Part shown: positions 1 to 64,000 of the stretch, piece after piece | How the letters are laid out: every line of letters starts with the position of its first letter | Numbering within the stretch: position 1 is the stretch's first letter | Assembly: GCA_014730275.1 (NCBI GenBank) | Contig: WJIL01000014.1 | Location: forward strand, 1-64,000 | Reading direction: 5' to 3' | Source: Candidatus Lokiarchaeota archaeon | Lineage (GTDB): Archaea > Asgardarchaeota > Thorarchaeia > Thorarchaeales > Thorarchaeaceae | Length of the DNA stretch: 64,000 bases | Position numbers and translations under genes: made by a program | Notes under the pieces: generated by a model | Seen by the model: only the letters and a program-made list of their open reading frames with translations | Told to the model about the DNA's origin: nothing | Database searches by the model: none

Positions 1-78
1 AGCAGCTCCTTGGGTAAGACGCCCTGCTATCTGCTCAAGAGAATCATGACATTTCTCAATAAACAGAATCAGCAATAA
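1..78 (+). CDS. C-terminal tail of an upstream gene (partial)
   Basis: Frame 1 is open from the window edge for 25 codons and ends at TAA (76-78). The tail is basic and mildly hydrophobic, with residues such as CYLLKRIMTFLN. It ends 17 bp before the next gene on the same strand, as an upstream operon member would. It is too short to assign to a family, and could be chance coding. Confidence 0.3.
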   Translation, partial: SSSLGKTPCYLLKRIMTFLNKQNQQ

Positions 79-95
79 CGTTAAGAGAGAATCAA

Positions 96-434
96 GTGGA
101 CAGACTAATGATGGTAATGGCGGATATTGAGACCTGGAAGGAGTCTTCGTTCGAAGAGAAATACGGCGCAATGATGGAAGGTATGTCCGAGGAACAACAG
201 AGGAAACGTGCAGAGGACGTACTTCATCTCTGTCGATGTGATAGATGTCCAACAAATACCGATAAAGAGGAACTAGATGCAGTATATTGCACTCTTAGAA
301 AGGGTAAGGAAACTCGTGAGGAAAAGGGATGCCTTTGCGAAGACTGCCCAATCACAAAAAACGATGAGTTTACGCTGAGAATACTACTCCATTCGTGGTT
401 CAGCAGTCCAGCTATCAGATCTGGCAACAGATGA
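96..434 (+). CDS. Cys-rich DUF2769-like protein, 3' end frameshifted
   Basis: The GTG-started 112-residue product carries paired cysteine motifs typical of the small archaeal DUF2769 family: CRCDRCPTN near residue 47 and CLCEDCP near residue 80. The family has no established biochemical role; the Cys pairs suggest metal binding. The family normally continues with a YYC-x-x-G type motif. Here frame 0 runs into an unrelated tail and stops at 434, while the +1 frame from about position 382 encodes YYSIRGSAVQLSD and continues to a TGA at 484-486. One extra base near 378-381 therefore appears to break the C-terminus. Whether this is mutation, sequencing error or recoding cannot be told from the sequence. 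An alternative start is ATG at 108. Confidence 0.65.
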   Translation: MDRLMMVMADIETWKESSFEEKYGAMMEGMSEEQQRKRAEDVLHLCRCDRCPTNTDKEELDAVYCTLRKGKETREEKGCLCEDCPITKNDEFTLRILLHSWFSSPAIRSGNR

Positions 435-561
435 CGGGTGCCAGGTGAAATCGTCAGCTCCCTTTTTTCATATGGCTGCGAAGTGAATCCGACAAATAGC
501 AGAAAAAATCTCTCATCTTATGATTCTTCTGGGGGGTATTCAAGACACTTGTTTAATTCGT

Positions 562-1383
562 TCACCCCTTGGGTGCAGGAACCTCGATTTGGTACCGTTC
601 GTTGAAAATCCGATTCATGAACAACCGAGCAACGAAGAAACCACAGATAACCAGACAGAGGAATATCATGATGAAAATAATGACTTGGTAGAAAGCCGCG
701 GCTACAGGGTTCATGCCTCCCGCAATCAATCCACTCATCAGGCCAGGAATACTAGCCAAACCGAGTGCCGCGTATCTATTGAGATTGGGCAAGAAGCTCG
801 CTCGAATTGCTTCTGTAACAGTCGCATCGATTGCCTGCTTAGGTGAAGCACCCAAGGATAGAGCCGTTTCGAGCAGATTTCGTTCCTTCTGTGCGTTGGA
901 CCACATCCGTTCAATCACTAGACTTGTTGTACCCATAGCGTTGCCCCCCAGCATACCTCCCATTGGGATAATGAACTCGCCTATCGGTTTGATAACCCCA
1001 ATAGCGACTGAAATCAACATTACGAGAAGGGTGGGGATGGTGATGCTCGGTACAGCAACCTTAAGCACACCAGGAATTTCATCGAGATTGGTACTCGCAG
1101 TGTGACCGGCCGCAATACACATGATAGTCAGTACACCAAAAATCAACCAGAGATTCTGCAATGCAAAGAGCTCGAGCAGTATGAAACCCATGATAATGAT
1201 TTGTATCGTACCTCGCACAGTGCCAATCAGTAGCTTCTCTTCGATACCAAGCCCCTGCCACCTGCTGATAATCACGAGGAGGGCAAGAAGGACTAGTGCT
1301 ATGAGGTAACGCTGAGCCGCATCGACAATCTCCGGTGGAATTGAATTGAGGAAATCCAGTATCAGGTTGAAATTGAATTGCAT
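562..1383 (-). CDS. fetB: FetB-like ABC transporter permease (UPF0014 family)
   Basis: The 273-residue, highly hydrophobic protein has several transmembrane helices and the UPF0014/FetB hallmark region (GTVRGTIQI in the second helix; NAMGTTSLVIERM in mid-protein). Characterised FetAB in E. coli exports iron and helps resist oxidative stress. The ATPase gene lies immediately upstream on the same strand with a 2-bp gap, so the pair is an operon. The substrate is inferred from family membership only. A peroxiredoxin locus diverges from this pair, which fits an iron/oxidative-stress theme. Confidence 0.85.
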   Translation of the reverse strand: MQFNFNLILDFLNSIPPEIVDAAQRYLIALVLLALLVIISRWQGLGIEEKLLIGTVRGTIQIIIMGFILLELFALQNLWLIFGVLTIMCIAAGHTASTNLDEIPGVLKVAVPSITIPTLLVMLISVAIGVIKPIGEFIIPMGGMLGGNAMGTTSLVIERMWSNAQKERNLLETALSLGASPKQAIDATVTEAIRASFLPNLNRYAALGLASIPGLMSGLIAGGMNPVAAAFYQVIIFIMIFLCLVICGFFVARLFMNRIFNERYQIEVPAPKG

Positions 1384-1385
1384 CT

Positions 1386-2030
1386 TTACTCCCTCATCTC
1401 CAATTCAATGACGCGCTCCGTGAATCGTTCCGATTGTTCACGGTTGTGGGTGACGATAAGAACACCAATCTGGCGTTCCTCAATGATGCTGTTTATACTT
1501 GCCTCAACAGCAAGAGTTGATTTCTCATCCAGAGCAGAAGTTGGCTCATCAAGTAGAAGCACACAGGGTTCCAATAACAGGGCTCGTGCAATAGCAATGC
1601 GTTGCTTTTCGCCTCCAGAAAGATTCTCCCCTGTTCGGTCCATCATGTCAGGATCCAGATTGACCTCTTTGAGAACATCCTCAAGTTCTTCTTCGGGAGC
1701 AGAGCGATTATGTATCTTCAACCCCCATAGCAGGTTCTTTCGTACAGTGCCAGGAAACATGCTGGCCTGCTGTGGAACAAGAATCATGCATGTTCGCAGC
1801 TCAGTGGGATTCCACTCAGTTACATCCTTGCCCTGAAAGAGGATTCTTCCTGTAACAGGATCTTCTAGATTGTTGGCAATGCGGAGAAGAGTACTCTTCC
1901 CCGAGCCACTGGGTCCAGTTATTCCTATAGTTTCGTTTTCGTGTAATACGAAACTCAAATCCTCAAAGAGAATATTGTCATCGTATCTCATTGATACGTC
2001 GATGAATTCTAGAACCACATCTGATGACAT
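1386..2030 (-). CDS. fetA: FetA-like ABC transporter ATP-binding protein
   Basis: ABC ATPase with Walker A (GPSGSGKST), Q-loop (VPQQASMF), signature LSGGEKQR, Walker B with catalytic Glu (LLLDEPTSALD) and the switch His (THNREQ). It partners the FetB-like permease directly downstream. The open frame extends upstream to 2084, but the added residues are not ABC-like. The ATG at 2028-2030 is preceded by a GGCGA purine run and gives the expected N-terminus MSSDVVLEFIDVS, so I place the start there (214 residues). Confidence 0.85.
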   Translation of the reverse strand: MSSDVVLEFIDVSMRYDDNILFEDLSFVLHENETIGITGPSGSGKSTLLRIANNLEDPVTGRILFQGKDVTEWNPTELRTCMILVPQQASMFPGTVRKNLLWGLKIHNRSAPEEELEDVLKEVNLDPDMMDRTGENLSGGEKQRIAIARALLLEPCVLLLDEPTSALDEKSTLAVEASINSIIEERQIGVLIVTHNREQSERFTERVIELEMRE

Positions 2031-2192
2031 TTCGCCTATCGCCACATACAAGGACAATTCCAACCAGTACTTATTCCTATTCATACAATATGTCGAGAAA
2101 GCCCATTCTGATAGTGCAGGATAATAATCAAATCGACATAGCCAGAACTTCGAAATCTACACATACCTAGATATACTAATCCTAGTGACAAG

Positions 2193-2213
2193 CTTCGATT
2201 TTTTATCTCGAAG
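2193..2213. promoter_or_regulatory. Inverted repeat over a TATA-like element upstream of peroxiredoxin
   Basis: CTTCGA (2193-2198) and TCGAAG (2208-2213) form a perfect 6-bp inverted repeat around the T-rich TTTTTTATC, which could be the TATA element for the peroxiredoxin gene. A repressor binding here would block TBP. The rest of the gap 2031-2331 holds no convincing gene; the peroxiredoxin Shine-Dalgarno (AAGGAGG) lies just before 2332. Confidence 0.35.
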
Positions 2214-2331
2214 ACGAACCACGGACAGGTTTACGCGGTCGAAGAGCACTCTGATTGTAGTTTATGCGAAGCTTAGGCAGAAAATACAGTAGCTAGTAGA
2301 GCATTTGCTGCTCCGAAGGAGGAAAAAAAGG

Positions 2332-3021
2332 ATGTTAACAATTGGAGAGAAATTCCCGGAAATGCAACTCGATACGACTCATGGCGAGGTGAAGCTACCG
2401 CATCATTACAAAGGGAAGTGGTTCATACTCTTTGGCCACCCAGATGATTTTACACCTGTGTGCAGAACAGAGTTCGCGGCTTTTGCCAAAAGGCACGATG
2501 AGTTCAGAAAACTCAACACAGAACTCATTGGCTTAAGCGTTGATAGCACAATCAGCCATATGAAGTGGGTCGAATGGATTGAAGACAATCTAGGAGAGAA
2601 AATCGAATACCCAGTTATAGGCGACCCAATGGGCACTGTATCTGACACGCTTGGTTTGATTCACGCTCAATCAAGCACAGAGACGGTCCGTGCAGTCTAT
2701 ATTGTGGATCCAGAATAGACCATCCGTGCAATTCTCTTTTACCCGCTTGAACTGGGAAGGAACATGGACGAATTTCTGAGAATGGTGAAGGCCTTCCAGG
2801 TAGGTGGCGAATACAAGGCCGCTATACCGGCGAACTGGCCCAACAACGAAATCGTAGGTGAACACGTGATTGTTCCGCCGCCAGGTTCCATGAAAGAGGC
2901 CAAAGAGCGGATGAAGGAGTATGACTGCTTCGACTGGTGGCTATGCCACAAAGAAGTCCCCAAGAAAGAAGCTGAAGAAGCAAGGAAATACTTGGAACGA
3001 GCTGTCAAAGTTCCCGAATGA
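2332..3021 (+). pseudogene. Peroxiredoxin (Prx6/AhpC-TSA type) interrupted by an in-frame TAG
   Basis: One frame from ATG 2332 to TGA 3019-3021 encodes a complete 229-codon archaeal-type peroxiredoxin except for TAG at 2716-2718 (codon 129). The peroxidatic Cys is C44 (FTPVCRTEF). Downstream of the TAG the protein continues in frame: [18 protein letters not shown], then the CFDWWLC motif holding the C-terminal cysteines (C199, C205). Enzymes of this family reduce H2O2 and alkyl hydroperoxides. The start is fixed by a strong AAGGAGG about 10 bp before the ATG; the open frame upstream of it is not family-like. The TAG sits just after VDPE, where relatives usually carry Gly. Both halves look otherwise undamaged, so this is recent loss, readthrough or a sequence error. 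Confidence 0.8.
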
Positions 3022-3071
3022 TTTGAACAGTCTATCAGGAACGAAGGCCTAAGAGGTAACAGGATTAGAAA

Positions 3072-3094
3072 CCAGGCAGAGATTCTCTGTCTGG
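3072..3094 (+). terminator. Hairpin after peroxiredoxin
   Basis: CCAG-G-CAGAG, loop ATT, CTCTG-T-CTGG forms a 10-bp hairpin with one G-U pair. It lies about 50 bp past the peroxiredoxin stop and is followed by CCCCATATTTTATC. This is the expected place for a transcription terminator. Confidence 0.45.
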
Positions 3095-3142
3095 CCCCAT
3101 ATTTTATCAGGACAACATTTTCAGTGAAAGCGAGGATACACC

Positions 3143-3772
3143 TTGACTAGGTATACTAAGGGTGCTCAACATGAGCGAAAGGTAAGGGACATCCTTGAGG
3201 CCAAGGGGTTCGAAGTTGTTAGAGTAGCTGGGAGTGGCGGAAGAGGTGGAGATCCCGATCTTCTTGCCTGGGATGATGAGCAAGGTTTCAAAATCGAAGT
3301 CAAGGCAATCCAGGGATTCACGAGAACCAGAGCACAGAGGATTCTCGAGGAGATGAAACCGGGCACCAAAGCTCACATGACGCCTGTCGTTATCTGGAGG
3401 AATTACTCTGTTTACAAGGGGGATGGGCTCTATGATGTTGCGCCCAAGCGCCTGAGATGGCTTGTTGAATCTGAGAGACTCACTGAGCTACGTTCAATTG
3501 CAAAGGGGGAACTTCTTACAGATGATATCAAAGGATCCCTGATTAACGCAGTGAGGACCTTCATAGAACGACATGGAAAGGACAATAGAGAAGCTCGTTA
3601 TGACGGCAGGAAGTACAGGACAGAGTTTGTTCTATCAAAAGAGGGTTTCTTCAACAGCACCCTTTATGGATATCAGGTGTCAATGGTTGAAGACAGCAAA
3701 TACCTAGTCTTCGTTGAGGAGCAAGAAGAAACGTCTCAGAACAGCTACACATGTTTTCTTCAGCCCAGCTGA
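3143..3772 (+). CDS. Hjc-like archaeal nuclease with C-terminal extension
   Basis: The N-terminal 85 residues match the archaeal Holliday-junction resolvase/restriction-endonuclease fold: an ERKVRDILEAKGFEV helix with the acidic residue, AGSGGRGGDPDLLAW carrying the catalytic Asp, and FKIEVKA with the ExK pair. Hjc proteins are usually about 120-140 residues. This protein is 209 residues, so roughly 90 extra C-terminal residues of unknown role follow. Start is TTG at 3143, with a GAGG purine run about 8 bp upstream. It may be a true Hjc that cleaves four-way junctions or a related repair nuclease; the extension leaves this open. Confidence 0.7.
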   Translation: MTRYTKGAQHERKVRDILEAKGFEVVRVAGSGGRGGDPDLLAWDDEQGFKIEVKAIQGFTRTRAQRILEEMKPGTKAHMTPVVIWRNYSVYKGDGLYDVAPKRLRWLVESERLTELRSIAKGELLTDDIKGSLINAVRTFIERHGKDNREARYDGRKYRTEFVLSKEGFFNSTLYGYQVSMVEDSKYLVFVEEQEETSQNSYTCFLQPS

Positions 3773-3870
3773 TTATCCAAGGAGATGAGGAGTAATTCGT
3801 TTTCTTCAAAAAAGGCATAAATCATTTAAGTGATGGTTAGCAAATATAGTTAAGAAAGCGGGGGGTCAAA

Positions 3871-5013
3871 ATGGATTGTCATAGTCCTCATCTCAAAGCT
3901 TCAACATTGATTCTTTTCATCGCATTCACAGCAATCGGCATTACCCAATTATCAATTCAGCATGATTCTGAGTGGAGTGAGCTGCTGAGAGAAGACCAAT
4001 CAGACTTCATTCTAACCGAAAGCAATTCCTCCTTCAGCTGTGAATATGTTGCGACGAGAATAACGAATATAGAAATCGCATCAATTACAACAAATAACAC
4101 ACCCATATCGCTTGTAATCATGAATGAAACGAACACGAAACTGTCCATGGATAATGTAACTCGGTTGAGAGGGCTTTCCGTGAAAATGAACCCCCGGCCT
4201 CCAGAAGTAATCACTGTTACTGTTTCACGGAAGAGTCAGACAGCAAGCGTGCGGCTTGAAATTCTGATTCTTCAACTAGTGCCACCTCCAGCTGCTAGGG
4301 CTACAATGATTCCCATCATACCATCAATAGTCATTATCGGAACGTTTGTATTGGGCTACAATTTGATTCGTTTCCGGAAAGATTGCTGGAATCCATTTCT
4401 CATGCAGAAGGATTCACCTTCGAAGCTGGACCAGATTGTACCGTTGGCATTGATAGTGGTGCCGTTGGTTGGTGGAGCAATGGTTAGTCCGTTTCTCAGT
4501 GATATTACAGGGAACCAGTATCAACTGATAGAAAGAGAAACTGTTTTGGACCAGCGGAGCATAACAGATACGCTAACTGAAACAGACCCTATGAAGAACT
4601 ACTCTCTCTATTCGATAGCCGATTCCTACAACAGCTCTATTCAAAGACTACGAATACATTCTTTCGAAGTCGATGATTCACCAATCTTCATGCGCGGAGA
4701 ATTTGAAGACGAATCGATAGATTTCGTAATAGAATCAACAGTTAATTCTCCCATCTTTTGGTTTGAACCAGACTTTGAAATTGAACCTTCCATTTTGTAT
4801 TTTGAAAGAATTGAAAGTGATGTGCAGTATTCTTTTGTGATTGACATAATAGGCACTGAAATGGTTCCCGAAACTGATCCTACTGTTCCTTCCATTTTGG
4901 CTATCTGTGGGCTATTTATGTTGACATTAGCCACATATAGAGCGTGGAGAATAGAGGACACTCTGAAGAACCATATTGGGACCGAAGATGTGCTAGAGAG
5001 TAACCCTAGATAG
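3871..5013 (+). CDS. Membrane-anchored protein with extracytoplasmic domains, unknown function
   Basis: The 380-residue protein has an N-terminal hydrophobic segment (about residues 10-27, signal or anchor), a mid-protein helix (about 145-168), another (about 190-210) and a last one near residues 345-365. Between them are soluble stretches rich in Ser, Thr, Asn and acidic residues with N-x-S/T sites, likely outside the cell. A strong GGGGG ribosome site precedes ATG 3871. The gene ends in TAG. I do not recognise a family. The next gene follows 83 bp downstream on the same strand. Confidence 0.6.
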   Translation: MDCHSPHLKASTLILFIAFTAIGITQLSIQHDSEWSELLREDQSDFILTESNSSFSCEYVATRITNIEIASITTNNTPISLVIMNETNTKLSMDNVTRLRGLSVKMNPRPPEVITVTVSRKSQTASVRLEILILQLVPPPAARATMIPIIPSIVIIGTFVLGYNLIRFRKDCWNPFLMQKDSPSKLDQIVPLALIVVPLVGGAMVSPFLSDITGNQYQLIERETVLDQRSITDTLTETDPMKNYSLYSIADSYNSSIQRLRIHSFEVDDSPIFMRGEFEDESIDFVIESTVNSPIFWFEPDFEIEPSILYFERIESDVQYSFVIDIIGTEMVPETDPTVPSILAICGLFMLTLATYRAWRIEDTLKNHIGTEDVLESNPR

Positions 5014-5096
5014 TGTGGTGCTGAGTGTTCAGTCAACGAAACTGTCATAAGACAGAGATATTGGATTTCCTTTGCATTACATGGGAGACAAAAGTT

Positions 5097-5873
5097 GTGA
5101 GCGATGTAGCTGAAGACACCGAGTTTTTTGATAGCTATGCTGGCAGTAAACCAACTGCTGTGGGAATGATTCTAGCAACTCTCTATGCTGTCTCTGCACT
5201 GCTTCCTCTCAGTGGATTCTTTGCGGCTGCAGGTTTCACTACAACCATCAGCTTTGCAATCATCGTGGCACCTCTCATTGGAGTGATTTTGGGACCCTAT
5301 CGCGGAGGTGCATTTGGACTCATAGCAGGTGTGCTTGCCACGTTTGTGTCTCTGCCGATTGGAGGTGGCATCTATTTGGCCGTACCAACAACCATTCTGG
5401 GTCCTGCAGCATCAGGATTTTTCACCGGGCTGGCAAGACAAACGTGGACCGAAGCAAAAGGAGTGAAGATTCCAGGCCCGATTATCACAGCCGCTTATTT
5501 GCTCATCGTGGTGTTGCTTTACGAAATAAAGAATCTGAGCGCGTGGTGGTTTGTTCTGCCATACATGCTTGCCGCGGCTGTATCGATAGCATTTCAATTC
5601 TATAACAAAGATATAGTTAGAGGATCCGATGAAAAGCCGAATCCATGGGCAATAGCTCTTCTCGCCTTTATTGGCACCATGACGGATTTCTCAATGATGA
5701 CCATCGGTGCGGTTTATATCCTTGCTATTCCGGCCGACGTATTTGGGTTTGTTATTTTTCCACTCATGCTTCTTGAGAGGTCTGTAGCCACTGTGATAAG
5801 CTCTATTTTGCTGATTACCGTATTCAGCATCTTTGGTCAGGAGCTGCTTTTCGGCAAAGAAACTAGCAATTGA
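5097..5873 (+). CDS. Multi-pass membrane protein resembling an ECF transporter substrate-binding component
   Basis: The protein is strongly hydrophobic with about seven to eight helices. The GPYRGGAFGLIAGVLATF and GPAASGFFTG loops resemble the substrate-capturing S components of energy-coupling-factor vitamin transporters. No ECF ATPase or T component is nearby, so it would have to share one encoded elsewhere. The frame is open from GTG 5025, but the first 24 codons are not membrane-protein-like. GTG 5097 has GGGAG 9 bp upstream, so I use that start (258 residues). The substrate is unknown. Confidence 0.55.
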   Translation: MSDVAEDTEFFDSYAGSKPTAVGMILATLYAVSALLPLSGFFAAAGFTTTISFAIIVAPLIGVILGPYRGGAFGLIAGVLATFVSLPIGGGIYLAVPTTILGPAASGFFTGLARQTWTEAKGVKIPGPIITAAYLLIVVLLYEIKNLSAWWFVLPYMLAAAVSIAFQFYNKDIVRGSDEKPNPWAIALLAFIGTMTDFSMMTIGAVYILAIPADVFGFVIFPLMLLERSVATVISSILLITVFSIFGQELLFGKETSN

Positions 5874-5875
5874 TC

Positions 5876-6007
5876 TCATTTGTTTCGTACATAGACAGCT
5901 ATGATAAAGAGCACAATTCCTCCTAGTACGAGTCTGATACTCCCTGCTACAAGCCCAAATATCAGGGCAATCAGACCTATTACGAAAATACCGAAACTGG
6001 CCTTCAT
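5876..6007 (-). CDS. Small membrane protein of 43 residues
   Basis: The reverse strand encodes a 43-residue protein from ATG (6005-6007) to TGA (5876-5878). After MKAS come two hydrophobic runs (FGIFVIGLIALIFGLVAG and LVLGGIVLFIIAVYV) with Gly spacing suited to packed helices, ending in the positive RNK. It fills the space between the convergent ECF-like and S9 peptidase genes. The composition is much too hydrophobic and ordered for noncoding DNA, but there is only a weak ribosome site and no family match that I know. Confidence 0.5.
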   Translation of the reverse strand: MKASFGIFVIGLIALIFGLVAGSIRLVLGGIVLFIIAVYVRNK

Positions 6008-6061
6008 ACTCGTCACTTCACATTACTATCTCAAATGACCCACTTTTCTATCCAATACGGA

Positions 6062-8038
6062 TTACACTTCGAATAGCACTGCCCTGTAGAACTGAGATTC
6101 CTTGTTCAATGCATCGATGCGAGTTTCTTTCTTTCGAAAGCCATGTGATTCGTCCTTGTATTCTACATATTCATGTTTGATACCCTTTTCGTCCAGCAAC
6201 TTGACGATTTCCTGGCTGACCTCTGGCGTGACTATCTTATCATCCAGGCCTTGGAACAGGATCATGGGTGCTTTGAGATTCTCAATGTTGTTAATGGGCG
6301 ATCTCTCTTTATACACGCTTTCATCTTCCTCAAGCGAAGCTCCCAGCAGGGAATCCAGATATCTTGATTCGAATTTGTGTGTTAGCTTGACAAGCGTGAC
6401 TAGATTACCGATGCCGTAGTAGCTAGCTCCAACGCTGAATAAATCAGGGAACATGGTCAAACACCGTTGTACAGCATATCCACCGGCGCTGCCCCCTCGT
6501 ATTGCGATTTTTGATGATATCATATCTTCTTGCTGTAGATAGTTAATCCCATCGCGAACGTCTTTGGCATCGATTATGCCCCATTTGCCTAGTAGTTTAT
6601 CTCTGAACTTTCTCCCGTAGCCGGTACTTCCTCTGTGATCAACATCAAAAATGGCATATCCCATCGATGTCCAGAACTGCTTCTCCAATGAAAGTGAAGT
6701 CGATGCTCTGGAAGTAGGACCTCCATGGACTTGGACTATCAAGGGAGGTTTGGAGTCGGGTGGAGGACTGAAATTGGGGTTCCGTGGTTGATAGAACATC
6801 CCGTATGCATGTTCACCGTCTTTTGTCGGATACTCAATGGGTTTAGACTCAGACACATGCTCTGGCTTCAACGGCATTTTGTAGCTTTCTTTCAGCACAC
6901 TGACTTGCTCAGAATTCGCATCAAATACAGTCACAGCTGGGGGATGGTCCCCCGAAGCCGCCAGCAACAGGAAATTGGAATCATCGGCCTTCCGTATAAT
7001 CGACATTGAATCATACGACAGCTCGATATACTCTATTTCCTTGGTATCAAGGGAAATTCGTGTCAAAAAATCTCCGCTCTTTTTGTGGCAAATGGCGTAC
7101 ATTTCATCCCTAGAAAAAGCATACCTGCTGTACCCAAGACCCCACATAGCAGTTCCAAATTCTGCCAATTCCTGTGTGATTGGCTCGATGCTTCCCTTTC
7201 TTTGGACGTAGATGTTCCACCAGTTCTTAGGGCTATCTTCAGCGTGACCGGTCTCGTCCATGATGAAGAACAATTGGTCGGTGGGCCCAAACTTGGGATA
7301 ACAGATTGCTGTTTTTTCATCTCCAGCGACCTTCTCTTCTGACTCTACAGATAATTCATCACCATTGAATTCCGCTTTCCAGAGCTCGGTTCCCTCCCAA
7401 GGCATACGAGGGTGATCCCACTGAATCCAAGCAAGCTGTTTTCCGTCAGAGGAAAGTATAGGCTCGCCATAGAAATCACTCCCCGAAACTAGTATGACTG
7501 GCTCCTGCGGAAACGATTCTTCAAGACTAATTGCTGCAAGATAGTTTTCATTCTCTTTGTCCTCAAATTCCTTTTCAAAGACGAAAATGAGGGTCTTTCC
7601 ATCTGGAGACAAGGTTGGTACTGCATATTTTCCCAACGAGCCGTCTTCAAGTCGTTCAGGTGTCAGAGCAACAGGCGCCGAATCGCTGTCGAATTCATAT
7701 CTGTACAATCGTTGATCCTTGAAATTCGAGAAGAAAACCACATCATCATGTATGGTAAATGCTCTTCCTCCATACTCGTGAACTCTCGTCCTCACATTGA
7801 AATCAGATGGGGTGACATCCGTGGCCCCATCCTCTGTTTGTTGTACAACTACAATTCGACCATCTTCGGCCGGGCGAACCTCAGCCCAATATTTCTGCCC
7901 TCTGTCATCTGTGAATATGTCCGCGAACTGGATGATATCCATGTAGATTTCTTCAGGGGTCAGAAGAGGGTCCCATAGGCCATACTGACGTGTTTCTTTG
8001 TTCATACTATTCCCGAGGTTATATCTCTTGAACCGCAT
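6062..8038 (-). CDS. S9 family prolyl oligopeptidase / acylaminoacyl peptidase
   Basis: The 658-residue serine peptidase has an N-terminal seven-bladed beta-propeller with WD/TolB-like repeats (about residues 30-390) and a C-terminal alpha/beta-hydrolase domain. Catalytic residues visible are S517 (GGSAGGY), D600 (GLDDKIV) and H632 (ESHGF); the oxyanion region DHRGSTGYG is also present. Such enzymes trim short peptides in the cytoplasm. The start at 8038 is set by a perfect AAGGAG five bases before the ATG. No signal peptide is seen. Transcription is divergent from the 7-TM gene. Confidence 0.9.
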   Translation of the reverse strand: MRFKRYNLGNSMNKETRQYGLWDPLLTPEEIYMDIIQFADIFTDDRGQKYWAEVRPAEDGRIVVVQQTEDGATDVTPSDFNVRTRVHEYGGRAFTIHDDVVFFSNFKDQRLYRYEFDSDSAPVALTPERLEDGSLGKYAVPTLSPDGKTLIFVFEKEFEDKENENYLAAISLEESFPQEPVILVSGSDFYGEPILSSDGKQLAWIQWDHPRMPWEGTELWKAEFNGDELSVESEEKVAGDEKTAICYPKFGPTDQLFFIMDETGHAEDSPKNWWNIYVQRKGSIEPITQELAEFGTAMWGLGYSRYAFSRDEMYAICHKKSGDFLTRISLDTKEIEYIELSYDSMSIIRKADDSNFLLLAASGDHPPAVTVFDANSEQVSVLKESYKMPLKPEHVSESKPIEYPTKDGEHAYGMFYQPRNPNFSPPPDSKPPLIVQVHGGPTSRASTSLSLEKQFWTSMGYAIFDVDHRGSTGYGRKFRDKLLGKWGIIDAKDVRDGINYLQQEDMISSKIAIRGGSAGGYAVQRCLTMFPDLFSVGASYYGIGNLVTLVKLTHKFESRYLDSLLGASLEEDESVYKERSPINNIENLKAPMILFQGLDDKIVTPEVSQEIVKLLDEKGIKHEYVEYKDESHGFRKKETRIDALNKESQFYRAVLFEV

Positions 8039-8135
8039 ATATACTCCTTACTTTGGGTCTGGGACTGAGACAACTAGAATTAATATATCACCATCTGCCT
8101 GGGGGAGACATTCAGATTGAATCACTGGTCTCAAG

Positions 8136-9227
8136 ATGGTCACTATGGCGGCAATTTTGACAACAGCAGCTACTATCTGCTTCATCGCGGCAGCTATTAC
8201 GGGAATTGCCTTTTTCATTACTTTCAATCATTACCTGCAAAACCACTATTCTCATGCTCTCTATATGTCAATTGCCTGGGGGAACATAATGGTATGTTAT
8301 GTCCTTCAAGGATTGTCCGAGCTATTCTCCTCTGAGATACTATGGCTTCTTTGCTGCTACGCATATTTGCCACTGGGCTTCGCTCTGGTTATTCTACTAG
8401 ATTCACTCACGAGGGTTTCCATTGACCCGATCAAGATAGGGATTATCTCCGCATTGTCTGCGGCGGTTCTCATCACCTCCTTTGAAGCAAATTCAGTGGG
8501 CACCATAATATTTCCAAATGGCGAACAAGGAATGGTTGCAACGGGAGAATTCCTGATAGCACAGGTTCTTCTGTATTTGGTGGAAGGAGGATTAGCGGTC
8601 TACTATACTCTGAAAATCATGCTGAAAGCACCTTCTCAGCTGAGATTTTCTTCAAGGCTGTTCTTCTTTGGGGCTTTTACCTTAGGAATCATTGCTCCAA
8701 TATCTGTTGGACTTGGACTCAATATGTTGATTCCTGCGAGTGATGCTCTATTCGTTGCTCTCGGTACCCTATTGTGTTCAGTATCGATCGTCAGAGAACC
8801 TAAGCTTGCGTATGTCCTACCGTTCAAGGCGTTGAAACTAAGCTTGGTTGAATCCAGTGCGGGTATACCCCTCTTCTCTCATTTCTGGGTACCGGAAGAA
8901 GAACTAGGCGATGAAATGCTGCTTTCAGGTTTTCTAAGCGCCATCAGTCAAGGTTTGAACGAAACTCTACATCGAGGCACGATTCGAGAAATTGTCTTGG
9001 ATGAAGGACTATTGATTTACAGTAGGAGCGATGATTACCCGATTTCCTTTGTGATTGCCGCAGACAAGTCGACTGCACAGCTCAGACATGGACTTGAATG
9101 CTTTCACAGAAAATACGTGGATCAGAATGAGCAGTTCCTAGAAGACCCAATACAGAACCAAAATAGACTGCCGGATGCTACACATATAATTCAGGATTGT
9201 TTTCCATTTGTTCCAAGCTACAAGTAA
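8136..9227 (+). CDS. Seven-TM protein with a cytoplasmic longin/roadblock-like domain (tentative)
   Basis: The 363-residue protein begins with about seven hydrophobic helices (residues 1-235) in a receptor-like arrangement. A soluble C-terminal domain follows (about 245-335), with PLFSHFWVPEE, a helix LLSGFLSAISQGLNE, then alternating strands EIVLDEGLLIYSRS and YPISFVIAADK and a further helix. This strand-helix-strand order resembles longin/roadblock-type domains, which in Asgard archaea are linked to small-GTPase control. That assignment is by pattern only. A TATA-like TTAATATA at 8080-8087 lies about 50 bp upstream. A small GTPase is encoded elsewhere in the window (59.8 kb). Confidence 0.55.
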   Translation: MVTMAAILTTAATICFIAAAITGIAFFITFNHYLQNHYSHALYMSIAWGNIMVCYVLQGLSELFSSEILWLLCCYAYLPLGFALVILLDSLTRVSIDPIKIGIISALSAAVLITSFEANSVGTIIFPNGEQGMVATGEFLIAQVLLYLVEGGLAVYYTLKIMLKAPSQLRFSSRLFFFGAFTLGIIAPISVGLGLNMLIPASDALFVALGTLLCSVSIVREPKLAYVLPFKALKLSLVESSAGIPLFSHFWVPEEELGDEMLLSGFLSAISQGLNETLHRGTIREIVLDEGLLIYSRSDDYPISFVIAADKSTAQLRHGLECFHRKYVDQNEQFLEDPIQNQNRLPDATHIIQDCFPFVPSYK

Positions 9228-9562
9228 TGGGAACGAATGCATCCACCTGCTTTACCGTCTCTGAATCCACGGTTTGGTTTGTTGCAGTTAATATATCACC
9301 GTCAGCAGGTACTATTGACCATGGTTATCTCTGCGTCTTTTTGCTCGTCGCAAGTCGATGTTATGAGTGATAGCCATGGTCACTCAGATGGAAGGATTTC
9401 GGTGCTATAGAAATCAGCAGCCCTATCTAGCAGTTCAATTGGCACTCGGGTCTCTAGGCAGATATTTCTCCTCCCATGAAAAGTGACCTGCCAAAGAAGG
9501 AATATAAATTCCTCATCATCTGTTTGATAAATTCGGCGTCAATCAAAGAAAAAATGACACAA
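9228..9562. other. Convergent intergenic region without a clear gene
   Basis: This gap lies between the 3' ends of the 7-TM gene and chorismate synthase. It holds a second copy of TTAATATATCACC (9288-9300, also at 8080-8092) and the long-loop inverted repeat at 9316-9382. A 30-codon ORF from the ATG at 9321 has no recognisable content. I see no supported gene. Confidence 0.4.
9316..9382. repeat. Inverted repeat with 39-bp loop
   Basis: TGACCATGGTTATC (9316-9329) pairs with GATAGCCATGGTCA (9369-9382), with 13 of 14 positions complementary and the other a possible G-U pair. Each arm also contains the self-palindrome CCATGG. Its role is unknown; it could mark transcript ends between the convergent genes. 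Confidence 0.4.
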
Positions 9563-10636
9563 TCAGTTACATCTTCGGAGGAAATCAACCATGACAATTG
9601 CAGCCAAGCATTCCACAACAGGAACAGCTCGGGGAACAATACACGGATCGTGTCGACCCCTTGCGCTCAACTCGATTTCCTGCATCTGTTGCATATCTAT
9701 CGTATTTTGAGGTTTTGAAATAGTAGGAGTTGGCTTAAACGCCACTTTGAATTCCACTTCTGCCCCGTTGGTGATACCTCCTATGATACCCCCTGCGTCA
9801 TTCTTGGTCCAAGCTACTTCGCCGTTGATAATCTCAGCTGGATCATTGTGCTCTGAACCTTTCATTGATGCTGAATCGAAACCCGAACCAAATTCGATTC
9901 CTTTGACTCCTGGAATGCTGAACATTGCGTGACTCATAACACTCTCAATGGAATCAAAGAAGGGTTCTCCCAATCCAATGGGAACTCCACTTATTCTGCA
10001 TTCTACGAGCCCTCCAACAGAATCCCCATTTTGACTCGCCTTCATAACCTGTTCTTCCATTTCCGACACAAGGTTGATGTCAGCACACCTTACAGAATTC
10101 GAGTAGACATGTTTCCGAATCATTTCATTAGGAATCACCGAGTCTACTGCTACCTTCCCAATTCGTACTGTGTGGGCTAGTAGCTCAATCCCTTCTTCCT
10201 CCAAGATGATTTTGGCAATGCTTCCTGCCATAACCAAACCAGCTGTCATTCTTCCAGAAAAAGTACCTCCTCCTCTATGGTCATTATGGCCGTTATACTT
10301 GACTCTAGCTGTGTAATCTGCATGGCCCGGCCTCATAATGTGCTTGGTCCTGTCATACCACGAACTATCCACATCTCGATTGGCGATTGTCATGGTTATG
10401 GGGGCTCCGGTTGTCCTGCCATCCAATACACCGCTATGAATGCGGATTCGGTCACTTTCCTTTCTAGATGAAGCCAGCTTGCTCTTTCCGGGACGACGAC
10501 GGTCTAGTTCCGTCTGTATGTCATTCTCAATTATATCCAGCCCTGGTGGGCATCCATCAACCACAACACCAACGCATTCTCCATGACTCTCACCAAATAG
10601 CTGGATTCTATATCTTTCTCCGAATGAAAAAGTCAC
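9563..10636 (-). CDS. aroC: Chorismate synthase
   Basis: The 357-residue enzyme converts EPSP to chorismate using reduced FMN, the last step of the shikimate pathway. Family motifs are clear: FGESHGECVGVVVDG at the N-terminus, RRRPGKSKLASSRKE, the MRPGHADYT region, HRGGGTFSGR, and GRHDPCIVPRAVPV near the C-terminus. It is the last gene of the operon, starting with GTG 3 bp after the aroA stop codon. Length is normal for the family. Confidence 0.95.
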   Translation of the reverse strand: MTFSFGERYRIQLFGESHGECVGVVVDGCPPGLDIIENDIQTELDRRRPGKSKLASSRKESDRIRIHSGVLDGRTTGAPITMTIANRDVDSSWYDRTKHIMRPGHADYTARVKYNGHNDHRGGGTFSGRMTAGLVMAGSIAKIILEEEGIELLAHTVRIGKVAVDSVIPNEMIRKHVYSNSVRCADINLVSEMEEQVMKASQNGDSVGGLVECRISGVPIGLGEPFFDSIESVMSHAMFSIPGVKGIEFGSGFDSASMKGSEHNDPAEIINGEVAWTKNDAGGIIGGITNGAEVEFKVAFKPTPTISKPQNTIDMQQMQEIELSARGRHDPCIVPRAVPVVECLAAIVMVDFLRRCN

Positions 10637-10638
10637 AA

Positions 10639-11934
10639 TTAACCACCGATTCCATTATCATGTATCAATTCTACTCTCCCACCAATTGACCGGATATCAG
10701 AGATAAAGCTAGGATAGCTCTTCTTAATGCACTCTACATCCCTTACAACGGTTGTATCATCTGCAACTAGTCCAGCAACTATGCCTGCCATGGCAATTCG
10801 ATGGTCCCTGTGTGAATCCAGTATTCTGCCCCGCAATCTACTGGGTCCACGAATTGTCATACCATCTTCGACTTGCTCGATATCACCGCCCATCTTTCTC
10901 AGCTCTTGACTAATCGATGCAAGTCTATCGCTCTCCTTTAGCCGCAAGCGTGCTGCATTAACTATTCGAGTGGTTCCATTAGCTTGAGTTGCTATGACGG
11001 CTAGAATTGGAACCAAATCAGGTACATTCGAAACATCAACAATTACCCCATTCATGTCGTCTTTCTTAACAGAAACATCACTGGCGAATCTGACACATGC
11101 TCCCATTTTCTGAATGATTCGTAGGAATTTCGCATCTCCTTGGAGGGTGCGTCTTCTTAGACCAGAGACAGCAACATCTCCTGCTAGAGCTCCGGCTGCC
11201 AACAAGAAGGAGGCTGATGAATAATCTCCTTCCACTTCGTAATGCCTGGATTGGTAGCTCTGGTTGCCTGGAACCAGAATCTGGTTCCAGTCGTTAGAAA
11301 CTCTTGTTTTCACCCCGAACTGATCCATGATTGCAAGACTCATTCTCACATAAGGCTGAGATTCTAGGTTTCCTTCTATTCGAATGGTGGTGGATTCTCT
11401 TGCTTTGGAGCAGGCAAAGAGGAGAGCGGTTATGTATTGCGAAGAAATATTGCCCGGAACAGTTACCTTACCACCTTTGATGAATCCCCTACCCAGAATC
11501 TGGACTGGCGGTCTTCCGGCCTTACCAAGGAATCGTGTATTAACGCCTAACTGACGTAGCGCACTGACTAGGGGGCCAATGGGTCTTTGTCGTAGGGTTA
11601 TATCACCGGTCAAAACACATTTTCCGTCTACTAATGCTGATAGTGCGCAGAAAATCCTAAGTGTGGTACCTGAACCTTTGCAATCCATTTCTGAAGCAGG
11701 AGCCTTGAGTTGATTGGGTCCTTTGATTCTAATCGTCGTATCTTGCTGAATGTCAGCCCCCATCATTTCACAGATTCTCATTGTTGCTTTTGTATCATCG
11801 CAATAGAGCGGGTTCGAAATAGTGCTAGACCCATTAGACAGAAGTCCACATACAATCGCACGATGAGTGTAGCTCTTGGATGGTGGTGCAGCAGCTTCTC
11901 CAGCAATCACCGATGGATGAACAACAACTCTCAT
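10639..11934 (-). CDS. aroA: 3-phosphoshikimate 1-carboxyvinyltransferase (EPSP synthase)
   Basis: The 431-residue enzyme transfers enolpyruvyl from PEP to shikimate 3-phosphate. Motifs include PPSKSYTHRA at the N-terminus (substrate-binding Lys), GSGTTLRIF, and LKESDRLASI near residue 330. Its ATG overlaps the aroK stop by four bases (ATGA), which indicates translational coupling. Length and domain pattern are those of a complete two-domain enzyme. Confidence 0.95.
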   Translation of the reverse strand: MRVVVHPSVIAGEAAAPPSKSYTHRAIVCGLLSNGSSTISNPLYCDDTKATMRICEMMGADIQQDTTIRIKGPNQLKAPASEMDCKGSGTTLRIFCALSALVDGKCVLTGDITLRQRPIGPLVSALRQLGVNTRFLGKAGRPPVQILGRGFIKGGKVTVPGNISSQYITALLFACSKARESTTIRIEGNLESQPYVRMSLAIMDQFGVKTRVSNDWNQILVPGNQSYQSRHYEVEGDYSSASFLLAAGALAGDVAVSGLRRRTLQGDAKFLRIIQKMGACVRFASDVSVKKDDMNGVIVDVSNVPDLVPILAVIATQANGTTRIVNAARLRLKESDRLASISQELRKMGGDIEQVEDGMTIRGPSRLRGRILDSHRDHRIAMAGIVAGLVADDTTVVRDVECIKKSYPSFISDIRSIGGRVELIHDNGIGG

Positions 11935-12455
11935 AGTTTCAACCTCTCAACGATTATGTATACAGCTTCTTCCACATTCAATTCATCAGTCCATACTTCA
12001 ACGTCCATCATTTCTGTGTAGATTTCATTTCTCTTATTCAAAATCGACTGGACTCTTCTTTCAAGGTCGCCTTCCTCCACGTTGAGTAGTGGTCTTGTTG
12101 CCGATTCAGAAGTTCTTGCAACAATAGTGTCAGCTGATGCCCTTAGCAATACAACAGACACATTCTCCTCTATTAGCCGACGATTTTCGGGTGTAAAGGG
12201 TGCTCCACCTCCAAAACTGATTACCGTTGTTTTGAGACCGCAAACTTCTTTGATAACATCCGATTCCAGCAGACGAAAAGTGTCTTCACCTTCTTCTGAG
12301 AATATTTGAGAGATTTCTTTTCCAGCACGACTTTCAATAATTTCATCCGTATCACAAAATCGCCAACTCAGAACATCAGCCAAGTGTCTGCCAATCGTTG
12401 TTTTGCCTGTGGCCATGAAGCCAATCAGCCCGATATTCATCTGCTTCGGATTCAT
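11931..12455 (-). CDS. aroK: Shikimate kinase, bacterial AroK type
   Basis: The 174-residue P-loop kinase phosphorylates shikimate at O3. It has Walker A GFMATGKTT, the shikimate-binding DTD motif with the following SRAGKEI segment, and the FGGGAP loop. Most archaea instead use a GHMP-superfamily shikimate kinase, so the bacterial form here points to transfer or a clade-specific choice. It overlaps both neighbours by four bases (ATGA). Confidence 0.93.
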   Translation of the reverse strand: MNPKQMNIGLIGFMATGKTTIGRHLADVLSWRFCDTDEIIESRAGKEISQIFSEEGEDTFRLLESDVIKEVCGLKTTVISFGGGAPFTPENRRLIEENVSVVLLRASADTIVARTSESATRPLLNVEEGDLERRVQSILNKRNEIYTEMMDVEVWTDELNVEEAVYIIVERLKL

Positions 12456-13303
12456 TGGGATTCAGCTTCCAATTTCTTGAGTAGTTTATTTCTCATCACA
12501 TCAACAGGTGGTTTCAATCCGGTCCACTTCTCAAAGGATATAGCTCCTTGTTGAATCAAAAGAGCAATACCATCTACTGTCCTGCAACCTACGTTGTTGG
12601 CTTCTTTTAGTAACCTGGTCTCTACGGGGTTATAGATCAAATCCATAACCACCAAGTCATCACGAAGTAGCTCTTTCTTGATGGGTGTTTCACCAACTGA
12701 ATGACCTTTCATACCGACTGGTGTGCAATTCAGAAGTAGGTCGTACTCGCGAAGGGAATCTTCTCTGACGGGAAAAATGGCTGCTGCAAGAGAAGTAGAA
12801 AAAAATTCTTCTAAGTCCTGTACTAATTCCCTTGCTTTTCTGAGTGTGCGATTGTAAATGAGGATGTTCCCTGCCTTAAGACTGGAAAGTGCATAAACTA
12901 CGGATCTTGCAGCTCCGCCTGCGCCTAGGACCACAGCGGAAGCGCCTTCAATTTTAATTTCAGATTCTCTAAAGACACCGAGGAGACCAAGCATATCTGT
13001 GTTGCATCCTACAACCCTTTCATCTTCACGATATAGTGTATTTACAGATCCAATAGACTCTGCCTGCTTGGTCACTTCTGACAAGTGAACCATGATACGC
13101 TGCTTATGTGGTATCGTTATATTCGCACCTTCAAAATCTCCCACCTCAATAGAGTCTACGAAACCAGCCAATTCATCACTCCTGAGTGCCAGAAGACTGT
13201 ATTCATATTCCTGTTGCAAACCAAGAGCCCTGAAGGCTGCATTGTGCATGAGAGGGCTGTAAGAGTGCTTCACTGGATTTCCTGCAAGTACAATACTTTT
13301 CAA
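12452..13303 (-). CDS. aroE: Shikimate dehydrogenase
   Basis: The 283-residue NADP-dependent enzyme reduces 3-dehydroshikimate. It shows KHSYSPLMHNAAF (shikimate-binding Ser pair), NITIPHK with the catalytic Lys, NTDMLG with the catalytic Asp, and the dinucleotide motif GAGGAARS. The C-terminal helix KPPVDVMR is also typical. Four-base overlaps join it to aroD upstream and aroK downstream. Archaea often encode aroE, so this gene alone is not evidence of transfer. Confidence 0.95.
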   Translation of the reverse strand: MKSIVLAGNPVKHSYSPLMHNAAFRALGLQQEYEYSLLALRSDELAGFVDSIEVGDFEGANITIPHKQRIMVHLSEVTKQAESIGSVNTLYREDERVVGCNTDMLGLLGVFRESEIKIEGASAVVLGAGGAARSVVYALSSLKAGNILIYNRTLRKARELVQDLEEFFSTSLAAAIFPVREDSLREYDLLLNCTPVGMKGHSVGETPIKKELLRDDLVVMDLIYNPVETRLLKEANNVGCRTVDGIALLIQQGAISFEKWTGLKPPVDVMRNKLLKKLEAESQ

Positions 13304-13977
13304 GTGAGAACCTCCAGTACATCTCTCATTATTGTTTGTGGAATCTGCCCTGGAGCAGCCTCGCTACCATAATCATGTGAAACATAGGCGAAAGGAGCGC
13401 CCAAGAACAGAGAAAACACCCGCGTGAACTTGCCAAGACGGTCCATAGCAAATGCAATCAAGGGTATCTCTGGTTTTACAGTTGGATGATACAATTCCAG
13501 CGTACGAAGGCAATCGCTCAAAGAGGTCGGTGCGGCAACTATCTTTATGATATCTGGTTGTGCCTGTTCAATCTCTCTGAGGATTTCCTGAAATACCAAT
13601 TCTGAGGGTGTTGAGTTCCAATAATGTTTCGATATGATAAGGCAAGAATCTGTATCCCTTGTGTTTTTCTTGACTGCTTCGAGTAATAGCTTCGAGGTTT
13701 CTAGTTCTACATCGATATAGGAAGCTCCAGCAGAAAGGGCCTTAGCCAGATAGTCAATTCGATCTTCTTCCTGTCCATCAAACAGCCCACCAAATTTCAA
13801 GGGTCTACATGTCGCGATAATAGGCTTTGAAGAAACATCATAGATGTTCTCTAGCTCTTTGATTTGGTCCATATAGTCCATCCGATGTTCAATCAGATCC
13901 CCTTTGCAAGAAGACATCATGTTCATGCACTCCTCTGGAGTTCCCCCCGTGATGGAAACACATAGATTCTTGTTCAT
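13300..13977 (-). CDS. aroD: 3-dehydroquinate dehydratase, type I
   Basis: The 225-residue TIM-barrel enzyme dehydrates 3-dehydroquinate through a Schiff base. Visible are EHRMDYMD near the N-terminus, ATCRP, the catalytic-His segment IISKHYWNSTPS, the Schiff-base Lys in DIIKIVA, and GSEAAPGQI near the end. The His segment differs slightly from the common SYHDF form. It overlaps aroE by four bases and starts 13 bp after the DAHP synthase stop. Confidence 0.92.
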   Translation of the reverse strand: MNKNLCVSITGGTPEECMNMMSSCKGDLIEHRMDYMDQIKELENIYDVSSKPIIATCRPLKFGGLFDGQEEDRIDYLAKALSAGASYIDVELETSKLLLEAVKKNTRDTDSCLIISKHYWNSTPSELVFQEILREIEQAQPDIIKIVAAPTSLSDCLRTLELYHPTVKPEIPLIAFAMDRLGKFTRVFSLFLGAPFAYVSHDYGSEAAPGQIPQTIMRDVLEVLT

Positions 13978-13990
13978 TTGTTATCTCACC

Positions 13991-15070
13991 CTATGTATTC
14001 ACACTATGTAGTGCCTTGCTCTCCACAGGAACGCCATCATCAGTTTCCCCTTGTCTGATATTGAATTGTCTTTGAAGGATATCTCCTGTTTCGATAGTTC
14101 CCATGAGTTCCTTAAACATGTCAAGCGTCAGGGACTGTGCACCATCAACAAGAGCCTCTTGCGGATTGGGATGCACCTCCACCATGATCCCATCAGCCCC
14201 CACGGCTAGTCCACCTAGAGCCAAAGGAATCACTAAGTCTCGATTCCCAGCGGCATGGCTAGGATCAACAATTAGTGGAAGATGTGTCATGGTCCTCAGA
14301 ACCGGTATGCTACTCAAATCGAGTGTATATCGTGTGTGGTTACTATGTGTTCTGATGCCTCGTTCACAGAGGATAACCTTGTGGTTACCTTCCGACATTA
14401 TGTATTCTGCGGCAGCAAGAAGTTCAGTAAGCGTTGCCCACATACCACGCTTCAGCATCACAGGCTTTCGTGATCTTCCTGCTCTTTTGAGAAGTGCATA
14501 ATTCTGCATATTCCTAGCCCCTATTTGGATAATGTCAACAACCGTTTCCACTGCAGGAAAACTTTCTGTATCAAGAGCCTCTGATATGATTGGTAGACCG
14601 GTTTGATGTCTAGCCTCCTCAAGTATCCGCAGGCCTTCAACCCCTAAGCCCTGGAACGAATAGGGTGATGTACGCGGCTTAAATGCGCCACCCCGGAGTA
14701 TATTGGCCCCCATACCTTTCACGGCTTCCGCGGCACCAATAATCTGCTCTCTAGATTCTACTGCGCAGGGTCCAGCGATGATTATTGGGCGATCTACCCC
14801 AATTTCTATGTCTCCGACAGCAATAGAGGTACCTTTTGGGTTGGATTCAATATCAGCGAGCTTATACGGCTTGGTTACCAAAATGACTTCCATTACACCC
14901 GGTAGTCCTTCTAGCCTTTGAGCATCAGCTGTTTCTACCTTTCCTGTAACATTGATTACGGTACGATGTACTCCAGGATTTGTGTGTCCTTTGTAACCCA
15001 ATTTCTCAATAGCATCAATTGCTTCATTCACTTGTAGTTCCGTTGCGTTTCTATGCATCACTATTAGCAA
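13991..15070 (-). CDS. aroF: 3-deoxy-7-phosphoheptulonate (DAHP) synthase with N-terminal regulatory domain
   Basis: The 359-residue protein has an N-terminal ferredoxin-like domain (about residues 1-75), as in Thermotoga-type DAHP synthases where it mediates inhibition by tyrosine or phenylalanine. A KDO8P/DAHP-synthase barrel follows, with AGPCAVES, GGAFKPRTSPYSFQG, QIGARNMQN, RGMWAT and DPSHAAGNR motifs. It condenses PEP with erythrose 4-phosphate. Many archaea lack this step and start from the DKFP route, so its presence beside aroB shows that the classical entry is used here. Confidence 0.93.
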   Translation of the reverse strand: MLIVMHRNATELQVNEAIDAIEKLGYKGHTNPGVHRTVINVTGKVETADAQRLEGLPGVMEVILVTKPYKLADIESNPKGTSIAVGDIEIGVDRPIIIAGPCAVESREQIIGAAEAVKGMGANILRGGAFKPRTSPYSFQGLGVEGLRILEEARHQTGLPIISEALDTESFPAVETVVDIIQIGARNMQNYALLKRAGRSRKPVMLKRGMWATLTELLAAAEYIMSEGNHKVILCERGIRTHSNHTRYTLDLSSIPVLRTMTHLPLIVDPSHAAGNRDLVIPLALGGLAVGADGIMVEVHPNPQEALVDGAQSLTLDMFKELMGTIETGDILQRQFNIRQGETDDGVPVESKALHSVNT

Positions 15071-15092
15071 TTCTATTCTCCACCATTAGATT

Positions 15093-16145
15093 CTAGATAG
15101 ATATCCCATCCACCACTTTCATCTCCACTCGCCCTAATTCAACAAGTATGGGGAGTGAGAGCCCTCCATGCCTGACCTTTTTGTCCTGCTTCATTACATC
15201 CTTGAGATCCTCTTTGGACAATGAAGAAGGAATGACGGTAGGTAAATCAAATGAGCACAACAAAGATTCTAGCTCCTCTAGAAATTGGTTATCTAGAGCA
15301 TCAATTCTTACAGCGTAGCGTGCTTCTTCTAACATTCCGATGGCGACTGCTTCGCCATGTGAGATACTGTGTTCTGAACAGGTTTCGATGGCATGACCAA
15401 CGGTGTGACCGAAATTCAAAATCTGTCTCGTGCCATGTTCAGTTTCGTCTTTCTCCACGATCCGAGCCTTGTTTCTCAAACACCGTTCCACAATGGTCGT
15501 AATTGTTTCCAGGTTTCTCTGAATAATTTCATTCCTTTTTTCTTTCAGCATCTGTAGCAACTTGGGATCCATAATGATGCTGTACTTGATTACTTCTGCA
15601 AGCCCAGTAGCATAGTGATCATCAGACAGGGTTCTTAGAGTAGCCACATCTGCAATGATTCTATGAGGTTGGTAGAACGTACCTACCAGATTCTTACCCC
15701 ACTCTAAGTTCACCGCCGTTTTCCCCCCTAGAGAAGCGTCAACCTGTGCTAGAAGAGTAGTTGGTACCTGTAGTAGCTTCATACCCCTCTTGAATGTAGA
15801 AGCTACAAATCCAGCAAGGTCTCCAATGACTCCACCACCGAGAGCAAGAATTGCATCTGATCTAGATCCCAAATTCTCTCCTAGAAAACAATACAGATTT
15901 TGAGCTCTATCCAACGATTTAGTGGATTCACCGGACGGGAGAATCTTGGTACTAATTTCAATCTCTGAATTTTGAAGAGCTTCCAATACAGGTTTCAGAT
16001 GAATATTGGATACGATGTCATCTGTCACTATGAATACTCTATCCGTTTCTTGATCTAGAATTTGATCCAGTATGGGCAAAAGCGCGTGTCCTACGTGAAC
16101 TGGATACTCCCTAGACTTCGTTCTTACGTGAAAAGAGGTTTCCAT
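15093..16145 (-). CDS. aroB: 3-dehydroquinate synthase
   Basis: The 350-residue NAD- and metal-dependent enzyme cyclises DAHP to dehydroquinate. Motifs include SGESTKS, ALGGGVIGDLAGFVAS, VPTTLLAQVDASLGGKTAVN and the metal-binding GHTVGHAIE. Its ATG shares one base with the tyrA stop (TAATG), and DAHP synthase follows 22 bp downstream. This is the classical bacterial/plant enzyme, not the archaeal AroB' (DHQ synthase II). Confidence 0.95.
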   Translation of the reverse strand: METSFHVRTKSREYPVHVGHALLPILDQILDQETDRVFIVTDDIVSNIHLKPVLEALQNSEIEISTKILPSGESTKSLDRAQNLYCFLGENLGSRSDAILALGGGVIGDLAGFVASTFKRGMKLLQVPTTLLAQVDASLGGKTAVNLEWGKNLVGTFYQPHRIIADVATLRTLSDDHYATGLAEVIKYSIIMDPKLLQMLKEKRNEIIQRNLETITTIVERCLRNKARIVEKDETEHGTRQILNFGHTVGHAIETCSEHSISHGEAVAIGMLEEARYAVRIDALDNQFLEELESLLCSFDLPTVIPSSLSKEDLKDVMKQDKKVRHGGLSLPILVELGRVEMKVVDGISI

Positions 16146-17032
16146 TATCTCTTCCCCTCCGGAGCCTTGTGTTGTTCCATGAAATCCAGGATATGATACA
16201 TATCGTGATATGCTCTAGCTGAATCCATACTCCTTTCGAGAGCAGCTTTGATGCTCTCATAGGATTCCTGAAATCCAGCTTGATCCCACTGTATGAGGGG
16301 CTCCAGCAAGCTTTCAATTCTGGAGGAGAGGCTGGTCAGGATATCCATCGCATACTTATTCAATCTGTGAAGATGATAATGCAAGTCAGTAGATTGGGCC
16401 ATAATACTTCCAGTCAATACAGTCTGAATTTCGAAGGTTGTTCCACCAATCTGTTTCAACACTTGGACATCTTCTTTCGCCAGTACTGAAGCCAGAACCA
16501 TGTTCATGAAATATGGCAGTGAGAGGGTAAGAGCCATTATTTGGTCATGGCGGTCTGCCTCGACAGTGATGATTGCAGTGTTTGGGAACAAGCTTTCCAC
16601 TACTTCTTGTTCGTTCTCGGAGTCAATTATTGGAATCAATAGGATTTTCTTACGCAATGACTGAGCTCCAGGTCCAAACATCGGATGAATACTTAATGGA
16701 CGAATGTCATGGTTGGTCAATTCTTCGAGAGCATCGACTAAATTCATCTTTAGAGAAGATATCTCACACAGGGTAGATTTTCTTTTCATGTGCGGGATTA
16801 CTTCCCGAATGACACCCGCAGTTTTATTCATGGGTACTGACACAACAACCAGTTCTGCGTTATTCACTGCCGTTTTGTTGTCAGACGTTACCCTGATATC
16901 ACATGACTGGGGAAGCTTTCCCAGTTCCGGAGTTTGCGGATCAGATATGACCAAAGAACGGTTTTGTCCTGCAAAATGTCTGGTTAGCCAACAACCCATA
17001 TTTCCGGCTCCGCCAAGTATCGCTATTGTCAT
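16145..17032 (-). CDS. tyrA: Prephenate dehydrogenase
   Basis: The 295-residue protein has an N-terminal Rossmann motif (ILGGAGNMG), a SVPMNKT segment, and the SIHPMFGPG motif typical of TyrA active sites, followed by an all-helical dimerisation domain. It oxidises prephenate (or arogenate) toward tyrosine. No ACT domain is seen, so tyrosine feedback would fall on DAHP synthase or on the operon leader. It overlaps the upstream fusion gene by four bases. Confidence 0.9.
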   Translation of the reverse strand: MTIAILGGAGNMGCWLTRHFAGQNRSLVISDPQTPELGKLPQSCDIRVTSDNKTAVNNAELVVVSVPMNKTAGVIREVIPHMKRKSTLCEISSLKMNLVDALEELTNHDIRPLSIHPMFGPGAQSLRKKILLIPIIDSENEQEVVESLFPNTAIITVEADRHDQIMALTLSLPYFMNMVLASVLAKEDVQVLKQIGGTTFEIQTVLTGSIMAQSTDLHYHLHRLNKYAMDILTSLSSRIESLLEPLIQWDQAGFQESYESIKAALERSMDSARAYHDMYHILDFMEQHKAPEGKR

Positions 17033-18426
17033 TCTAACATCTCTCCAATTCTACGAACAGCTTCAATCAATACTTGCTTCTCTTGGCACAGAGCGATTCT
17101 GAAAAACGAAGAATAGCGGCGCCCATAGATTGTCCCTGGTACAATACACACCCCCTTTTCTTCAAGCAAATGCTCGGCAAAATCCACACTATCAAGTTCT
17201 TTATTCTGAAATTGTGGGAAGAAGTAGAATCCTCCGTCTGGAGGATAGAAGGAAACAGGCAGTTCTTTGAGCAATCCATTCATCGCTTTGGATCGTGATT
17301 CAATTACCCCCACGTTGTGTTTCACTTCATCCTTGCTATCTAACGCACCGAGACCAGAATACTGTACAAACTCTGGCACGCTAGTTAGTAGTAACCCTTG
17401 CAGCTTTGCCATCATATTGATTGTCTTAGTATTTGAAATAGCGAATCCCAGTCTGAAACCAGTCATTCCATACGTCTTGGAAAATGACTGCACACAGACA
17501 TAGCTGCACTTTGGGTGCTCTAGAATACTTGTGTAATGAGATTGAGTGAACCTTGAGTATACTTCATCGCTAAGTACAAAGATATCATGATCATTGGCAA
17601 GACCCACAATTCTCCTAAATACCGACTCATCCAGTACTTTTCCAGTTGGATTGGAAGGACTGTTCAAGATAATAGCCTTAGTTGTAGGATTAATCTGTTG
17701 TTCGAGTTCACTTATCTCTGGTTCCCAAAAGTCCTCAAGCTCAGTTGAAAGGGAAACAGGACGGCCACCTACCTCGGTAACGAATCGGGAGTATGCGGGA
17801 TAGGATGGCTCCAGAATTATGACTTCATCACCAGCTTGTACAACTGAAGATACTGCTAGAAAGAGTGCTAGCCTGCCTCCAGCTGTTACTATGACCTCGT
17901 CAGCTGAAATCTGTCTAGAATATCTCTGATTGAATACATCAGCAATCTTCCTTCTGAGTAGAAGGATTCCTTGGGATTCTGTATAACCCACATCACCTCT
18001 GCTCAAGGCCTTCATGAGTTTTCTTCTTGCTTGATTTGGAGGGGCAAAATCAGGCTCCCCAACCTCAAGATGGAGAATATGCTTTCCAGCATTGTTCATA
18101 CGCCTTGCCTTAGAAAAAATCTCAGCAACACTTGGGGGAGAATTAACTGGGTTTCTTTCCAATTGGACTTGGACAGACTCTTGGATTAGCTGATTGAGTA
18201 TTCTCAGGGCAAATCTGGCATCGAGATTTCGCCCACTGCACATTTCAATGACGTTATTCTGAAGGTGCCGCTCTACATCCCTGTTAATTACGGAGATACC
18301 CTCTCTTTCCTTCTCTTCAGAAACCTTCCGAACCAGTGAAAGGCGTTTATCAATTAGGGAAAAAATCTCATGCGTTGTTCGCTCTATTTCCTTTCTAAGG
18401 GAAGAAAGTCGTGAATTACTTCTCAT
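17029..18426 (-). CDS. Chorismate mutase-aminotransferase fusion
   Basis: Residues 1-90 form an AroQ-type helical chorismate mutase domain (LRKEIERTTHEIF, LIDKRLSLVRKV). From about residue 100 a class I PLP aminotransferase follows (LEVGEPDFAPP, SPSNPTG, and the PLP-Lys segment SFSKTYGMTGFR). The first domain makes prephenate. The second likely aminates prephenate or 4-hydroxyphenylpyruvate for tyrosine; which one is inference. It is the first gene of the nine-gene operon, with a long structured leader upstream. Prephenate dehydratase is not in the cluster. Confidence 0.9.
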   Translation of the reverse strand: MRSNSRLSSLRKEIERTTHEIFSLIDKRLSLVRKVSEEKEREGISVINRDVERHLQNNVIEMCSGRNLDARFALRILNQLIQESVQVQLERNPVNSPPSVAEIFSKARRMNNAGKHILHLEVGEPDFAPPNQARRKLMKALSRGDVGYTESQGILLLRRKIADVFNQRYSRQISADEVIVTAGGRLALFLAVSSVVQAGDEVIILEPSYPAYSRFVTEVGGRPVSLSTELEDFWEPEISELEQQINPTTKAIILNSPSNPTGKVLDESVFRRIVGLANDHDIFVLSDEVYSRFTQSHYTSILEHPKCSYVCVQSFSKTYGMTGFRLGFAISNTKTINMMAKLQGLLLTSVPEFVQYSGLGALDSKDEVKHNVGVIESRSKAMNGLLKELPVSFYPPDGGFYFFPQFQNKELDSVDFAEHLLEEKGVCIVPGTIYGRRYSSFFRIALCQEKQVLIEAVRRIGEMLE

Positions 18427-18433
18427 GGGTTAG

Positions 18434-18493
18434 TATCTCAGCTCCCTGTCTATTATCCAGAATACGGCTGGTATAGACAGTATAGCTGAGATA
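18434..18493 (-). promoter_or_regulatory. Long hairpin over the ribosome-binding region of the aro operon
   Basis: Read on the minus strand, a nearly continuous stem forms from three perfect arms: 10 bp (18434-18443 with 18484-18493), 8 bp (18446-18453 with 18473-18480) and 4 bp (18457-18460 with 18468-18471), separated by small internal loops. The 3' arm holds the GGGAG and GAG purine motifs that precede the ATG of the first operon gene by 15 and 10 nt. Folding would hide them and reduce translation. This suggests attenuation or a riboswitch-like control. Confidence 0.6.
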
Positions 18494-18657
18494 GTCAAGT
18501 GCGCCTGACCTAGAATGTAGTCGATGTGTGACCCTTGTTTGTTGGAGAGTTATGGAGTTGACTTTTGATATCATCGGAAAGCACCAGAAAGAATCTACCT
18601 TACAACCAAATGAAATGGCTGGTCGTGATCTCTCGGTGTTATGCACCATAGCTATAA

Positions 18658-18706
18658 GAACCACTATACAGAACGGGCTGTCCCGTCGAGTATAGCCAGA
18701 TGGTTC
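18658..18706 (-). promoter_or_regulatory. Second hairpin in the aro operon leader
   Basis: Three nested perfect arms are seen: GAACCA/TGGTTC (18658-18663 with 18701-18706), CTATAC/GTATAG (18664-18669 with 18690-18695) and ACGGG/CCCGT (18673-18677 with 18682-18686) closing a CTGT loop. One side carries a five-base bulge. It lies near the predicted 5' end of the transcript. It shares the element GTATAGC-x-x-AGAT with the start-proximal hairpin, so the two could form alternative pairs. Confidence 0.5.
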
Positions 18707-18755
18707 CAATTAGATGCATTGAGAGATTCACTAATTCAATTTCCCATACTTGTAT

Positions 18756-18764
18756 CTTTTATAC
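18756..18764 (-). promoter_or_regulatory. TATA box of the aro operon
   Basis: On the minus strand the sequence reads GAAAGTATAAAAG, a BRE-like purine run followed by a TATA element. Initiation about 25 bp downstream would give a start near 18733 and a leader of about 300 nt, unusually long for archaea. The rest of the gap 18427-18900 holds the two hairpins and no supported gene. Confidence 0.55.
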
Positions 18765-18900
18765 TTTCTCCCTAGAAAGGCCCTGTGTAAAAAGTCATAC
18801 CAACGTATCGGAGTGATTCATATTGTTGTTCCTGTTGTCAGGATACGTGCGTTTGAATAGCGAATTGACAGCTCATTTGAGCTTCTCACAACAATTCCGC

Positions 18901-19002
18901 CTACTTTTTCCACAGAGCCTCTAGAAAACCTTCATCAGTCCTTTTGCATACATTTTCAGCATAATCCAAGAATACCGCATTATCAAACAATCTTGGTTCC
19001 AT
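18901..19002 (-). CDS. 33-residue ORF coupled to pyroglutamyl peptidase
   Basis: The ATG (19000-19002) follows directly on the TAA of the peptidase gene. The product is 33 residues, acidic-amphipathic and helix-like (FDNAVFLDYAENVC, then FLEALWKK), and ends in TAG. The coupling and the protein-like composition argue for translation. It could also be the remnant of a longer reading frame. No family is recognised. Confidence 0.35.
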   Translation of the reverse strand: MEPRLFDNAVFLDYAENVCKRTDEGFLEALWKK

Positions 19003-19620
19003 TTACAGATGCATCAAAACAAGCCGAACAGCGCGGAGAGACATTTCAAACGGCATCGTGGGTAGACTCATTTTGTCATTCTCAATTGCCTGTTCAGGCA
19101 TACATGGAACATGAATGAAGCCGGCTTTGGAATCGTGCAATCCTCTGTCAATCATCTGGAGAACATGGAATAGAACAAGATTACAGCCATAGATTCCAGC
19201 ATCATAACTGATGTATGCGGGAATCCCGTTTTTTCGAAGTAATGAAACAAGCTGAGCCAAATCAAGATTCGAAAAATAGGCTGCAGGCGCGTCGGAATCG
19301 ATTACGTCAGTTGAAGGCTTATTCCCATAGTTATCTTCCCGCTTGGTGTTCACTGCATTTTTTGCAAGTCGCTCAAGCGAGATGGCAGCTCGACTTGCTT
19401 GCCCCATACAGAGAATCACGTCAGGTTTTATCGAGGTTACTAGAGACTTGATTCTCTCCGGCACGAATTTGTAATCCAGCGGCAATTCAACACCTTTGAC
19501 GACGTAGCTTCCAGTATCCTGCCCGTCTAATTCTTTGGCAATCTCTGCCGATGGATTGACTGAATATTCGTCAAATGGCTCATATCCTGTGACTAGAGCA
19601 ATTGGTGAATCAGGAGACAT
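19003..19620 (-). CDS. pcp: Pyroglutamyl-peptidase I (C15 family)
   Basis: The 205-residue cytosolic cysteine peptidase removes N-terminal pyroglutamate. The family motifs are VTGYEPFDEYSVNPS at the N-terminus, the catalytic Glu in SLERLAKN, the catalytic Cys in DAGIYGCNLVLFH, and the catalytic His in FIHVPCMPEQ. Length is normal. It precedes the aro operon on the same strand but has its own 3' end well before the aro TATA box. Confidence 0.92.
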   Translation of the reverse strand: MSPDSPIALVTGYEPFDEYSVNPSAEIAKELDGQDTGSYVVKGVELPLDYKFVPERIKSLVTSIKPDVILCMGQASRAAISLERLAKNAVNTKREDNYGNKPSTDVIDSDAPAAYFSNLDLAQLVSLLRKNGIPAYISYDAGIYGCNLVLFHVLQMIDRGLHDSKAGFIHVPCMPEQAIENDKMSLPTMPFEMSLRAVRLVLMHL

Positions 19621-19681
19621 ACTAATCTATGATTTAAATCAAGCATTAAACGGTTACTCTCTTCTGACCTGTATATCACTT

Positions 19682-20362
19682 TCAGATTGTAATCGCACGA
19701 ATCACAAACCAGCTGCCCAGACCTATCTGAAAGAGGCCGATTATCACATTTATGAGATTGATTCCACGCCAAGTCGCTTTTTGAGCAGCTGCATCCGTTG
19801 TTACAGCCAGAAATCCTCCGAATATGAAATCAGTAGAAATGTGTGTTAGGTAGATCAATGTACCAGCCAACAGGATGGTGCCAAGACCGACACTGAGCTC
19901 GGAAATAAGCATAGATACGTTAGCTACACCCACAGCAAACCACCAGAGCAAGAAATATGGTGAAAAGATGCTAACTACAATCCCCTGAGCTGTTGCCTCG
20001 ATGGCAGTAGAAGCAGTATCGTTATTCTCTTCGGTTTTGCCTGGATTCTCCTCTTTTGCCCGATAGTCACGTAGTGCTAAACCCCCGTATGCTACAATCA
20101 CAATCCCACCGAAGAAGAGCAGCATATCAATAGCGAAGGGCGTTAGGGAAATCATCTCGACACTGATAGCTAGTGCGAATACAATACCCAGCTCGACCAG
20201 CGCATGCCCAACCATTGGAAGTATGCCGTAGATCTTACCCTTCTTCGTTGCCTGCATAATCACAGCTGCGGAGAGGGGGCCTGGCGCCAGTGCCCCTGTA
20301 AGCGAGAGCAAGAACCAAGCCAGAAGAATTTGAAATATGCTCACAGTGGCAACTCCTGTCAT
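19682..20362 (-). CDS. LysE/RhtB-family exporter
   Basis: The 226-residue membrane protein has six hydrophobic helices. The first ends with GALAPGPLSAAVI, the LysE-family signature (PGP). Family members export amino acids or small solutes across the cytoplasmic membrane. A charged loop with RDYRAKEENPGKTEENND separates the two halves. The gene lies upstream of pcp on the same strand (61-bp gap) and might share its transcript. The substrate cannot be read from sequence. Confidence 0.8.
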   Translation of the reverse strand: MTGVATVSIFQILLAWFLLSLTGALAPGPLSAAVIMQATKKGKIYGILPMVGHALVELGIVFALAISVEMISLTPFAIDMLLFFGGIVIVAYGGLALRDYRAKEENPGKTEENNDTASTAIEATAQGIVVSIFSPYFLLWWFAVGVANVSMLISELSVGLGTILLAGTLIYLTHISTDFIFGGFLAVTTDAAAQKATWRGINLINVIIGLFQIGLGSWFVIRAITI

Positions 20363-20457
20363 ACCTCCCCTGTTTAAATAGAAAACTCTGACGATATGGA
20401 TGCGCCATAGTTGTATTACAAATCATACAACACGGTGTCTCAGACCCTCTAGAACTC

Positions 20458-20690
20458 CTAATGGATTTCTGGGTGAGCCAAACGCATTCGCTCAAGAGTG
20501 GTTTGGCTATGAAACAGGTACAAGTCTTCCTGCCCTTTGATAAGACCGTGGAAGTCTGCAACTGTTTGGTAGAATTCCCCTACTGGTCATGAACATAGTT
20601 GTGATAGATGTAGCGACCACCATCATGTTTCGGATCAAGAAACTGACAAGAATCTCGGATAAATCGGAAACTTGGAGGTATGTAACCACT
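20458..20690 (-). pseudogene. Possible frameshifted remnant of an unknown gene
   Basis: Two adjacent minus-strand frames carry protein-like text that joins if one C is restored near 20586. Upstream: FRFIRDSCQFLDPKHDGGRYIYHNYVHD. Downstream: VGEFYQTVADFHGLIKG, then QEDLYLFHSQTTLERM, ending at TAG 20458-20460. The family is not recognised and no N-terminus is visible. The rest of the gap 20363-20924 contains only a 16-codon ORF with a good ribosome site (ATG near 20745), which I do not call. Confidence 0.3.
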
Positions 20691-20924
20691 TTCAAGCAAC
20701 CAGAGAGAGCAAGTCTCTATCACAAAGAGGAAAAAGGAGAAAATATGGCAAAGCAAAAACCTGAAAAGGAACAAAAAGTTGACCCTCACACATAGGAAAG
20801 TGAAGCAAAATAAAGCCTCATAAGCCTCCTTTTGCGCATTTATTTCAAATGGAAAAGTGCTTTAAGCGACCACGCAGACACGATGAAAAACAAGGCGTAC
20901 GGGCTACCTAGAGGTATGAGCTGA

Positions 20925-22673
20925 ATGGAACAGGAAGAACAAGAAAATTCAGAAGTCAAGCGAGAGGTAGGCGTTTATACTCTGATCGCCATAGGCGTAG
21001 GCGGGACGTTAGGCGCCTCAATTTTTGCAATACTTGGATATGCTGCTGGAATGGCAGGCCCTTCTGTGGTGCTTTCATTTCTTATTGGCGGTCTCCTCAC
21101 CGTTTTGGTAGGACTAACCTACTCCGAGCTTTCATCCACCTTTCCAGAGTCCGGCGGGGGTTACACTTTTGCCAAGAAAGCGTATGGCGGATTACCGGCA
21201 TTTCTAACAGGTTGGCTTATGGCCTTCTCCAATATCGTATTTGGTGCACTTAGCGCACTTGGTTTTGCCCAGATCATTGGTTTCGTCGCTGGGATACCCT
21301 ATATCATGCAGATTCCAATAGCACTTGCATTGTTGCTCCTATTCACCGTCCTGAATTTCCGAGGGATTGAAGAATCGGGGCGAACGCAAATTATCCTTGT
21401 TGTAGTCTTAATTATTGGTTTTGCTATATTCACCGGCATAAGTGCGTTTTTCGTGTCTGAAGCAAACTTGCAACCATTTATGCCAGCTGGCTGGCCAGGT
21501 ATAATCGAAGCAACATCGTTCACATTCGTTTCCTATTTCGGTTTTGAGACAATTGCAACAGTAAGTGGAGAGGCAAGTGAACCGGGTAAGGATATTGCAG
21601 TTGCCACAATGGCTTCAGTCCTGATATGCACTGTTATTTTCGTTTCCATTGCATGGGTTGCAATCGGAGTTGTTGGCGGAGATGCGTTAGCAGCAGCAGT
21701 CTCTCCATTGATGCTTGTAGGTGAAGAAGCATTTGGCCTTGGAGGAATCGCTCTAGTTGGAGTTGTTGGAGCAATCGCTACGCTATCAAGTTTGAATACA
21801 TCCCTACTGGCCTCATCACGGATTGTATTTGCCCTGGCAAGAGATGGATTCATGCCAGATCGGGTCTCAAAAACAAACGAGAATGGGGTGCCAGTAGCCG
21901 CTTTAATTCTTGCCGCTGCACTCATGGCGGTTTTCGTTTCCACAGGCGTTGTAGAATACGTTGCACATGTTGCAGACTTCAATCTATTTGTGGCGCTTAT
22001 TCTCGTTACGATTAGTCTCCTCTTTTTAAGACGGAAAAGAGCAGTTTTGGAAAGACCCTTCAAGAGCCCACGAATCACAGCCCCTCTGTCCGCAATAGCT
22101 CTTGGATTTTTCCTACTCTTTCTCAACAATGTAGCCATTGCTACAGGAGTAGCAATCGTATTTGTAGGTATAATCATCTACCTCATGAAAATCACGCCTA
22201 GAGCAAATAGAGCGCTCACGCTTGGAGGAATCTCAGGAGCTGCTGGCTATGCGCTGTTATTTGTAATGTGGATCGGAGATTGGAGTCTAGTGTGGAATAC
22301 TGGAACCCTCGAACTAGAGCTAGCACCGTTTCTTACAGTTGGCTCTGTGGCTCTGCTTTTCACCAGCTTGCTGTGCGCAATTCCCCTAGGCAGATTATTT
22401 GTAGGTGATGAATCCATTGATCCAGCATCTCCAACCCTTCATCGAGTGAAAATATTCGAAGACATCATTGCAGCAATAACGATTATCTTTGGAGTATTTG
22501 CTCTTGGTGCCTTCTACATCGTGTTCCACGGAGGCGTCACTTTTCCAGCAATGGGCGAAATGGCAGTTGGATATAGACTCCTTCTAATCCTATCGTTAGT
22601 GGGATATGCCTTTAGTGCTATTATTGCAGGAATAGTCCTTTGGCAGAGGAAATATGCAACTATGGAGGAATAA
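20925..22673 (+). CDS. APC-superfamily amino acid permease
   Basis: The 582-residue protein has about 12-14 transmembrane helices. The N-terminal helix carries GVGGTLGASIFAILG, the substrate-site glycine motif of APC transporters, and FPESGGGYTFAKKAYGG follows helix 2, as is typical. The protein is longer than common APC permeases because extra C-terminal helices follow residue 430. It likely imports amino acids by cation or antiport coupling. A coiled-coil membrane protein gene follows 15 bp downstream, so the two are probably co-transcribed. Confidence 0.85.
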   Translation: MEQEEQENSEVKREVGVYTLIAIGVGGTLGASIFAILGYAAGMAGPSVVLSFLIGGLLTVLVGLTYSELSSTFPESGGGYTFAKKAYGGLPAFLTGWLMAFSNIVFGALSALGFAQIIGFVAGIPYIMQIPIALALLLLFTVLNFRGIEESGRTQIILVVVLIIGFAIFTGISAFFVSEANLQPFMPAGWPGIIEATSFTFVSYFGFETIATVSGEASEPGKDIAVATMASVLICTVIFVSIAWVAIGVVGGDALAAAVSPLMLVGEEAFGLGGIALVGVVGAIATLSSLNTSLLASSRIVFALARDGFMPDRVSKTNENGVPVAALILAAALMAVFVSTGVVEYVAHVADFNLFVALILVTISLLFLRRKRAVLERPFKSPRITAPLSAIALGFFLLFLNNVAIATGVAIVFVGIIIYLMKITPRANRALTLGGISGAAGYALLFVMWIGDWSLVWNTGTLELELAPFLTVGSVALLFTSLLCAIPLGRLFVGDESIDPASPTLHRVKIFEDIIAAITIIFGVFALGAFYIVFHGGVTFPAMGEMAVGYRLLLILSLVGYAFSAIIAGIVLWQRKYATMEE

Positions 22674-22688
22674 CAGAAGCGAGGAGAG

Positions 22689-23420
22689 ATGAGTATGAAC
22701 AATAATGAAATCAAACAAACAGAAGATGAGCTTAAGCGTTTACAGAATAAAACCAAGAAGCTCGAACGCGAATTAGAAAGCAAAGAGTCCGAAATTGAAA
22801 AAGAGACCAGAGAACGAATCGCTGACCAGCTAAGAGATATGGGAGAAGAAGAAGCAAGCCTAAAAATACACTTGCAAGACCTTCGCAAAGCTCCCGAGTC
22901 AGGTCAAAAGATCAGAGATCGTGTAGATAATCTCAGAATGGAACTTGAAAAGTTAGTGACCGAAATGAAAGACATGGTGAAGCAAGAAGAGCAAGACAAA
23001 GAAAAGGAAGCCGAAGAAACTGAGGATTCTCAAGAGGGGCAAGCTGAAGAAGATACAGAAAAGGAAGAAGAAGCCATAAGCTCAGACGAAAGAGCGGCAC
23101 TAATTGATCAGAAATGCGAGAAAGCAATGAGTATGCAAAAGACCTTAGAGGATAGAATAAAGCAATTTGACAGGATAGATAGAGAGCTATCCACAAAACT
23201 CGAAATTCTCGAATCTCGGAGACTGGTCAAGTCTATACGTGTCTGGTTTGGGGGTTTCATGATTTTCATTGGCGGAATGGTCATAACAGCCGGCCTCCTT
23301 CTGACCCTTTCCACCGAGGAATTCCCGTTCCTATATTCGATGTTCGATGATTTCTTCAATCCCATGCTTGTCTTCATGGGCATCGTTATGGTCCTTTCCG
23401 GATTTCTGCAACAAGCATAA
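22689..23420 (+). CDS. Long coiled-coil protein with a C-terminal membrane hairpin
   Basis: Residues 1-170 are very rich in Glu and Lys with heptad spacing (LKRLQNKTKKLERELESKE and similar). An acidic low-complexity stretch (about 100-130) and a second coiled coil follow. Two hydrophobic segments at residues 183-205 and 218-240 anchor the end in the membrane. The GAGGAGAG ribosome site lies before ATG 22689. It sits just downstream of the APC permease and may scaffold or regulate it. No family is recognised. Confidence 0.65.
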   Translation: MSMNNNEIKQTEDELKRLQNKTKKLERELESKESEIEKETRERIADQLRDMGEEEASLKIHLQDLRKAPESGQKIRDRVDNLRMELEKLVTEMKDMVKQEEQDKEKEAEETEDSQEGQAEEDTEKEEEAISSDERAALIDQKCEKAMSMQKTLEDRIKQFDRIDRELSTKLEILESRRLVKSIRVWFGGFMIFIGGMVITAGLLLTLSTEEFPFLYSMFDDFFNPMLVFMGIVMVLSGFLQQA

Positions 23421-23450
23421 ACCAAGGGACCATGTCGAACCCCCTTGGTT
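23420..23450 (+). terminator. Hairpin after the APC/coiled-coil operon
   Basis: AACCAAGGG (23420-23428) and CCCTTGGTT (23442-23450) form a perfect 9-bp stem with a 13-nt loop, beginning at the last base of the stop codon of the preceding gene. A transcript-end or 3' stability structure is likely. Confidence 0.5.
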
Positions 23451-23558
23451 CATTAGACGGCTAGGGCTTTGTCAAATATCTTAAAGTAGGACAGTATACG
23501 GAAAACAAACAAAAAAGGCTCAGAGCAAATCACGACAATATCTAGTAGAGCTGATACT

Positions 23559-24002
23559 ATGAGCGAAGAATCTTCTGAGATCTTTCTACCCCGTATAACT
23601 GAGCTCATTCATATTTATTGCAAGAAGCATGCCGGTTCAATATCGGAAGAATCCATTGAAGAATTCAAGATGATCATGCAGATTCTTCAAGATGATATCG
23701 AGGCGATTACCGATTCATATCCAAGGGAATCCGCTCAATTCTTCCAAATACGTTCCACGCCATCCAAAATTGAGCAAGCTTTGGACATGAATAGGCCTAC
23801 GAAGAGGATGATATACAATACCCTCAGGTCAGTCATGATCGCACTTTACGTCGGTGGCAAGAAGCAAAGCCAAGAGGAGTATGACCAATCAGAGTTTGCA
23901 GAGCTGGAGCCAGGAACCCGAATGGTTGGATTCAAAGCGTTAGCAAATCTAGCAGAGCTGCTTCACAAGAAAGCTGTTGAAGGAGATATTGCTCTTCATT
24001 AG
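23559..24002 (+). CDS. Hypothetical helical protein, 147 residues
   Basis: A soluble, mostly alpha-helical protein without membrane segments or cysteine motifs (one Cys only). The first half is acidic (EESIEEFKMIMQILQDDIEAI). The middle has a basic patch, NRPTKRMIYNTLRS, and the tail is MVGFKALANLAELLHKKA. It stands alone between hairpins and gaps. I do not recognise the family, and partners cannot be inferred from the neighbours. Confidence 0.55.
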   Translation: MSEESSEIFLPRITELIHIYCKKHAGSISEESIEEFKMIMQILQDDIEAITDSYPRESAQFFQIRSTPSKIEQALDMNRPTKRMIYNTLRSVMIALYVGGKKQSQEEYDQSEFAELEPGTRMVGFKALANLAELLHKKAVEGDIALH

Positions 24003-24196
24003 CACCCACAGCTCGGTTACCATCTCATTAGACAGTCATAATGAATAGCGTTGCAGTCATTCTCGGTGAGAATCATACAAGCCGATATTTTCACGGTGCC
24101 AATCGAGTATTGCCCCGATATCACGACATTCTAAATTCCTCTCGCTGTTAAGAAGGGTTAACAAGTTAATCTAATCAGAGAGGATGGCAGTAACCG

Positions 24197-24505
24197 ATGA
24201 AGAAAGGAAACAAGAACAAGCTCATCAAGGGTTTGACTGAACACGATGTACTAACCTGGGAAGAAGAAAAGATGAAATATCAGAAGAGGATGGGTCGAAA
24301 AGTTACTGATCTTGAATTCTTCAGGTACTTGTTAATGTCCTCATCACGGCCAGTTATTTCCTCAAAGGAGGGCGTCAGCTCGAAGTCACTTACGGGTGAA
24401 GGGCCGATTTATGATAAGAAGAAGGAGCTGTTACGACCATACAGTACCCATTCAGATGAGTTTGAGAACACATCAGCACCACAGGAAAGCAAGAAGGGGT
24501 CCTGA
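24197..24505 (+). CDS. Small basic hypothetical protein, 102 residues
   Basis: The product begins with Lys-rich MKKGNKNKLIKGLTEHDV, then a short helix (EEEKMKYQKRMGRKV) and a hydrophilic tail rich in Ser. There is no membrane segment. The N-terminal 50 residues look structured, and the rest appears disordered. A GAGAGGATGG purine stretch precedes the ATG at the right distance. Function unknown; the charge would suit nucleic-acid binding, which is inference. Confidence 0.45.
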   Translation: MKKGNKNKLIKGLTEHDVLTWEEEKMKYQKRMGRKVTDLEFFRYLLMSSSRPVISSKEGVSSKSLTGEGPIYDKKKELLRPYSTHSDEFENTSAPQESKKGS

Positions 24506-24526
24506 GCTCCCGACCGAGACTAGGGA

Positions 24527-24550
24527 CCATTTGGTCGCAACCTTTATAAG
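24527..24550 (+). promoter_or_regulatory. Promoter with adjacent palindrome upstream of the ArsR-like gene
   Basis: The perfect palindrome GACCATTTGGTC (24527-24538) sits directly before a TATA box, CTTTATAAG (24542-24550). A dimeric winged-helix protein binding the palindrome would compete with transcription factor B. The next gene downstream encodes such a protein, so autoregulation is plausible. Confidence 0.45.
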
Positions 24551-24743
24551 TGAAATCTGATAAGAAATGGATGGAAGAACTGAAGGCAGAACAATTGACG
24601 GGTACGAGCATTTCTCAGTTCTGATAGCGACCTTACTTATTCCCACCTAGAAACCAAACGCAGTAGATGAGCTTAGGTAAGGACAAAAACAGAATCTGAG
24701 TTGAGTAAAGACCCTTCAAAGACAACATAAACGCAGGTGATGA

Positions 24744-25409
24744 GTGATGCCCAGGAAGGATGCTGGTGAGCTCGATACGTTATTCAAAGCATTGGGCCAC
24801 ATTACAAGACGTAGAATCCTACGACTTCTTGCCCGAGGACCACGATATCCATACGAACTAAGCAAGTTACTAGATGTAAATCGCCGCGTTGTCCTCAAGC
24901 ATCTCGAATCGCTAGAGAACGCAGGACTCGTTGAACAACAGCCGGGCGAGAGCGATCTTGGACCTGACAGGATATACTATCATCTGAAAATGGGGTTTGG
25001 TCTATCGACAACAGTACTTCCTGATTCATTTCTCGTAGAACTCAAACGTTCCAGCAAGGAAATCTATCCCCTTGAAGAAGAACCAAAGCGTGAATCCAAA
25101 GAAGCAGATATAGAAGAAATAGAAAGGCTTCTTTCTGAGTTGGGATCTATTAAGCAGAAGCTAGATGACCTTGAAAAGAGGAAAATGGAACTGGTCAAGG
25201 AACGTGGCAAAATCGTACGAAAGATTGATGCAATCATGGAACAATGTAGATTGAGTCGGGAAGATTGCAGACATCTAAGAAGTCTCATTGACCCGGTAAT
25301 CGCAAAAGAATATGGAAGAGCACGACGCGCTCAGTCATGGTCTGAGGTATTTGAAGAAGCCATGAAGATGTTTCGAAGTATGTTTCCTGACGAACAAGAT
25401 GCACAATGA
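24744..25409 (+). CDS. ArsR-type winged-helix regulator with C-terminal coiled coil
   Basis: Residues 10-85 form a winged HTH of the ArsR class: LFKALGHITRRRILRLLARG, YELSKLLDVNRRVVLKHLE, then a wing with GLVEQ and RIYYHLK. From about residue 115 a long charged coiled coil follows (IEEIERLLSELGSIKQ, LEKRKMELVKER), likely for dimerisation, with two Cys at residues 172 and 178. No metal-binding ELCVCDL motif is present. The start is GTG 24744 or ATG 24747. A terminator lies about 100 bp downstream. Confidence 0.8.
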   Translation: MMPRKDAGELDTLFKALGHITRRRILRLLARGPRYPYELSKLLDVNRRVVLKHLESLENAGLVEQQPGESDLGPDRIYYHLKMGFGLSTTVLPDSFLVELKRSSKEIYPLEEEPKRESKEADIEEIERLLSELGSIKQKLDDLEKRKMELVKERGKIVRKIDAIMEQCRLSREDCRHLRSLIDPVIAKEYGRARRAQSWSEVFEEAMKMFRSMFPDEQDAQ

Positions 25410-25509
25410 TAAGTCCATTTGTCTTCAGAATGTGTTATGAATTATTTCTGCGAATGCAATTCATTCGTAATAGTGTTTCTTGCCCGTAGAAAGAAATAGT
25501 GTATGAATT

Positions 25510-25540
25510 GTCCCGCGAGATGCGGGACTTTTCTTTTTCT
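25510..25540 (+). terminator. Terminator with T-rich tail
   Basis: GTCCCGC (25510-25516) and GCGGGAC (25522-25528) form a perfect 7-bp stem with a GAGAT loop, followed by TTTTCTTTTTCT. A smaller repeat, CGAATG/CATTCG, lies about 60 bp upstream. It marks the end of the ArsR-like transcript before the oppositely oriented signalling cluster. Confidence 0.6.
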
Positions 25541-25585
25541 TTGAAGTTGCTCTGTTTGAGAATCAACGACTGATTCATTATGCAG

Positions 25586-26290
25586 CTACCAGTTCATATT
25601 CACATGCCATTGGGATATCTTTGAATCTGACATGATAGGTACATATTCAATTGGATTTGAAGGCAAGTCCACAGCAGAGGATTTGCGTATTGTCAAGTAG
25701 TGTTTTCCTCTAGAAGTCGATAGGCTTAGAATACCCTGAGCCAAGGAAAATAGCTGATTCATGATGATTTCGTCAGCCGTATCCATATGTATCAGGTAGA
25801 ATTCTTTTGATCCTCTCTTGGTGCTTTCCTCTACGCTCTCTTTGAAAAACTGCACGACATCCCGTGGGAGGAAATCGATGAGCAAGGGGGTCAAACCCTC
25901 AAAAATTACGATTTCTGGCCCTAATACATTCCTCAGCTCTCTCAGCATGATGTTGATTTCATGGAGATGAGGCTGACAGCTATGCTTCCCGAGCGAGTCC
26001 TGACCATATGACGTTTCAAGAATGTGGAACAAATCGCTTTGCATAGATGAGAGCTCTTCCATGAGCTTCCGATTCCTCGCCTCGGTAACTACTTCAAGAG
26101 TATTCATGCCAATCTCAAGGGCTTTTCGGATGAGAGTGAGCATGAAAAGATCATAGTGACTATCCTGTGCTGCACTTACAAGAAAAACATAACCCGGTGG
26201 TGGCTTAATGAGAAGATCTTCAATTATTCTTCCGCCATACGCACGATCACGGGTGTCGTCCATGTTTGTGACCAACTCAGGTTTCTTCAA
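25586..26290 (-). CDS. RecA/KaiC-fold protein lacking a Walker A motif
   Basis: The 234-residue protein keeps the strand order and C-terminal LTIRKSSAVDLPSNPIEY ending of archaeal RadA/KaiC-like ATPases. Where the P-loop should be it reads FLVSAAQDSHYD, so ATP binding looks lost. A hydrophobic strand IVIFEGLTPLL replaces Walker B. It overlaps the receiver gene upstream by 14 bp when begun at TTG 26290; ATG at 26263 is an alternative. It may be a regulatory partner of the KaiC/GvpD-like ATPases nearby, which is inference from position. Confidence 0.55.
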   Translation of the reverse strand: MKKPELVTNMDDTRDRAYGGRIIEDLLIKPPPGYVFLVSAAQDSHYDLFMLTLIRKALEIGMNTLEVVTEARNRKLMEELSSMQSDLFHILETSYGQDSLGKHSCQPHLHEINIMLRELRNVLGPEIVIFEGLTPLLIDFLPRDVVQFFKESVEESTKRGSKEFYLIHMDTADEIIMNQLFSLAQGILSLSTSRGKHYLTIRKSSAVDLPSNPIEYVPIMSDSKISQWHVNMNW

Positions 26291-26654
26291 TTCCCAGATG
26301 TTCTCTAATCAGTTCCACCAGCTCTTTTCCTGAAAAAGGTTTGATGATATAGTCATCACCGCCAGCGTCCTTTCCCCGTGCAATATCTCGCTTCAGGCCC
26401 TTTGCAGTGAAGAACAGAATAGGAGTGTCCTTGAATTTCTCTTTTGATTTCAAAATACTACAAACCTCGTAGCCATCCATTTTCGGAAGCATAACGTCAA
26501 GAAGGATAAGATCAGGTTCGGTTGCTTCTGCTATTTCCAACGCTTCTTCGCCATCAAAGGCACATTCCACGTTGAATCCATGTCGTCCTAGGAATGTCTC
26601 TGCTAGCTGAGTGGTAACGGTTTCATCGTCGACGACCAAAATCGTTGTATCCAT
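26277..26654 (-). CDS. CheY-like response regulator, receiver domain only
   Basis: The 125-residue single receiver has all active-site residues: the acidic pair in LVVDDE, phosphoacceptor Asp in LILLDVMLPKMDG, Thr in LFFTAKG and Lys in IIKPFSG. No output domain is present. It lies between the GvpD-like ATPase (21 bp upstream) and the P-loop-less RecA-fold gene, with which it overlaps, so the three are one operon. It probably signals by protein contact. Confidence 0.88.
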   Translation of the reverse strand: MDTTILVVDDETVTTQLAETFLGRHGFNVECAFDGEEALEIAEATEPDLILLDVMLPKMDGYEVCSILKSKEKFKDTPILFFTAKGLKRDIARGKDAGGDDYIIKPFSGKELVELIREHLGIEET

Positions 26655-26675
26655 GGTTAATCTATCCGTCAGTTT

Positions 26676-28058
26676 TCATTCTATAGGTATTAGGCTGTAG
26701 TCCATGAAGCCCGTTGTTCGGATTGGTTTGACAGCCAAGTAGTTGCTTCGGGGAATCATACCATGCAAGCTTAGCACACCATCAATATCTTCGATTCTGA
26801 GGTGTGTATTTGGAGAGAGTGATTCGCTCTTCACATCTTGATTCATGCCAAGAATACCCATTATCACTCTTCCGGTTTGAGATAGGGATGCAGTCACCGC
26901 CCCCACAAGGCTTCGAACAGCTCGAACACCATAGCGGTTTTCCAATGAATCCAAAGATAACAGAGCTGTGGCAGTCTGGTTGAATTCTCGTTCTAGTTGA
27001 GTACTCTCATATCGAATTTCCTGCAATGTTTTCCATGGGTCATCGTCCAATTCTCTACAATTTGGAAGATCTCTGGATGTCTGTCGGCCGAAGAAGACAA
27101 CTTGGTGAGAGATTTTCTCCGTCCCTACAAAACGCCTTAATCCATCAATGAACCGATCGGGTGACCAGCCTTCCGGTAAGAGTACAATAGCGGGCCGACC
27201 AAGATTCAAATGGTTCGAAAGGAACGGAATGTAGATTGTTTCCAAATATGGAGCTGCCAGATTCTCTACTTCCAGTAGATTCATAGAACCTTTCTTGAGA
27301 CCTCCGCCAAGCAAATCATCAAGGCTCTCGTTTCCGGTGGATACGGTTCGATCAGATAAATCTTCGATGGGTTCCTTCTCAACGGTGATTGCTGGATACT
27401 GATGCTGATACCATGGTATAGATGTAAATCTTCCATTATGGAGTGTGAAAAGAAACGCCTCTTGCTCCAAGGCATGACAGCGCATCTTCTCTATTACCAA
27501 CTCACGGTACATTCTCTCATGTTTGTGTATCTTTCTGAGGTTGACAACAAGATCGGAGAGATGCCGAAGCGATACATTCAGAGGGCGAGCTAGATCTCCT
27601 TCTGCAACCAGCACAAGACGCTTCTTTGATCCACGAGCTTGCCGTGTTACCAAACGCTGCATTCTCGCTCTATCAGATTCGCGCAGATAATGAAGTAGAT
27701 TGCTCCACGAATCGATTATCACAACGTCGGCCGTTTCTAGGCCTTTAGGACTCTCAACAAAAGGTGACAGAACATCTGAGAGCGTTGAGCCAGCACAGTC
27801 CTCAACCGAGACGATATTAGGGCTCACGGGAATGAATCTGTCTTCCCAAGAGTCTGAGAATCCTGAAACCGAATTCCTTGTAAATTCGATGTTCTCGCTC
27901 GTAGTTATTAGAAGGCATGTGTCTTCTCTGGATCTGAACAGTTCTGAGGCGAAGAGACTTTTCCCTGTACCAGGAAGTCCTAAAACGGCCACTATATAGC
28001 CTCGACTGGTATCCAGGGCCTCCAAGAAACTGGAGGGCATAGCCCCATTAGTGCTCAT
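26676..28058 (-). CDS. GvpD/KaiC-like double RecA-domain protein
   Basis: The 460-residue protein has an intact P-loop at residues 27-34 (GLPGTGKS) and a Walker B-like strand VVIIDSWSN in domain 1. The second RecA-like domain begins near residue 230 with STGNESLDDLLGGGLKKGS, but the P-loop position reads EVENLAAPYLE, so only one site should bind ATP. The arrangement resembles GvpD, the gas-vesicle regulator, and KaiC relatives. No gas-vesicle genes are present. It heads an operon with a receiver and a RecA-fold protein. Confidence 0.75.
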   Translation of the reverse strand: MSTNGAMPSSFLEALDTSRGYIVAVLGLPGTGKSLFASELFRSREDTCLLITTSENIEFTRNSVSGFSDSWEDRFIPVSPNIVSVEDCAGSTLSDVLSPFVESPKGLETADVVIIDSWSNLLHYLRESDRARMQRLVTRQARGSKKRLVLVAEGDLARPLNVSLRHLSDLVVNLRKIHKHERMYRELVIEKMRCHALEQEAFLFTLHNGRFTSIPWYQHQYPAITVEKEPIEDLSDRTVSTGNESLDDLLGGGLKKGSMNLLEVENLAAPYLETIYIPFLSNHLNLGRPAIVLLPEGWSPDRFIDGLRRFVGTEKISHQVVFFGRQTSRDLPNCRELDDDPWKTLQEIRYESTQLEREFNQTATALLSLDSLENRYGVRAVRSLVGAVTASLSQTGRVIMGILGMNQDVKSESLSPNTHLRIEDIDGVLSLHGMIPRSNYLAVKPIRTTGFMDYSLIPIE

Positions 28059-28180
28059 ATGTAGTTTTCCCCTTGCTTAATACACTTCTTTCAAAATAGA
28101 GTATATATAGCTACGTCTAATATAACGGCATTTAGCAGTATATTTGTCTGAAATTAAAACAACAAATAGCAGGTTTTAGT

Positions 28181-29767
28181 TCAAAGAGACTCTTCTAAGC
28201 GTGTGATGAAGGTTTTGAAATATGGACATATTTGTCTCATCCAGAAAAGATTACCAAAGCATTCCTTACCCAAGGATGTTCGTTCGACTCTACATTCGAA
28301 GTTTTTCTCAGGATCAAAGAAGATACACGTATCGCTTTCGATCGATGAGTCTTGATAGATGTTCCTGCGAACATCACGCATAAGAGACGCATTCTCCGAA
28401 TGGAGCCAGGATTCCGCCGATCCCAGCAGTTCATGGATCTCTTCTAGCAACTCTTCATCTGGAGAAGAATCCCGCTCCCATTCTGTCATGATTTCGCTTA
28501 CTTTGGCATTGAACACAAAAAGTGGATGGTCAGTTTCAGCTGAAATCTCTGCCGCTTCTCGATACAATTCGATAGCTGTATCGAAATCCTGAGCCATGAA
28601 ATGAGCATCAGCAGCTAGGAATAGACCTAATCGCATAATCTGCTTCATCTGAGATTTCTCTGCAATTCGAATACCTTCTTCATATCTCTTCAAAGCATTC
28701 TCGGTATTTCCCTTTCTTAGGGCGACGTCTCCAAGATTGATCGTTGCAGTTGCAATTCCTATGAGGTACTCTGCTTCTTCACTGATTTCTAGGGCTCTCT
28801 GATTGTATGTTTGCATCTGATTGATTTGACCTAACGATTTGTCGATTTCACCAACATTAATCAGAGTCTTGGCAAGCCCAATTTGATCATTTAGACGCTG
28901 TTGAAGAACAAGTAACTCCTCGAAGTTATCACGGGCATCTTGCAACTGTCCTTTATCCAGCAAGAGTACGCCCTTGAGATTCCTAGCATTTGCTAGCCCC
29001 TGAATGTAGCCCATACGGTCATACTTTCTTAGGGCTGAGTTGGTCAAACTGAGTGCACGATCATACTCATTGGAAATCCAGAGCGCGTGTGCTCTATAAT
29101 ACCTAATGTCGGTCAATGCAAGTTGATGATTCAAGTGTTTTGCAGTACTATGGGCTGAATCGAGACGAATCAAACCTTCTTCTCTAGATTTGGACTGGGC
29201 TAGGAGAGCTGCTAGAATAATCCTTGGACGCAGCAAAGCGGCCTGCACACCTTCTCGGACTTTGGCATCAGTTGAGGTTGCCTTTGTTACTTTGTCAATG
29301 CTTTCACTGGCCACCTCCCTAGCTCTTCCATAGTATCCCAAATCGACAAGAACAGATGCGAGCTCACCTGAAAGCTCAGCGTAGGCTATGTAGTCTTTCT
29401 CTTGCCAGAGCTGATTAACGTAGTTCCGCAAGTTGTTCAGCCATCGAGGATCCAGACTCTGTCTGCAATAGGCAGCCGCAGCGTAGCCTTTCGCTGTAAG
29501 ATTGTTTGACTCCTTTGCAAGGATCTGGTTGAAGCCATACTTCCCCCTTAGGAAACTAGCCTTTGCACACATGGCGACGAGGCCCGAGCTTCTGTTAGTG
29601 CATTCCCCACTTCCAACATATTCGGTCAAAACATCAGTAAAAGATCTGAAGCGGTCCTTGCCAGCTTTGGTTTCGACAGAGAATCTTTGCTCTATTTCTT
29701 GTATTTCGGTAGGAGTGAGTCGATTCTCGTACATTCTGAATTCGGGAATGATAGAGCCTTCTGTCAA
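28181..29767 (-). CDS. TPR-repeat protein with a four-cysteine tail
   Basis: The 528-residue soluble protein is built of tetratricopeptide repeats through residues 60-460 (for example AEYLIGIATATINLGDVAL, ALKRYEEGIRIAEKS). The last 50 residues carry four cysteines at exactly 11-residue intervals (C-x10-C-x10-C-x10-C), which could bind a metal or an iron-sulfur cluster. The start is TTG 29767 or ATG 29734. It lies upstream of the GvpD-like gene on the same strand (122-bp gap) and may be its interaction partner. Confidence 0.75.
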   Translation of the reverse strand: MTEGSIIPEFRMYENRLTPTEIQEIEQRFSVETKAGKDRFRSFTDVLTEYVGSGECTNRSSGLVAMCAKASFLRGKYGFNQILAKESNNLTAKGYAAAAYCRQSLDPRWLNNLRNYVNQLWQEKDYIAYAELSGELASVLVDLGYYGRAREVASESIDKVTKATSTDAKVREGVQAALLRPRIILAALLAQSKSREEGLIRLDSAHSTAKHLNHQLALTDIRYYRAHALWISNEYDRALSLTNSALRKYDRMGYIQGLANARNLKGVLLLDKGQLQDARDNFEELLVLQQRLNDQIGLAKTLINVGEIDKSLGQINQMQTYNQRALEISEEAEYLIGIATATINLGDVALRKGNTENALKRYEEGIRIAEKSQMKQIMRLGLFLAADAHFMAQDFDTAIELYREAAEISAETDHPLFVFNAKVSEIMTEWERDSSPDEELLEEIHELLGSAESWLHSENASLMRDVRRNIYQDSSIESDTCIFFDPEKNFECRVERTSLGKECFGNLFWMRQICPYFKTFITRLEESL

Positions 29768-30026
29768 AGTTACGAGCCTTCCATTAGTCGACTAATTATT
29801 TCACAGCGTCATCTGCCCTTGCTTAATGAAAAGGATTCTAGTGTCTTTCTCCTCTTTTATGGGCTTGGTTGCAAGGCAATAATTCCTTTTTAGCAGCCGC
29901 AACCTCTCAAGCGCTGTTGTCATACCTTTCATCTTACTTATGATACTTTCGTAGACCTACTAACAAAAAGTCAGCCAAACAAAGGTTAAAACGCACGTAT
30001 CTACATGCAAGATTGGGTGTATACCC

Positions 30027-30779
30027 ATGACTAAGGAGAGAGTCAGTTCAGGAGTAGCAGGTTTAGATACCATGCTTGGAGGAGGATATGTCACCGGGCG
30101 GACTATGCTCGTAGCAGGCGGACCTGGAACCGGCAAAACAATTCTAACGTGGCATTTTCTTTTTGAGGGGATTGCTAATGATGAGAATGTCGTACTTGTC
30201 TCGCTGGATCAGGGTCAAGAAACAATAGTCACTGACATCTCGGAATTTGGATGGCGCCCAGACCGTGCAGTAAAATCAGGCAATCTTACCATACTTAGCG
30301 GGAAACTCGACATAGTCCCAACAGACGACCATTATGAGTACGTAATCAGCTTCGAGGAACCATTTCTACGAGAACAACCTCTGACCGTACCTAGATTGGC
30401 AGAGCTAATCAACAAGAAGGCGAAAGAAACCGACGCTTCACGTATTGCCATAGATGGCCTTGGCCCGCTTGTTGAGCTCGCAGGAGACGAGTTCCGCGTT
30501 AGACAACTGGTCTATGGATTCATTCAGGATTTGAATTCTAGAAACAACACGATACTGCTGACTCATGAACTCCGGAAATCCAATCAGGCAAACAATGATC
30601 TGCCCTACTTCCTCAGCGATGGTGTGATAGAATTGGACATGTTATACAGTTCTGGCGACTATGTCAGAACGATGCGAATTGTCAAGGTTCGAGGAATCAA
30701 ACACGTCATGAAACCGGTCATGTTCAAAATCTCTGATGATGGCATTGTTGCATTTCCAGAAGCTCGCCTTCCGGAGTAG
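30027..30779 (+). CDS. Single-domain KaiC-like ATPase
   Basis: The 250-residue protein begins with SSGVAGLDTMLGGGY, the KaiC-family lead-in, followed by a P-loop at residues 31-38 (GGPGTGKT) and a Walker B strand IAIDGLGPL. The position of the usual acidic pair after strand 2 reads VSLDQGQE, so the catalytic Glu is changed. Related archaeal proteins act as nucleotide-dependent signalling switches. It faces two receiver genes with a 9-bp convergent gap. Confidence 0.85.
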   Translation: MTKERVSSGVAGLDTMLGGGYVTGRTMLVAGGPGTGKTILTWHFLFEGIANDENVVLVSLDQGQETIVTDISEFGWRPDRAVKSGNLTILSGKLDIVPTDDHYEYVISFEEPFLREQPLTVPRLAELINKKAKETDASRIAIDGLGPLVELAGDEFRVRQLVYGFIQDLNSRNNTILLTHELRKSNQANNDLPYFLSDGVIELDMLYSSGDYVRTMRIVKVRGIKHVMKPVMFKISDDGIVAFPEARLPE

Positions 30780-30787
30780 GTGTATCC

Positions 30788-31159
30788 CTAGTAGCGAAGA
30801 ACTGGAGTTACCTTCTTGACGGTATCAATCAAATCGTAGGTGCTGAATGGTTTCTGCAAGAATGCTCGGGCTCCAGCAGCGAGAACCTTCTCCGAGTAGC
30901 CGCCTATTGCGTCCGAAATCGTCACAATAGACATGAGGGGATCTATATCTAGAAGGTCCTGAATAAGTCTCAGACTCTCAATTTCGGGTATCTGAAAGTC
31001 AACAATCACGATATCAGGTTCTTTTCTAATACACTGATCGAGAAGGTCTGCTTTGTTTGATACTTCTGCAAGGACTTCCATCCCAGCGTTCTCAATTTCC
31101 ATCTTCAGAAGTACACAAAGAAAGGATATATCCCCGGCAACGATGACCTTTGTATCCAT
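30788..31159 (-). CDS. Receiver-domain protein with an altered acidic pocket
   Basis: The 123-residue CheY-like protein keeps the phosphoacceptor Asp (IVIVDFQIPE), the Ser/Thr position (IVTISDA) and Lys (LQKPFS). The usual acidic pair after strand 1 reads VAGDISF, with Gly for the first Asp, which may weaken Mg binding. It is 59 bp downstream of another receiver on the same strand and converges on the KaiC-like gene, a layout that suggests a signalling pair. Confidence 0.8.
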   Translation of the reverse strand: MDTKVIVAGDISFLCVLLKMEIENAGMEVLAEVSNKADLLDQCIRKEPDIVIVDFQIPEIESLRLIQDLLDIDPLMSIVTISDAIGGYSEKVLAAGARAFLQKPFSTYDLIDTVKKVTPVLRY

Positions 31160-31218
31160 GCATATGCCTCTTTTTCGTATCTTTCTCCCGATATGTGAAC
31201 TTGTTTACTTAATGTGTA

Positions 31219-31581
31219 TTAGGATTCGACCGCACTTTCTACCAAGTCTAGCATATGGCGAATCGTAACAGGCTTCAATCCAAAGCTTGCAGCACCTTGA
31301 TTCATAGCCTGATTTCGAACGTTAGCATCAGCACTTATGAAAACAATCTTCGTACTGTCGTCGATGCTCCGCATCTCTTTCATAGCCTGTAGGCCATCCT
31401 TATTGGGCATTCTATGATCTAAGATTACTACTTCTGGCTTTGGATCCATCTCTTTGAACATCTCTACGGCCTCTTCTCCATCGTATGCATCAGCCACTAC
31501 CTCATGTCCTTTAATGGCAAAGACATCCTTGTAAAGGCGATGCAGAATTGCTTCGTCATCAACTATGAAGATTTTAGCCAC
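31219..31581 (-). CDS. CheY-like response regulator, receiver domain only
   Basis: The 120-residue receiver is complete: IFIVDDEAI acidic pair, VVILDHRMPNKDG with the phosphoacceptor, VFISADA with the conserved hydroxyl residue and LKPVT with the Lys. There is no output domain. Upstream is a 1.1-kb gene-free region, so its transcript begins there. The second receiver follows it in the same operon. The cognate kinase is not obvious; the histidine kinase at 60.4 kb is one candidate. Confidence 0.87.
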   Translation of the reverse strand: MAKIFIVDDEAILHRLYKDVFAIKGHEVVADAYDGEEAVEMFKEMDPKPEVVILDHRMPNKDGLQAMKEMRSIDDSTKIVFISADANVRNQAMNQGAASFGLKPVTIRHMLDLVESAVES

Positions 31582-32045
31582 AGAGTAGCACCCTCGCGTT
31601 GCTGGATTACATACTTCGCACTAGGTATCATTAGTCCCTGTGATATAAATGTTCTATGTGCTTGTCCCCTCTTCCCTTCGTCTCCTCAATTCCAGCTTTT
31701 CGATTTTTTTGAATTGCCTTTTCGCTTACATCCTTTCGATTTTTCGAAAAGATTATCCTTCGAATTTTCATTTATGTTAATGTTTAGTTGTTCTTAGCCG
31801 GATTGCCGCTGTCTCTGAATGACCGGCAAAAAACAGAGGCAATTGGAAAACAACCCCGCACAGTACAGTTGTTCTTTCTTACATCTTCACCTATTCTTAA
31901 TTCCTCTTAATTCACCACACAGTCTTTATCAATTCCACCCCAAGCCAAAAAATCTGTATTCAATTATCAAATACACCTACTCATTCCAATCCCCAATACC
32001 GCCCTAAGTCATACTCAAAAAGTGTGTACTCCTACTATTTTTTGC

Positions 32046-32063
32046 AAATACCCACGGGTATTT
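32046..32063. repeat. 18-bp palindrome
   Basis: AAATACCC-AC-GGGTATTT is a perfect 8-2-8 inverted repeat, closely followed by CCAAGTTTGG. In an otherwise AT-rich gap such symmetry suggests a binding site for a dimeric DNA-binding protein. Confidence 0.4.
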
Positions 32064-32658
32064 AGTCCAAGTTTGGGTACATCAACACTATAATACACTT
32101 TTCGAGTATATGAAAGATCTACAGTCATGAAAATTACAAAGTATCATCCCACAAAAAATCGCAGATATATTAGATAAACAAAAAGGCAGCGTATATATAT
32201 AATATATAATAGAATTAACATAATACATATTATAATTCCTTTTTACGGAAGATTTTGTACCAAATTCCGGCATTATATTTATTACTAATAATTAGTTAGG
32301 TAATAATGTAAATCGGAAGGGAGCGGGATAATATTTCGAAAAATCGACAGCTAGTGAGTGATAGATAGGGTATTTTGGTAGAGAAAAACAGTGGAAATAA
32401 TGGCGGAAAAGGCCCATAAGTCTAAACAACTGGACAGAGGATAGAAGAACGAAAAGCAAGTAGAGAAGATTTCCAGATAGACAGATTCATGGTTCAGAGC
32501 AGTAGTAAATACATTGAGAGCAAAGACATCTGCTTTTTTAGTGCAGAAAGGCCCCTCTACCCTAGCTAGAAGCACGAAAGACACGAAGATCTCACATGAG
32601 GTAGGAATGAATGCGTGCAGGAGGGGAATGTGAAAACTGCAAAGAAACCCGCAAAGAG

Positions 32659-32666
32659 TTATATTT
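32659..32666 (+). promoter_or_regulatory. TATA box before the 169-residue membrane protein
   Basis: GCAAAGAGTTATATTTG gives a BRE-like purine stretch and a TATA element. The predicted start about 25 bp downstream leaves a short leader with GGGAG before ATG 32698. Confidence 0.5.
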
Positions 32667-32697
32667 GTAATTCCAAGCTAGTTATAGGGAGCTAGCA

Positions 32698-33207
32698 ATG
32701 GAGAATATTCAGAAGCAGGGTATTCTATCAAACAGCATACTGATTCTCTCGTTCCTCGTTCCGTTTATGATAGTAGTATCAATGAGCGAGCGTTTTCCGT
32801 ATTGGTTGGTATATGCTCCTGTGTGGATACTGGGGGTACAAGAAGGCGTTTGGTATGGAGGACCAACCCCCATGCCAATGTTACTGTTTTTCTTCTGGCT
32901 TCCATACGTATACGTGGGTTGGGAATTCAAGAGGCTTGCAGAAGGGCGTTTGGAAAGCTGGTTTGATTTTTCCTTGCGAACGCTCATTGCTTCTGTTCTT
33001 GCAGTAGTTTTTGTCATACCAAATTCCTTTGTTCAGAGTGGATCTGGCCCCGAAGGGCCTGTATACTCACAGTACATTCCACTTCCAATCTTGCCTGTTC
33101 TCGCATTGATAATAGGCTGGAAATTCAAACCGGAGACAGGAGAAGAGCCATGGGAGGAAGAAGAATCTGAAAGTGAAGCCGATGAAACAGATTCGCCCTT
33201 GGCTTGA
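32698..33207 (+). CDS. Four-helix membrane protein, unknown function
   Basis: The 169-residue protein has hydrophobic helices at about residues 10-28, 35-50, 57-75 and 92-110, with another near 130-142. It ends in a strongly acidic tail (EEPWEEEESESEADE). Motifs repeated in its decayed neighbour are LPYVYVGWEF and YIPLPI. A TATA box, GGGAG ribosome site and good start context support expression. No family name is known to me. Confidence 0.6.
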   Translation: MENIQKQGILSNSILILSFLVPFMIVVSMSERFPYWLVYAPVWILGVQEGVWYGGPTPMPMLLFFFWLPYVYVGWEFKRLAEGRLESWFDFSLRTLIASVLAVVFVIPNSFVQSGSGPEGPVYSQYIPLPILPVLALIIGWKFKPETGEEPWEEEESESEADETDSPLA

Positions 33208-33280
33208 ACCATGCAATCGGAAATGGAATCAGGCAAGAAAGCTTATCTCTATTGTATGAGAAGTATAGTATGGTGGTCTC

Positions 33281-33732
33281 ATGGAAGGGGATATTCAAAC
33301 GGTTCTCAAGAACAACAGCCTGCTTGTGCTTTCCTTTTTGTGTCCGTATATGTTTGGGATATCATTTAGCGAAACTCACCCCGGCGGAGGATTGATGGCT
33401 CCGATATGGTTTCTGGGAATCCAAGATGGAATTCTCAGCCCGGCCCAATCCTGTATGTACTAATAGTGGGGTTCACTTACTGGATTCCCTATGTATACGT
33501 AGGGTACGAATTCAGAAGGCTAGCATATGATGAAGAAGATAGCTGATCGAGATTTAGGTTCAGAGTACTGGTATCTACATTCATTGTCATTCTTCAGGTT
33601 GTATGGATATCATACATTAACATGACTCATGGATCCGCACAAAGACTATACATTCCCTTACCAATAGTCTCAGTTGCTGCAATCATTCTAGGTAGAAGAT
33701 TCGTTCCGGGAGGATCTGAAGAACCATGGTGA
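33281..33732 (+). pseudogene. Decayed tandem copy of the 169-residue membrane protein
   Basis: ATG 33281 opens a frame matching the upstream gene (LLVLSFLCPYMFG, APIWFLGIQDGI). A frameshift at about 33434-33445 moves the match into another frame (YWIPYVYVGYEFRRL). There TGA 33544-33546 replaces a Trp of the intact copy (DS-stop against ESW). The frame then continues to YIPLPIVSVAAIILG and SEEPW, ending at TGA 33730-33732. Two lesions make this a pseudogene of a local duplication. Confidence 0.8.
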
Positions 33733-33812
33733 ATGCTGAAGTGCACGACTACTAAGCATCTGGTGATATGTTTAAGAGTAATATTCTTTCTATGAAACAG
33801 GAGGCTCGATAA

Positions 33813-36185
33813 GTGGAGTTCAGTAGATGGCAGGCAATAGTGGTAGTTACCTTTCTGATTCTTCCTTTATTTCAATCAGTCACACCAATGCCGCTTTCGC
33901 AAGAATCCAGCATAACGCAAACAAACATTCGAGAAGATCATTCTGAAGCGTACACGCAACACGCACCAATCATCATTGACTCAAAATCGGATTGGAAAGA
34001 CCAAGGTTGGCCGGGAGAAGGAACTGAGATGAATCCATATCGGATCGAGAATCTCAACATAACGGATACTGGAAACTGCATCAATATCAGCAACACAAAT
34101 GTCCACTTCCTAGTCAATTCCTGTTACTTGAGTGGAACTCCAGAAAAAGCGAAACATGCCATACATTTGCAGAATGTATCATATGCCACAATCAAAGGTT
34201 GTACGGGAAGCCTCAAGAATAGAGGAATTGTTCTTCAGAGCTGTCATAAGTGTAGCATTGAGAAAAACGATCTCCGATTAACCAATCAATCCGGCATACT
34301 CATTAACAACTCCACGCATTGCTACCTTCTTGAGAATACTGTTTTGAGCGCCAACGCATATGGAATGCATTTTGAAAATTCAACTCAATGCACGATTGCC
34401 AATAACCTCGTGTCAAGAAACCTATACGACGGCATATCAATTGCCAGAGGGGATCGATTCACCCTCGCGAACAATTCAGCGTATCGAAATGTGAGGACGG
34501 GATATACACTTCAAGACGTCTCAAACTCCGTACTCATTAACGAGACGATTTCGAGTAACAGTGATGAAGGGGTTATGCTTTCGGAGTGCGATAACGTAAC
34601 TATCACGAATTGTACAGCCACGTTCAACAATTATGCGGGGATATCCATATCGAGTTCTTCCAATATTGAAGTGTCAGAAAACACGCAAATTGACAATCGT
34701 GGCAATGGCATATCTATGTATGATTCTAGCAGCATTTGGATCAACGATACCGATGTTTTGGAAAACGAAGGGGACGGTATGATGATCGAATACTGCGAAG
34801 CAATCACAGTAGCAGGAAGTTCCTTGAAGAACAATGAGTATACAGGAATGCATCTTTACGAATCAACAAATTGTACAATCCAGAATATCTACGTGAGAAC
34901 CAATGTCTGGGATGGCGTCTATGTAGAAAGGTCACCCTACTGTACCATAACTGGCAGCAAGTTTATCATCAATGGAATCGGCTTGTACAGATCCGAGCAA
35001 GCCGAAATCTATGACAATACCATCCTTGGGTCAGGTCTACGAATATCAGCCAACCAAATATCACATAGTTTGCATGACGTTCATAACAACACTGTAAATA
35101 GCAAGAGTCTCGGATACATAGCAAATACCGAGGATACAACTATCTATGCAGAATCATATGGTCAGCTGATTCTGGCAAACTGTACTGGGGTTACAATTAG
35201 CGGTGGTGAGTTTATCAATACATCACAGGGTTGCACTGTTGCCTTCTCTTCGCTGTGTGACATTATGCACACAGAAGCCCGCAATAACACACATCATGGG
35301 TTTTTCCTTCATGATTCTACCAATTGCTCATTTCAAGATGTTAACTCCGTTTTCAATTCGTATGAAGGATTCTACCTCCGTGATAATATCGGAACCCAAT
35401 TTCAAAATTGTGAAGCGGACGATAATGGCTGGTCAGGCTTCTATATTCGAAATGGTGATGGAGCGAGATTTTCAGGTTGTCAAGCGACGAGGAATTCAGA
35501 TGCCGGCTTTGATGTATACGCATCTACGAACTGTGTCCTTGAGCGCAATAGAGCATGGGGAAACGGAGATAATGGAATTGAATTCGCAACGTCCACGTCT
35601 TGCGAAGTGACAGATAATCATGTGTATCAGAATTCCGGCCATGGATTCGGCCTCTCATCAACGATGTGGACCCTATTCCGAAACAATACTTCAGCCAATA
35701 ACAATCTCAACGGTTTCAATCTGTATGATTGTACTCAATGTATCTTGCAAGATAATACGATAATGAACAACGATAGAATGGGGGTACAGATTTGGATGGG
35801 ATCAGACAACAATGTTATCTTTGCTAATGACATTCATGGCAATTCTCAAAATGCTGAAGACAACGGCACAGATAACAGCTGGTATGAATCAGGTGTTGGC
35901 AATAAATGGGGAGATTATGATGGCGAGGGATACTACTACATTCCAGGTTCTGCTGGGTCCATCGACGTATATCCGGAAGGTTTCTCATCAGGCCCGGATA
36001 CATTTCCGTTCGAAGTAGCTTCAGTACTCAGGGTTGTTGCTCTTGTAGCCACAGCTGGCATCGTTGCAGCTATTGTGGGAAAAGAGGTCTACGAGTATCG
36101 TTCAGCATCAGAATCCAAAAAGGAAGAACACCTCCTACATCAATACAACCGAACCGAAATCGGCTGGAGGCCTTGTCATATATGA
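33813..36185 (+). CDS. Secreted right-handed beta-helix (NosD/PbH1-type) protein with membrane anchor
   Basis: The 790-residue protein starts at GTG 33813, with AGGAGG 9 bp upstream. It has a signal peptide (about residues 8-24), an APIIIDSKSDWKDQGWPG opening shared with the large beta-helix protein at 39-42 kb, then about twenty-five PbH1 repeats (pattern C-x-I-x-x-N-x-x-x-x-N-x-x-G-I) to residue 690. A TM helix near 735-755 precedes a basic-acidic cytoplasmic tail. Such proteins bind or cleave surface polysaccharides. N-x-S/T sites are abundant. Confidence 0.8.
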   Translation: MEFSRWQAIVVVTFLILPLFQSVTPMPLSQESSITQTNIREDHSEAYTQHAPIIIDSKSDWKDQGWPGEGTEMNPYRIENLNITDTGNCINISNTNVHFLVNSCYLSGTPEKAKHAIHLQNVSYATIKGCTGSLKNRGIVLQSCHKCSIEKNDLRLTNQSGILINNSTHCYLLENTVLSANAYGMHFENSTQCTIANNLVSRNLYDGISIARGDRFTLANNSAYRNVRTGYTLQDVSNSVLINETISSNSDEGVMLSECDNVTITNCTATFNNYAGISISSSSNIEVSENTQIDNRGNGISMYDSSSIWINDTDVLENEGDGMMIEYCEAITVAGSSLKNNEYTGMHLYESTNCTIQNIYVRTNVWDGVYVERSPYCTITGSKFIINGIGLYRSEQAEIYDNTILGSGLRISANQISHSLHDVHNNTVNSKSLGYIANTEDTTIYAESYGQLILANCTGVTISGGEFINTSQGCTVAFSSLCDIMHTEARNNTHHGFFLHDSTNCSFQDVNSVFNSYEGFYLRDNIGTQFQNCEADDNGWSGFYIRNGDGARFSGCQATRNSDAGFDVYASTNCVLERNRAWGNGDNGIEFATSTSCEVTDNHVYQNSGHGFGLSSTMWTLFRNNTSANNNLNGFNLYDCTQCILQDNTIMNNDRMGVQIWMGSDNNVIFANDIHGNSQNAEDNGTDNSWYESGVGNKWGDYDGEGYYYIPGSAGSIDVYPEGFSSGPDTFPFEVASVLRVVALVATAGIVAAIVGKEVYEYRSASESKKEEHLLHQYNRTEIGWRPCHI

Positions 36186-36255
36186 ACAGACTTAGCCAAC
36201 ATGTAGAACCCAGATTTAATAAGCCTCCACGATAGTATTAACTATAGAAAAGAAA

Positions 36256-36690
36256 ATGAGTGTCGGTGTTAGTTCTCTTGATAGATCTATCCAGCTCAGC
36301 ATGAAATGGTTAAACGAAGTGGGCGAAGAGCTTGGCTGGCCTGATGAGGAGCGAGTGTATGATGCTACAAAAGCTGTACTTAACGCTCTTAGAGATCGGT
36401 TGCCAGTAGGCGAAGCTGTAGAATTTGCAGCACAGTTACCAATGCTTCTCAAAGGTATCTATTATGATTCCTATGATCTTGGCGGCAAGCCACTAAAAAT
36501 TCGCGACCGAGAGGAGTTCTTCGACTTAATCAGAGACAACTTCGGTAGGGAAGCTCTGAATCCCAGAGAACCGATGATTGCATTTCTCAAGGTATACCTA
36601 AGAAAAACCGGAACCGGGGAATTCGAGGATATCAAGAGAGTGATGCCGGAAGAGCTTCGAGGTCTCTTCGAAGCTGCTGAGAAAGCCTAG
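36256..36690 (+). CDS. DUF2267-family protein
   Basis: The 144-residue soluble helical protein matches DUF2267: a first helix pair (SIQLSMKWLNEVGEELGW, VYDATKAVLNALRDRLP) and EAVEFAAQLPMLLKGIYYDSY in the middle, followed by a repeat-like second half ending IKRVMPEELRGLFE. The family's function is unknown. A TATA-like TTTAATAA lies about 45 bp upstream of the ATG. It converges on the oxidoreductase gene across a bidirectional hairpin. Confidence 0.8.
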   Translation: MSVGVSSLDRSIQLSMKWLNEVGEELGWPDEERVYDATKAVLNALRDRLPVGEAVEFAAQLPMLLKGIYYDSYDLGGKPLKIRDREEFFDLIRDNFGREALNPREPMIAFLKVYLRKTGTGEFEDIKRVMPEELRGLFEAAEKA

Positions 36691-36713
36691 TCAATATAGA
36701 ATAGAAAACAAGA

Positions 36714-36740
36714 GGGAGCTGGCCTTTTTCAGCAGCTCCC
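36714..36740. terminator. Bidirectional hairpin between convergent genes
   Basis: GGGAGCTG (36714-36721) and CAGCTCCC (36733-36740) form a perfect 8-bp stem around GCCTTTTTCAG. It lies 24 bp after the DUF2267 stop and 16 bp before the oxidoreductase stop. Confidence 0.55.
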
Positions 36741-36755
36741 GTATTCTAGTTTCTT

Positions 36756-38936
36756 CTATTTCCAAGCCTTATCGCTGCTGGGAAGAGTATCTTCTGGTGG
36801 CTCACTATCTTGGTATTCCTTTGCTAGCTCCAGAATAGACGGATAATTAACACCCAACTTCTTCAGCTTCTCGATTGTTGGAACACCATTTCTAGTCCAA
36901 CCCCGTCTCTTGTATGCTGCATCTGTCAGTAGCTTGTACTCTTCTTCCCGATGTTCGCGCAGCTTCTTCTTTTTCTCTGCCGTAGTCATCTCGGAGATAT
37001 CGAATCCAAGTTCCTCGAGCTGTTCGTCGTATCGTTCCTGGCGGCTCTCATATTCCCAGTCAGTGACGGGGCCCATAGATCGGTAAGGGATGAAAGAGTC
37101 GTGGATTCGCAAACCCTTACCCTGTCGGATGTTGAACAGCCTCTGGAAATTGTACACCCGTTCAGATTGCTCAATCAAACCATCAGGAGTAATCTCCTTG
37201 CCGGTAACTGAATGGAAGAATGTAGCATACATCTCCAAGTGTTCGGGTACTTTCGCTGGTTCGTCGGTTTCATCGTTGTCAGGTGGCACAACATCGTTCC
37301 ACGGCAGTTTACAAAGGCCATTGAGGCTGAACCAAGTCCGCCACATTGGGAACCAGTGCAATGCTTCTGCCTTGTCCTCAAAGGTTGGCATGTAGTTGTG
37401 CACCATGTCAAGGAAGATAAGCCAAGCCTCGTCATGCTGAGGGCCTTTCAGGGTAAGTCCGTAACCGCCCTGCTGAGCTAGGCTTTCTTTTGTCACATAT
37501 TCACTGAATTCCAAGCCCTTGTGTTCCATACCGACATCTTGCATGAATTCCTCGTCAACATCGAATTCCTCTGCGAAGTATTCCTTGAGATATGCTATAC
37601 CTTTGCCGAAATGCTTGCCTCCGAATCCTTTGCCCTTTGCCATCTCGTGCAATACTTCAAGAGCTTCCTCCGCTGCGCCCCAGTTCAGCTTGTGGCCACC
37701 GGTTGCTTCCTCATCAATATGACCTTCCTCGTATAGCTCCATCACGAAGGCCATGGTAGTACCGAAACTGATTGTATCGATGCCATATGTGTCACAATAG
37801 AAGTTGAACTCTGCTACCCAGTCTGTGTCGAAGACACCGATATTCGAACCGCAGCCAGCTATGGTCTCGTATTCAGGACCGTCCACGAGGGCTTTCTGAC
37901 CTGCATATGGACCGGTTTTGAGCTCAAATCCTTCAATGCAGTGAGAGCAATTGATGGCACAGGCTGTCCAGCAACCATCCCAGCCCTTGCCGGTGTTGGT
38001 AAACTTCTCTTCCCATTTTTCATCATCATAGACATTTGCTTCAGGATCACTCCCGGCTCTGAAGTTGCGAGTCGGCAAAAGGTCGAATTCATTCATGATT
38101 TCAGGAAGATGGCCAGTACCAACTGTACGCATTCTATTCTGTTTGGGATCTTGTTCAATGATTTCACGGGTATGCTTCCGGCCAACCTCTCTCAGCTCGT
38201 CCAAATCGTGAGGGTTATTGGATCTCAGCGAAATCCGTTCTTTCTTTGCAGCAATTGCCCTGATTCTCTTGTCTCTGAATACAGTGCCGGTCCCGCCTCG
38301 ACCAGCTTGCTTGTATCTGGTTGTGTTTCTTCGGCGGTCATACCAAGAGAAGTTCAAACAGCCCATATAGGCATGTTCTGCAGCTGGCCCAGTAGCGACA
38401 ACAGAGATATCTCTGCCTTCCTTGTCACTATGTCTTTCAGTCAATTCAGCAGTGATTTCGTGCGCCAAATCAGGCAATTCTTCTGCGTCATGGATTTCAA
38501 TGACCCCTTCATCGCCATCAATGAAGATGTAAATGTCTTTCTCAGCCTTGCCTTGGACTGCCATTGCATCCCAGCCTGCAAACTTGAGATACGGACCAAA
38601 ATATCCGCCTACATTGCTATCGATGGGTATGCCAGTCTCCGGGCTGATTGCGGTCACAATTGATTTGCCGGCCCCTGGATAGATAGGTACACCGCCAAGA
38701 GGACCGCATGCGATACAAAGAGTGTTCTCAGGGTCATCCCATTCGACAATTCGATCAGGTAGATTGTTCCACATTAGCCACAGATCGAAGCCTTTCCCAC
38801 CTGTAAATGTGTCTTTCATTTTCTCATCTACAGGTTTACTTTCGATTGTGTTGTCGTCTAGGTTGATATAGAGGGTCTGGTTAGAATACCCTTTCTCGAT
38901 TTCGGGAACATCGTACTCAAAACGTTTTATCGCCAA
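36756..38936 (-). CDS. aor: Tungsten-type aldehyde ferredoxin oxidoreductase
   Basis: The 726-residue enzyme oxidises aldehydes to acids with ferredoxin as acceptor, using a tungstopterin and a [4Fe-4S] cluster. N-terminal features are FTGGKGFDLWLMW, GPLGGVPIYPGAGK and the pterin-binding NTTRYKQAGRGG. The cluster cysteines are in DGCWTACAINCSHC (near residue 320), with a further Cys in GLCKLPW. It is longer than classical AOR (about 605), closer to WOR-type paralogues, so the substrate is uncertain. It stands alone. Confidence 0.9.
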   Translation of the reverse strand: MAIKRFEYDVPEIEKGYSNQTLYINLDDNTIESKPVDEKMKDTFTGGKGFDLWLMWNNLPDRIVEWDDPENTLCIACGPLGGVPIYPGAGKSIVTAISPETGIPIDSNVGGYFGPYLKFAGWDAMAVQGKAEKDIYIFIDGDEGVIEIHDAEELPDLAHEITAELTERHSDKEGRDISVVATGPAAEHAYMGCLNFSWYDRRRNTTRYKQAGRGGTGTVFRDKRIRAIAAKKERISLRSNNPHDLDELREVGRKHTREIIEQDPKQNRMRTVGTGHLPEIMNEFDLLPTRNFRAGSDPEANVYDDEKWEEKFTNTGKGWDGCWTACAINCSHCIEGFELKTGPYAGQKALVDGPEYETIAGCGSNIGVFDTDWVAEFNFYCDTYGIDTISFGTTMAFVMELYEEGHIDEEATGGHKLNWGAAEEALEVLHEMAKGKGFGGKHFGKGIAYLKEYFAEEFDVDEEFMQDVGMEHKGLEFSEYVTKESLAQQGGYGLTLKGPQHDEAWLIFLDMVHNYMPTFEDKAEALHWFPMWRTWFSLNGLCKLPWNDVVPPDNDETDEPAKVPEHLEMYATFFHSVTGKEITPDGLIEQSERVYNFQRLFNIRQGKGLRIHDSFIPYRSMGPVTDWEYESRQERYDEQLEELGFDISEMTTAEKKKKLREHREEEYKLLTDAAYKRRGWTRNGVPTIEKLKKLGVNYPSILELAKEYQDSEPPEDTLPSSDKAWK

Positions 38937-39100
38937 TGAAAACCACCATCATGCTGCTGCAAGCACGTATCAAGAGGACATCCACAGTCATTTTAGTCTT
39001 ATCTTCTGTCAATAGATGTAACTCTGTATCAAGGCTACAGATGTGACTCTCCACCCTCGGCCTCTTTACGTGGAAGGATTGTATCTTGTACTTTGAAAAG

Positions 39101-42100
39101 CTACCTTCGCTTTTTCATATAGACAATAACAATGATGACCACCACGGCGGCTGCAATGCCTATCGCAGATGCTACAAGCATAGGATCTAGAGCAGGGGGG
39201 GTGGTTGTTGTAGTTGTTGTTTCAGTAGTTGTTTGAGTCGTTGTTTCACCAGAGGTGAAGCGTACTGACACAATTACCGTATCAGTTGCATTATTTCCAC
39301 TTCCGTCGTAGACTACTAATGTGAAATTGTAGTCTCCTGCATCCAAACCATCAATGGAAACTACCACATCCGAACCGTCCCATGTGCTGTTGTAAGAGAA
39401 TTCGCCTTCCTGATAGACTTCATAGTAAGATGGATTCAGGTCTGATGGATGCCATACTATTTCGTGCCCTGTCGTTTCAACGACATATTCAATGTCATCA
39501 GGGTGATCGATAGTCGGTGATGTCGTATCCGTTACCGTAACAATAACACTGTCAGAGCCAGCATTTCCACTTGTATCGTAGACAATCAAAGTGTAGTTGT
39601 ATATACCAGGGTTGAGACCATCCAAGTCTATCGTGATTTCTGAGCTGACGCCGGTACTGGAGTAGACCAAGCTTTCGTTTCTCAGTACTTCACATGATGC
39701 TAAATGAGCATCGGAAGGATGCCACGTTATGGAATGAGTGGCATTCCCCAGTTCGTACTCTAAATCACCGGGACTATCAATGGAGGGTGGAGTCGTATCA
39801 ACCACTGTCACTAACACGGAATCATTGACGGAATTTCCATCCTCATCGGAGACAATTAGTGTATAGTTGAATGTACCTAGAGCATGGCCATCTACATTGA
39901 GATGAATCTCTCCACCAGGCCAGCCTCCTGAGAATGCTGGACTTCCATTAAGCAAGACAACGAATTCAGATGGATACGGATCAGCTGGGTGCCAGTAGAT
40001 CCAGTGTCCAGTAGTGCCTTCTTCATATTGAAAATCGTCCGGGTGATCGATTGCAACTGAATAGTACGCATCAAGGGAGTAGGGATACCTGTCAACGCTT
40101 CCTGCAGAACCTCCGATTTCATAGGTTCCACCGCCTTCATGGTCACTCCAGTAATTCCCGAGATCGATTCCATCATCCCATGTATTAACCGAACCACTGT
40201 CGTATGCGTTGAACGTGTTCCCTGAAAACACATTATAATAGAGACTATTGCCACTAGAGTAATCTGCTAACAAGATACCATAGCCCGAGTTATTCAGAAT
40301 CATGTTCTTCGTGAATGTGCTACCATATACCTCTGTTAGAACGAAGCCACGTTGATTGCCAATAGCCGCGTTTTCAGCGAATGTTATATTCTCGGAAAAA
40401 GAGGCACGGAATCCAGCATCTGACCAGTGAATTCCCGATTCGCTTGCAGTATTGTTTCTTACCGTGCTATTGAAGCAATTTTCAATATAGAATCCTTCGT
40501 CATTTTCTATTGCAGTGTTATTTAATAGAATGAAGTCCCCTGAGGAGAATACATAGAAACCATAACCAACATTACTTGAGGCATTGTTGCCTGTTAGGTT
40601 GCACAAATCCGCATTGCCCAAAACGAAACCATGCTCTGCATTATCAGTTGCAGTGTTTTCTGTTAGCATGCAATTGTATGCATTCTTGACATAGAATCCT
40701 CTCAGGCTATCGGAGATAGTATTGTTAACCAAAATACAGTCTTCTGATTCTTCCAGCCACAGACCATATTCGCCCAGTGATGTTGCAGTGTTTTTTCTAA
40801 AAATGGTGCCATTGGAGTTGTATATTCTGAATCCGGTATCGCTGTCAAAACGAACGCTATTGTTCTCAAAAGAGCAATCCATACAAAACGCAATTTGAAA
40901 GCTTCTAGACGCATTCGAAAAAGTCCCATCCCTGAAGGTCATATCAGAGCAATTGACGACTATGGCTTGGCTGTAGACGCTAACATCGATTTCATAGCCG
41001 GTTAGATTCCTGAAATAGCCAAGTTCTTTTCCGTTAACAGAATTCTCGAAGACTATGTGCAACCAATGTGAAAGACTTGGACCATAAATAACCATGCCAT
41101 TATCGCTGAGGATGTTATTATTCACCGTGCAATTCTCGGAATTTCTCAGCTCCAGTCCATCATTCAGATTGGCCGTAAGTGTATTATTTCGCAGCGTACA
41201 ATTCCAAGAGTTTGATATTGCAAAACCATCGAATTTGTGTTCATTGGCAGTATTGTTTTCAAGAGTGCAGTTGTTTGAGTTTGCAAGCGAGAAACCATTA
41301 ACGGTATTGCTTATGGCAGTATTATTTCTAGCACTGCAATTGACGCAGTATCCAAGTTGAATACCGATAGAAGTATCCCAGAACACCCCATCTACAGCAG
41401 TAACATTGGTGCAATTCCCCAGGAGTACTTCGGCATAGCCGCTGCAGTCTATCGTCATATTGCTACCTGAAACCATGTATAGAATGGGTCGATTATTCAC
41501 CATATTATTCGAAATGTCATGTGCCCAGTGACTTGTGTTTCCCTTGATAACGAGACCGTTTCCGGTGAATATGTTATCTTCTACAATACAGTTGGCAGAT
41601 CTATCAAGTCCCAGTCCTATCCGGTTATCATTTGCGCTGTTGTTGGTGATTTTAAGATAGTTGGAACTAGCTACGTGAAAACCAGCTTGAAAGTTGCTGT
41701 AGCAGGTGTTGTTTGATATCTTGCAATTATTCGAATTCAAGGAGTAAAAACCATGCAGACTATTCTCATAAGCCGTATTGTTCTCAAAATTGCAGTAATC
41801 TATTTCGTGTAATCGAAATCCAGGGCCAACATTTCCATATGCAATATTTTCAGAGAAATTGCAATTAGTTGAGGATTGGATCTCGAATCCTGCCATCACG
41901 TCCATGCCAAAAGCGGTATTGTTCCGAATAACGCAGCCTTCTGAAGCATAAACAACAAACCCATACGCAATAGGACCTTCGGCAGTATTATTCTCTACAG
42001 TGCAATTGGTTGAACTATGCAAACTGAAACCAAAGACATACATGTCTCTTGCGAAATTGCTGCGTAGAGTGCAATTCTCGCAGTTGTCGAGCATCGTTCC

Positions 42101-42520
42101 CCATCCACGTTTCTCAATGAAACAGTCACTGACTGTAGCATTTCCGACATTTTCTAATAAGATTCCCTTGGCATAGGTGAGACTGGGCGGGGAAAGGATA
42201 CAATTCCGAATTTCAAAATGTACATCGGTATTTGAAATGTTTATACAAGTCTCGGTCGCCGGTATTTCTAGATTCTCAATCATATACGGATTACTTGGAC
42301 TTCCATTTCCCGGCCAGCCCTGCGTTTCGAAATCAGCATTGCTGGTAATCACAATCGGATCGTGTTCAATCTGTGAACCTGAAAATTCCCCAGCATATTT
42401 TTTTGGATTATTTGGAGAAGAATAGGGTATGTTGCTTTCAGCCGTAGAGAGGGGTAGAAGAATCAGAAGTGTGCAAAATAAGATGAATCGTGATCTCATA
42501 TGATCCCGTCCTGTGTGCAA
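39101..42520 (-). CDS. Large beta-helix surface protein with three Ig-like domains and C-terminal anchor
   Basis: The 1139-residue protein has a signal peptide (residues 8-24), a beta-helix of PbH1 repeats to about residue 790, three tandem Ig/PKD-like domains of about 90 residues (each with an I-x-W-H-P motif and a YNYTL or FNYTL strand), a Thr-rich stalk and a final helix ending MKKRR. Many N-x-S/T sites suggest heavy glycosylation. It shares its opening motif with the 33.8-kb protein and its anchor pattern (DPML before the helix) with the TSP3 protein at 44.7 kb. Confidence 0.82.
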   Translation of the reverse strand: MHTGRDHMRSRFILFCTLLILLPLSTAESNIPYSSPNNPKKYAGEFSGSQIEHDPIVITSNADFETQGWPGNGSPSNPYMIENLEIPATETCINISNTDVHFEIRNCILSPPSLTYAKGILLENVGNATVSDCFIEKRGWGTMLDNCENCTLRSNFARDMYVFGFSLHSSTNCTVENNTAEGPIAYGFVVYASEGCVIRNNTAFGMDVMAGFEIQSSTNCNFSENIAYGNVGPGFRLHEIDYCNFENNTAYENSLHGFYSLNSNNCKISNNTCYSNFQAGFHVASSNYLKITNNSANDNRIGLGLDRSANCIVEDNIFTGNGLVIKGNTSHWAHDISNNMVNNRPILYMVSGSNMTIDCSGYAEVLLGNCTNVTAVDGVFWDTSIGIQLGYCVNCSARNNTAISNTVNGFSLANSNNCTLENNTANEHKFDGFAISNSWNCTLRNNTLTANLNDGLELRNSENCTVNNNILSDNGMVIYGPSLSHWLHIVFENSVNGKELGYFRNLTGYEIDVSVYSQAIVVNCSDMTFRDGTFSNASRSFQIAFCMDCSFENNSVRFDSDTGFRIYNSNGTIFRKNTATSLGEYGLWLEESEDCILVNNTISDSLRGFYVKNAYNCMLTENTATDNAEHGFVLGNADLCNLTGNNASSNVGYGFYVFSSGDFILLNNTAIENDEGFYIENCFNSTVRNNTASESGIHWSDAGFRASFSENITFAENAAIGNQRGFVLTEVYGSTFTKNMILNNSGYGILLADYSSGNSLYYNVFSGNTFNAYDSGSVNTWDDGIDLGNYWSDHEGGGTYEIGGSAGSVDRYPYSLDAYYSVAIDHPDDFQYEEGTTGHWIYWHPADPYPSEFVVLLNGSPAFSGGWPGGEIHLNVDGHALGTFNYTLIVSDEDGNSVNDSVLVTVVDTTPPSIDSPGDLEYELGNATHSITWHPSDAHLASCEVLRNESLVYSSTGVSSEITIDLDGLNPGIYNYTLIVYDTSGNAGSDSVIVTVTDTTSPTIDHPDDIEYVVETTGHEIVWHPSDLNPSYYEVYQEGEFSYNSTWDGSDVVVSIDGLDAGDYNFTLVVYDGSGNNATDTVIVSVRFTSGETTTQTTTETTTTTTTPPALDPMLVASAIGIAAAVVVIIVIVYMKKRR

Positions 42521-42985
42521 ATTGATAATCTACAATACCACAAATCGTCATAAGTTTTCCTAGAGGGCCGATATTTGGATTTCCAATACGAATAATTTAG
42601 GATTATTACATTTCATGGAGATTTCATGGTTTTCGGTCAACGTAAACAATCATACTGCTGGAAGATTGTTTTCTCCGAAGCCACCAATAGCAATCTTGGT
42701 TCTATCTTCTCTTTATTGGTTTTTCTCTGAGCATTGACCTCCGAGAACGTTGATGAATATCGGATATTCGGTCTGAATTTGGACCAAGGCTGATGGTTTC
42801 CAACAGAAAGCATGCAGAAAAAACTAGAGCTATTGGCTTGAGAGGATCAGAAAGCATCAGAAAACATTTGAGGGACTGGGAGCGATGTCAATAGACCTAA
42901 AAAGCATACAAAGGCTGCATTAGCAATAATCATCCGCCTTGGCGGAATCATTGCGGCTATTTCGACCTTCCAGGAGACGCATCCA
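42521..42985. other. Intergenic region with direct repeats and a palindrome
   Basis: No gene is supported here. CAGAAAGCAT occurs at 42804-42813 and 42848-42857, and CAGAAAACAT follows immediately at 42858-42867. The palindrome TCCGCC-TT-GGCGGA lies at 42933-42946, about 40 bp before the FMN-protein start. Both could be operator sites for that gene. The 42847-43080 minus-strand frame looks like a shadow. Confidence 0.35.
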
Positions 42986-43480
42986 ATGACAAGACAAATG
43001 AGACGCAAAGACAAGCAGATGGAAAACAAGCAGGAAATCCAAGAAATTCTCTTGAAAACGAAGTACGTAACAATTGGCATGTGCAGGGATAACGAACCGT
43101 ACTTAGTTACACTGAGTCATGGCTACGACAGGGACAAGAACTGTATCTATTTCCATTGTGCATCGGAAGGTAAGAAAATTGATTATCTCAACTCAAATCC
43201 CATTGTTTGGGGCCAAGCTCTGATTGACAAGGGGTACGTCAAAGGCGCATGCGATCATCTGTACGTTACTGTCCACTTCCGTGGAGAAGTTCACTTCCTT
43301 GACTCTATTGAAGAGAAGGACAAAGCTCTCAGAGTGATGATTCGTCAACTCGATGATAACCCGAAGAAAATCATGTCTGAACAACTCAAAGAGGAATCTA
43401 TTAGAAATGTCACAATAGGCAGAATTGACATCGAATATATTTCTGGCAAAGCCGCAGAAGAAGTGATCATCTCATTATAG
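42986..43480 (+). CDS. Pyridoxamine 5'-phosphate oxidase-like FMN-binding protein
   Basis: The 164-residue split-barrel protein shows the family features: YVTIGMCRDNEPYLVTLSHGYD, CIYFHCASEGKKIDYLN, and a VTVHFRGEVHFL strand. Similar archaeal proteins are flavin reductases or Nim-like nitroreductases rather than PLP enzymes. ATG 42986 has GGAG 9 bp upstream; a later Met at 43019 is less likely. Three cysteines (residues 32, 58, 91) are present. Confidence 0.75.
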   Translation: MTRQMRRKDKQMENKQEIQEILLKTKYVTIGMCRDNEPYLVTLSHGYDRDKNCIYFHCASEGKKIDYLNSNPIVWGQALIDKGYVKGACDHLYVTVHFRGEVHFLDSIEEKDKALRVMIRQLDDNPKKIMSEQLKEESIRNVTIGRIDIEYISGKAAEEVIISL

Positions 43481-43633
43481 CAAGGACATCTCACGGAATC
43501 ACATCAATTAATCTCATATCCTCACTCAATGCTAATCCATCCTCGCGAAACCAATAAATCATCAAAAACTTAGATTGTGCATTCAGGAAAAGCCTATTAG
43601 ATTAGGATATCATACCTCTTAGAGGACAGAGTT

Positions 43634-44014
43634 ATGGTCGATTACGAAGTCAGTAGTAAGATGTTCAATGATGACATCCTCATCATAATAACCGTCAAAG
43701 GTTTGTTCACTATCGAGGATATCAAACCGATTGCAGCAAAATTTGCATCAACTGAGGCTGAGATCGACGAATCCCAGGGCTTTCATCTTCTCTGTGAGAT
43801 CCTTGAGTCCCAAATCGTAACAGAGGATGTTCTTGATGTGCTATACGAGACTACATTTAGCGGGAAAACAAAGCACAAACTCGGACGATGTGCATTCGTA
43901 GTCGACAATTCAGCCACAAGATCGAGAATCAATTCCTGTCTGCGGAAACACGGCGTCGAAAGTATTGGTATCTTCACAAATAAGGGAAAAGCCATGAAAG
44001 AATTGCTCGAGTAG
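43634..44014 (+). CDS. Possible STAS/SpoIIAA-like protein
   Basis: The 126-residue protein has a mixed beta-alpha pattern with the opening strand DILIIITVKGLFTIEDI, a mid segment GFHLLCEILES, and GRCAFVVDNSATRSRINSCL near the end. This resembles the SpoIIAA-like/STAS domain fold that carries small regulatory proteins. There is no kinase or sigma-factor neighbour. A GAGGA ribosome site lies before the ATG. Weakly supported family call. Confidence 0.45.
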   Translation: MVDYEVSSKMFNDDILIIITVKGLFTIEDIKPIAAKFASTEAEIDESQGFHLLCEILESQIVTEDVLDVLYETTFSGKTKHKLGRCAFVVDNSATRSRINSCLRKHGVESIGIFTNKGKAMKELLE

Positions 44015-44075
44015 TGGAGCAGATCCAGGGGTGATTCTCAAGTAGTATCAGACCACCCCCGGAGTGGATTAGTCA

Positions 44076-44591
44076 CTAAAACATGTCATAAGACACAATT
44101 TCGTCAAGGGGTCTTCTGTTGCTCGTTTTCTCCTCATCGGGATAACCCATCGAAACCGAACATACTACTCGGAATTTATCTGGAATTTCGAGGACTTCCT
44201 TAAACTTGTCTTCGTAAGGAGTGTCTCGCACGCCCATCCAACAGGTACCGAGACCCTGGTCGTACGCAGCTAGAAGCATGTTCATTATGGCATTATGAGG
44301 ATCGCAGAGATGATACTTCTGATGTCTGTCAGGATCTCCAAGAGCAACGATAACAACCGGAGATTCTGCCATGAATCCTCCGTAACTGTGAATATCTGCT
44401 AATTTCTTGCGAGTATCTTCATCCGTTACCACAATGAAATGCCAAGGTTGTTTGTTTGACGCTGAAGGCGCCCAACGCCCCGCCTCCAAAACCTTCTCGA
44501 TTTTCTCTTGTTCAACCTCTTTGGATTTGTAGCTTCTGATGCTCCGCCTATGGCGAATCGCTTCCAGTGTATCCATTTTCATCACATTCAC
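44076..44591 (-). CDS. Nitroreductase-family flavoprotein
   Basis: The 171-residue protein has the nitroreductase FMN-binding start RRSIRSYKSKEV, APSASNKQPWHFIVV, and the helix NMLLAAYDQGLGTCWMG. It is shorter than typical family members, as many archaeal forms are. Family members reduce nitro groups or quinones, or act as flavin reductases, using NAD(P)H. The physiological substrate is not evident. Confidence 0.85.
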   Translation of the reverse strand: MNVMKMDTLEAIRHRRSIRSYKSKEVEQEKIEKVLEAGRWAPSASNKQPWHFIVVTDEDTRKKLADIHSYGGFMAESPVVIVALGDPDRHQKYHLCDPHNAIMNMLLAAYDQGLGTCWMGVRDTPYEDKFKEVLEIPDKFRVVCSVSMGYPDEEKTSNRRPLDEIVSYDMF

Positions 44592-44707
44592 TATTGCTAA
44601 CCGCGGCCTAATGAAATCATTCCTATACCGAAGAATTCCAATCTTCTAAGAAAGAATGTAAGAGCTGGCATAATAGAAAATGCCAGCTCAACTAAAAACA
44701 CTCTAAC

Positions 44708-47700
44708 TCAGGACCTCCTCCTTTTCATAATGACCACCATGATAACTACAACTACCGCAGCGGCACCACCAACCAAAATCATCAACAGGGGGTCAAAAGC
44801 GGTTGGGGGTGGTATAGTTGTTGTTTGTGATGTGGTTGTGGTAATCTCTCCGTTCATCACTTCGGTTCCACGAATCACGACATGATGCTCGCTGTGAACG
44901 TAAGAGAAATGAAGTATCGATGCGCTTTCATTGATTTCAACCTCATATACGGTTTCTTCTTCATCGATAAGTACCTCCCATTGACTTGGTTCAGCATATA
45001 GCAGGTCCCGGGGTATTGTGATATTGCAGAAACCCTGAGTGCCGTCAGGCCCAACAATGTCGAACTCTATAGCCCCTTCGTCTTCGATGAAAGTTGGATT
45101 GGTTACTTCAGAGGTACTCCGGAATCCAATACTGTATTCTAAGTCTGGGATAGTCCATTGGAAAATGTTCGGGAAGATGTTTGGGTCCAGTGGGTCTGAA
45201 CGAAAATCAATTTCCCAGCCATCGTTGTATCCATCGCCATCCGTGTCTTCCAGAACACAGAGTGTATGGTTAATCAAGTGGCTGTACCCCCGATAGGTGG
45301 TATTAGCGTCACCTAACGTTGACGATGTGTAACCAGGTACTACCCAGTGTACTTCGTAGGCATCAGACAATGAATCATTATCAAAGTCCGTATCGATGCC
45401 ATCAAGATAGGCATCGCTATTTTGGTCTGCGTTAAACATGTCAGTACCGAGAGGATGCCATGGCCATGCGGGGTCTTGGTACTCATGGACTTCAAAGCCG
45501 TCGTAAATGCCATCATCATCGGAATCATAATCCAACACATTTACGATTCCATCCAAATCATAGTCACCAAGCGGGCCATGACTAGGATTACCGCTTTCAC
45601 TCATCCGTTCGCTACAAAGTACTACTTCCTCGTGGTCAGTGATACCGTCAGCATCCGTATCATTGTTGAGCGGATCCAAAGAGACCTTTATTGGGCCTTC
45701 ATAGGCTATGTAATCAACCAGTTCCTCGTAATCCGTGAGACCATCAAGATCGCTATCTGGGTGAAGCGGATTCGTCCCATTCATGAGCTCATAGTAATCA
45801 TTTAGACCATCGAAATCACTATCTATCTCTGTTGCGTCGGTGAATCTCTTGTTCTCTGGCATCGATGTATTGGTTGTTATAGTGAAGTTCGCATCTGCAT
45901 CAAAGGTCTCGAAGGTTTCGTTTGCGACAGACACCGGGACAAACAGCTCTGTCCAATCATCGAGGCCGTCCATATCAGTATCTTGCACGAGCATGTCGGT
46001 ACTGGATTGTACTTCCTCCCAATCACTGACGCCGTCTCTGTCGTAGTCTAGGTAATGCCAGATATCGGGGACGTTTTCCCAGGTATCAGTGAACCTGTTC
46101 TCCATGTAGTCAATCTCATCGACGTCAGGCCAGTTATCTGCATCGGTATCATCTGTAAGTGGAGACAATACAATATCCTTTTCCAGACCATCATCAAGCC
46201 CATCAGAATCTGTGTCGGCTTCTGCCGGATGTGTCTGAAAGCGAGCACGATATGGGTCCGGTGCGGAATACAAAATCTTGGGGATATAATCATCGTCTTC
46301 TTCTTGGATTGGTTCGTCTATTTCAGTCGAGCCGGGAGCAACCCTCCTGTCCAAGGCCCAGTTCCAGCCAAAGTATTCCTCGCCGTCCGTAAGGCCGTCA
46401 TCGTCGCTGTCTGGATCATTTGGATCTGTGAAATAGGTTACATTGCCTTGATACAAGATATAGAGTGACCCTTCTTCTACTTCTGTTGGATCAGCCAAAC
46501 CATCATTGTCAGTATCTCGCCGAAGAGGGTTCGTCGAATAATCATGGACCTCGGGACCGTCCCACAGCGAGTCCTCATCGGAGTCTTTCACCAATGGAAA
46601 ACTGCCTATTTCGACCTCATGCCCGTCAAGAAGCCCGTCCTCATCGGTATCGTTATTCAGCGGGTCAGTTCCTATCCTCAGCTCAAAACCATCCAACAAA
46701 CCATCATTATCGATATCCGAGTTATTGAGATAGTGGAGAGACGCAATGGTATCATTTGAAATTCCTCGCGTCAGGTTGAAGTACTGGACTTCTCGCCCGT
46801 CCGGCAAGTAGTCATTGTCTGTGTCGGGTTCTGAGCAATTGGCATGGAAGAAGAGGGCATCTCTAGTATTTTCTATACCGTCACCATCGGAATCTTCCGA
46901 TACTGGATTTGTGCCTTCATTGTATTCAGTAGCATCAGTTAGACCATCACTATCAGAGTCATTATTTAATGGACTAGTTGGAGTGGGATTGAGTGGTTTG
47001 CAGTCTGATAGACCAAATGGCCATTGTACCCAAGTGTTACCCTGTATCTCTCCATAATCAGTGAAGTCGCCCGGGTTGCCGTTGTTCATTACAGCATTCT
47101 GTTCAGTAGTACTGATTACTCCATCATCGTTAATGTCAAAGTCCCCATCCGTATCTATATCCGTTGGATCTGTGCCATAAAGAAATTCCTCGCCGTCCAG
47201 TAGTCCTTCTCCGTCAACGTCAGGGTTCAGTATGCTCAGAACCGCATCAGGGATAGGATACTCGTTGACCCACCAATCGTACTCGAATTTGTCCATTAGG
47301 CCATCGGAATCTGAATCATTCTTGCATGGATGTGGATGTGGGCTCTCAATGTCGGGGCCTCCAAATATCCATTCTTCCAAATCTGTGAAACCATCGAAGT
47401 CAGTATCTTTCAGCGAAGGGTCAGTCTTTATGATGCCAGCCCAATGCACGCTATTCATTCCTTTGAGCTCTTGCTTATCATTGAGTCCATCGTTATCGCT
47501 ATCGGTATCCATGATACAAGGCTCACCATCGTTGTCATAATCAGCCAATGGGTCAAGTCCAGCTGCATAGAAGAGGGCCAGTTCTTCGTAGTCATTTAAG
47601 CCATCGTCATCTGTGTCATTATCAAGCGGATTAGTGAAGTAGTTCAACAACTCATTACCGTCGTACAGGAGATCATTGTCAGTGTCCGCCAGCGTTGGAT

Positions 47701-49468
47701 CAAGGCCCATAGAAATCTCCAAGTCGTCCCAAAGCCCATCATCATCAAGATCTAAATTGGCATGATTCTGGTTTGCTGGTTTGCTACCACCTGAGCCTTG
47801 GATTTCAAGAAACGGGATTGTTTCCTTCCAGCTTTTTGTCACATCGAACTTGAAAATCCAGAAAAGCGATGCGTAGAACTTGAAGAATAGATTGTAGAAC
47901 AAACCAACCTTGAAGGAGCTCCCCTTGTGACCAAAAGCCGCCTGGGCTAGAATTCCTGTCTTTGCTTTCAATTTCACACCAAGCTTGATGAAATCCAAGG
48001 GAAGACTGACGCCAATCGCATTTTTGATATACGAAGCTGGTGATGGAAGGCTCAGTGATATATCAAGACCAAATCCAACTTTCAGAGTCACATCCTGGCC
48101 TGAGGCCTCAGTTGTTGCGTTGTAGTTCATACCTAGTGCAAGAGAGAGGTAATTAACGAGATTGACCTTCATATTCAGGACATTCATAATTGCGGTAACC
48201 GTTCTGCCCGTTCCCGGAATCAGATAATCCAGAAATGTGGCTAGAGGGATTCCAAGCTCAAATCCAATCTCTATTGAAAGCGAACCACCCATGAAGTTGA
48301 ATGGATTACCAGCAATGGTTGGATTGGCATCAGCTATTTGTTGAAGAAAATTACCAATTCGCAGTGTTGCACTTAGTTTCGGAGTAAGTTTGAGTTCAAC
48401 AGAGTATCCTGAAGCTTCCATGACCTTCTTCAGACCTGTAACTTCTGCAAGGTCAAGAGCACCATCCTCAGCTTGCACCGCGAATACCAAATCAACATAA
48501 TCAGGCATGTACCAGGGTCCAGAGCCGATTCGGGGGGTTACATCGAAATCCAGGGGAATATCAAAGGGAAATTCACCTGTGTTCTTGTTCCCCTTGCCCA
48601 TTTCTTCCATTTCAAGTTCTCCACGATCTGTTGTTCCGCCATTCACCTTCGCTTCATCAACTTCGATATGGGTTGAATTCGTTGTGAACCAATCATTGTA
48701 TTTGAAACCAGTAAGAAGCAAAAGCGACATGAAAACATCCACAATCCAGCCCCAAGGTCCACGCGAGTCAGTTTCGTTTTGCCCATAGTCTATATAGAAA
48801 CCGTCTAAGGGCTCTTGAGGGTTCATAGAACGCTGGATGATTGTATTCAGATTTGTTAGAAGATACAGCGAGGTGATGTCGAAAAGGTCTTGAACAAGAG
48901 ATTCCGGTACTGGATTTGCTGAATCTTTTAAGATTTGATAGATTGAACACAAAGCTCCCAGAAGAGCTATTTCAGCATCTATAGAGCCCTTCAATCCAAC
49001 AACCCTGCAATGATTCACCATTTCTTCAAGAACATTGGAATAGCAGACTTGGAAGACATGATTCTCAACAGATGAATCATTCAATAGATAACTAAGCTGT
49101 TGCCATGAAAGAATATCCGAATTGATATGCATTCCACCTTCAGTCCCATGAAAGAAATAGACATTTAGCCAGGAATCAATGAGTTGTTCTTTGGCCAATG
49201 CAATCGTGGTTTCTACAGGAACTAGTTCTATTGATAGTTGTGAGGGTGATAATTGCCTTTCAATTCTCCTTGCAGCTTTTCTATTGGTTGCATCTGACGG
49301 ATTGAATAGAACTCTGACCAGGTATTCATCATCTCTAGGACTAGATTCTATCTCAGAAAAAAATGGGTTGAAATCCGGTCGAACACTTGTTTCGAAGTTA
49401 AAAAAGGCTACAATCGGATTGCTCAACAGTGATAGAATAAGCAGTGAAGAGTATAATTTCACTCTCAT
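44708..49468 (-). CDS. Giant surface protein: caspase-like domain, TSP3 calcium repeats, C-terminal anchor
   Basis: The 1586-residue protein has a signal peptide (to about residue 22), then a domain with a His in VYFFHGTEGG (H107) and a Cys in VFQVCYSN (C142), the His-Cys arrangement of caspase/C25-like peptidases. Residues 330-570 show alternating hydrophobic strands without obvious TM helices. From about 580 to 1440 run some twenty-plus Ca-binding TSP3-type repeats (D-x-D-x-DG-x-x-D). A folded domain, Thr-rich stalk, DPLL motif and TM helix ending MKRRRS close the protein. Peptidase activity is a hypothesis. Confidence 0.75.
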   Translation of the reverse strand: MRVKLYSSLLILSLLSNPIVAFFNFETSVRPDFNPFFSEIESSPRDDEYLVRVLFNPSDATNRKAARRIERQLSPSQLSIELVPVETTIALAKEQLIDSWLNVYFFHGTEGGMHINSDILSWQQLSYLLNDSSVENHVFQVCYSNVLEEMVNHCRVVGLKGSIDAEIALLGALCSIYQILKDSANPVPESLVQDLFDITSLYLLTNLNTIIQRSMNPQEPLDGFYIDYGQNETDSRGPWGWIVDVFMSLLLLTGFKYNDWFTTNSTHIEVDEAKVNGGTTDRGELEMEEMGKGNKNTGEFPFDIPLDFDVTPRIGSGPWYMPDYVDLVFAVQAEDGALDLAEVTGLKKVMEASGYSVELKLTPKLSATLRIGNFLQQIADANPTIAGNPFNFMGGSLSIEIGFELGIPLATFLDYLIPGTGRTVTAIMNVLNMKVNLVNYLSLALGMNYNATTEASGQDVTLKVGFGLDISLSLPSPASYIKNAIGVSLPLDFIKLGVKLKAKTGILAQAAFGHKGSSFKVGLFYNLFFKFYASLFWIFKFDVTKSWKETIPFLEIQGSGGSKPANQNHANLDLDDDGLWDDLEISMGLDPTLADTDNDLLYDGNELLNYFTNPLDNDTDDDGLNDYEELALFYAAGLDPLADYDNDGEPCIMDTDSDNDGLNDKQELKGMNSVHWAGIIKTDPSLKDTDFDGFTDLEEWIFGGPDIESPHPHPCKNDSDSDGLMDKFEYDWWVNEYPIPDAVLSILNPDVDGEGLLDGEEFLYGTDPTDIDTDGDFDINDDGVISTTEQNAVMNNGNPGDFTDYGEIQGNTWVQWPFGLSDCKPLNPTPTSPLNNDSDSDGLTDATEYNEGTNPVSEDSDGDGIENTRDALFFHANCSEPDTDNDYLPDGREVQYFNLTRGISNDTIASLHYLNNSDIDNDGLLDGFELRIGTDPLNNDTDEDGLLDGHEVEIGSFPLVKDSDEDSLWDGPEVHDYSTNPLRRDTDNDGLADPTEVEEGSLYILYQGNVTYFTDPNDPDSDDDGLTDGEEYFGWNWALDRRVAPGSTEIDEPIQEEDDDYIPKILYSAPDPYRARFQTHPAEADTDSDGLDDGLEKDIVLSPLTDDTDADNWPDVDEIDYMENRFTDTWENVPDIWHYLDYDRDGVSDWEEVQSSTDMLVQDTDMDGLDDWTELFVPVSVANETFETFDADANFTITTNTSMPENKRFTDATEIDSDFDGLNDYYELMNGTNPLHPDSDLDGLTDYEELVDYIAYEGPIKVSLDPLNNDTDADGITDHEEVVLCSERMSESGNPSHGPLGDYDLDGIVNVLDYDSDDDGIYDGFEVHEYQDPAWPWHPLGTDMFNADQNSDAYLDGIDTDFDNDSLSDAYEVHWVVPGYTSSTLGDANTTYRGYSHLINHTLCVLEDTDGDGYNDGWEIDFRSDPLDPNIFPNIFQWTIPDLEYSIGFRSTSEVTNPTFIEDEGAIEFDIVGPDGTQGFCNITIPRDLLYAEPSQWEVLIDEEETVYEVEINESASILHFSYVHSEHHVVIRGTEVMNGEITTTTSQTTTIPPPTAFDPLLMILVGGAAAVVVVIMVVIMKRRRS

Positions 49469-49644
49469 AGCATCACGCGGCTTAAAACCTAATAGATATT
49501 CGACTATATATCCGTTGAGGAGAGAGTTTCGCGAGCAAATAACAATGAAAAAACGAGAGACTTGTCCTTAAATCGAGAGAAAACTGGTGATATTCCAAAA
49601 AGCTCTTAGCCTAAAGCCAGTAGTTCGGAAAATCAACAGCGGAT

Positions 49645-51087
49645 GTGACCCGATTGTTCGTTAAGACAAACAAGAAATGGCTCACCAGTGTAGGTATTGA
49701 CATCGGGTCAAGTACTTCGCACATCGTCTTCAGCAAGCTGCTTCTTGAGAAAGACCCAGCTAGTAGCACTGAGAAATTCAGAGTTACCGAGCGCGAAATA
49801 ACCTATTCTGGACCGATTCATCTAACACCTTTTTCCGATCCAGAGACGGTAGATTTGGAGAAACTGACAGATATACTTGCAGTTGATTACGAATCAGCAG
49901 GCATCAACACATATGATATCGACACAGGAGCTGTAATCATAACGGGGGAAACTGCGAAGAAACAGAACGCAGAAACCATTGTTGAAGAAATCGCTGGAGA
50001 AGCCGGAGCATTTGTGGCTGCTACGGCTGGACCAAACTTCGAATCGGTGTTAGCTGCACATGGATCAGGAGCAGTCTCCAGAAGTGAGGTTATTGAGGGC
50101 ACGGTGATGAACGTAGATATTGGTGGGGGGTCATCGAATATTGCTGTCTGCAGAAATGGACGAGTAGTTGATACCGCAGCAATCAATGTTGGAGGTCGCC
50201 TTTTAGCCACCGATTCATCTGGATTCATTGCTCGCTTAGAGGACACAGGCAAAGAGCTGGGAAAACATCTGGGGCTTGAACTTGAACTCTCCAAGAGAAT
50301 CAGTGAAGACCACAAAATGACTATGGCCAATGAGCTCGCTGATACACTCTTTGACTGTCTTACAGGGAGACTGGAGAAACCGCTTACACAGCAGCTTCTC
50401 ATGACTGAAGCGCTTGAGGTCACAACTGGAATCGATGAAGTTTCGTTCTCGGGCGGGGTCGCTGAGTATATTTATGATATCCATGACAAAACGTACAATG
50501 ATCTCGGTACATACCTGGGCACGGCGATTAAGAAACGGGTATCTCAACTAGCAGCCAATTTTACGAAGCCAACACAAACAATCAGAGCCACTGTCATTGG
50601 AGCTGGTCAGGCCAGCCTTGAGGTTTCTGGTTCAAGTACGTTCCTATCTGCGGACATAGAGTATCCAATACGTAACTTGCCAATTGTGGTACCCCAGATT
50701 CCCTCAGGCTACCCAACGGAGAAGCAAATTGCAGCCGCCATTACAGACTCGTTAGCAAGGTTTGACATTGAGGAAGGGAAACAGCAAGTGGCACTGGCGT
50801 TCAACGGCACAGTCAAACCATCTTATGACCACCTCGCAACCTTTTCCAAGGGAGTTGTCTCCGCTCTTGAAAAGACGGTGGAGAAACGTGATCCAATCCT
50901 TATGATATTCAGCAATGATGTGGGCAACTCTGTTGGCAATGTTATGAAAAGGGAGACGGATATAGAAAATCAGATCCTCTCGATAGATGAAATATCTGTT
51001 CAGGAAGGAGATTTCATAGACATCGGGGAGCCGGTCATTGAGAATGCGGTTGTACCCGTTATCATCAAGAAGCTTGTGTTTGCTTGA
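49645..51087 (+). CDS. eutA: EutA-like ethanolamine ammonia-lyase reactivating factor
   Basis: The 480-residue protein has the actin/Hsp70-like ATPase pattern of EutA: GIDIGSSTSHIVFSK at the N-terminus, SGPIHLTPF, and a second phosphate loop NVDIGGGSSNIAV. EutA reactivates B12-dependent ethanolamine ammonia-lyase by exchanging damaged cobalamin. No eutB/eutC, microcompartment or B12 genes are in the window, so its partner is elsewhere or different. The start is GTG 49645. Only a weak ribosome site is visible. Confidence 0.75.
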   Translation: MTRLFVKTNKKWLTSVGIDIGSSTSHIVFSKLLLEKDPASSTEKFRVTEREITYSGPIHLTPFSDPETVDLEKLTDILAVDYESAGINTYDIDTGAVIITGETAKKQNAETIVEEIAGEAGAFVAATAGPNFESVLAAHGSGAVSRSEVIEGTVMNVDIGGGSSNIAVCRNGRVVDTAAINVGGRLLATDSSGFIARLEDTGKELGKHLGLELELSKRISEDHKMTMANELADTLFDCLTGRLEKPLTQQLLMTEALEVTTGIDEVSFSGGVAEYIYDIHDKTYNDLGTYLGTAIKKRVSQLAANFTKPTQTIRATVIGAGQASLEVSGSSTFLSADIEYPIRNLPIVVPQIPSGYPTEKQIAAAITDSLARFDIEEGKQQVALAFNGTVKPSYDHLATFSKGVVSALEKTVEKRDPILMIFSNDVGNSVGNVMKRETDIENQILSIDEISVQEGDFIDIGEPVIENAVVPVIIKKLVFA

Positions 51088-51124
51088 ATCAGGTCTCAGG
51101 AACCTAGGCTATCGATTCCAAACA

Positions 51125-52042
51125 ATGGAAAATCTAATACGGGACTGGAAAACGATTCCAAGTATGGAAGCTCGTGTTAGGCCTCTACGTAAGGATGACA
51201 TAGACGATGTGTTAGCTATATCCAAACAGATTTGGCATGGCCATGATTATGTGCCAGGTGTCATAGAAGATTGGCTGAAGGATCCAAATTCGTATACTAT
51301 AGGCGTTGTAGTCGATGGGACTTTGATCGGAATCAGCAACCTCCGCTTGATTGAAAACGGTAAGACAGGGTGGATGGAAGGGCTCAGAGTCCATCCGGAT
51401 TACAGGGGTCAGGGCTATGCGAATCTTCTAACAGATGGGCTAGTTGAACATGCGATTTCAGTAGGAGTTCCGCGTCTCAGATACACAACGGTAGTCGAAA
51501 ACAAAGCGTCAATGGCACTGGCTTCGCGGGCGGGTCTAGAAGAAGTTTTTCGAATGATTGTGTTCTGGGCGGAAATTCCTGGTTCGATTGATGAAAGGCA
51601 ATCTATAGCTATTGACCAAGTATCTGCTGAGGAGATCATAGAATCCATGGATGAATATGCAGGAATCATGCCTGCCCCAATAATTGTCTATGATTGGAAA
51701 GCCAAGGATTTGACAGCTGAATCTCTAAGAGAACTCGGAGAGGACCGCAGTTTCTGGGAAACTAAGATTGATACAGGAAGGGCGCTATCATTTGGCGGAC
51801 ACAGGTATGAGGAAAGTGAGGACGCATGGAGCTGCACCGTCTACTCTAATGATGAGGATCTAGCAGAAGCTCACATGCTTCATCATTTGCGTATCGCTAA
51901 ATCAAAGGGATTGACAACCGTCGTGGTTATCTTGAACAGGAAATTCCAGCAGCTCGTAGAAGAGTTGAGCTGGTTGGAAGAAACCGAGAGGTTCAGGGAA
52001 GTAGTACTCATGGAACGGAAGTTGCGGGACCACTCGGACTAA
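51125..52042 (+). CDS. GNAT-family N-acetyltransferase with C-terminal extension
   Basis: The N-terminal half shows GNAT motifs: RPLRKDDIDDVLAISKQI, GWMEGLRVHPDYRGQGYA (acetyl-CoA pyrophosphate loop RGQGYA) and NKASMALASRAGLEE. The C-terminal 150 residues may be a second degenerate acetyltransferase-like domain. The frame is open from 51038, inside eutA, but the first Met with family-like context is ATG 51125 (or 51164). Without a clear ribosome site the start is uncertain. The acceptor is unknown. Confidence 0.75.
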   Translation: MENLIRDWKTIPSMEARVRPLRKDDIDDVLAISKQIWHGHDYVPGVIEDWLKDPNSYTIGVVVDGTLIGISNLRLIENGKTGWMEGLRVHPDYRGQGYANLLTDGLVEHAISVGVPRLRYTTVVENKASMALASRAGLEEVFRMIVFWAEIPGSIDERQSIAIDQVSAEEIIESMDEYAGIMPAPIIVYDWKAKDLTAESLRELGEDRSFWETKIDTGRALSFGGHRYEESEDAWSCTVYSNDEDLAEAHMLHHLRIAKSKGLTTVVVILNRKFQQLVEELSWLEETERFREVVLMERKLRDHSD

Positions 52043-52053
52043 TGCTCTCAGTC

Positions 52054-53286
52054 TTACGCCGTAGCAGTTTCTTGTTCTTCTCTGTCGCTCCAAATATTGA
52101 GTCTGCTTGTGGTCAGCCTTGATTTGAGTACATATGTAAGCGGAATCGTAATTTCTTCAGGCCTTTTTGGGGGTTCTTCTCTAGGTTTCACAACAGGCTT
52201 GATTTTTCGTTCATCCGAAGTCTTCTCCGTGAAAAGGAAGGACACCTTCTCAGGATAATACAATGTAATTGCGCCAAGAACAAATAGGATTGGAGTTGGA
52301 ATCGGTACCACAAGGAAGGGTGGAAAATACATGAACAAATCCATCATGCTAAAGACAAGGAGAGACCATGCAACACTGAGAATCCCCATTCGCAATGCTC
52401 GTTTTCTTGTGTCCAATCCATAGATGAATTTGATCAATCTATAGGCGAAAAACAAACGGGGGATACCCAGCAAGGAAGAATAGAACATTGTCAAAAAGGG
52501 AGGAATCCAAATTTCCAGTGAGACCAAGGAATCCAGAGAAATCGTCAAAAAAAGAGACACAAGAGAAATTCCTGGAGATTCGATGTATGGTCCTGCCCTA
52601 AAAATTCCCATGAAAGGAACAAAGAATAGGAGCATGAATATCAAATAGCTGAGTCGATGAGTGTTGAGCGATTTATCATCGGGTTGCTCAAGACCGAGTT
52701 TACTCGTAGGAAGACTGTCAACCCACTGCATGATTTGAGGCAGGATAACAAGGAAAAGCAAAGGTAAGAGGCCAAATGATGTACCGCTGATTAGACCGAT
52801 GGATGGAGATCCAATAATCCGCATCTCCTGCCAAGGGGGTCTCAACAGCCAGAGTACAAAAGGAACCACAATACCAACGATAGTGGTTAGCAATATGGCC
52901 AAAAATGTATACTTCAAAGGAATGTGGCGTTCCGGATTCTTGTCGCGCAGATATGAAATTGCTAATGACGGTAATGACAGGATTACTGCTAACACAAGAA
53001 CCCAGTAGATAGGATCGAAATGCGCCTGCAAGCTTAAGGGGGAAATGCTGATGTTGAAGCTTGCAAAAATCAGCTCGAAGCTAAAGGTATTGTCTTGAAA
53101 TCCAAAATGGACAGGAATAGCAACAAGCAAAACGAACTTGAGCAAGGTTTTCAACGCAGGGTGCAATCTATGGTATTTCTGAGCAATGAGAGTTCGGAAG
53201 CCCTCTGTGTAGGAATCCACTAAAGGGTCATGTTGAAGCCATCTGTCTTCCTTCGTATCAGAGTTTGTTTCATCTTCAGCTAGCAA
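52054..53286 (-). CDS. Multi-pass membrane protein, tandem paralogue A
   Basis: The 410-residue protein has about eight to nine transmembrane helices, a short hydrophilic N-terminus ending in DPLVDSYTEGFRTL, and a cytoplasmic C-terminus with a TSRLNIW motif. The gene at 53390-54622 has the same length and matching motifs (DPLLDSNG, FPRLLFAYRLI, TSRLNIW), so the two are tandem duplicates. No known family is recognised. The 103-bp gap is consistent with co-transcription from the copy upstream. Confidence 0.65.
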   Translation of the reverse strand: MLAEDETNSDTKEDRWLQHDPLVDSYTEGFRTLIAQKYHRLHPALKTLLKFVLLVAIPVHFGFQDNTFSFELIFASFNISISPLSLQAHFDPIYWVLVLAVILSLPSLAISYLRDKNPERHIPLKYTFLAILLTTIVGIVVPFVLWLLRPPWQEMRIIGSPSIGLISGTSFGLLPLLFLVILPQIMQWVDSLPTSKLGLEQPDDKSLNTHRLSYLIFMLLFFVPFMGIFRAGPYIESPGISLVSLFLTISLDSLVSLEIWIPPFLTMFYSSLLGIPRLFFAYRLIKFIYGLDTRKRALRMGILSVAWSLLVFSMMDLFMYFPPFLVVPIPTPILFVLGAITLYYPEKVSFLFTEKTSDERKIKPVVKPREEPPKRPEEITIPLTYVLKSRLTTSRLNIWSDREEQETATA

Positions 53287-53389
53287 TAGCTATCCCTCCA
53301 CTATGAACCACCAAAGAGAAGCCTATTGAATCTGATGGATTTTCCTAGATACCCCTTCATTATGAACAATCATTCTGTGTGGATTGTAT

Positions 53390-54622
53390 CTAGGTATCTT
53401 TCTCTTGGTTAATAGCCTCATCTCGCCAGATGTTCAATCTGCTCGTGACAATCCTTGATTTGACTAGATATGTTAAAGGCACCTTGATCTCATCTTGAGC
53501 CTTAGGGACAGGTTCTGCAGGCCTAACACTAAGTTGGATAGTTTTTTCTCTCTCAGTATCTTGTGTAAACAAGTAGCTCAAGTACCATGGACGATACATT
53601 GCAATTACTCCATAGATAAGCAAAACCGGTATTGGGAAGAAAATCATGATGGTGTAGCTTGATGGCGAAAGAAAGCGAAACACGCTAGAACAAAAAGGAA
53701 TCCACGCAATGCTCAAAATGCCAATTCTTATAGCTCGCGTCTTTTTCTCCAAACCAACCACATTTCCAATCAGCCGATAAGCAAAAAGCAATCGGGGAAA
53801 TCCAAACAACAAAGCAAATCCAATACCAATGATATCCCCAATTATGCATCCCACATATCCATTGAATAAGACCATAGTTGCCAATCCGGAATAGTAGCTT
53901 CTATAGTGAATATGGAAATCTTGAGGTGATAGTAGGAATACACCAAGATGTGGTATAACAAATAGCAATATGAAAACTGAATACGCCAAACGTTGTGTGT
54001 TGACAAATCTCCCCTGTTTGAATCCACGCGAACCAATTTGAGTATACTTGCTTTTTGTCCACTGAAGTAATTGAGGAAGACCAACCAATAGGAAAACCAG
54101 AATCAAACCGAATCTAGGTAGCAGCACCCACATAAGTTGCTGAACGGGCATCCATATGCAAATAATAGGAATTGGGAGAAACATGGAAAAAATGGCTGGC
54201 ACAAAGTTGCTTAATACCAATGTTAGAGTTGTAACCAGTCCCGCATATCTTCCTGATACATTTTTTTCCGGGTTCCGATGCCGGAAATTTGCAATCCAGA
54301 GGACCGGAGATGACACGAGCAACAACGATCCGAATAAGAAAGGGCTCAAGTGAAGCATACCAGACGTCCTAATTGCTATAACTTCCAAGTGAATAGAGCC
54401 AAATACGAAAAGCATGTTCACATTTGGGCCATTACGTCCAAATTGAATTGGAATAAGTAAAATGAGCAGAAACTGAATCAACGTCTTGAAATGAGGATTC
54501 AAAGCTTCATACTTCTGAATCAAAACATTCCAGAAACTGCGGCCGTTGGAATCCAACAAAGGATCATATGGCCAAGTCTCCGATTCTATACCCTCTCCGC
54601 TTGATTCGTCCATTGAAGGCAA
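53390..54622 (-). CDS. Multi-pass membrane protein, tandem paralogue B
   Basis: Also 410 residues with about eight to nine helices. It shares with its neighbour the N-terminal DPLLDSNGRSFW, the central FPRLLFAYRLIGNV and the C-terminal IKVPLTYLVKSR plus TSRLNIW, but the intervening helices have diverged. The order MscS-like gene, paralogue B, paralogue A on one strand suggests a membrane-related operon. Function unknown. Confidence 0.65.
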   Translation of the reverse strand: MPSMDESSGEGIESETWPYDPLLDSNGRSFWNVLIQKYEALNPHFKTLIQFLLILLIPIQFGRNGPNVNMLFVFGSIHLEVIAIRTSGMLHLSPFLFGSLLLVSSPVLWIANFRHRNPEKNVSGRYAGLVTTLTLVLSNFVPAIFSMFLPIPIICIWMPVQQLMWVLLPRFGLILVFLLVGLPQLLQWTKSKYTQIGSRGFKQGRFVNTQRLAYSVFILLFVIPHLGVFLLSPQDFHIHYRSYYSGLATMVLFNGYVGCIIGDIIGIGFALLFGFPRLLFAYRLIGNVVGLEKKTRAIRIGILSIAWIPFCSSVFRFLSPSSYTIMIFFPIPVLLIYGVIAMYRPWYLSYLFTQDTEREKTIQLSVRPAEPVPKAQDEIKVPLTYLVKSRIVTSRLNIWRDEAINQEKDT

Positions 54623-54658
54623 TACTATCCCCCCATGTCCTCCATTCGCACGTCAAAT

Positions 54659-55588
54659 CTACTGTACTTGATGCAAGGTCTCTGCGGCCGCTGTCATGAA
54701 ATCAGCTCCTTCGAACAGGATACTCCTCGCATTCTTCACGATAATAGCAAATCGGTAAATCATGCCGAAATTGTGACTACTCCAATAGAAGAACTCTGGT
54801 TTCATGAGGAACTTATCTGCCCACTTGCTACAGAGATCATTGAATGCATCCTTCACCTTGGTATTTGAATAGGAGAGGTGCTGATATATATCAAAGGTAT
54901 AGCGATACACTTCCTCACCAGTTGTCAAGTATTTGAACTTCTGCCGGAGCGAGTCTAGACGAGAACTAGAAACCTCTTGGTCCCCATATTCGATTCCGAG
55001 GAGATCGGATAAATCGTCGATGCGTACGCGATAATTCGTGACATCTGAATCAACGACATTGCTATTCGGAACCCCACGCCTGGTAAAATCAGGGGTTAGC
55101 AATCGGGTGTAATTCAATGTAATCTCTTGCACTAGCCCCTCAATATCACCAATCTTAACATAATCTCCAACCCTGAAGGGGCGAGTTGCGAGTACATATA
55201 TTCCACTGACAAGATTTGATAATGACCTAGAGAAAGCTAAACCAACGGCAGTACCAATAAGAGTCGAAGCCGCGATGACCCCCTCCAGACGAAATACCCT
55301 AGTAATGGAAAGAATAACAGCCACAACGACTCCAAAGAAGATCAGTCTAATGATGAAAACTATCGAAGAAGTCGCCTCCCTCGGTACCCCAATTCTGTTG
55401 AGAGATGATTTGATGCTTCTGATAACAATCAAATACAAGACATACAACAATACGAAGAAAGGAACGGCGGCTAACAGCGCTGCATAATTCTGAAGAAAAG
55501 GTGGCAATAAGTTGCGAACGATTTCTACTAGTTGATCCCACAAAGCAATGCCCTGCAATTCAATCTCTCCAGTGAATGATATATTCAT
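54659..55588 (-). CDS. MscS-family mechanosensitive channel
   Basis: The 309-residue protein has three N-terminal helices (about residues 25-55, 70-100, 105-135), the third with the pore-lining pattern GTAVGLAFSRSLSNLVSGIY. The MscS beta-domain signature FRVGDYVKIGDIEGLVQEI and VPNSNVVDSDVTNYR follows. It opens on membrane tension to release solutes. Two multi-pass paralogues follow on the same strand, the first after 36 bp. Confidence 0.88.
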   Translation of the reverse strand: MNISFTGEIELQGIALWDQLVEIVRNLLPPFLQNYAALLAAVPFFVLLYVLYLIVIRSIKSSLNRIGVPREATSSIVFIIRLIFFGVVVAVILSITRVFRLEGVIAASTLIGTAVGLAFSRSLSNLVSGIYVLATRPFRVGDYVKIGDIEGLVQEITLNYTRLLTPDFTRRGVPNSNVVDSDVTNYRVRIDDLSDLLGIEYGDQEVSSSRLDSLRQKFKYLTTGEEVYRYTFDIYQHLSYSNTKVKDAFNDLCSKWADKFLMKPEFFYWSSHNFGMIYRFAIIVKNARSILFEGADFMTAAAETLHQVQ

Positions 55589-55684
55589 GATTTCGTCGGG
55601 TCGTTCTAATCAGATTGTATGCTAACCACGGACACGTACTATGCCAATAAGGGTGTCAAAAGGCTTTCGTCGGTCCTTCATGGC

Positions 55685-56131
55685 TCAAAGCGAATTCGTA
55701 TACCTCGGTAACAGACCCCTGAACCAAATGGGAACTTCCGCACCATCCACCCGGTCAGAAGTTGGCATATATGGCTTGATATCAAGTACCGGAGTTCCAT
55801 GAAATGCGTCTATTTGGTCGATAACTAGCCGTTTAGCCTCTTGATCTATGTCCCGAAGCGCCACAACTGTATGGCCTATCGGATTCGGTCTTGCCGGAGA
55901 TCTGCATGCGAAGACGCCCGATTCTTCTACAGTTTCCTCGTCACCTTTTGGAACAACACGAAGTGTGCGCCTGCTTTCCGGATTATCCCGGCCTGAAATC
56001 CACCACAACACAATAAGATGGGAGAATCTGTCTACGTTTAGTGTTGCGTCCCAGAACGAGTCATAGATCCAAATGCATACTCTCGACTCTTCCTTTGCAA
56101 CTTCACCAATGGGGCGTATTTCGATGGTCAT
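55685..56131 (-). CDS. TrmO/TsaA-family tRNA methyltransferase
   Basis: The 148-residue protein matches the UPF0066/TsaA family: IRPIGEVAKE at the N-terminus, FSHLIVLWW, and the SAM-binding signature CRSPARPNPIGH, then a conserved DIKPYMPTSD. Known members methylate N6-threonylcarbamoyladenosine (t6A) in tRNA. The length suits the single-domain archaeal form without the extra C-terminal domain of E. coli TrmO. Confidence 0.85.
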   Translation of the reverse strand: MTIEIRPIGEVAKEESRVCIWIYDSFWDATLNVDRFSHLIVLWWISGRDNPESRRTLRVVPKGDEETVEESGVFACRSPARPNPIGHTVVALRDIDQEAKRLVIDQIDAFHGTPVLDIKPYMPTSDRVDGAEVPIWFRGLLPRYTNSL

Positions 56132-56291
56132 CAGGGTTTTCTCTCCCTCGTAGTGCGTGAGATGCTATTGCTGAGGGGGTATGGAATCCAGCAATTGATG
56201 GCGGACATCCAGCTATGGGACTAGTTCTCCATATAAGAATACAACGTCTAATGAAATAAAGAAAAAGAAATGTAGAGTACAAAATAGTATG

Positions 56292-56312
56292 GAAGGCCCG
56301 AATTGGGCCTTC
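56292..56312 (-). terminator. Terminator of the V4R-domain gene
   Basis: GAAGGCCC (56292-56299) and GGGCCTTC (56305-56312) form a perfect 8-bp stem with a 5-nt loop, 7 bp past the V4R stop codon. T-rich sequence follows on the minus strand. Confidence 0.55.
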
Positions 56313-56319
56313 GTTGTTG

Positions 56320-56850
56320 TTACTTCTCCGTTATGAGGAATTCACAGTGGTTATGACCCATAGAGACGCACTTGGTTTCATCTTGCTTCAGTTCTTTCTG
56401 AATACCTTGTGCTGCCAAAAGTCCTTCAATAATGGTTGAAAAACCTGCAGTCATATAACAGTGGCCTTCATCAGCATCGGTTATGATGCCTTTGATGTAG
56501 CTCTTCTCTCCTTTGACAACTAGTCTGAATGGTTCAAGCTGGAATTCTTCAACAGTGATTCTCCCTAAACCTCGCATAGTGGCAAAGTCGAAATACGCTT
56601 GAATCTGCTTTTCGATCGGTAGTCCCTCGAATCTCTTCGCAAGGCCCTTGCCAAGCTGTCTGCCTCCTTCCGAAGACGCTTCGTAAATAATCGCGTATGC
56701 GCCGTTCGTTCCCAACGTTTCTTCCATTCGCTTCTGGAGGTTAGCAATCCAGTCTGTTGAAGCAAGCCAGAGTCTCTGACCATTGTGATATATAGCACCT
56801 TCATCAAACTCGAGTTCCGATATGAATTTCCGAAATTTCGCTTCACTCAT
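56320..56850 (-). CDS. V4R-domain (4-vinyl reductase-type) protein
   Basis: The 176-residue protein is a stand-alone V4R domain: a helical N-terminus, YAIIYEASSEGGRQLGKGL, and the late zinc-site region with C-x-x-x-G-x-x-x-C (KCVSMGHNHCEF). V4R domains bind small hydrocarbons or ligands and often control signalling. No fused HTH or kinase is present. AT-rich inverted repeats lie just upstream. Confidence 0.8.
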   Translation of the reverse strand: MSEAKFRKFISELEFDEGAIYHNGQRLWLASTDWIANLQKRMEETLGTNGAYAIIYEASSEGGRQLGKGLAKRFEGLPIEKQIQAYFDFATMRGLGRITVEEFQLEPFRLVVKGEKSYIKGIITDADEGHCYMTAGFSTIIEGLLAAQGIQKELKQDETKCVSMGHNHCEFLITEK

Positions 56851-56932
56851 TCTTTTGCACGTCCCAAAAATGCACTGTAATTTCGCCCTCGCCTAAGGAA
56901 TATTAAGAATATCCTGTACAGATAATCATAAT

Positions 56933-56951
56933 TATTCAATATTATTGAATA
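56933..56951. promoter_or_regulatory. Operator-like palindrome upstream of the V4R gene
   Basis: TATTCAAT-ATT-ATTGAATA is a perfect 8-3-8 inverted repeat. A second imperfect repeat (GGAATATT-AAG-AATATCC) lies about 35 bp nearer the V4R start. The cluster suggests binding by a dimeric regulator, possibly ligand-responsive. Confidence 0.4.
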
Positions 56952-57020
56952 TAATTAGTTTATAATGAATATTATGATTCTTGACTTCAAGGTTCCAAAG
57001 AATCTAAACAGAACAAAAAC

Positions 57021-57791
57021 TCATTGCAGATACAATCTATTCGGATCCACTTCTGAATACAGCACTTCCAGTTCTGATTCGGTTGGCAATGGCTCCACTC
57101 GTCTTGCGTTGAGGGGCATATCAAAACCTGTTCTCTTCTCAATCTCCCCAATCTCCACCCCTTGATACCTTGCTTCAAGATACATGTGCTTGGTTGATTC
57201 ATCAAAGGCGAACACCCCAAGACTCGTAATCACATGTTCGGGTCCACCGCGAATATATCCTGTATTCTCACGGCTTTTGCCGCCTCTAAGCCATCCAGGA
57301 CTGGTGAGATAGTCAAGTTCCTTTACGAAACGTCTCCGTTCATGCTTCATGAAAATGATTGTTCTCCCCACGAGACTTGCTACATCACAGGCACCACCAC
57401 TTCCTGGAAGACGAACACTAGGGCTCTCATAATCACCGATACATGTGCTATTCAGGTTACCATATGGATCAATCTGAGCCCCTGATAGAATCCCCACCAC
57501 GTTTGGGCCTGTTCGCCTATTCTGCATAAAAGCGAAGGCATCAGCCAATCCACCGTTGCATGAAGAGCCATACATGACTCTAGGATCTGCAACACTAAGA
57601 GGGATTTCAAGAAGATTAGGATCCAAAGAACCTGTCTCAAAGAATACCACACAATCGCATGCACTTGTTTTCTTCGCGGTCATAGCCGCTAGAAGCGGTA
57701 AACCTGTACCACAGAATACTGTATCGTCGTTGCTAATGCGGCGTGAAGCCGCTATTGCCATCATGGCTATTGAAGAATATGAATCATCCAA
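57021..57791 (-). CDS. CoA-transferase beta subunit (GctB-like)
   Basis: The 256-residue protein is the second subunit of a family I CoA-transferase: CGTGLPLLAAMTAKK, the catalytic Glu in VVFFETG, GSSCNGGLADAF, and LPGSGGACDVAS. TTG 57791 is the start: AGGAGG lies 9 bp upstream and overlaps the end of the alpha-subunit gene, whose TAA directly precedes the TTG. The acyl substrate is unknown (glutaconate-like family). Confidence 0.88.
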   Translation of the reverse strand: MDDSYSSIAMMAIAASRRISNDDTVFCGTGLPLLAAMTAKKTSACDCVVFFETGSLDPNLLEIPLSVADPRVMYGSSCNGGLADAFAFMQNRRTGPNVVGILSGAQIDPYGNLNSTCIGDYESPSVRLPGSGGACDVASLVGRTIIFMKHERRRFVKELDYLTSPGWLRGGKSRENTGYIRGGPEHVITSLGVFAFDESTKHMYLEARYQGVEIGEIEKRTGFDMPLNARRVEPLPTESELEVLYSEVDPNRLYLQ

Positions 57792-58757
57792 TTACTCATG
57801 CCTCCTGTGTGGGTATCCAATTTCGGGGTCTGCTCGTAATCGCTCGAGGGTTTTCTTCCCAATGTTCTCAAGGTATTCATCGAAATCAGACACAGATAAA
57901 ATAGAAGAATGAAGATAGTCCTGGAAAGAAGAATCATCTTTCGCAATCTCAGTATATTTCTCCAAATATTTCATGTCATAATCATAGTATCGATGGCAGG
58001 CTGTCGGATAGGCCCCGAACGGCTGCACGACAACAGCATCAACCAAAACATGTGGCAAGAAGTTCCTGCAGGGCTCATTTCTGAGAATTTCTGAGGGCAC
58101 CAGTTCTTCGCAGCTAAGTATCACTGCTTCTGAGGCTCTTGCTTGTTCGATATCAGCAAAGGACAACCCTGAAATTCTGGCTGTTCCGTCTTTTGAAGCG
58201 CTCTGTACGTGAATCAACGAAATATCAGGATTGGCAGCTGGGACTAGTAGTACTTTTTCTGCCTGCTCTGAAAAGGGGTTATCTGATGAAACACACTTTT
58301 TGAGTGGAAGGGAAGGATTTGAGTTGCGTAGCTCTTGAGAGAAACCCCATTTCTCTACAATATCGGTTGAGATGCCCGAATACGTTGGCAGAAAAGGGAC
58401 CCCCATTGCTCCAGACATGAATCTAAGAGTCATATGATAGTTGGAATAATCCTCAATCTCAATATCGCCATTTTCTACGGCCTGGCGGAATCTAACACAT
58501 GTCGAAGCGAGTCGCCCATTCGCTCCATATGCGATTTCTACCATACTAACAGCCTTTGACCCAATGAGAAGATCAAGAGCCTGACTGCCTGAATGCATCA
58601 TTACATGGAGGTTTTCGATTTCTTGGCGAACAATTTCATGGGTGAGAGCCATGGGATTCCTATTGATGGTGAATCCACCAAAGGAAATACAATTGCCCGA
58701 GTGAACGAAGTTGGAAACCGCTTCTGAAGCTGAAAGGACTTTGTCAGAGGATGACAT
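57792..58757 (-). CDS. CoA-transferase alpha subunit (GctA-like)
   Basis: The 321-residue subunit has CISFGGFTINRNPMAL near the N-terminus, FMSGAMGVPFLPTYSG, and LVPAANPDISLIHVQSASKDG, typical of the alpha subunit of glutaconate-type CoA-transferases. It is followed without a gap by the beta subunit. The pair moves CoA between short-chain acids and acyl-CoAs. It could link to the aldehyde oxidoreductase in fermentation, but that gene is 19 kb away, so this is speculation. Confidence 0.87.
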   Translation of the reverse strand: MSSSDKVLSASEAVSNFVHSGNCISFGGFTINRNPMALTHEIVRQEIENLHVMMHSGSQALDLLIGSKAVSMVEIAYGANGRLASTCVRFRQAVENGDIEIEDYSNYHMTLRFMSGAMGVPFLPTYSGISTDIVEKWGFSQELRNSNPSLPLKKCVSSDNPFSEQAEKVLLVPAANPDISLIHVQSASKDGTARISGLSFADIEQARASEAVILSCEELVPSEILRNEPCRNFLPHVLVDAVVVQPFGAYPTACHRYYDYDMKYLEKYTEIAKDDSSFQDYLHSSILSVSDFDEYLENIGKKTLERLRADPEIGYPHRRHE

Positions 58758-59056
58758 TATTGAAGGGCACCATAGGGTTAAGAAATATGCTCCAATACAT
58801 CAGTTTCGGTATCAACAAAACATTCGAAGAACGTACACACCCACGCGGTTTAGCTATTAAGGAGGCCCAAAGCCCACTTGAGTACAGAATTCAAGTTATG
58901 CCTAAACGATTTGCTCATAATGATAGCCATTCAATACTGACACAATAACTATAAGAAATGTACCACCGATACAAATCTTGAATTGAAGGTCGAAATAGTC
59001 AGACAGGACGCCTAGGCTGTTTATGGTCAGGCTATTGGCCTTCCATTGAGGTTCCG
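58758..59056. other. Intergenic region with a short hydrophobic reverse ORF
   Basis: The gap lies between the divergent CoA-transferase and DHp-receiver genes. A reverse 62-codon frame (58902-59090) ends in a single hydrophobic run (FKICIGGTFLIVIVSVL) but overlaps the DHp-receiver start and has no good ribosome site. I do not call it. Confidence 0.3.
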
Positions 59057-59740
59057 ATGATGACCAAAGAGACGCCAAAGATGACACCACGTGATAGGGA
59101 TGAAGCTGTTGTGGGCAAACTCACCGCAGGTGTGCTGCATGAATTCAGAAATCTCCTTCAGGGGATTATTGGATTAGCAGAGATGCTGGAAACAGATGAA
59201 GCTCTTCCTGAGAAATCCAAAATTGGAATTAAAGCAATAAGACGATTAGGTCAAAATGCCACATCACTGATTCAGGATTTCGGGGTTCCTGGCAAACCAC
59301 GTCCATCTGCTCCAAGAGAAAAGGAAGACATTGATGCTGCTGAATCTCTAGGAGAGAAGGAACCACCAGAAGAGGAGAGATTGGCTGTACTTGTTGCTGA
59401 AGATGATCCGATGGTGCTTAATGTAGTTACAGGAATGTTGAAACATTTGGGATATACAACACTTGAAGCTAAGAACGGCGAAGAGGCATTTGAGTTGTAT
59501 AACGAAAACATCAATCGGATTGGAATGGTGATTTCCGACATGGTTATGCCAAAGATGGGAGGCATGGACCTGGCGGAGGAAATCCTGTCGAAGAATCCCG
59601 ATGAGAAAGTAGTCGTGATGACAGGATACCTCAGAGAGGATTTGGAAATCGATCCAGATGATTTTGGTCTTGCGGGCTGGTTAGAAAAGCCCATGACTGC
59701 AGAGCGCTTGAAACAGCTGGTACAATCAATCATGGGATAA
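59057..59740 (+). CDS. DHp-receiver protein without ATPase domain (phosphorelay candidate)
   Basis: Residues 16-75 look like the dimerisation/phosphotransfer helices of a histidine kinase with the phospho-His motif VLHEFRN (H28). A charged linker follows, then a complete receiver from residue 108 (acidic pair E115/D116-D117 in VAEDDP, phosphoacceptor D161, then VVMTGY and LEKPM). No HATPase domain is present, so it cannot autophosphorylate and probably passes phosphate between His and Asp or acts as a sink. It converges on the GTPase gene. Confidence 0.75.
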   Translation: MMTKETPKMTPRDRDEAVVGKLTAGVLHEFRNLLQGIIGLAEMLETDEALPEKSKIGIKAIRRLGQNATSLIQDFGVPGKPRPSAPREKEDIDAAESLGEKEPPEEERLAVLVAEDDPMVLNVVTGMLKHLGYTTLEAKNGEEAFELYNENINRIGMVISDMVMPKMGGMDLAEEILSKNPDEKVVVMTGYLREDLEIDPDDFGLAGWLEKPMTAERLKQLVQSIMG

Positions 59741-59766
59741 TAGAGGCGTGAGACTAATCAGGACGC

Positions 59767-60288
59767 CTAACCAATGAGTTCATTCGCGATTCTGGTAAAG
59801 GTGTCTTGCACATTCTTCCCTGTCTTGGCACTTGTTTCCATGTAATCCCATCCCAGCGATTTGGCATATTCCCTTGCTTTGTCAGGAGACACCTCTCTTT
59901 GTGAATCCAAGTCCGCTTTGTTACCAACGAGAATACCAGGTAACGCATCATGCTCATGTCTTTGCAAAGCCATCTGCATACCTTCATACCACGATTGAAG
60001 AGAATCATAGCTCTGGTGGTTTGCTATATCATATACCAGGACAGAATAATGAGCATCTTTGTAGTAATATGTTCGCAAGTCCGTGAAATCCTTTTGGCCC
60101 CCAAGATCTACAAGAGTGAGAATAACTTGTTCATCTTCGTTAATATCAATAACTGCTGCGCTGAGATCCACGCCAACCGTAGCTTGATACTGTTCGTCGA
60201 ATTCATCCAAAAGAAGTCTGCGAATAAGAGATGATTTGCCTACACTTGCTTCTCCTACAAGCAAGACCTTGAAAGAGGAGACTGTCAT
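59767..60288 (-). CDS. Rab/Ras-like small GTPase
   Basis: The 173-residue protein has G1 GEASVGKS (12-19), switch-I T37, G3 DLGGQ (61-65, closer to Arf/G-alpha DVGGQ than Rab DTAGQ), G4 NKAD (123-126) and G5 SAK (153-155). There is no C-terminal prenylation Cys or N-terminal myristoylation site, as in most Asgard GTPases. It lies 65 bp downstream of a histidine kinase on the same strand and is probably co-transcribed with it. Confidence 0.93.
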   Translation of the reverse strand: MTVSSFKVLLVGEASVGKSSLIRRLLLDEFDEQYQATVGVDLSAAVIDINEDEQVILTLVDLGGQKDFTDLRTYYYKDAHYSVLVYDIANHQSYDSLQSWYEGMQMALQRHEHDALPGILVGNKADLDSQREVSPDKAREYAKSLGWDYMETSAKTGKNVQDTFTRIANELIG

Positions 60289-60353
60289 GCTTTGTTCACC
60301 TTGCGGGTATTTTTATCATCATGAAATAGCGTCATTTCTTGTTTCACCATGTT

Positions 60354-61784
60354 CTATTCTTCCTTGATTCGGAGCTTGATAACGAATACGGCACCCTCGT
60401 TCTCATTCTTTTGATCTGCGAGTTCGATAGTTCCCCCGTATGCTTCAATCACCCGACGGCTGAGATACAAGCCTAGACCAGTACCTTCTGTCGTTGTACC
60501 CCGTTCGAAAAGTTCCTCTTTGATTTCCTGGGGAATACCGGGACCATCATCCGCCACTCGAATTTTGATGTGGTTATTCGTTCGACTCGCTTCAATTCTC
60601 ATCTCTGGATTTGGACCTGCATACTTCACAGTGTTTCGAATCAGATTATTGAATACCATGGGAAGCAGCCTTCCGCTAACAACTGTTGTCATAAAAACAT
60701 CTGGGTCAATATGCAATTTGCATTCCAATTCTACATATGTTCGCGTAGCATATGACCAAATGTCTTCGAGAATGGGGGCAATTTGCCTTGAACGGGATTT
60801 CTCAGGACTGCCGAAAAGGTCCAGCAACTGAAGCATACGGTCAACACCCGCAAGATTCGCCTCAACATACTGCTTAATCTCTTCATTATGAGATGCTAAC
60901 ATTCCAATGATTTCTGTGTTGCCAGATATCACCAAGAGATCATTTCTGAAATCATGTCGTAGAAGCGACCCATAGAGATCCAAGTCTTGATTCGTAGCAA
61001 CAATATCGGCCATTGCTTCTCGCCATTCCGTAATATCAAGAAATGTGGCAAGAATAGAAAGGGAACCAGAACTGCCAAGAGTGGCCATCGAGAGGTCAAG
61101 CCAAACAATCTCGCCATCCTTGCGAATGAAACGTCCTTGAGTACGTACTGAATCTGTTTCTCCCCTAAGCAGAGAGCCCATTTGGCTCAAGATCTCATCT
61201 CGATCTGTCCAGTGAATGCTCGATTCCAGTTCTTCCGGGGCTAACGACTTCAGTTCCTCTTCTTCATATCCAAGAATATCTGCAGCTGCAGGATTTACGA
61301 GAGATATCTGATTTGGAGGACCCTCAATCAAGATAATACCCTGCAATGATACTTCGAAAAGAGATTCATACTTGATTTGTTTCGCAGCCTGCTTTACCTG
61401 TGTTTCATCCCATCCATTTTGAGCCTTGGTGCTCTCCAAATTTGAAAGGTCTCGGATTATGGAAAGAAAAAAAACTTCTTCACTTTGGTTTATCGATACA
61501 AGAGTAACTTCGATGGGAAAGACTCTGCCACTGCTAGACTTGGCATGAGTTCTAAAGACCGCATTGCTTTGAGTTGAAGGATTGTTGTATATCTCCTGAG
61601 AAGATTCCCGTCTAGATTCTAGAGCCTTGAGCTCAGTGGTTTTCATCTGTAGAAGCTCTTCACGAGAATATCCGAAAATCTCTACAGCTGCAGGATTGCT
61701 ATCAATAATCTCTTGGTTTTGATTCTCCAGAATGATAGCTTCTTCCACATTTTTGAATAAGCTTCTATAAGTTCGCTCTACCAT
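60354..61784 (-). CDS. PAS-containing cytoplasmic histidine kinase
   Basis: The 476-residue kinase has two PAS domains (about residues 5-115 and 140-255) with typical NPAAVEIFGYS and NPAAADILGYE motifs and no membrane helices. A DHp region carries the phospho-His in LLRHDFRNDL. The ATPase domain has NNLIRNTVKYAG (N box), VADDGPGIP (G1) and GTGLGLYLSRRVIEAYGG (G2). It would sense a soluble signal and phosphorylate receivers. It precedes the small GTPase gene. Confidence 0.9.
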   Translation of the reverse strand: MVERTYRSLFKNVEEAIILENQNQEIIDSNPAAVEIFGYSREELLQMKTTELKALESRRESSQEIYNNPSTQSNAVFRTHAKSSSGRVFPIEVTLVSINQSEEVFFLSIIRDLSNLESTKAQNGWDETQVKQAAKQIKYESLFEVSLQGIILIEGPPNQISLVNPAAADILGYEEEELKSLAPEELESSIHWTDRDEILSQMGSLLRGETDSVRTQGRFIRKDGEIVWLDLSMATLGSSGSLSILATFLDITEWREAMADIVATNQDLDLYGSLLRHDFRNDLLVISGNTEIIGMLASHNEEIKQYVEANLAGVDRMLQLLDLFGSPEKSRSRQIAPILEDIWSYATRTYVELECKLHIDPDVFMTTVVSGRLLPMVFNNLIRNTVKYAGPNPEMRIEASRTNNHIKIRVADDGPGIPQEIKEELFERGTTTEGTGLGLYLSRRVIEAYGGTIELADQKNENEGAVFVIKLRIKEE

Positions 61785-61971
61785 TATGGGAACATCCGTC
61801 TTGCCAAGAGTATCGATATTGAATCCACTATGAGGAAAGTTCGAACGAGCTAAGAATGAAGTGGAAACAACGGTAAATAAGGTTACTCAGTTGCAATGCT
61901 AAAATGGATATAATATACGTAATCCAGCTCACATTGGTAACTCAGTTTTTTGCAGGGTTCCTTCTTCTGTA

Positions 61972-62361
61972 TTACGGATGAATATCATACAGAACCTCGC
62001 AACCACCCACTACATTCCTGAGCAGAGTTACAGCTTCTTGTGCAGACATATTCAGATTGTTGCTTTCTGCCATTACCATGATATCATCGTCATCATCAAT
62101 CACAAATTGCACACCATCAACCTTCCAAGACGCCTTGAGCATCTGCACAGCTAGTTCATTTCGGTCTTCAACAGCGAATTCATAGAAATTGGAAAATGGT
62201 GCTAGGAAGTAAACCCAGCTCTCATCGCGATTAGTGAAAATACTCACTTTGAGATCATCAAAGTTATCTGTTTCCCAACGGGTAAGTATTCTATCATTAT
62301 CGTAAGTGTATTTGATGCCGAGTTCATCGAGTAGTCCTAAGATGTTATGCAATATATCCAA
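61972..62361 (-). CDS. YbjN-like small protein (tentative)
   Basis: The 129-residue acidic protein has the alpha-beta pattern of the YbjN/type III secretion-chaperone-like fold: helix DILHNILGLLDELGI, a TRWE-type strand, VSIFTNRDESWVYFLAPF, then ELAVQMLKASWKVDG and an Asp-rich DDDDDI loop. Start is TTG 62361 with AAGGTG upstream. The downstream gap to 61784 and the upstream gap to the BRCT gene show no other gene. Function unknown. Confidence 0.5.
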   Translation of the reverse strand: MDILHNILGLLDELGIKYTYDNDRILTRWETDNFDDLKVSIFTNRDESWVYFLAPFSNFYEFAVEDRNELAVQMLKASWKVDGVQFVIDDDDDIMVMAESNNLNMSAQEAVTLLRNVVGGCEVLYDIHP

Positions 62362-62547
62362 TAGGCAGCACCTTAAACAGCTGCATAACCCCCCAGCATA
62401 TTAGGATAATTCGGGTGGACCTGCCTTCTTCAAGGAAGAATCCTACGAATCTCCAGCCAGTATTTCAGCTTCTCTTGGTTGAGCGAATAGGAATCCAAAC
62501 GAAACATTGAATATCATAAGAGCCATGCTTCATTGAAGTCATGGATT

Positions 62548-62796
62548 CTAGCTACGGGCTTCATTGAGTTTGTCTTCGAGACTTGCAAGCTCTACAAACT
62601 TTTCCCAAGATATCATATCGATACCGTATTTGCGTGCTTTTTCCATTCGTTTTTCACCTGGGTCCTCAGCTAGGACCAAGTATTTCATGCTCTTGATGAC
62701 GCCGCTCGCCATTTTATACTCCGGTTGAATAAGTTCCTTAAGTTCACTCTTTGTTACGCCTTCTACTTTGCCGGTTATGTACACTTTCTCAGGCAT
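62548..62796 (-). CDS. Stand-alone BRCT domain protein
   Basis: The 82-residue protein is a single BRCT domain: first strand VYITGKVEGVTKSELKELI, a hydrophobic strand (KYLVLAED) and the conserved Trp helix GIDMISWEKFVELA. BRCT domains bind phosphopeptides or DNA ends and are rare in archaea outside DNA ligases and replication proteins. A GAGGG ribosome site lies before ATG 62796. No DNA-repair gene is adjacent. Confidence 0.75.
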   Translation of the reverse strand: MPEKVYITGKVEGVTKSELKELIQPEYKMASGVIKSMKYLVLAEDPGEKRMEKARKYGIDMISWEKFVELASLEDKLNEARS

Positions 62797-62935
62797 TACA
62801 ATAAACCCTCATTTTCTATTTCTCATGAGAATATATAAACATAGCATCAAATCGTATTAATCCCAATTATACCACCAAAGACGTTTTATCGGCCTTTGAG
62901 CTTCTAGGAGTTCTAATACCAGAGGAGAACATCAT

Positions 62936-64000
62936 ATGACTGAGAATGAGGAGTATGAACCAGGTAACAAGGTTGCATATGGTTTTGGCGCATTTGCGGA
63001 TATAGTCGCATATCAAGTCTTTACGTTCCTTGTTTTTACATTCTATTACGCTGTTGTCGGGATTGACATCGACCTGGTTACGCTTGGATTTGTGCTGTGG
63101 AGTGTGTGGAATGCCATAAATGATCCACTATCAGGACTCATATCGGATCGGACAAATACAAGATGGGGACGGAGAGTTCCGTTCATCGCGGCTGGAGCCA
63201 TACCTCTTAGCCTGCTGATGTTCTTCATGTGGACGCCTCCTACTGGCAATGTTATCTGGTCTTTTACCTACTTCCTCATAGCGATTTGTCTATTCGATGG
63301 AATCTACACTGTCTATAGCCTTAACCTTACAGCTCTATTCCCTGAAATGTATCTGAATAAGGAAGAGCGAGCTTCTGCAAATAACATCAGACAGATTTTC
63401 AATATTTTCGGGCTGATAGTCGCGTTCATTGTTCCGACTCTGTTGATCTCTGACTTGTCCGCAAAAGATACTGCTGTTGATGTTGTTTTAGCAGAGTATC
63501 GATTCGCAGGGGTGGTAATTGCAATTATCGTGCTCATTGGAGCCCTCATCACTGTCAAATGGGGGATTTCGGAACGCGAGGAATTCTCAAAGGATTTCCT
63601 TTCCGTGCCAAATGTAACCGACGCTTTCAAGCACACGCTGGGCAACAGGAGCTTCCAATGTTTTCTTGTAGCAATAACTGCCAACTGGTATGTCTTCGGG
63701 TTAATACCAACAATAGTTCCGTTATATGGGCAGTTCGTTCTCGGAATAGGAGCAGGACAATCTATATTGCTGGGCGTTCTCCTCGCTGCAGCTTTCCTAT
63801 CGGGAGGCGCCTGTGTCAGCCTTTGGAAGTACGTGGTTAATCGCTGGGAAGATCTGAGGAAGGCATGGATAGCCAGTATGGTCCTTTGGATTGCAGCACT
63901 CATTCCATTCATACTCATAGAGAACGTAATAGTAGCACTCATTTGCTTCGTGCTGAACGGGTTTGGATTGTCTGGCAGCCTCTATCTCAAAGACCTGGTC
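62936..64000 (+). CDS. GPH/MFS-family transporter (partial)
   Basis: The 355 codons to the window edge encode an open, highly hydrophobic protein. MTENEEYEPGNKVAYGFGAFADI starts it, and the GPH-family (melibiose-carrier-type) signature DPLSGLISDRTNTRWGRRVPF follows after helix 2. ATG 62936 has AGAGGAG 8 bp upstream. Such symporters import sugars or glycosides with Na+ or H+. The last few helices lie beyond the window. Confidence 0.85.
   Translation, partial: MTENEEYEPGNKVAYGFGAFADIVAYQVFTFLVFTFYYAVVGIDIDLVTLGFVLWSVWNAINDPLSGLISDRTNTRWGRRVPFIAAGAIPLSLLMFFMWTPPTGNVIWSFTYFLIAICLFDGIYTVYSLNLTALFPEMYLNKEERASANNIRQIFNIFGLIVAFIVPTLLISDLSAKDTAVDVVLAEYRFAGVVIAIIVLIGALITVKWGISEREEFSKDFLSVPNVTDAFKHTLGNRSFQCFLVAITANWYVFGLIPTIVPLYGQFVLGIGAGQSILLGVLLAAAFLSGGACVSLWKYVVNRWEDLRKAWIASMVLWIAALIPFILIENVIVALICFVLNGFGLSGSLYLKDLV

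Follow-up and report, generated by a model that had tools for sequence, protein, structure and literature searches.

Codon-sensing leader peptides are a textbook means of bacterial control over amino-acid synthesis. In translational attenuators such as the ermC and cat leaders, a ribosome stalled on the leader peptide frees a masked ribosome site. Among archaea, the trp genes of haloarchaea may already have prompted suggestions of attenuation. T-box leaders sense tRNA charging before amino-acid genes, and trp-type transcription attenuators carry an intrinsic terminator before the first gene. Bacterial leader-peptide attenuators in general (trpL, pheL, hisL, and Corynebacterium ilvBNC, PMC11857589) have a short ORF as the first of the transcript, enrichment in codons of the product amino acid, and alternative helices, with transcription read-through as their output. 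Structured archaeal 5' leaders have been described as candidate riboswitches (fluoride, preQ1; PMC4247193), and the same source stated in 2014 that direct experimental support for attenuators in archaea was absent. Termination-reinitiation coupling at overlapping genes has been demonstrated in Haloferax volcanii (PMC6728339). Our own literature search for archaeal leader peptides and attenuation found no archaeal case, with partial coverage, so that absence is not proof.

The leader described here lies ahead of an aromatic operon in a window of 64,000 nucleotides, the whole stretch of DNA that was analysed, from an Asgard archaeal contig. It shares the short first ORF, the enrichment in codons of the product amino acid, and, by prediction, the alternative helices of the bacterial leader-peptide attenuators, but it is archaeal, lacks an intrinsic terminator, and seems to have the translation of a second ORF as its output. 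As with the ermC and cat leaders, our proposal has a ribosome stalled on the leader peptide unmask a ribosome site, although the signal would be the supply of Tyr-tRNA instead of a drug and the site would be that of a relay ORF. As in the Haloferax coupling, one frame stops on or beside the start codon of the following one, though here the first of the two is no ordinary gene but a leader ORF with little conservation. The likeness to T-box leaders ends with the absence of a T-box match and the presence of a conserved translated frame, and, in contrast to the archaeal candidate riboswitches, what has been conserved is a reading frame, with no aptamer-like core. We consider it likely that this leader is a leader-peptide attenuator for tyrosine that works at the level of translation by way of a relay ORF. 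The features on which this reading draws are as follows.

18757..18770, minus strand: BRE/TATA promoter element, GAGAAAG TATAAAA, from the sequence, with TATAAAA at 18763-18757.
18639..18731, minus strand: ORF1, from GTG 18731 or ATG 18719 to TAA 18641-18639.
18713..18727, minus strand: 5' strand of helix P1 (P1a AUCUCUC 18727-18721, P1b AUGCAUC 18719-18713), overlapping the ORF1 start.
18658..18706, minus strand: P2 hairpin within ORF1 (P2a GAACCA/UGGUUC, P2b CUAUAC/GUAUAG, P2c GACGGG/CCCGUU), from folds and cross-genus comparison.
18648..18668, minus strand: tyrosine-codon cluster of ORF1, UAU AGU GGU UCU UAU AGC UAU, from cross-genus conservation.
18625..18647, minus strand: 3' strand of P1 (P1b 18647-18641, P1a 18634-18628) with strand X (18638-18625), from folds.
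18602..18626, minus strand: P3 hairpin (ACGACCA/UGGUUGU); most relatives have a hairpin here, of unrelated sequence.
18572..18589, minus strand: ribosome site and start of ORF2, TTCTGGTG, with a Shine-Dalgarno-like GGTG at 18585-18582 and ATG at 18574-18572.
18416..18574, minus strand: ORF2, a 52-codon relay ORF that runs into the enzyme start codon, from its stop position in all seven leaders.
18434..18493, minus strand: hairpin 2, within ORF2, covering purine-rich sequence ahead of the main start, with 10 + 8 perfect pairs.
17029..18426, minus strand: chorismate mutase-aminotransferase fusion, the first enzyme gene (Pfam CM_2 + Aminotran_1_2).
9563..17032, minus strand: remaining operon, prephenate dehydrogenase to chorismate synthase (Pfam as far as aroK, the last two by sequence reading).
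19003-19620, minus strand: pyroglutamyl peptidase gene (PF01470), upstream and on the same strand as the operon.

The source genome (G000) comprises 3.64 Mb in 151 contigs and is rated 99.5% complete. The two-domain gelsolin 2DGel3 is, we presume, a Thorarchaeota protein; that of G000 resembles solved 2DGel3 proteins (7c2h, E 1e-104), which, taken with a promoter of archaeal type, indicates an Asgard archaeon. Downstream of the fusion gene, Pfam places prephenate dehydrogenase, aroB, DAHP synthase, aroD, aroE, and aroK in that order, followed by ORFs that read from their sequence as EPSP synthase and then chorismate synthase. These nine genes form an operon for tyrosine synthesis, from DAHP synthase to the tyrosine aminotransferase step, and the leader directly adjoins them. 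G000 gave no match to TrpE (PF04715) or to prephenate dehydratase (PF00800), both of which were found in 14 of 14 control genomes; across the family, TrpE is present in 3 of 47 genomes and prephenate dehydratase in 2 of 47. By the usual routes G000 can probably make neither Trp nor Phe, and, since both enzymes went undetected in a genome rated so complete, tyrosine is probably the sole aromatic amino acid obtained from the operon's pathway. An earlier note, made from the DNA letters of this region, had suggested that the leader senses tyrosine, chorismate, or another aromatic product, a range that now narrows to tyrosine. Between the pyroglutamyl peptidase gene and the TATA box, large indels separate G000 from G001, a genome of the same genus.

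A chorismate mutase-aminotransferase gene was detected in 7 of the 47 family genomes, spread over four genera (G000, G001, G025, G006, G062, G007, and G008; genera g1, that of G000, g6, g7, and g8), and an equivalent of ORF1 stands upstream of every one of them. In all seven leaders the ORF1 ATG is preceded, at a distance of 31-44 nt, by a TATA-like box (TATAAAA, TATATTA, or TATAATA). In G000 the GTG and ATG are 32 and 44 nt downstream of the box, giving 30 and 26 codons, respectively. An in-frame start occurs 31-32 nt past the box in six leaders, GTG being the TATA-proximal one in G000, G001, and G007, and 41 nt past it in G008; by this spacing, a short ORF directly follows the promoter in all seven. 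The peptides read MHLIGTIWLYSTGQPVLYSGSYSYGA in G000 (26 aa, from ATG), MHLIGTIWLYLTGKPCLYSGSYSYGA in G001, MKILTENAVATSIYMTVDCQYSGFYYSYQ in G025, MKILTENAVATSIYMTVVCQYSGVYYSYH in G006, MIILTENAVATLTYMTVDCQYSGFYYSYQ in G062, MNRGIATNIVATGRTCRYSGYYRYYL in G007, and MRNHMLGGLDHSMVFYHSYRDHR in G008. What they keep is a tyrosine cluster followed by a nearby stop (UAA, UAG, or UGA), while most other residues vary. The cluster is YSGxYYSY-like in the six leaders of g1, g6, and g7, and FYHSY in G008, the weakest case with two Tyr. The enrichment in tyrosine codons is thus conserved in relatives. The window contains 433 ORFs that start with ATG and run for 20-35 codons, and ORF1 alone among them has at least three Tyr in its last nine residues. 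Peptide-level codon bias is absent from both ORF1 and ORF2.

The second frame, ORF2, begins behind a TTYTGGTG (18589-18582) that is identical in all seven leaders, and the 3' end of the 16S rRNA, GGATCACCTCCTA, can pair with its GGTG. This conserved stretch is longer than a GGTG ribosome site requires, and its UGGU is also complementary to the tRNA 3' ACCA. ORF2 spans 36-52 codons across the genomes, and in all seven it terminates no more than about 12 nt from where the enzyme gene starts (-2 to about +11); for G008 the distance is counted to a TTG that follows a GGAGGT by 7 nt. Shuffling puts the joint chance of such proximity over four lineages at about 2e-5, uncorrected for start choice. 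The stop of ORF2 therefore abuts or overlaps the downstream start, the arrangement of translationally coupled genes. At the G008 locus (L007) the TTG is probably the true start of the chorismate mutase-aminotransferase gene, and its GGAGGT sits within a strong hairpin, CTCCCTC...GAGGGAG.

The leader as a whole is both structured and conserved. Its predicted fold reaches -104 kcal/mol, against -78.8 +/- 4.8 kcal/mol for shuffled sequence (z -5.3). The leader of G001 is 89% identical to that of G000 and becomes unalignable just upstream of the TATA box, and G001 was the only match when the leader DNA was searched for in 59 relatives. More distant leaders keep the helices in different letters. 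P1, which encloses most of ORF1, with P2 inside that frame, changes in step on both strands: across genera, P1a reads AUCUCUC/GAGAGAU, UCUUGAC/GUCAAGA, and CGUUUCGA/UCGAGACG, P2a reads GAACCA/UGGUUC and AGCCAC/GUGGCU, and P2c reads GACGGG/CCCGUU, UGACAG/CUGUCA, and CGACAGG/CCUGUCG. The strands of P1, P2a, P2c, and P3 pair at 83-100% of positions within a species and at 37-60% when strands are mixed between species, counts that lean towards structure, as the helices were aligned by hand across the seven leaders. We relied on this comparison because MAFFT with RNAalifold misaligned P1 and misplaced G008. These in-step changes in P1 and P2 between genera constitute covariation, obtained by computation. 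Against shuffles, the P1 duplex is significant in G000, G001, G025, and G007 (p<=0.012) and weaker in G006, G062, and G008. In G062, P1b, P2b, and P3 contain mismatches and P3 is weak; in G008 an equivalent of P3 was not established. Between G000 and G001, two of 31 differences fall within 88 core-stem bases and both leave G-U pairs (p=0.003, for stems picked after seeing the data; p=0.44 for all stems).

Hairpin 2 has a narrower distribution. The fold of the ORF2 region gives z scores of -4.6 in G000, -4.5 in G001, and -2.7 in G008, and no such structure appears in g6 or g7; in g1 and g8, a strong hairpin inside ORF2 lies over the main ribosome region. All 36 stem bases of hairpin 2 are identical in G001, although its loop has diverged. 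Tyrosine codons of ORF2 occur in the 5' arm of hairpin 2 (18493-18471, DYLSYTVYT), and ORF2 holds five Tyr in G001 and two in G008. Given such codons, sensing may conceivably have a second step in g1 and g8. Pairing of hairpin 1 with hairpin 2 through their shared GCTATA motif was considered as a switch and rejected, being impossible in g6 and g7, which are without hairpin 2.

Much of what the earlier note had reported for the leader holds. The BRE/TATA element that it set about 330 bp upstream of ATG 18426 is present at 18770-18757, its strongly structured leader is the one with the z score given above, and the conservation or compensatory change of hairpins in close relatives, which it had named as a check, was looked for and the element survived. 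Other parts need revision. The 10 and 8 perfect pairs of hairpin 2 and its cover of the purine-rich stretch stand, but the inner helix of 4 pairs is not conserved in G001, and the hairpin ends 7 nt, not 10 nt, before the ATG. The motif common to both hairpins is there with unequal spacing, GTATAGC-C-AGAT in hairpin 1 and GTATAGC-TG-AGAT in hairpin 2. A frame running from TTG 18709 to 18416 is indeed open in G000, but a deletion of 1 nt (at 18622) breaks it in G001, and its conserved part is only the 3' portion from ATG 18574, which is ORF2. As a leader peptide this frame was accordingly set aside, the sensing ORF lying upstream in another frame. Missing from the note were ORF1, the covarying helix P1, and the ORF2 start together with its Shine-Dalgarno-like GGTG.

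We hypothesize that these elements work as a sensor and a relay. Transcription would begin about 25 nt past the TATA box, and since it is placed there, ORF1 would be the first, nearly leaderless gene, whose ribosomes would reach the tyrosine cluster shortly before terminating. When Tyr-tRNA is plentiful, ORF1 would be completed and fresh ribosomes would keep loading on its start region, which is the 5' strand of P1; strand X, freed from P1, could then pair with the ribosome site of ORF2 (SD2) in a helix that we call P4, turning ORF2 off. When Tyr-tRNA runs short, a ribosome would stall at the last tyrosine codons while its front reaches X, some 12 nt further downstream, and because of that position P4 could not close, or else P1 would form behind the ribosome; in either case ORF2 would be translated. 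Ribosomes terminating at the enzyme start codon would hand on translation by coupling, and in the genus of G000 the translation of ORF2 would also open hairpin 2.

Folding bears on the exchange of P1 and P4, which have X in common, in several ways. When the RNA is folded from the ORF1 stop, so that the 5' strand of P1 is absent, pairing of X with SD2 is predicted in G000, G001, G006, G062, and G007, and when it is folded from just past the last tyrosine codon, some such pairing appears in all seven; it exceeds shuffled controls only in G006, G062, and G007, and masking of SD2 does so only in G008. In the drawn folds of g1, g6, and g7 the distance to P4, counted from the first base of the final tyrosine codon, is 12 nt (7-12 nt when scripted). 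The sole consistent effect is that blocking the 5' strand of P1 lowers SD2 accessibility in six of seven leaders. A thermodynamic scan of ribosome positions gave no opening of SD2 with a ribosome on the tyrosine codons, the accessibility in G000 falling from 0.51 to 0.28-0.35, and lent the proposed direction of the switch no support. We infer the transcription start and the stalling, and we draw the exchange and its direction from the logic of the pathway, in which a shortage of tyrosine should turn biosynthesis on; the exact P1/P4 mechanism is a tentative suggestion that we would place somewhat short of even.

A complex covarying fold upstream of an aromatic operon, in which P1 and P4 are predicted as alternatives, would also suit a ligand-binding riboswitch, with P1-P2 as an aptamer for tyrosine or another aromatic, P1/P4 as the expression platform, and ORF1 incidental. 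The earlier note had left the choice between attenuator and riboswitch; the tyrosine-rich ORF1, the tyrosine operon, and the covarying helices bear out the former, and we regard the latter as unlikely. An Rfam search of the leader found no family, its matches being at chance level and all outside the leader. The P2 loops and the P1/P2 junction are not conserved between leaders; strongly conserved unpaired letters are limited to the tyrosine codons and the ORF2 ribosome site, TTYTGGTG-ATG, and a search for an aptamer-like core beyond coding or ribosome binding found none, the TTY part being the one stretch that these two roles do not cover. Moreover, the spacings inside the tyrosine block change by whole codons while the ORF1 start and stop are kept, and if P1 were the ligand-bound state, tyrosine would switch the operon on. 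A T-box-like element could instead bind uncharged tRNA-Tyr through a UAU codon in a loop and pairing of UGGU with the 3' ACCA, and the UAU codons unpaired between P2 and P1, together with a conservation of UUYUGGUG beyond the need of a GGUG ribosome site, would fit. A T-box covariance model gave no match at E up to 5, and several tyrosine codons lie in a conserved frame where a T-box would have one specifier, which makes this reading very unlikely.

Retention of both frames in seven genomes might mean that ORF1, ORF2, or both encode small functional proteins, with the structure merely tuning their translation. We hold this to be highly improbable: outside the tyrosine cluster the residues of ORF1 vary freely, the genera do not share a conserved ORF2 sequence, and the changes in ORF2 that separate G000 from G001 fall evenly on the three codon positions (6/8/6). 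The leader might also serve chiefly for RNA stability or for a regulatory protein that binds the repeated hairpin motif, ORF1 translation being unrelated; the strength of hairpin 2 and the GCTATA-type motif common to both hairpins in the genus of G000 speak for this, but g6 and g7 keep ORF1 and ORF2 without hairpin 2 or the shared motif, and we judge it quite unlikely. A trp-type design is disfavoured in its turn by the absence of any terminator-like site at 18380-18800, in a scan confined to terminators of the intrinsic type.

An RNA model built from six leaders and run on 228 genomes of the phylum recovered its source loci at E <= 5e-23, with the next match at 0.017; it gave no further convincing copy and did not reach G008. 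At chorismate mutase loci in other families of the phylum, no Tyr-rich leader of the same architecture was seen, and a protein scan of genome contigs returned just a distant Lachnospiraceae protein. Leaders ahead of trpE, prephenate dehydratase, and hisG were examined for analogues, none convincing. Two g9 genomes (G009 and G019; L095, ~900-1350, and L096) have a long, well-conserved stretch upstream of hisG that is possibly another leader; a small ORF, MDTHHWRWRRHATWRNQVA, lies in the interval separating hisG from the gene before it.

The two ORFs, the conserved tyrosine codons, the covariation in P1 and P2, the stop-start overlap, and the tyrosine operon are all computed from the genomes. 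We lean, by a little over an even chance, towards this being the first leader-peptide attenuator in Archaea, with a tyrosine-codon sensor acting wholly at translation through an ORF2 relay coupled to the enzyme. If so, it would add a sensor-relay-enzyme layout to the known designs of attenuators, and this conserved Asgard-type example would suggest that archaeal ribosomes, too, may serve as sensors of amino acids.
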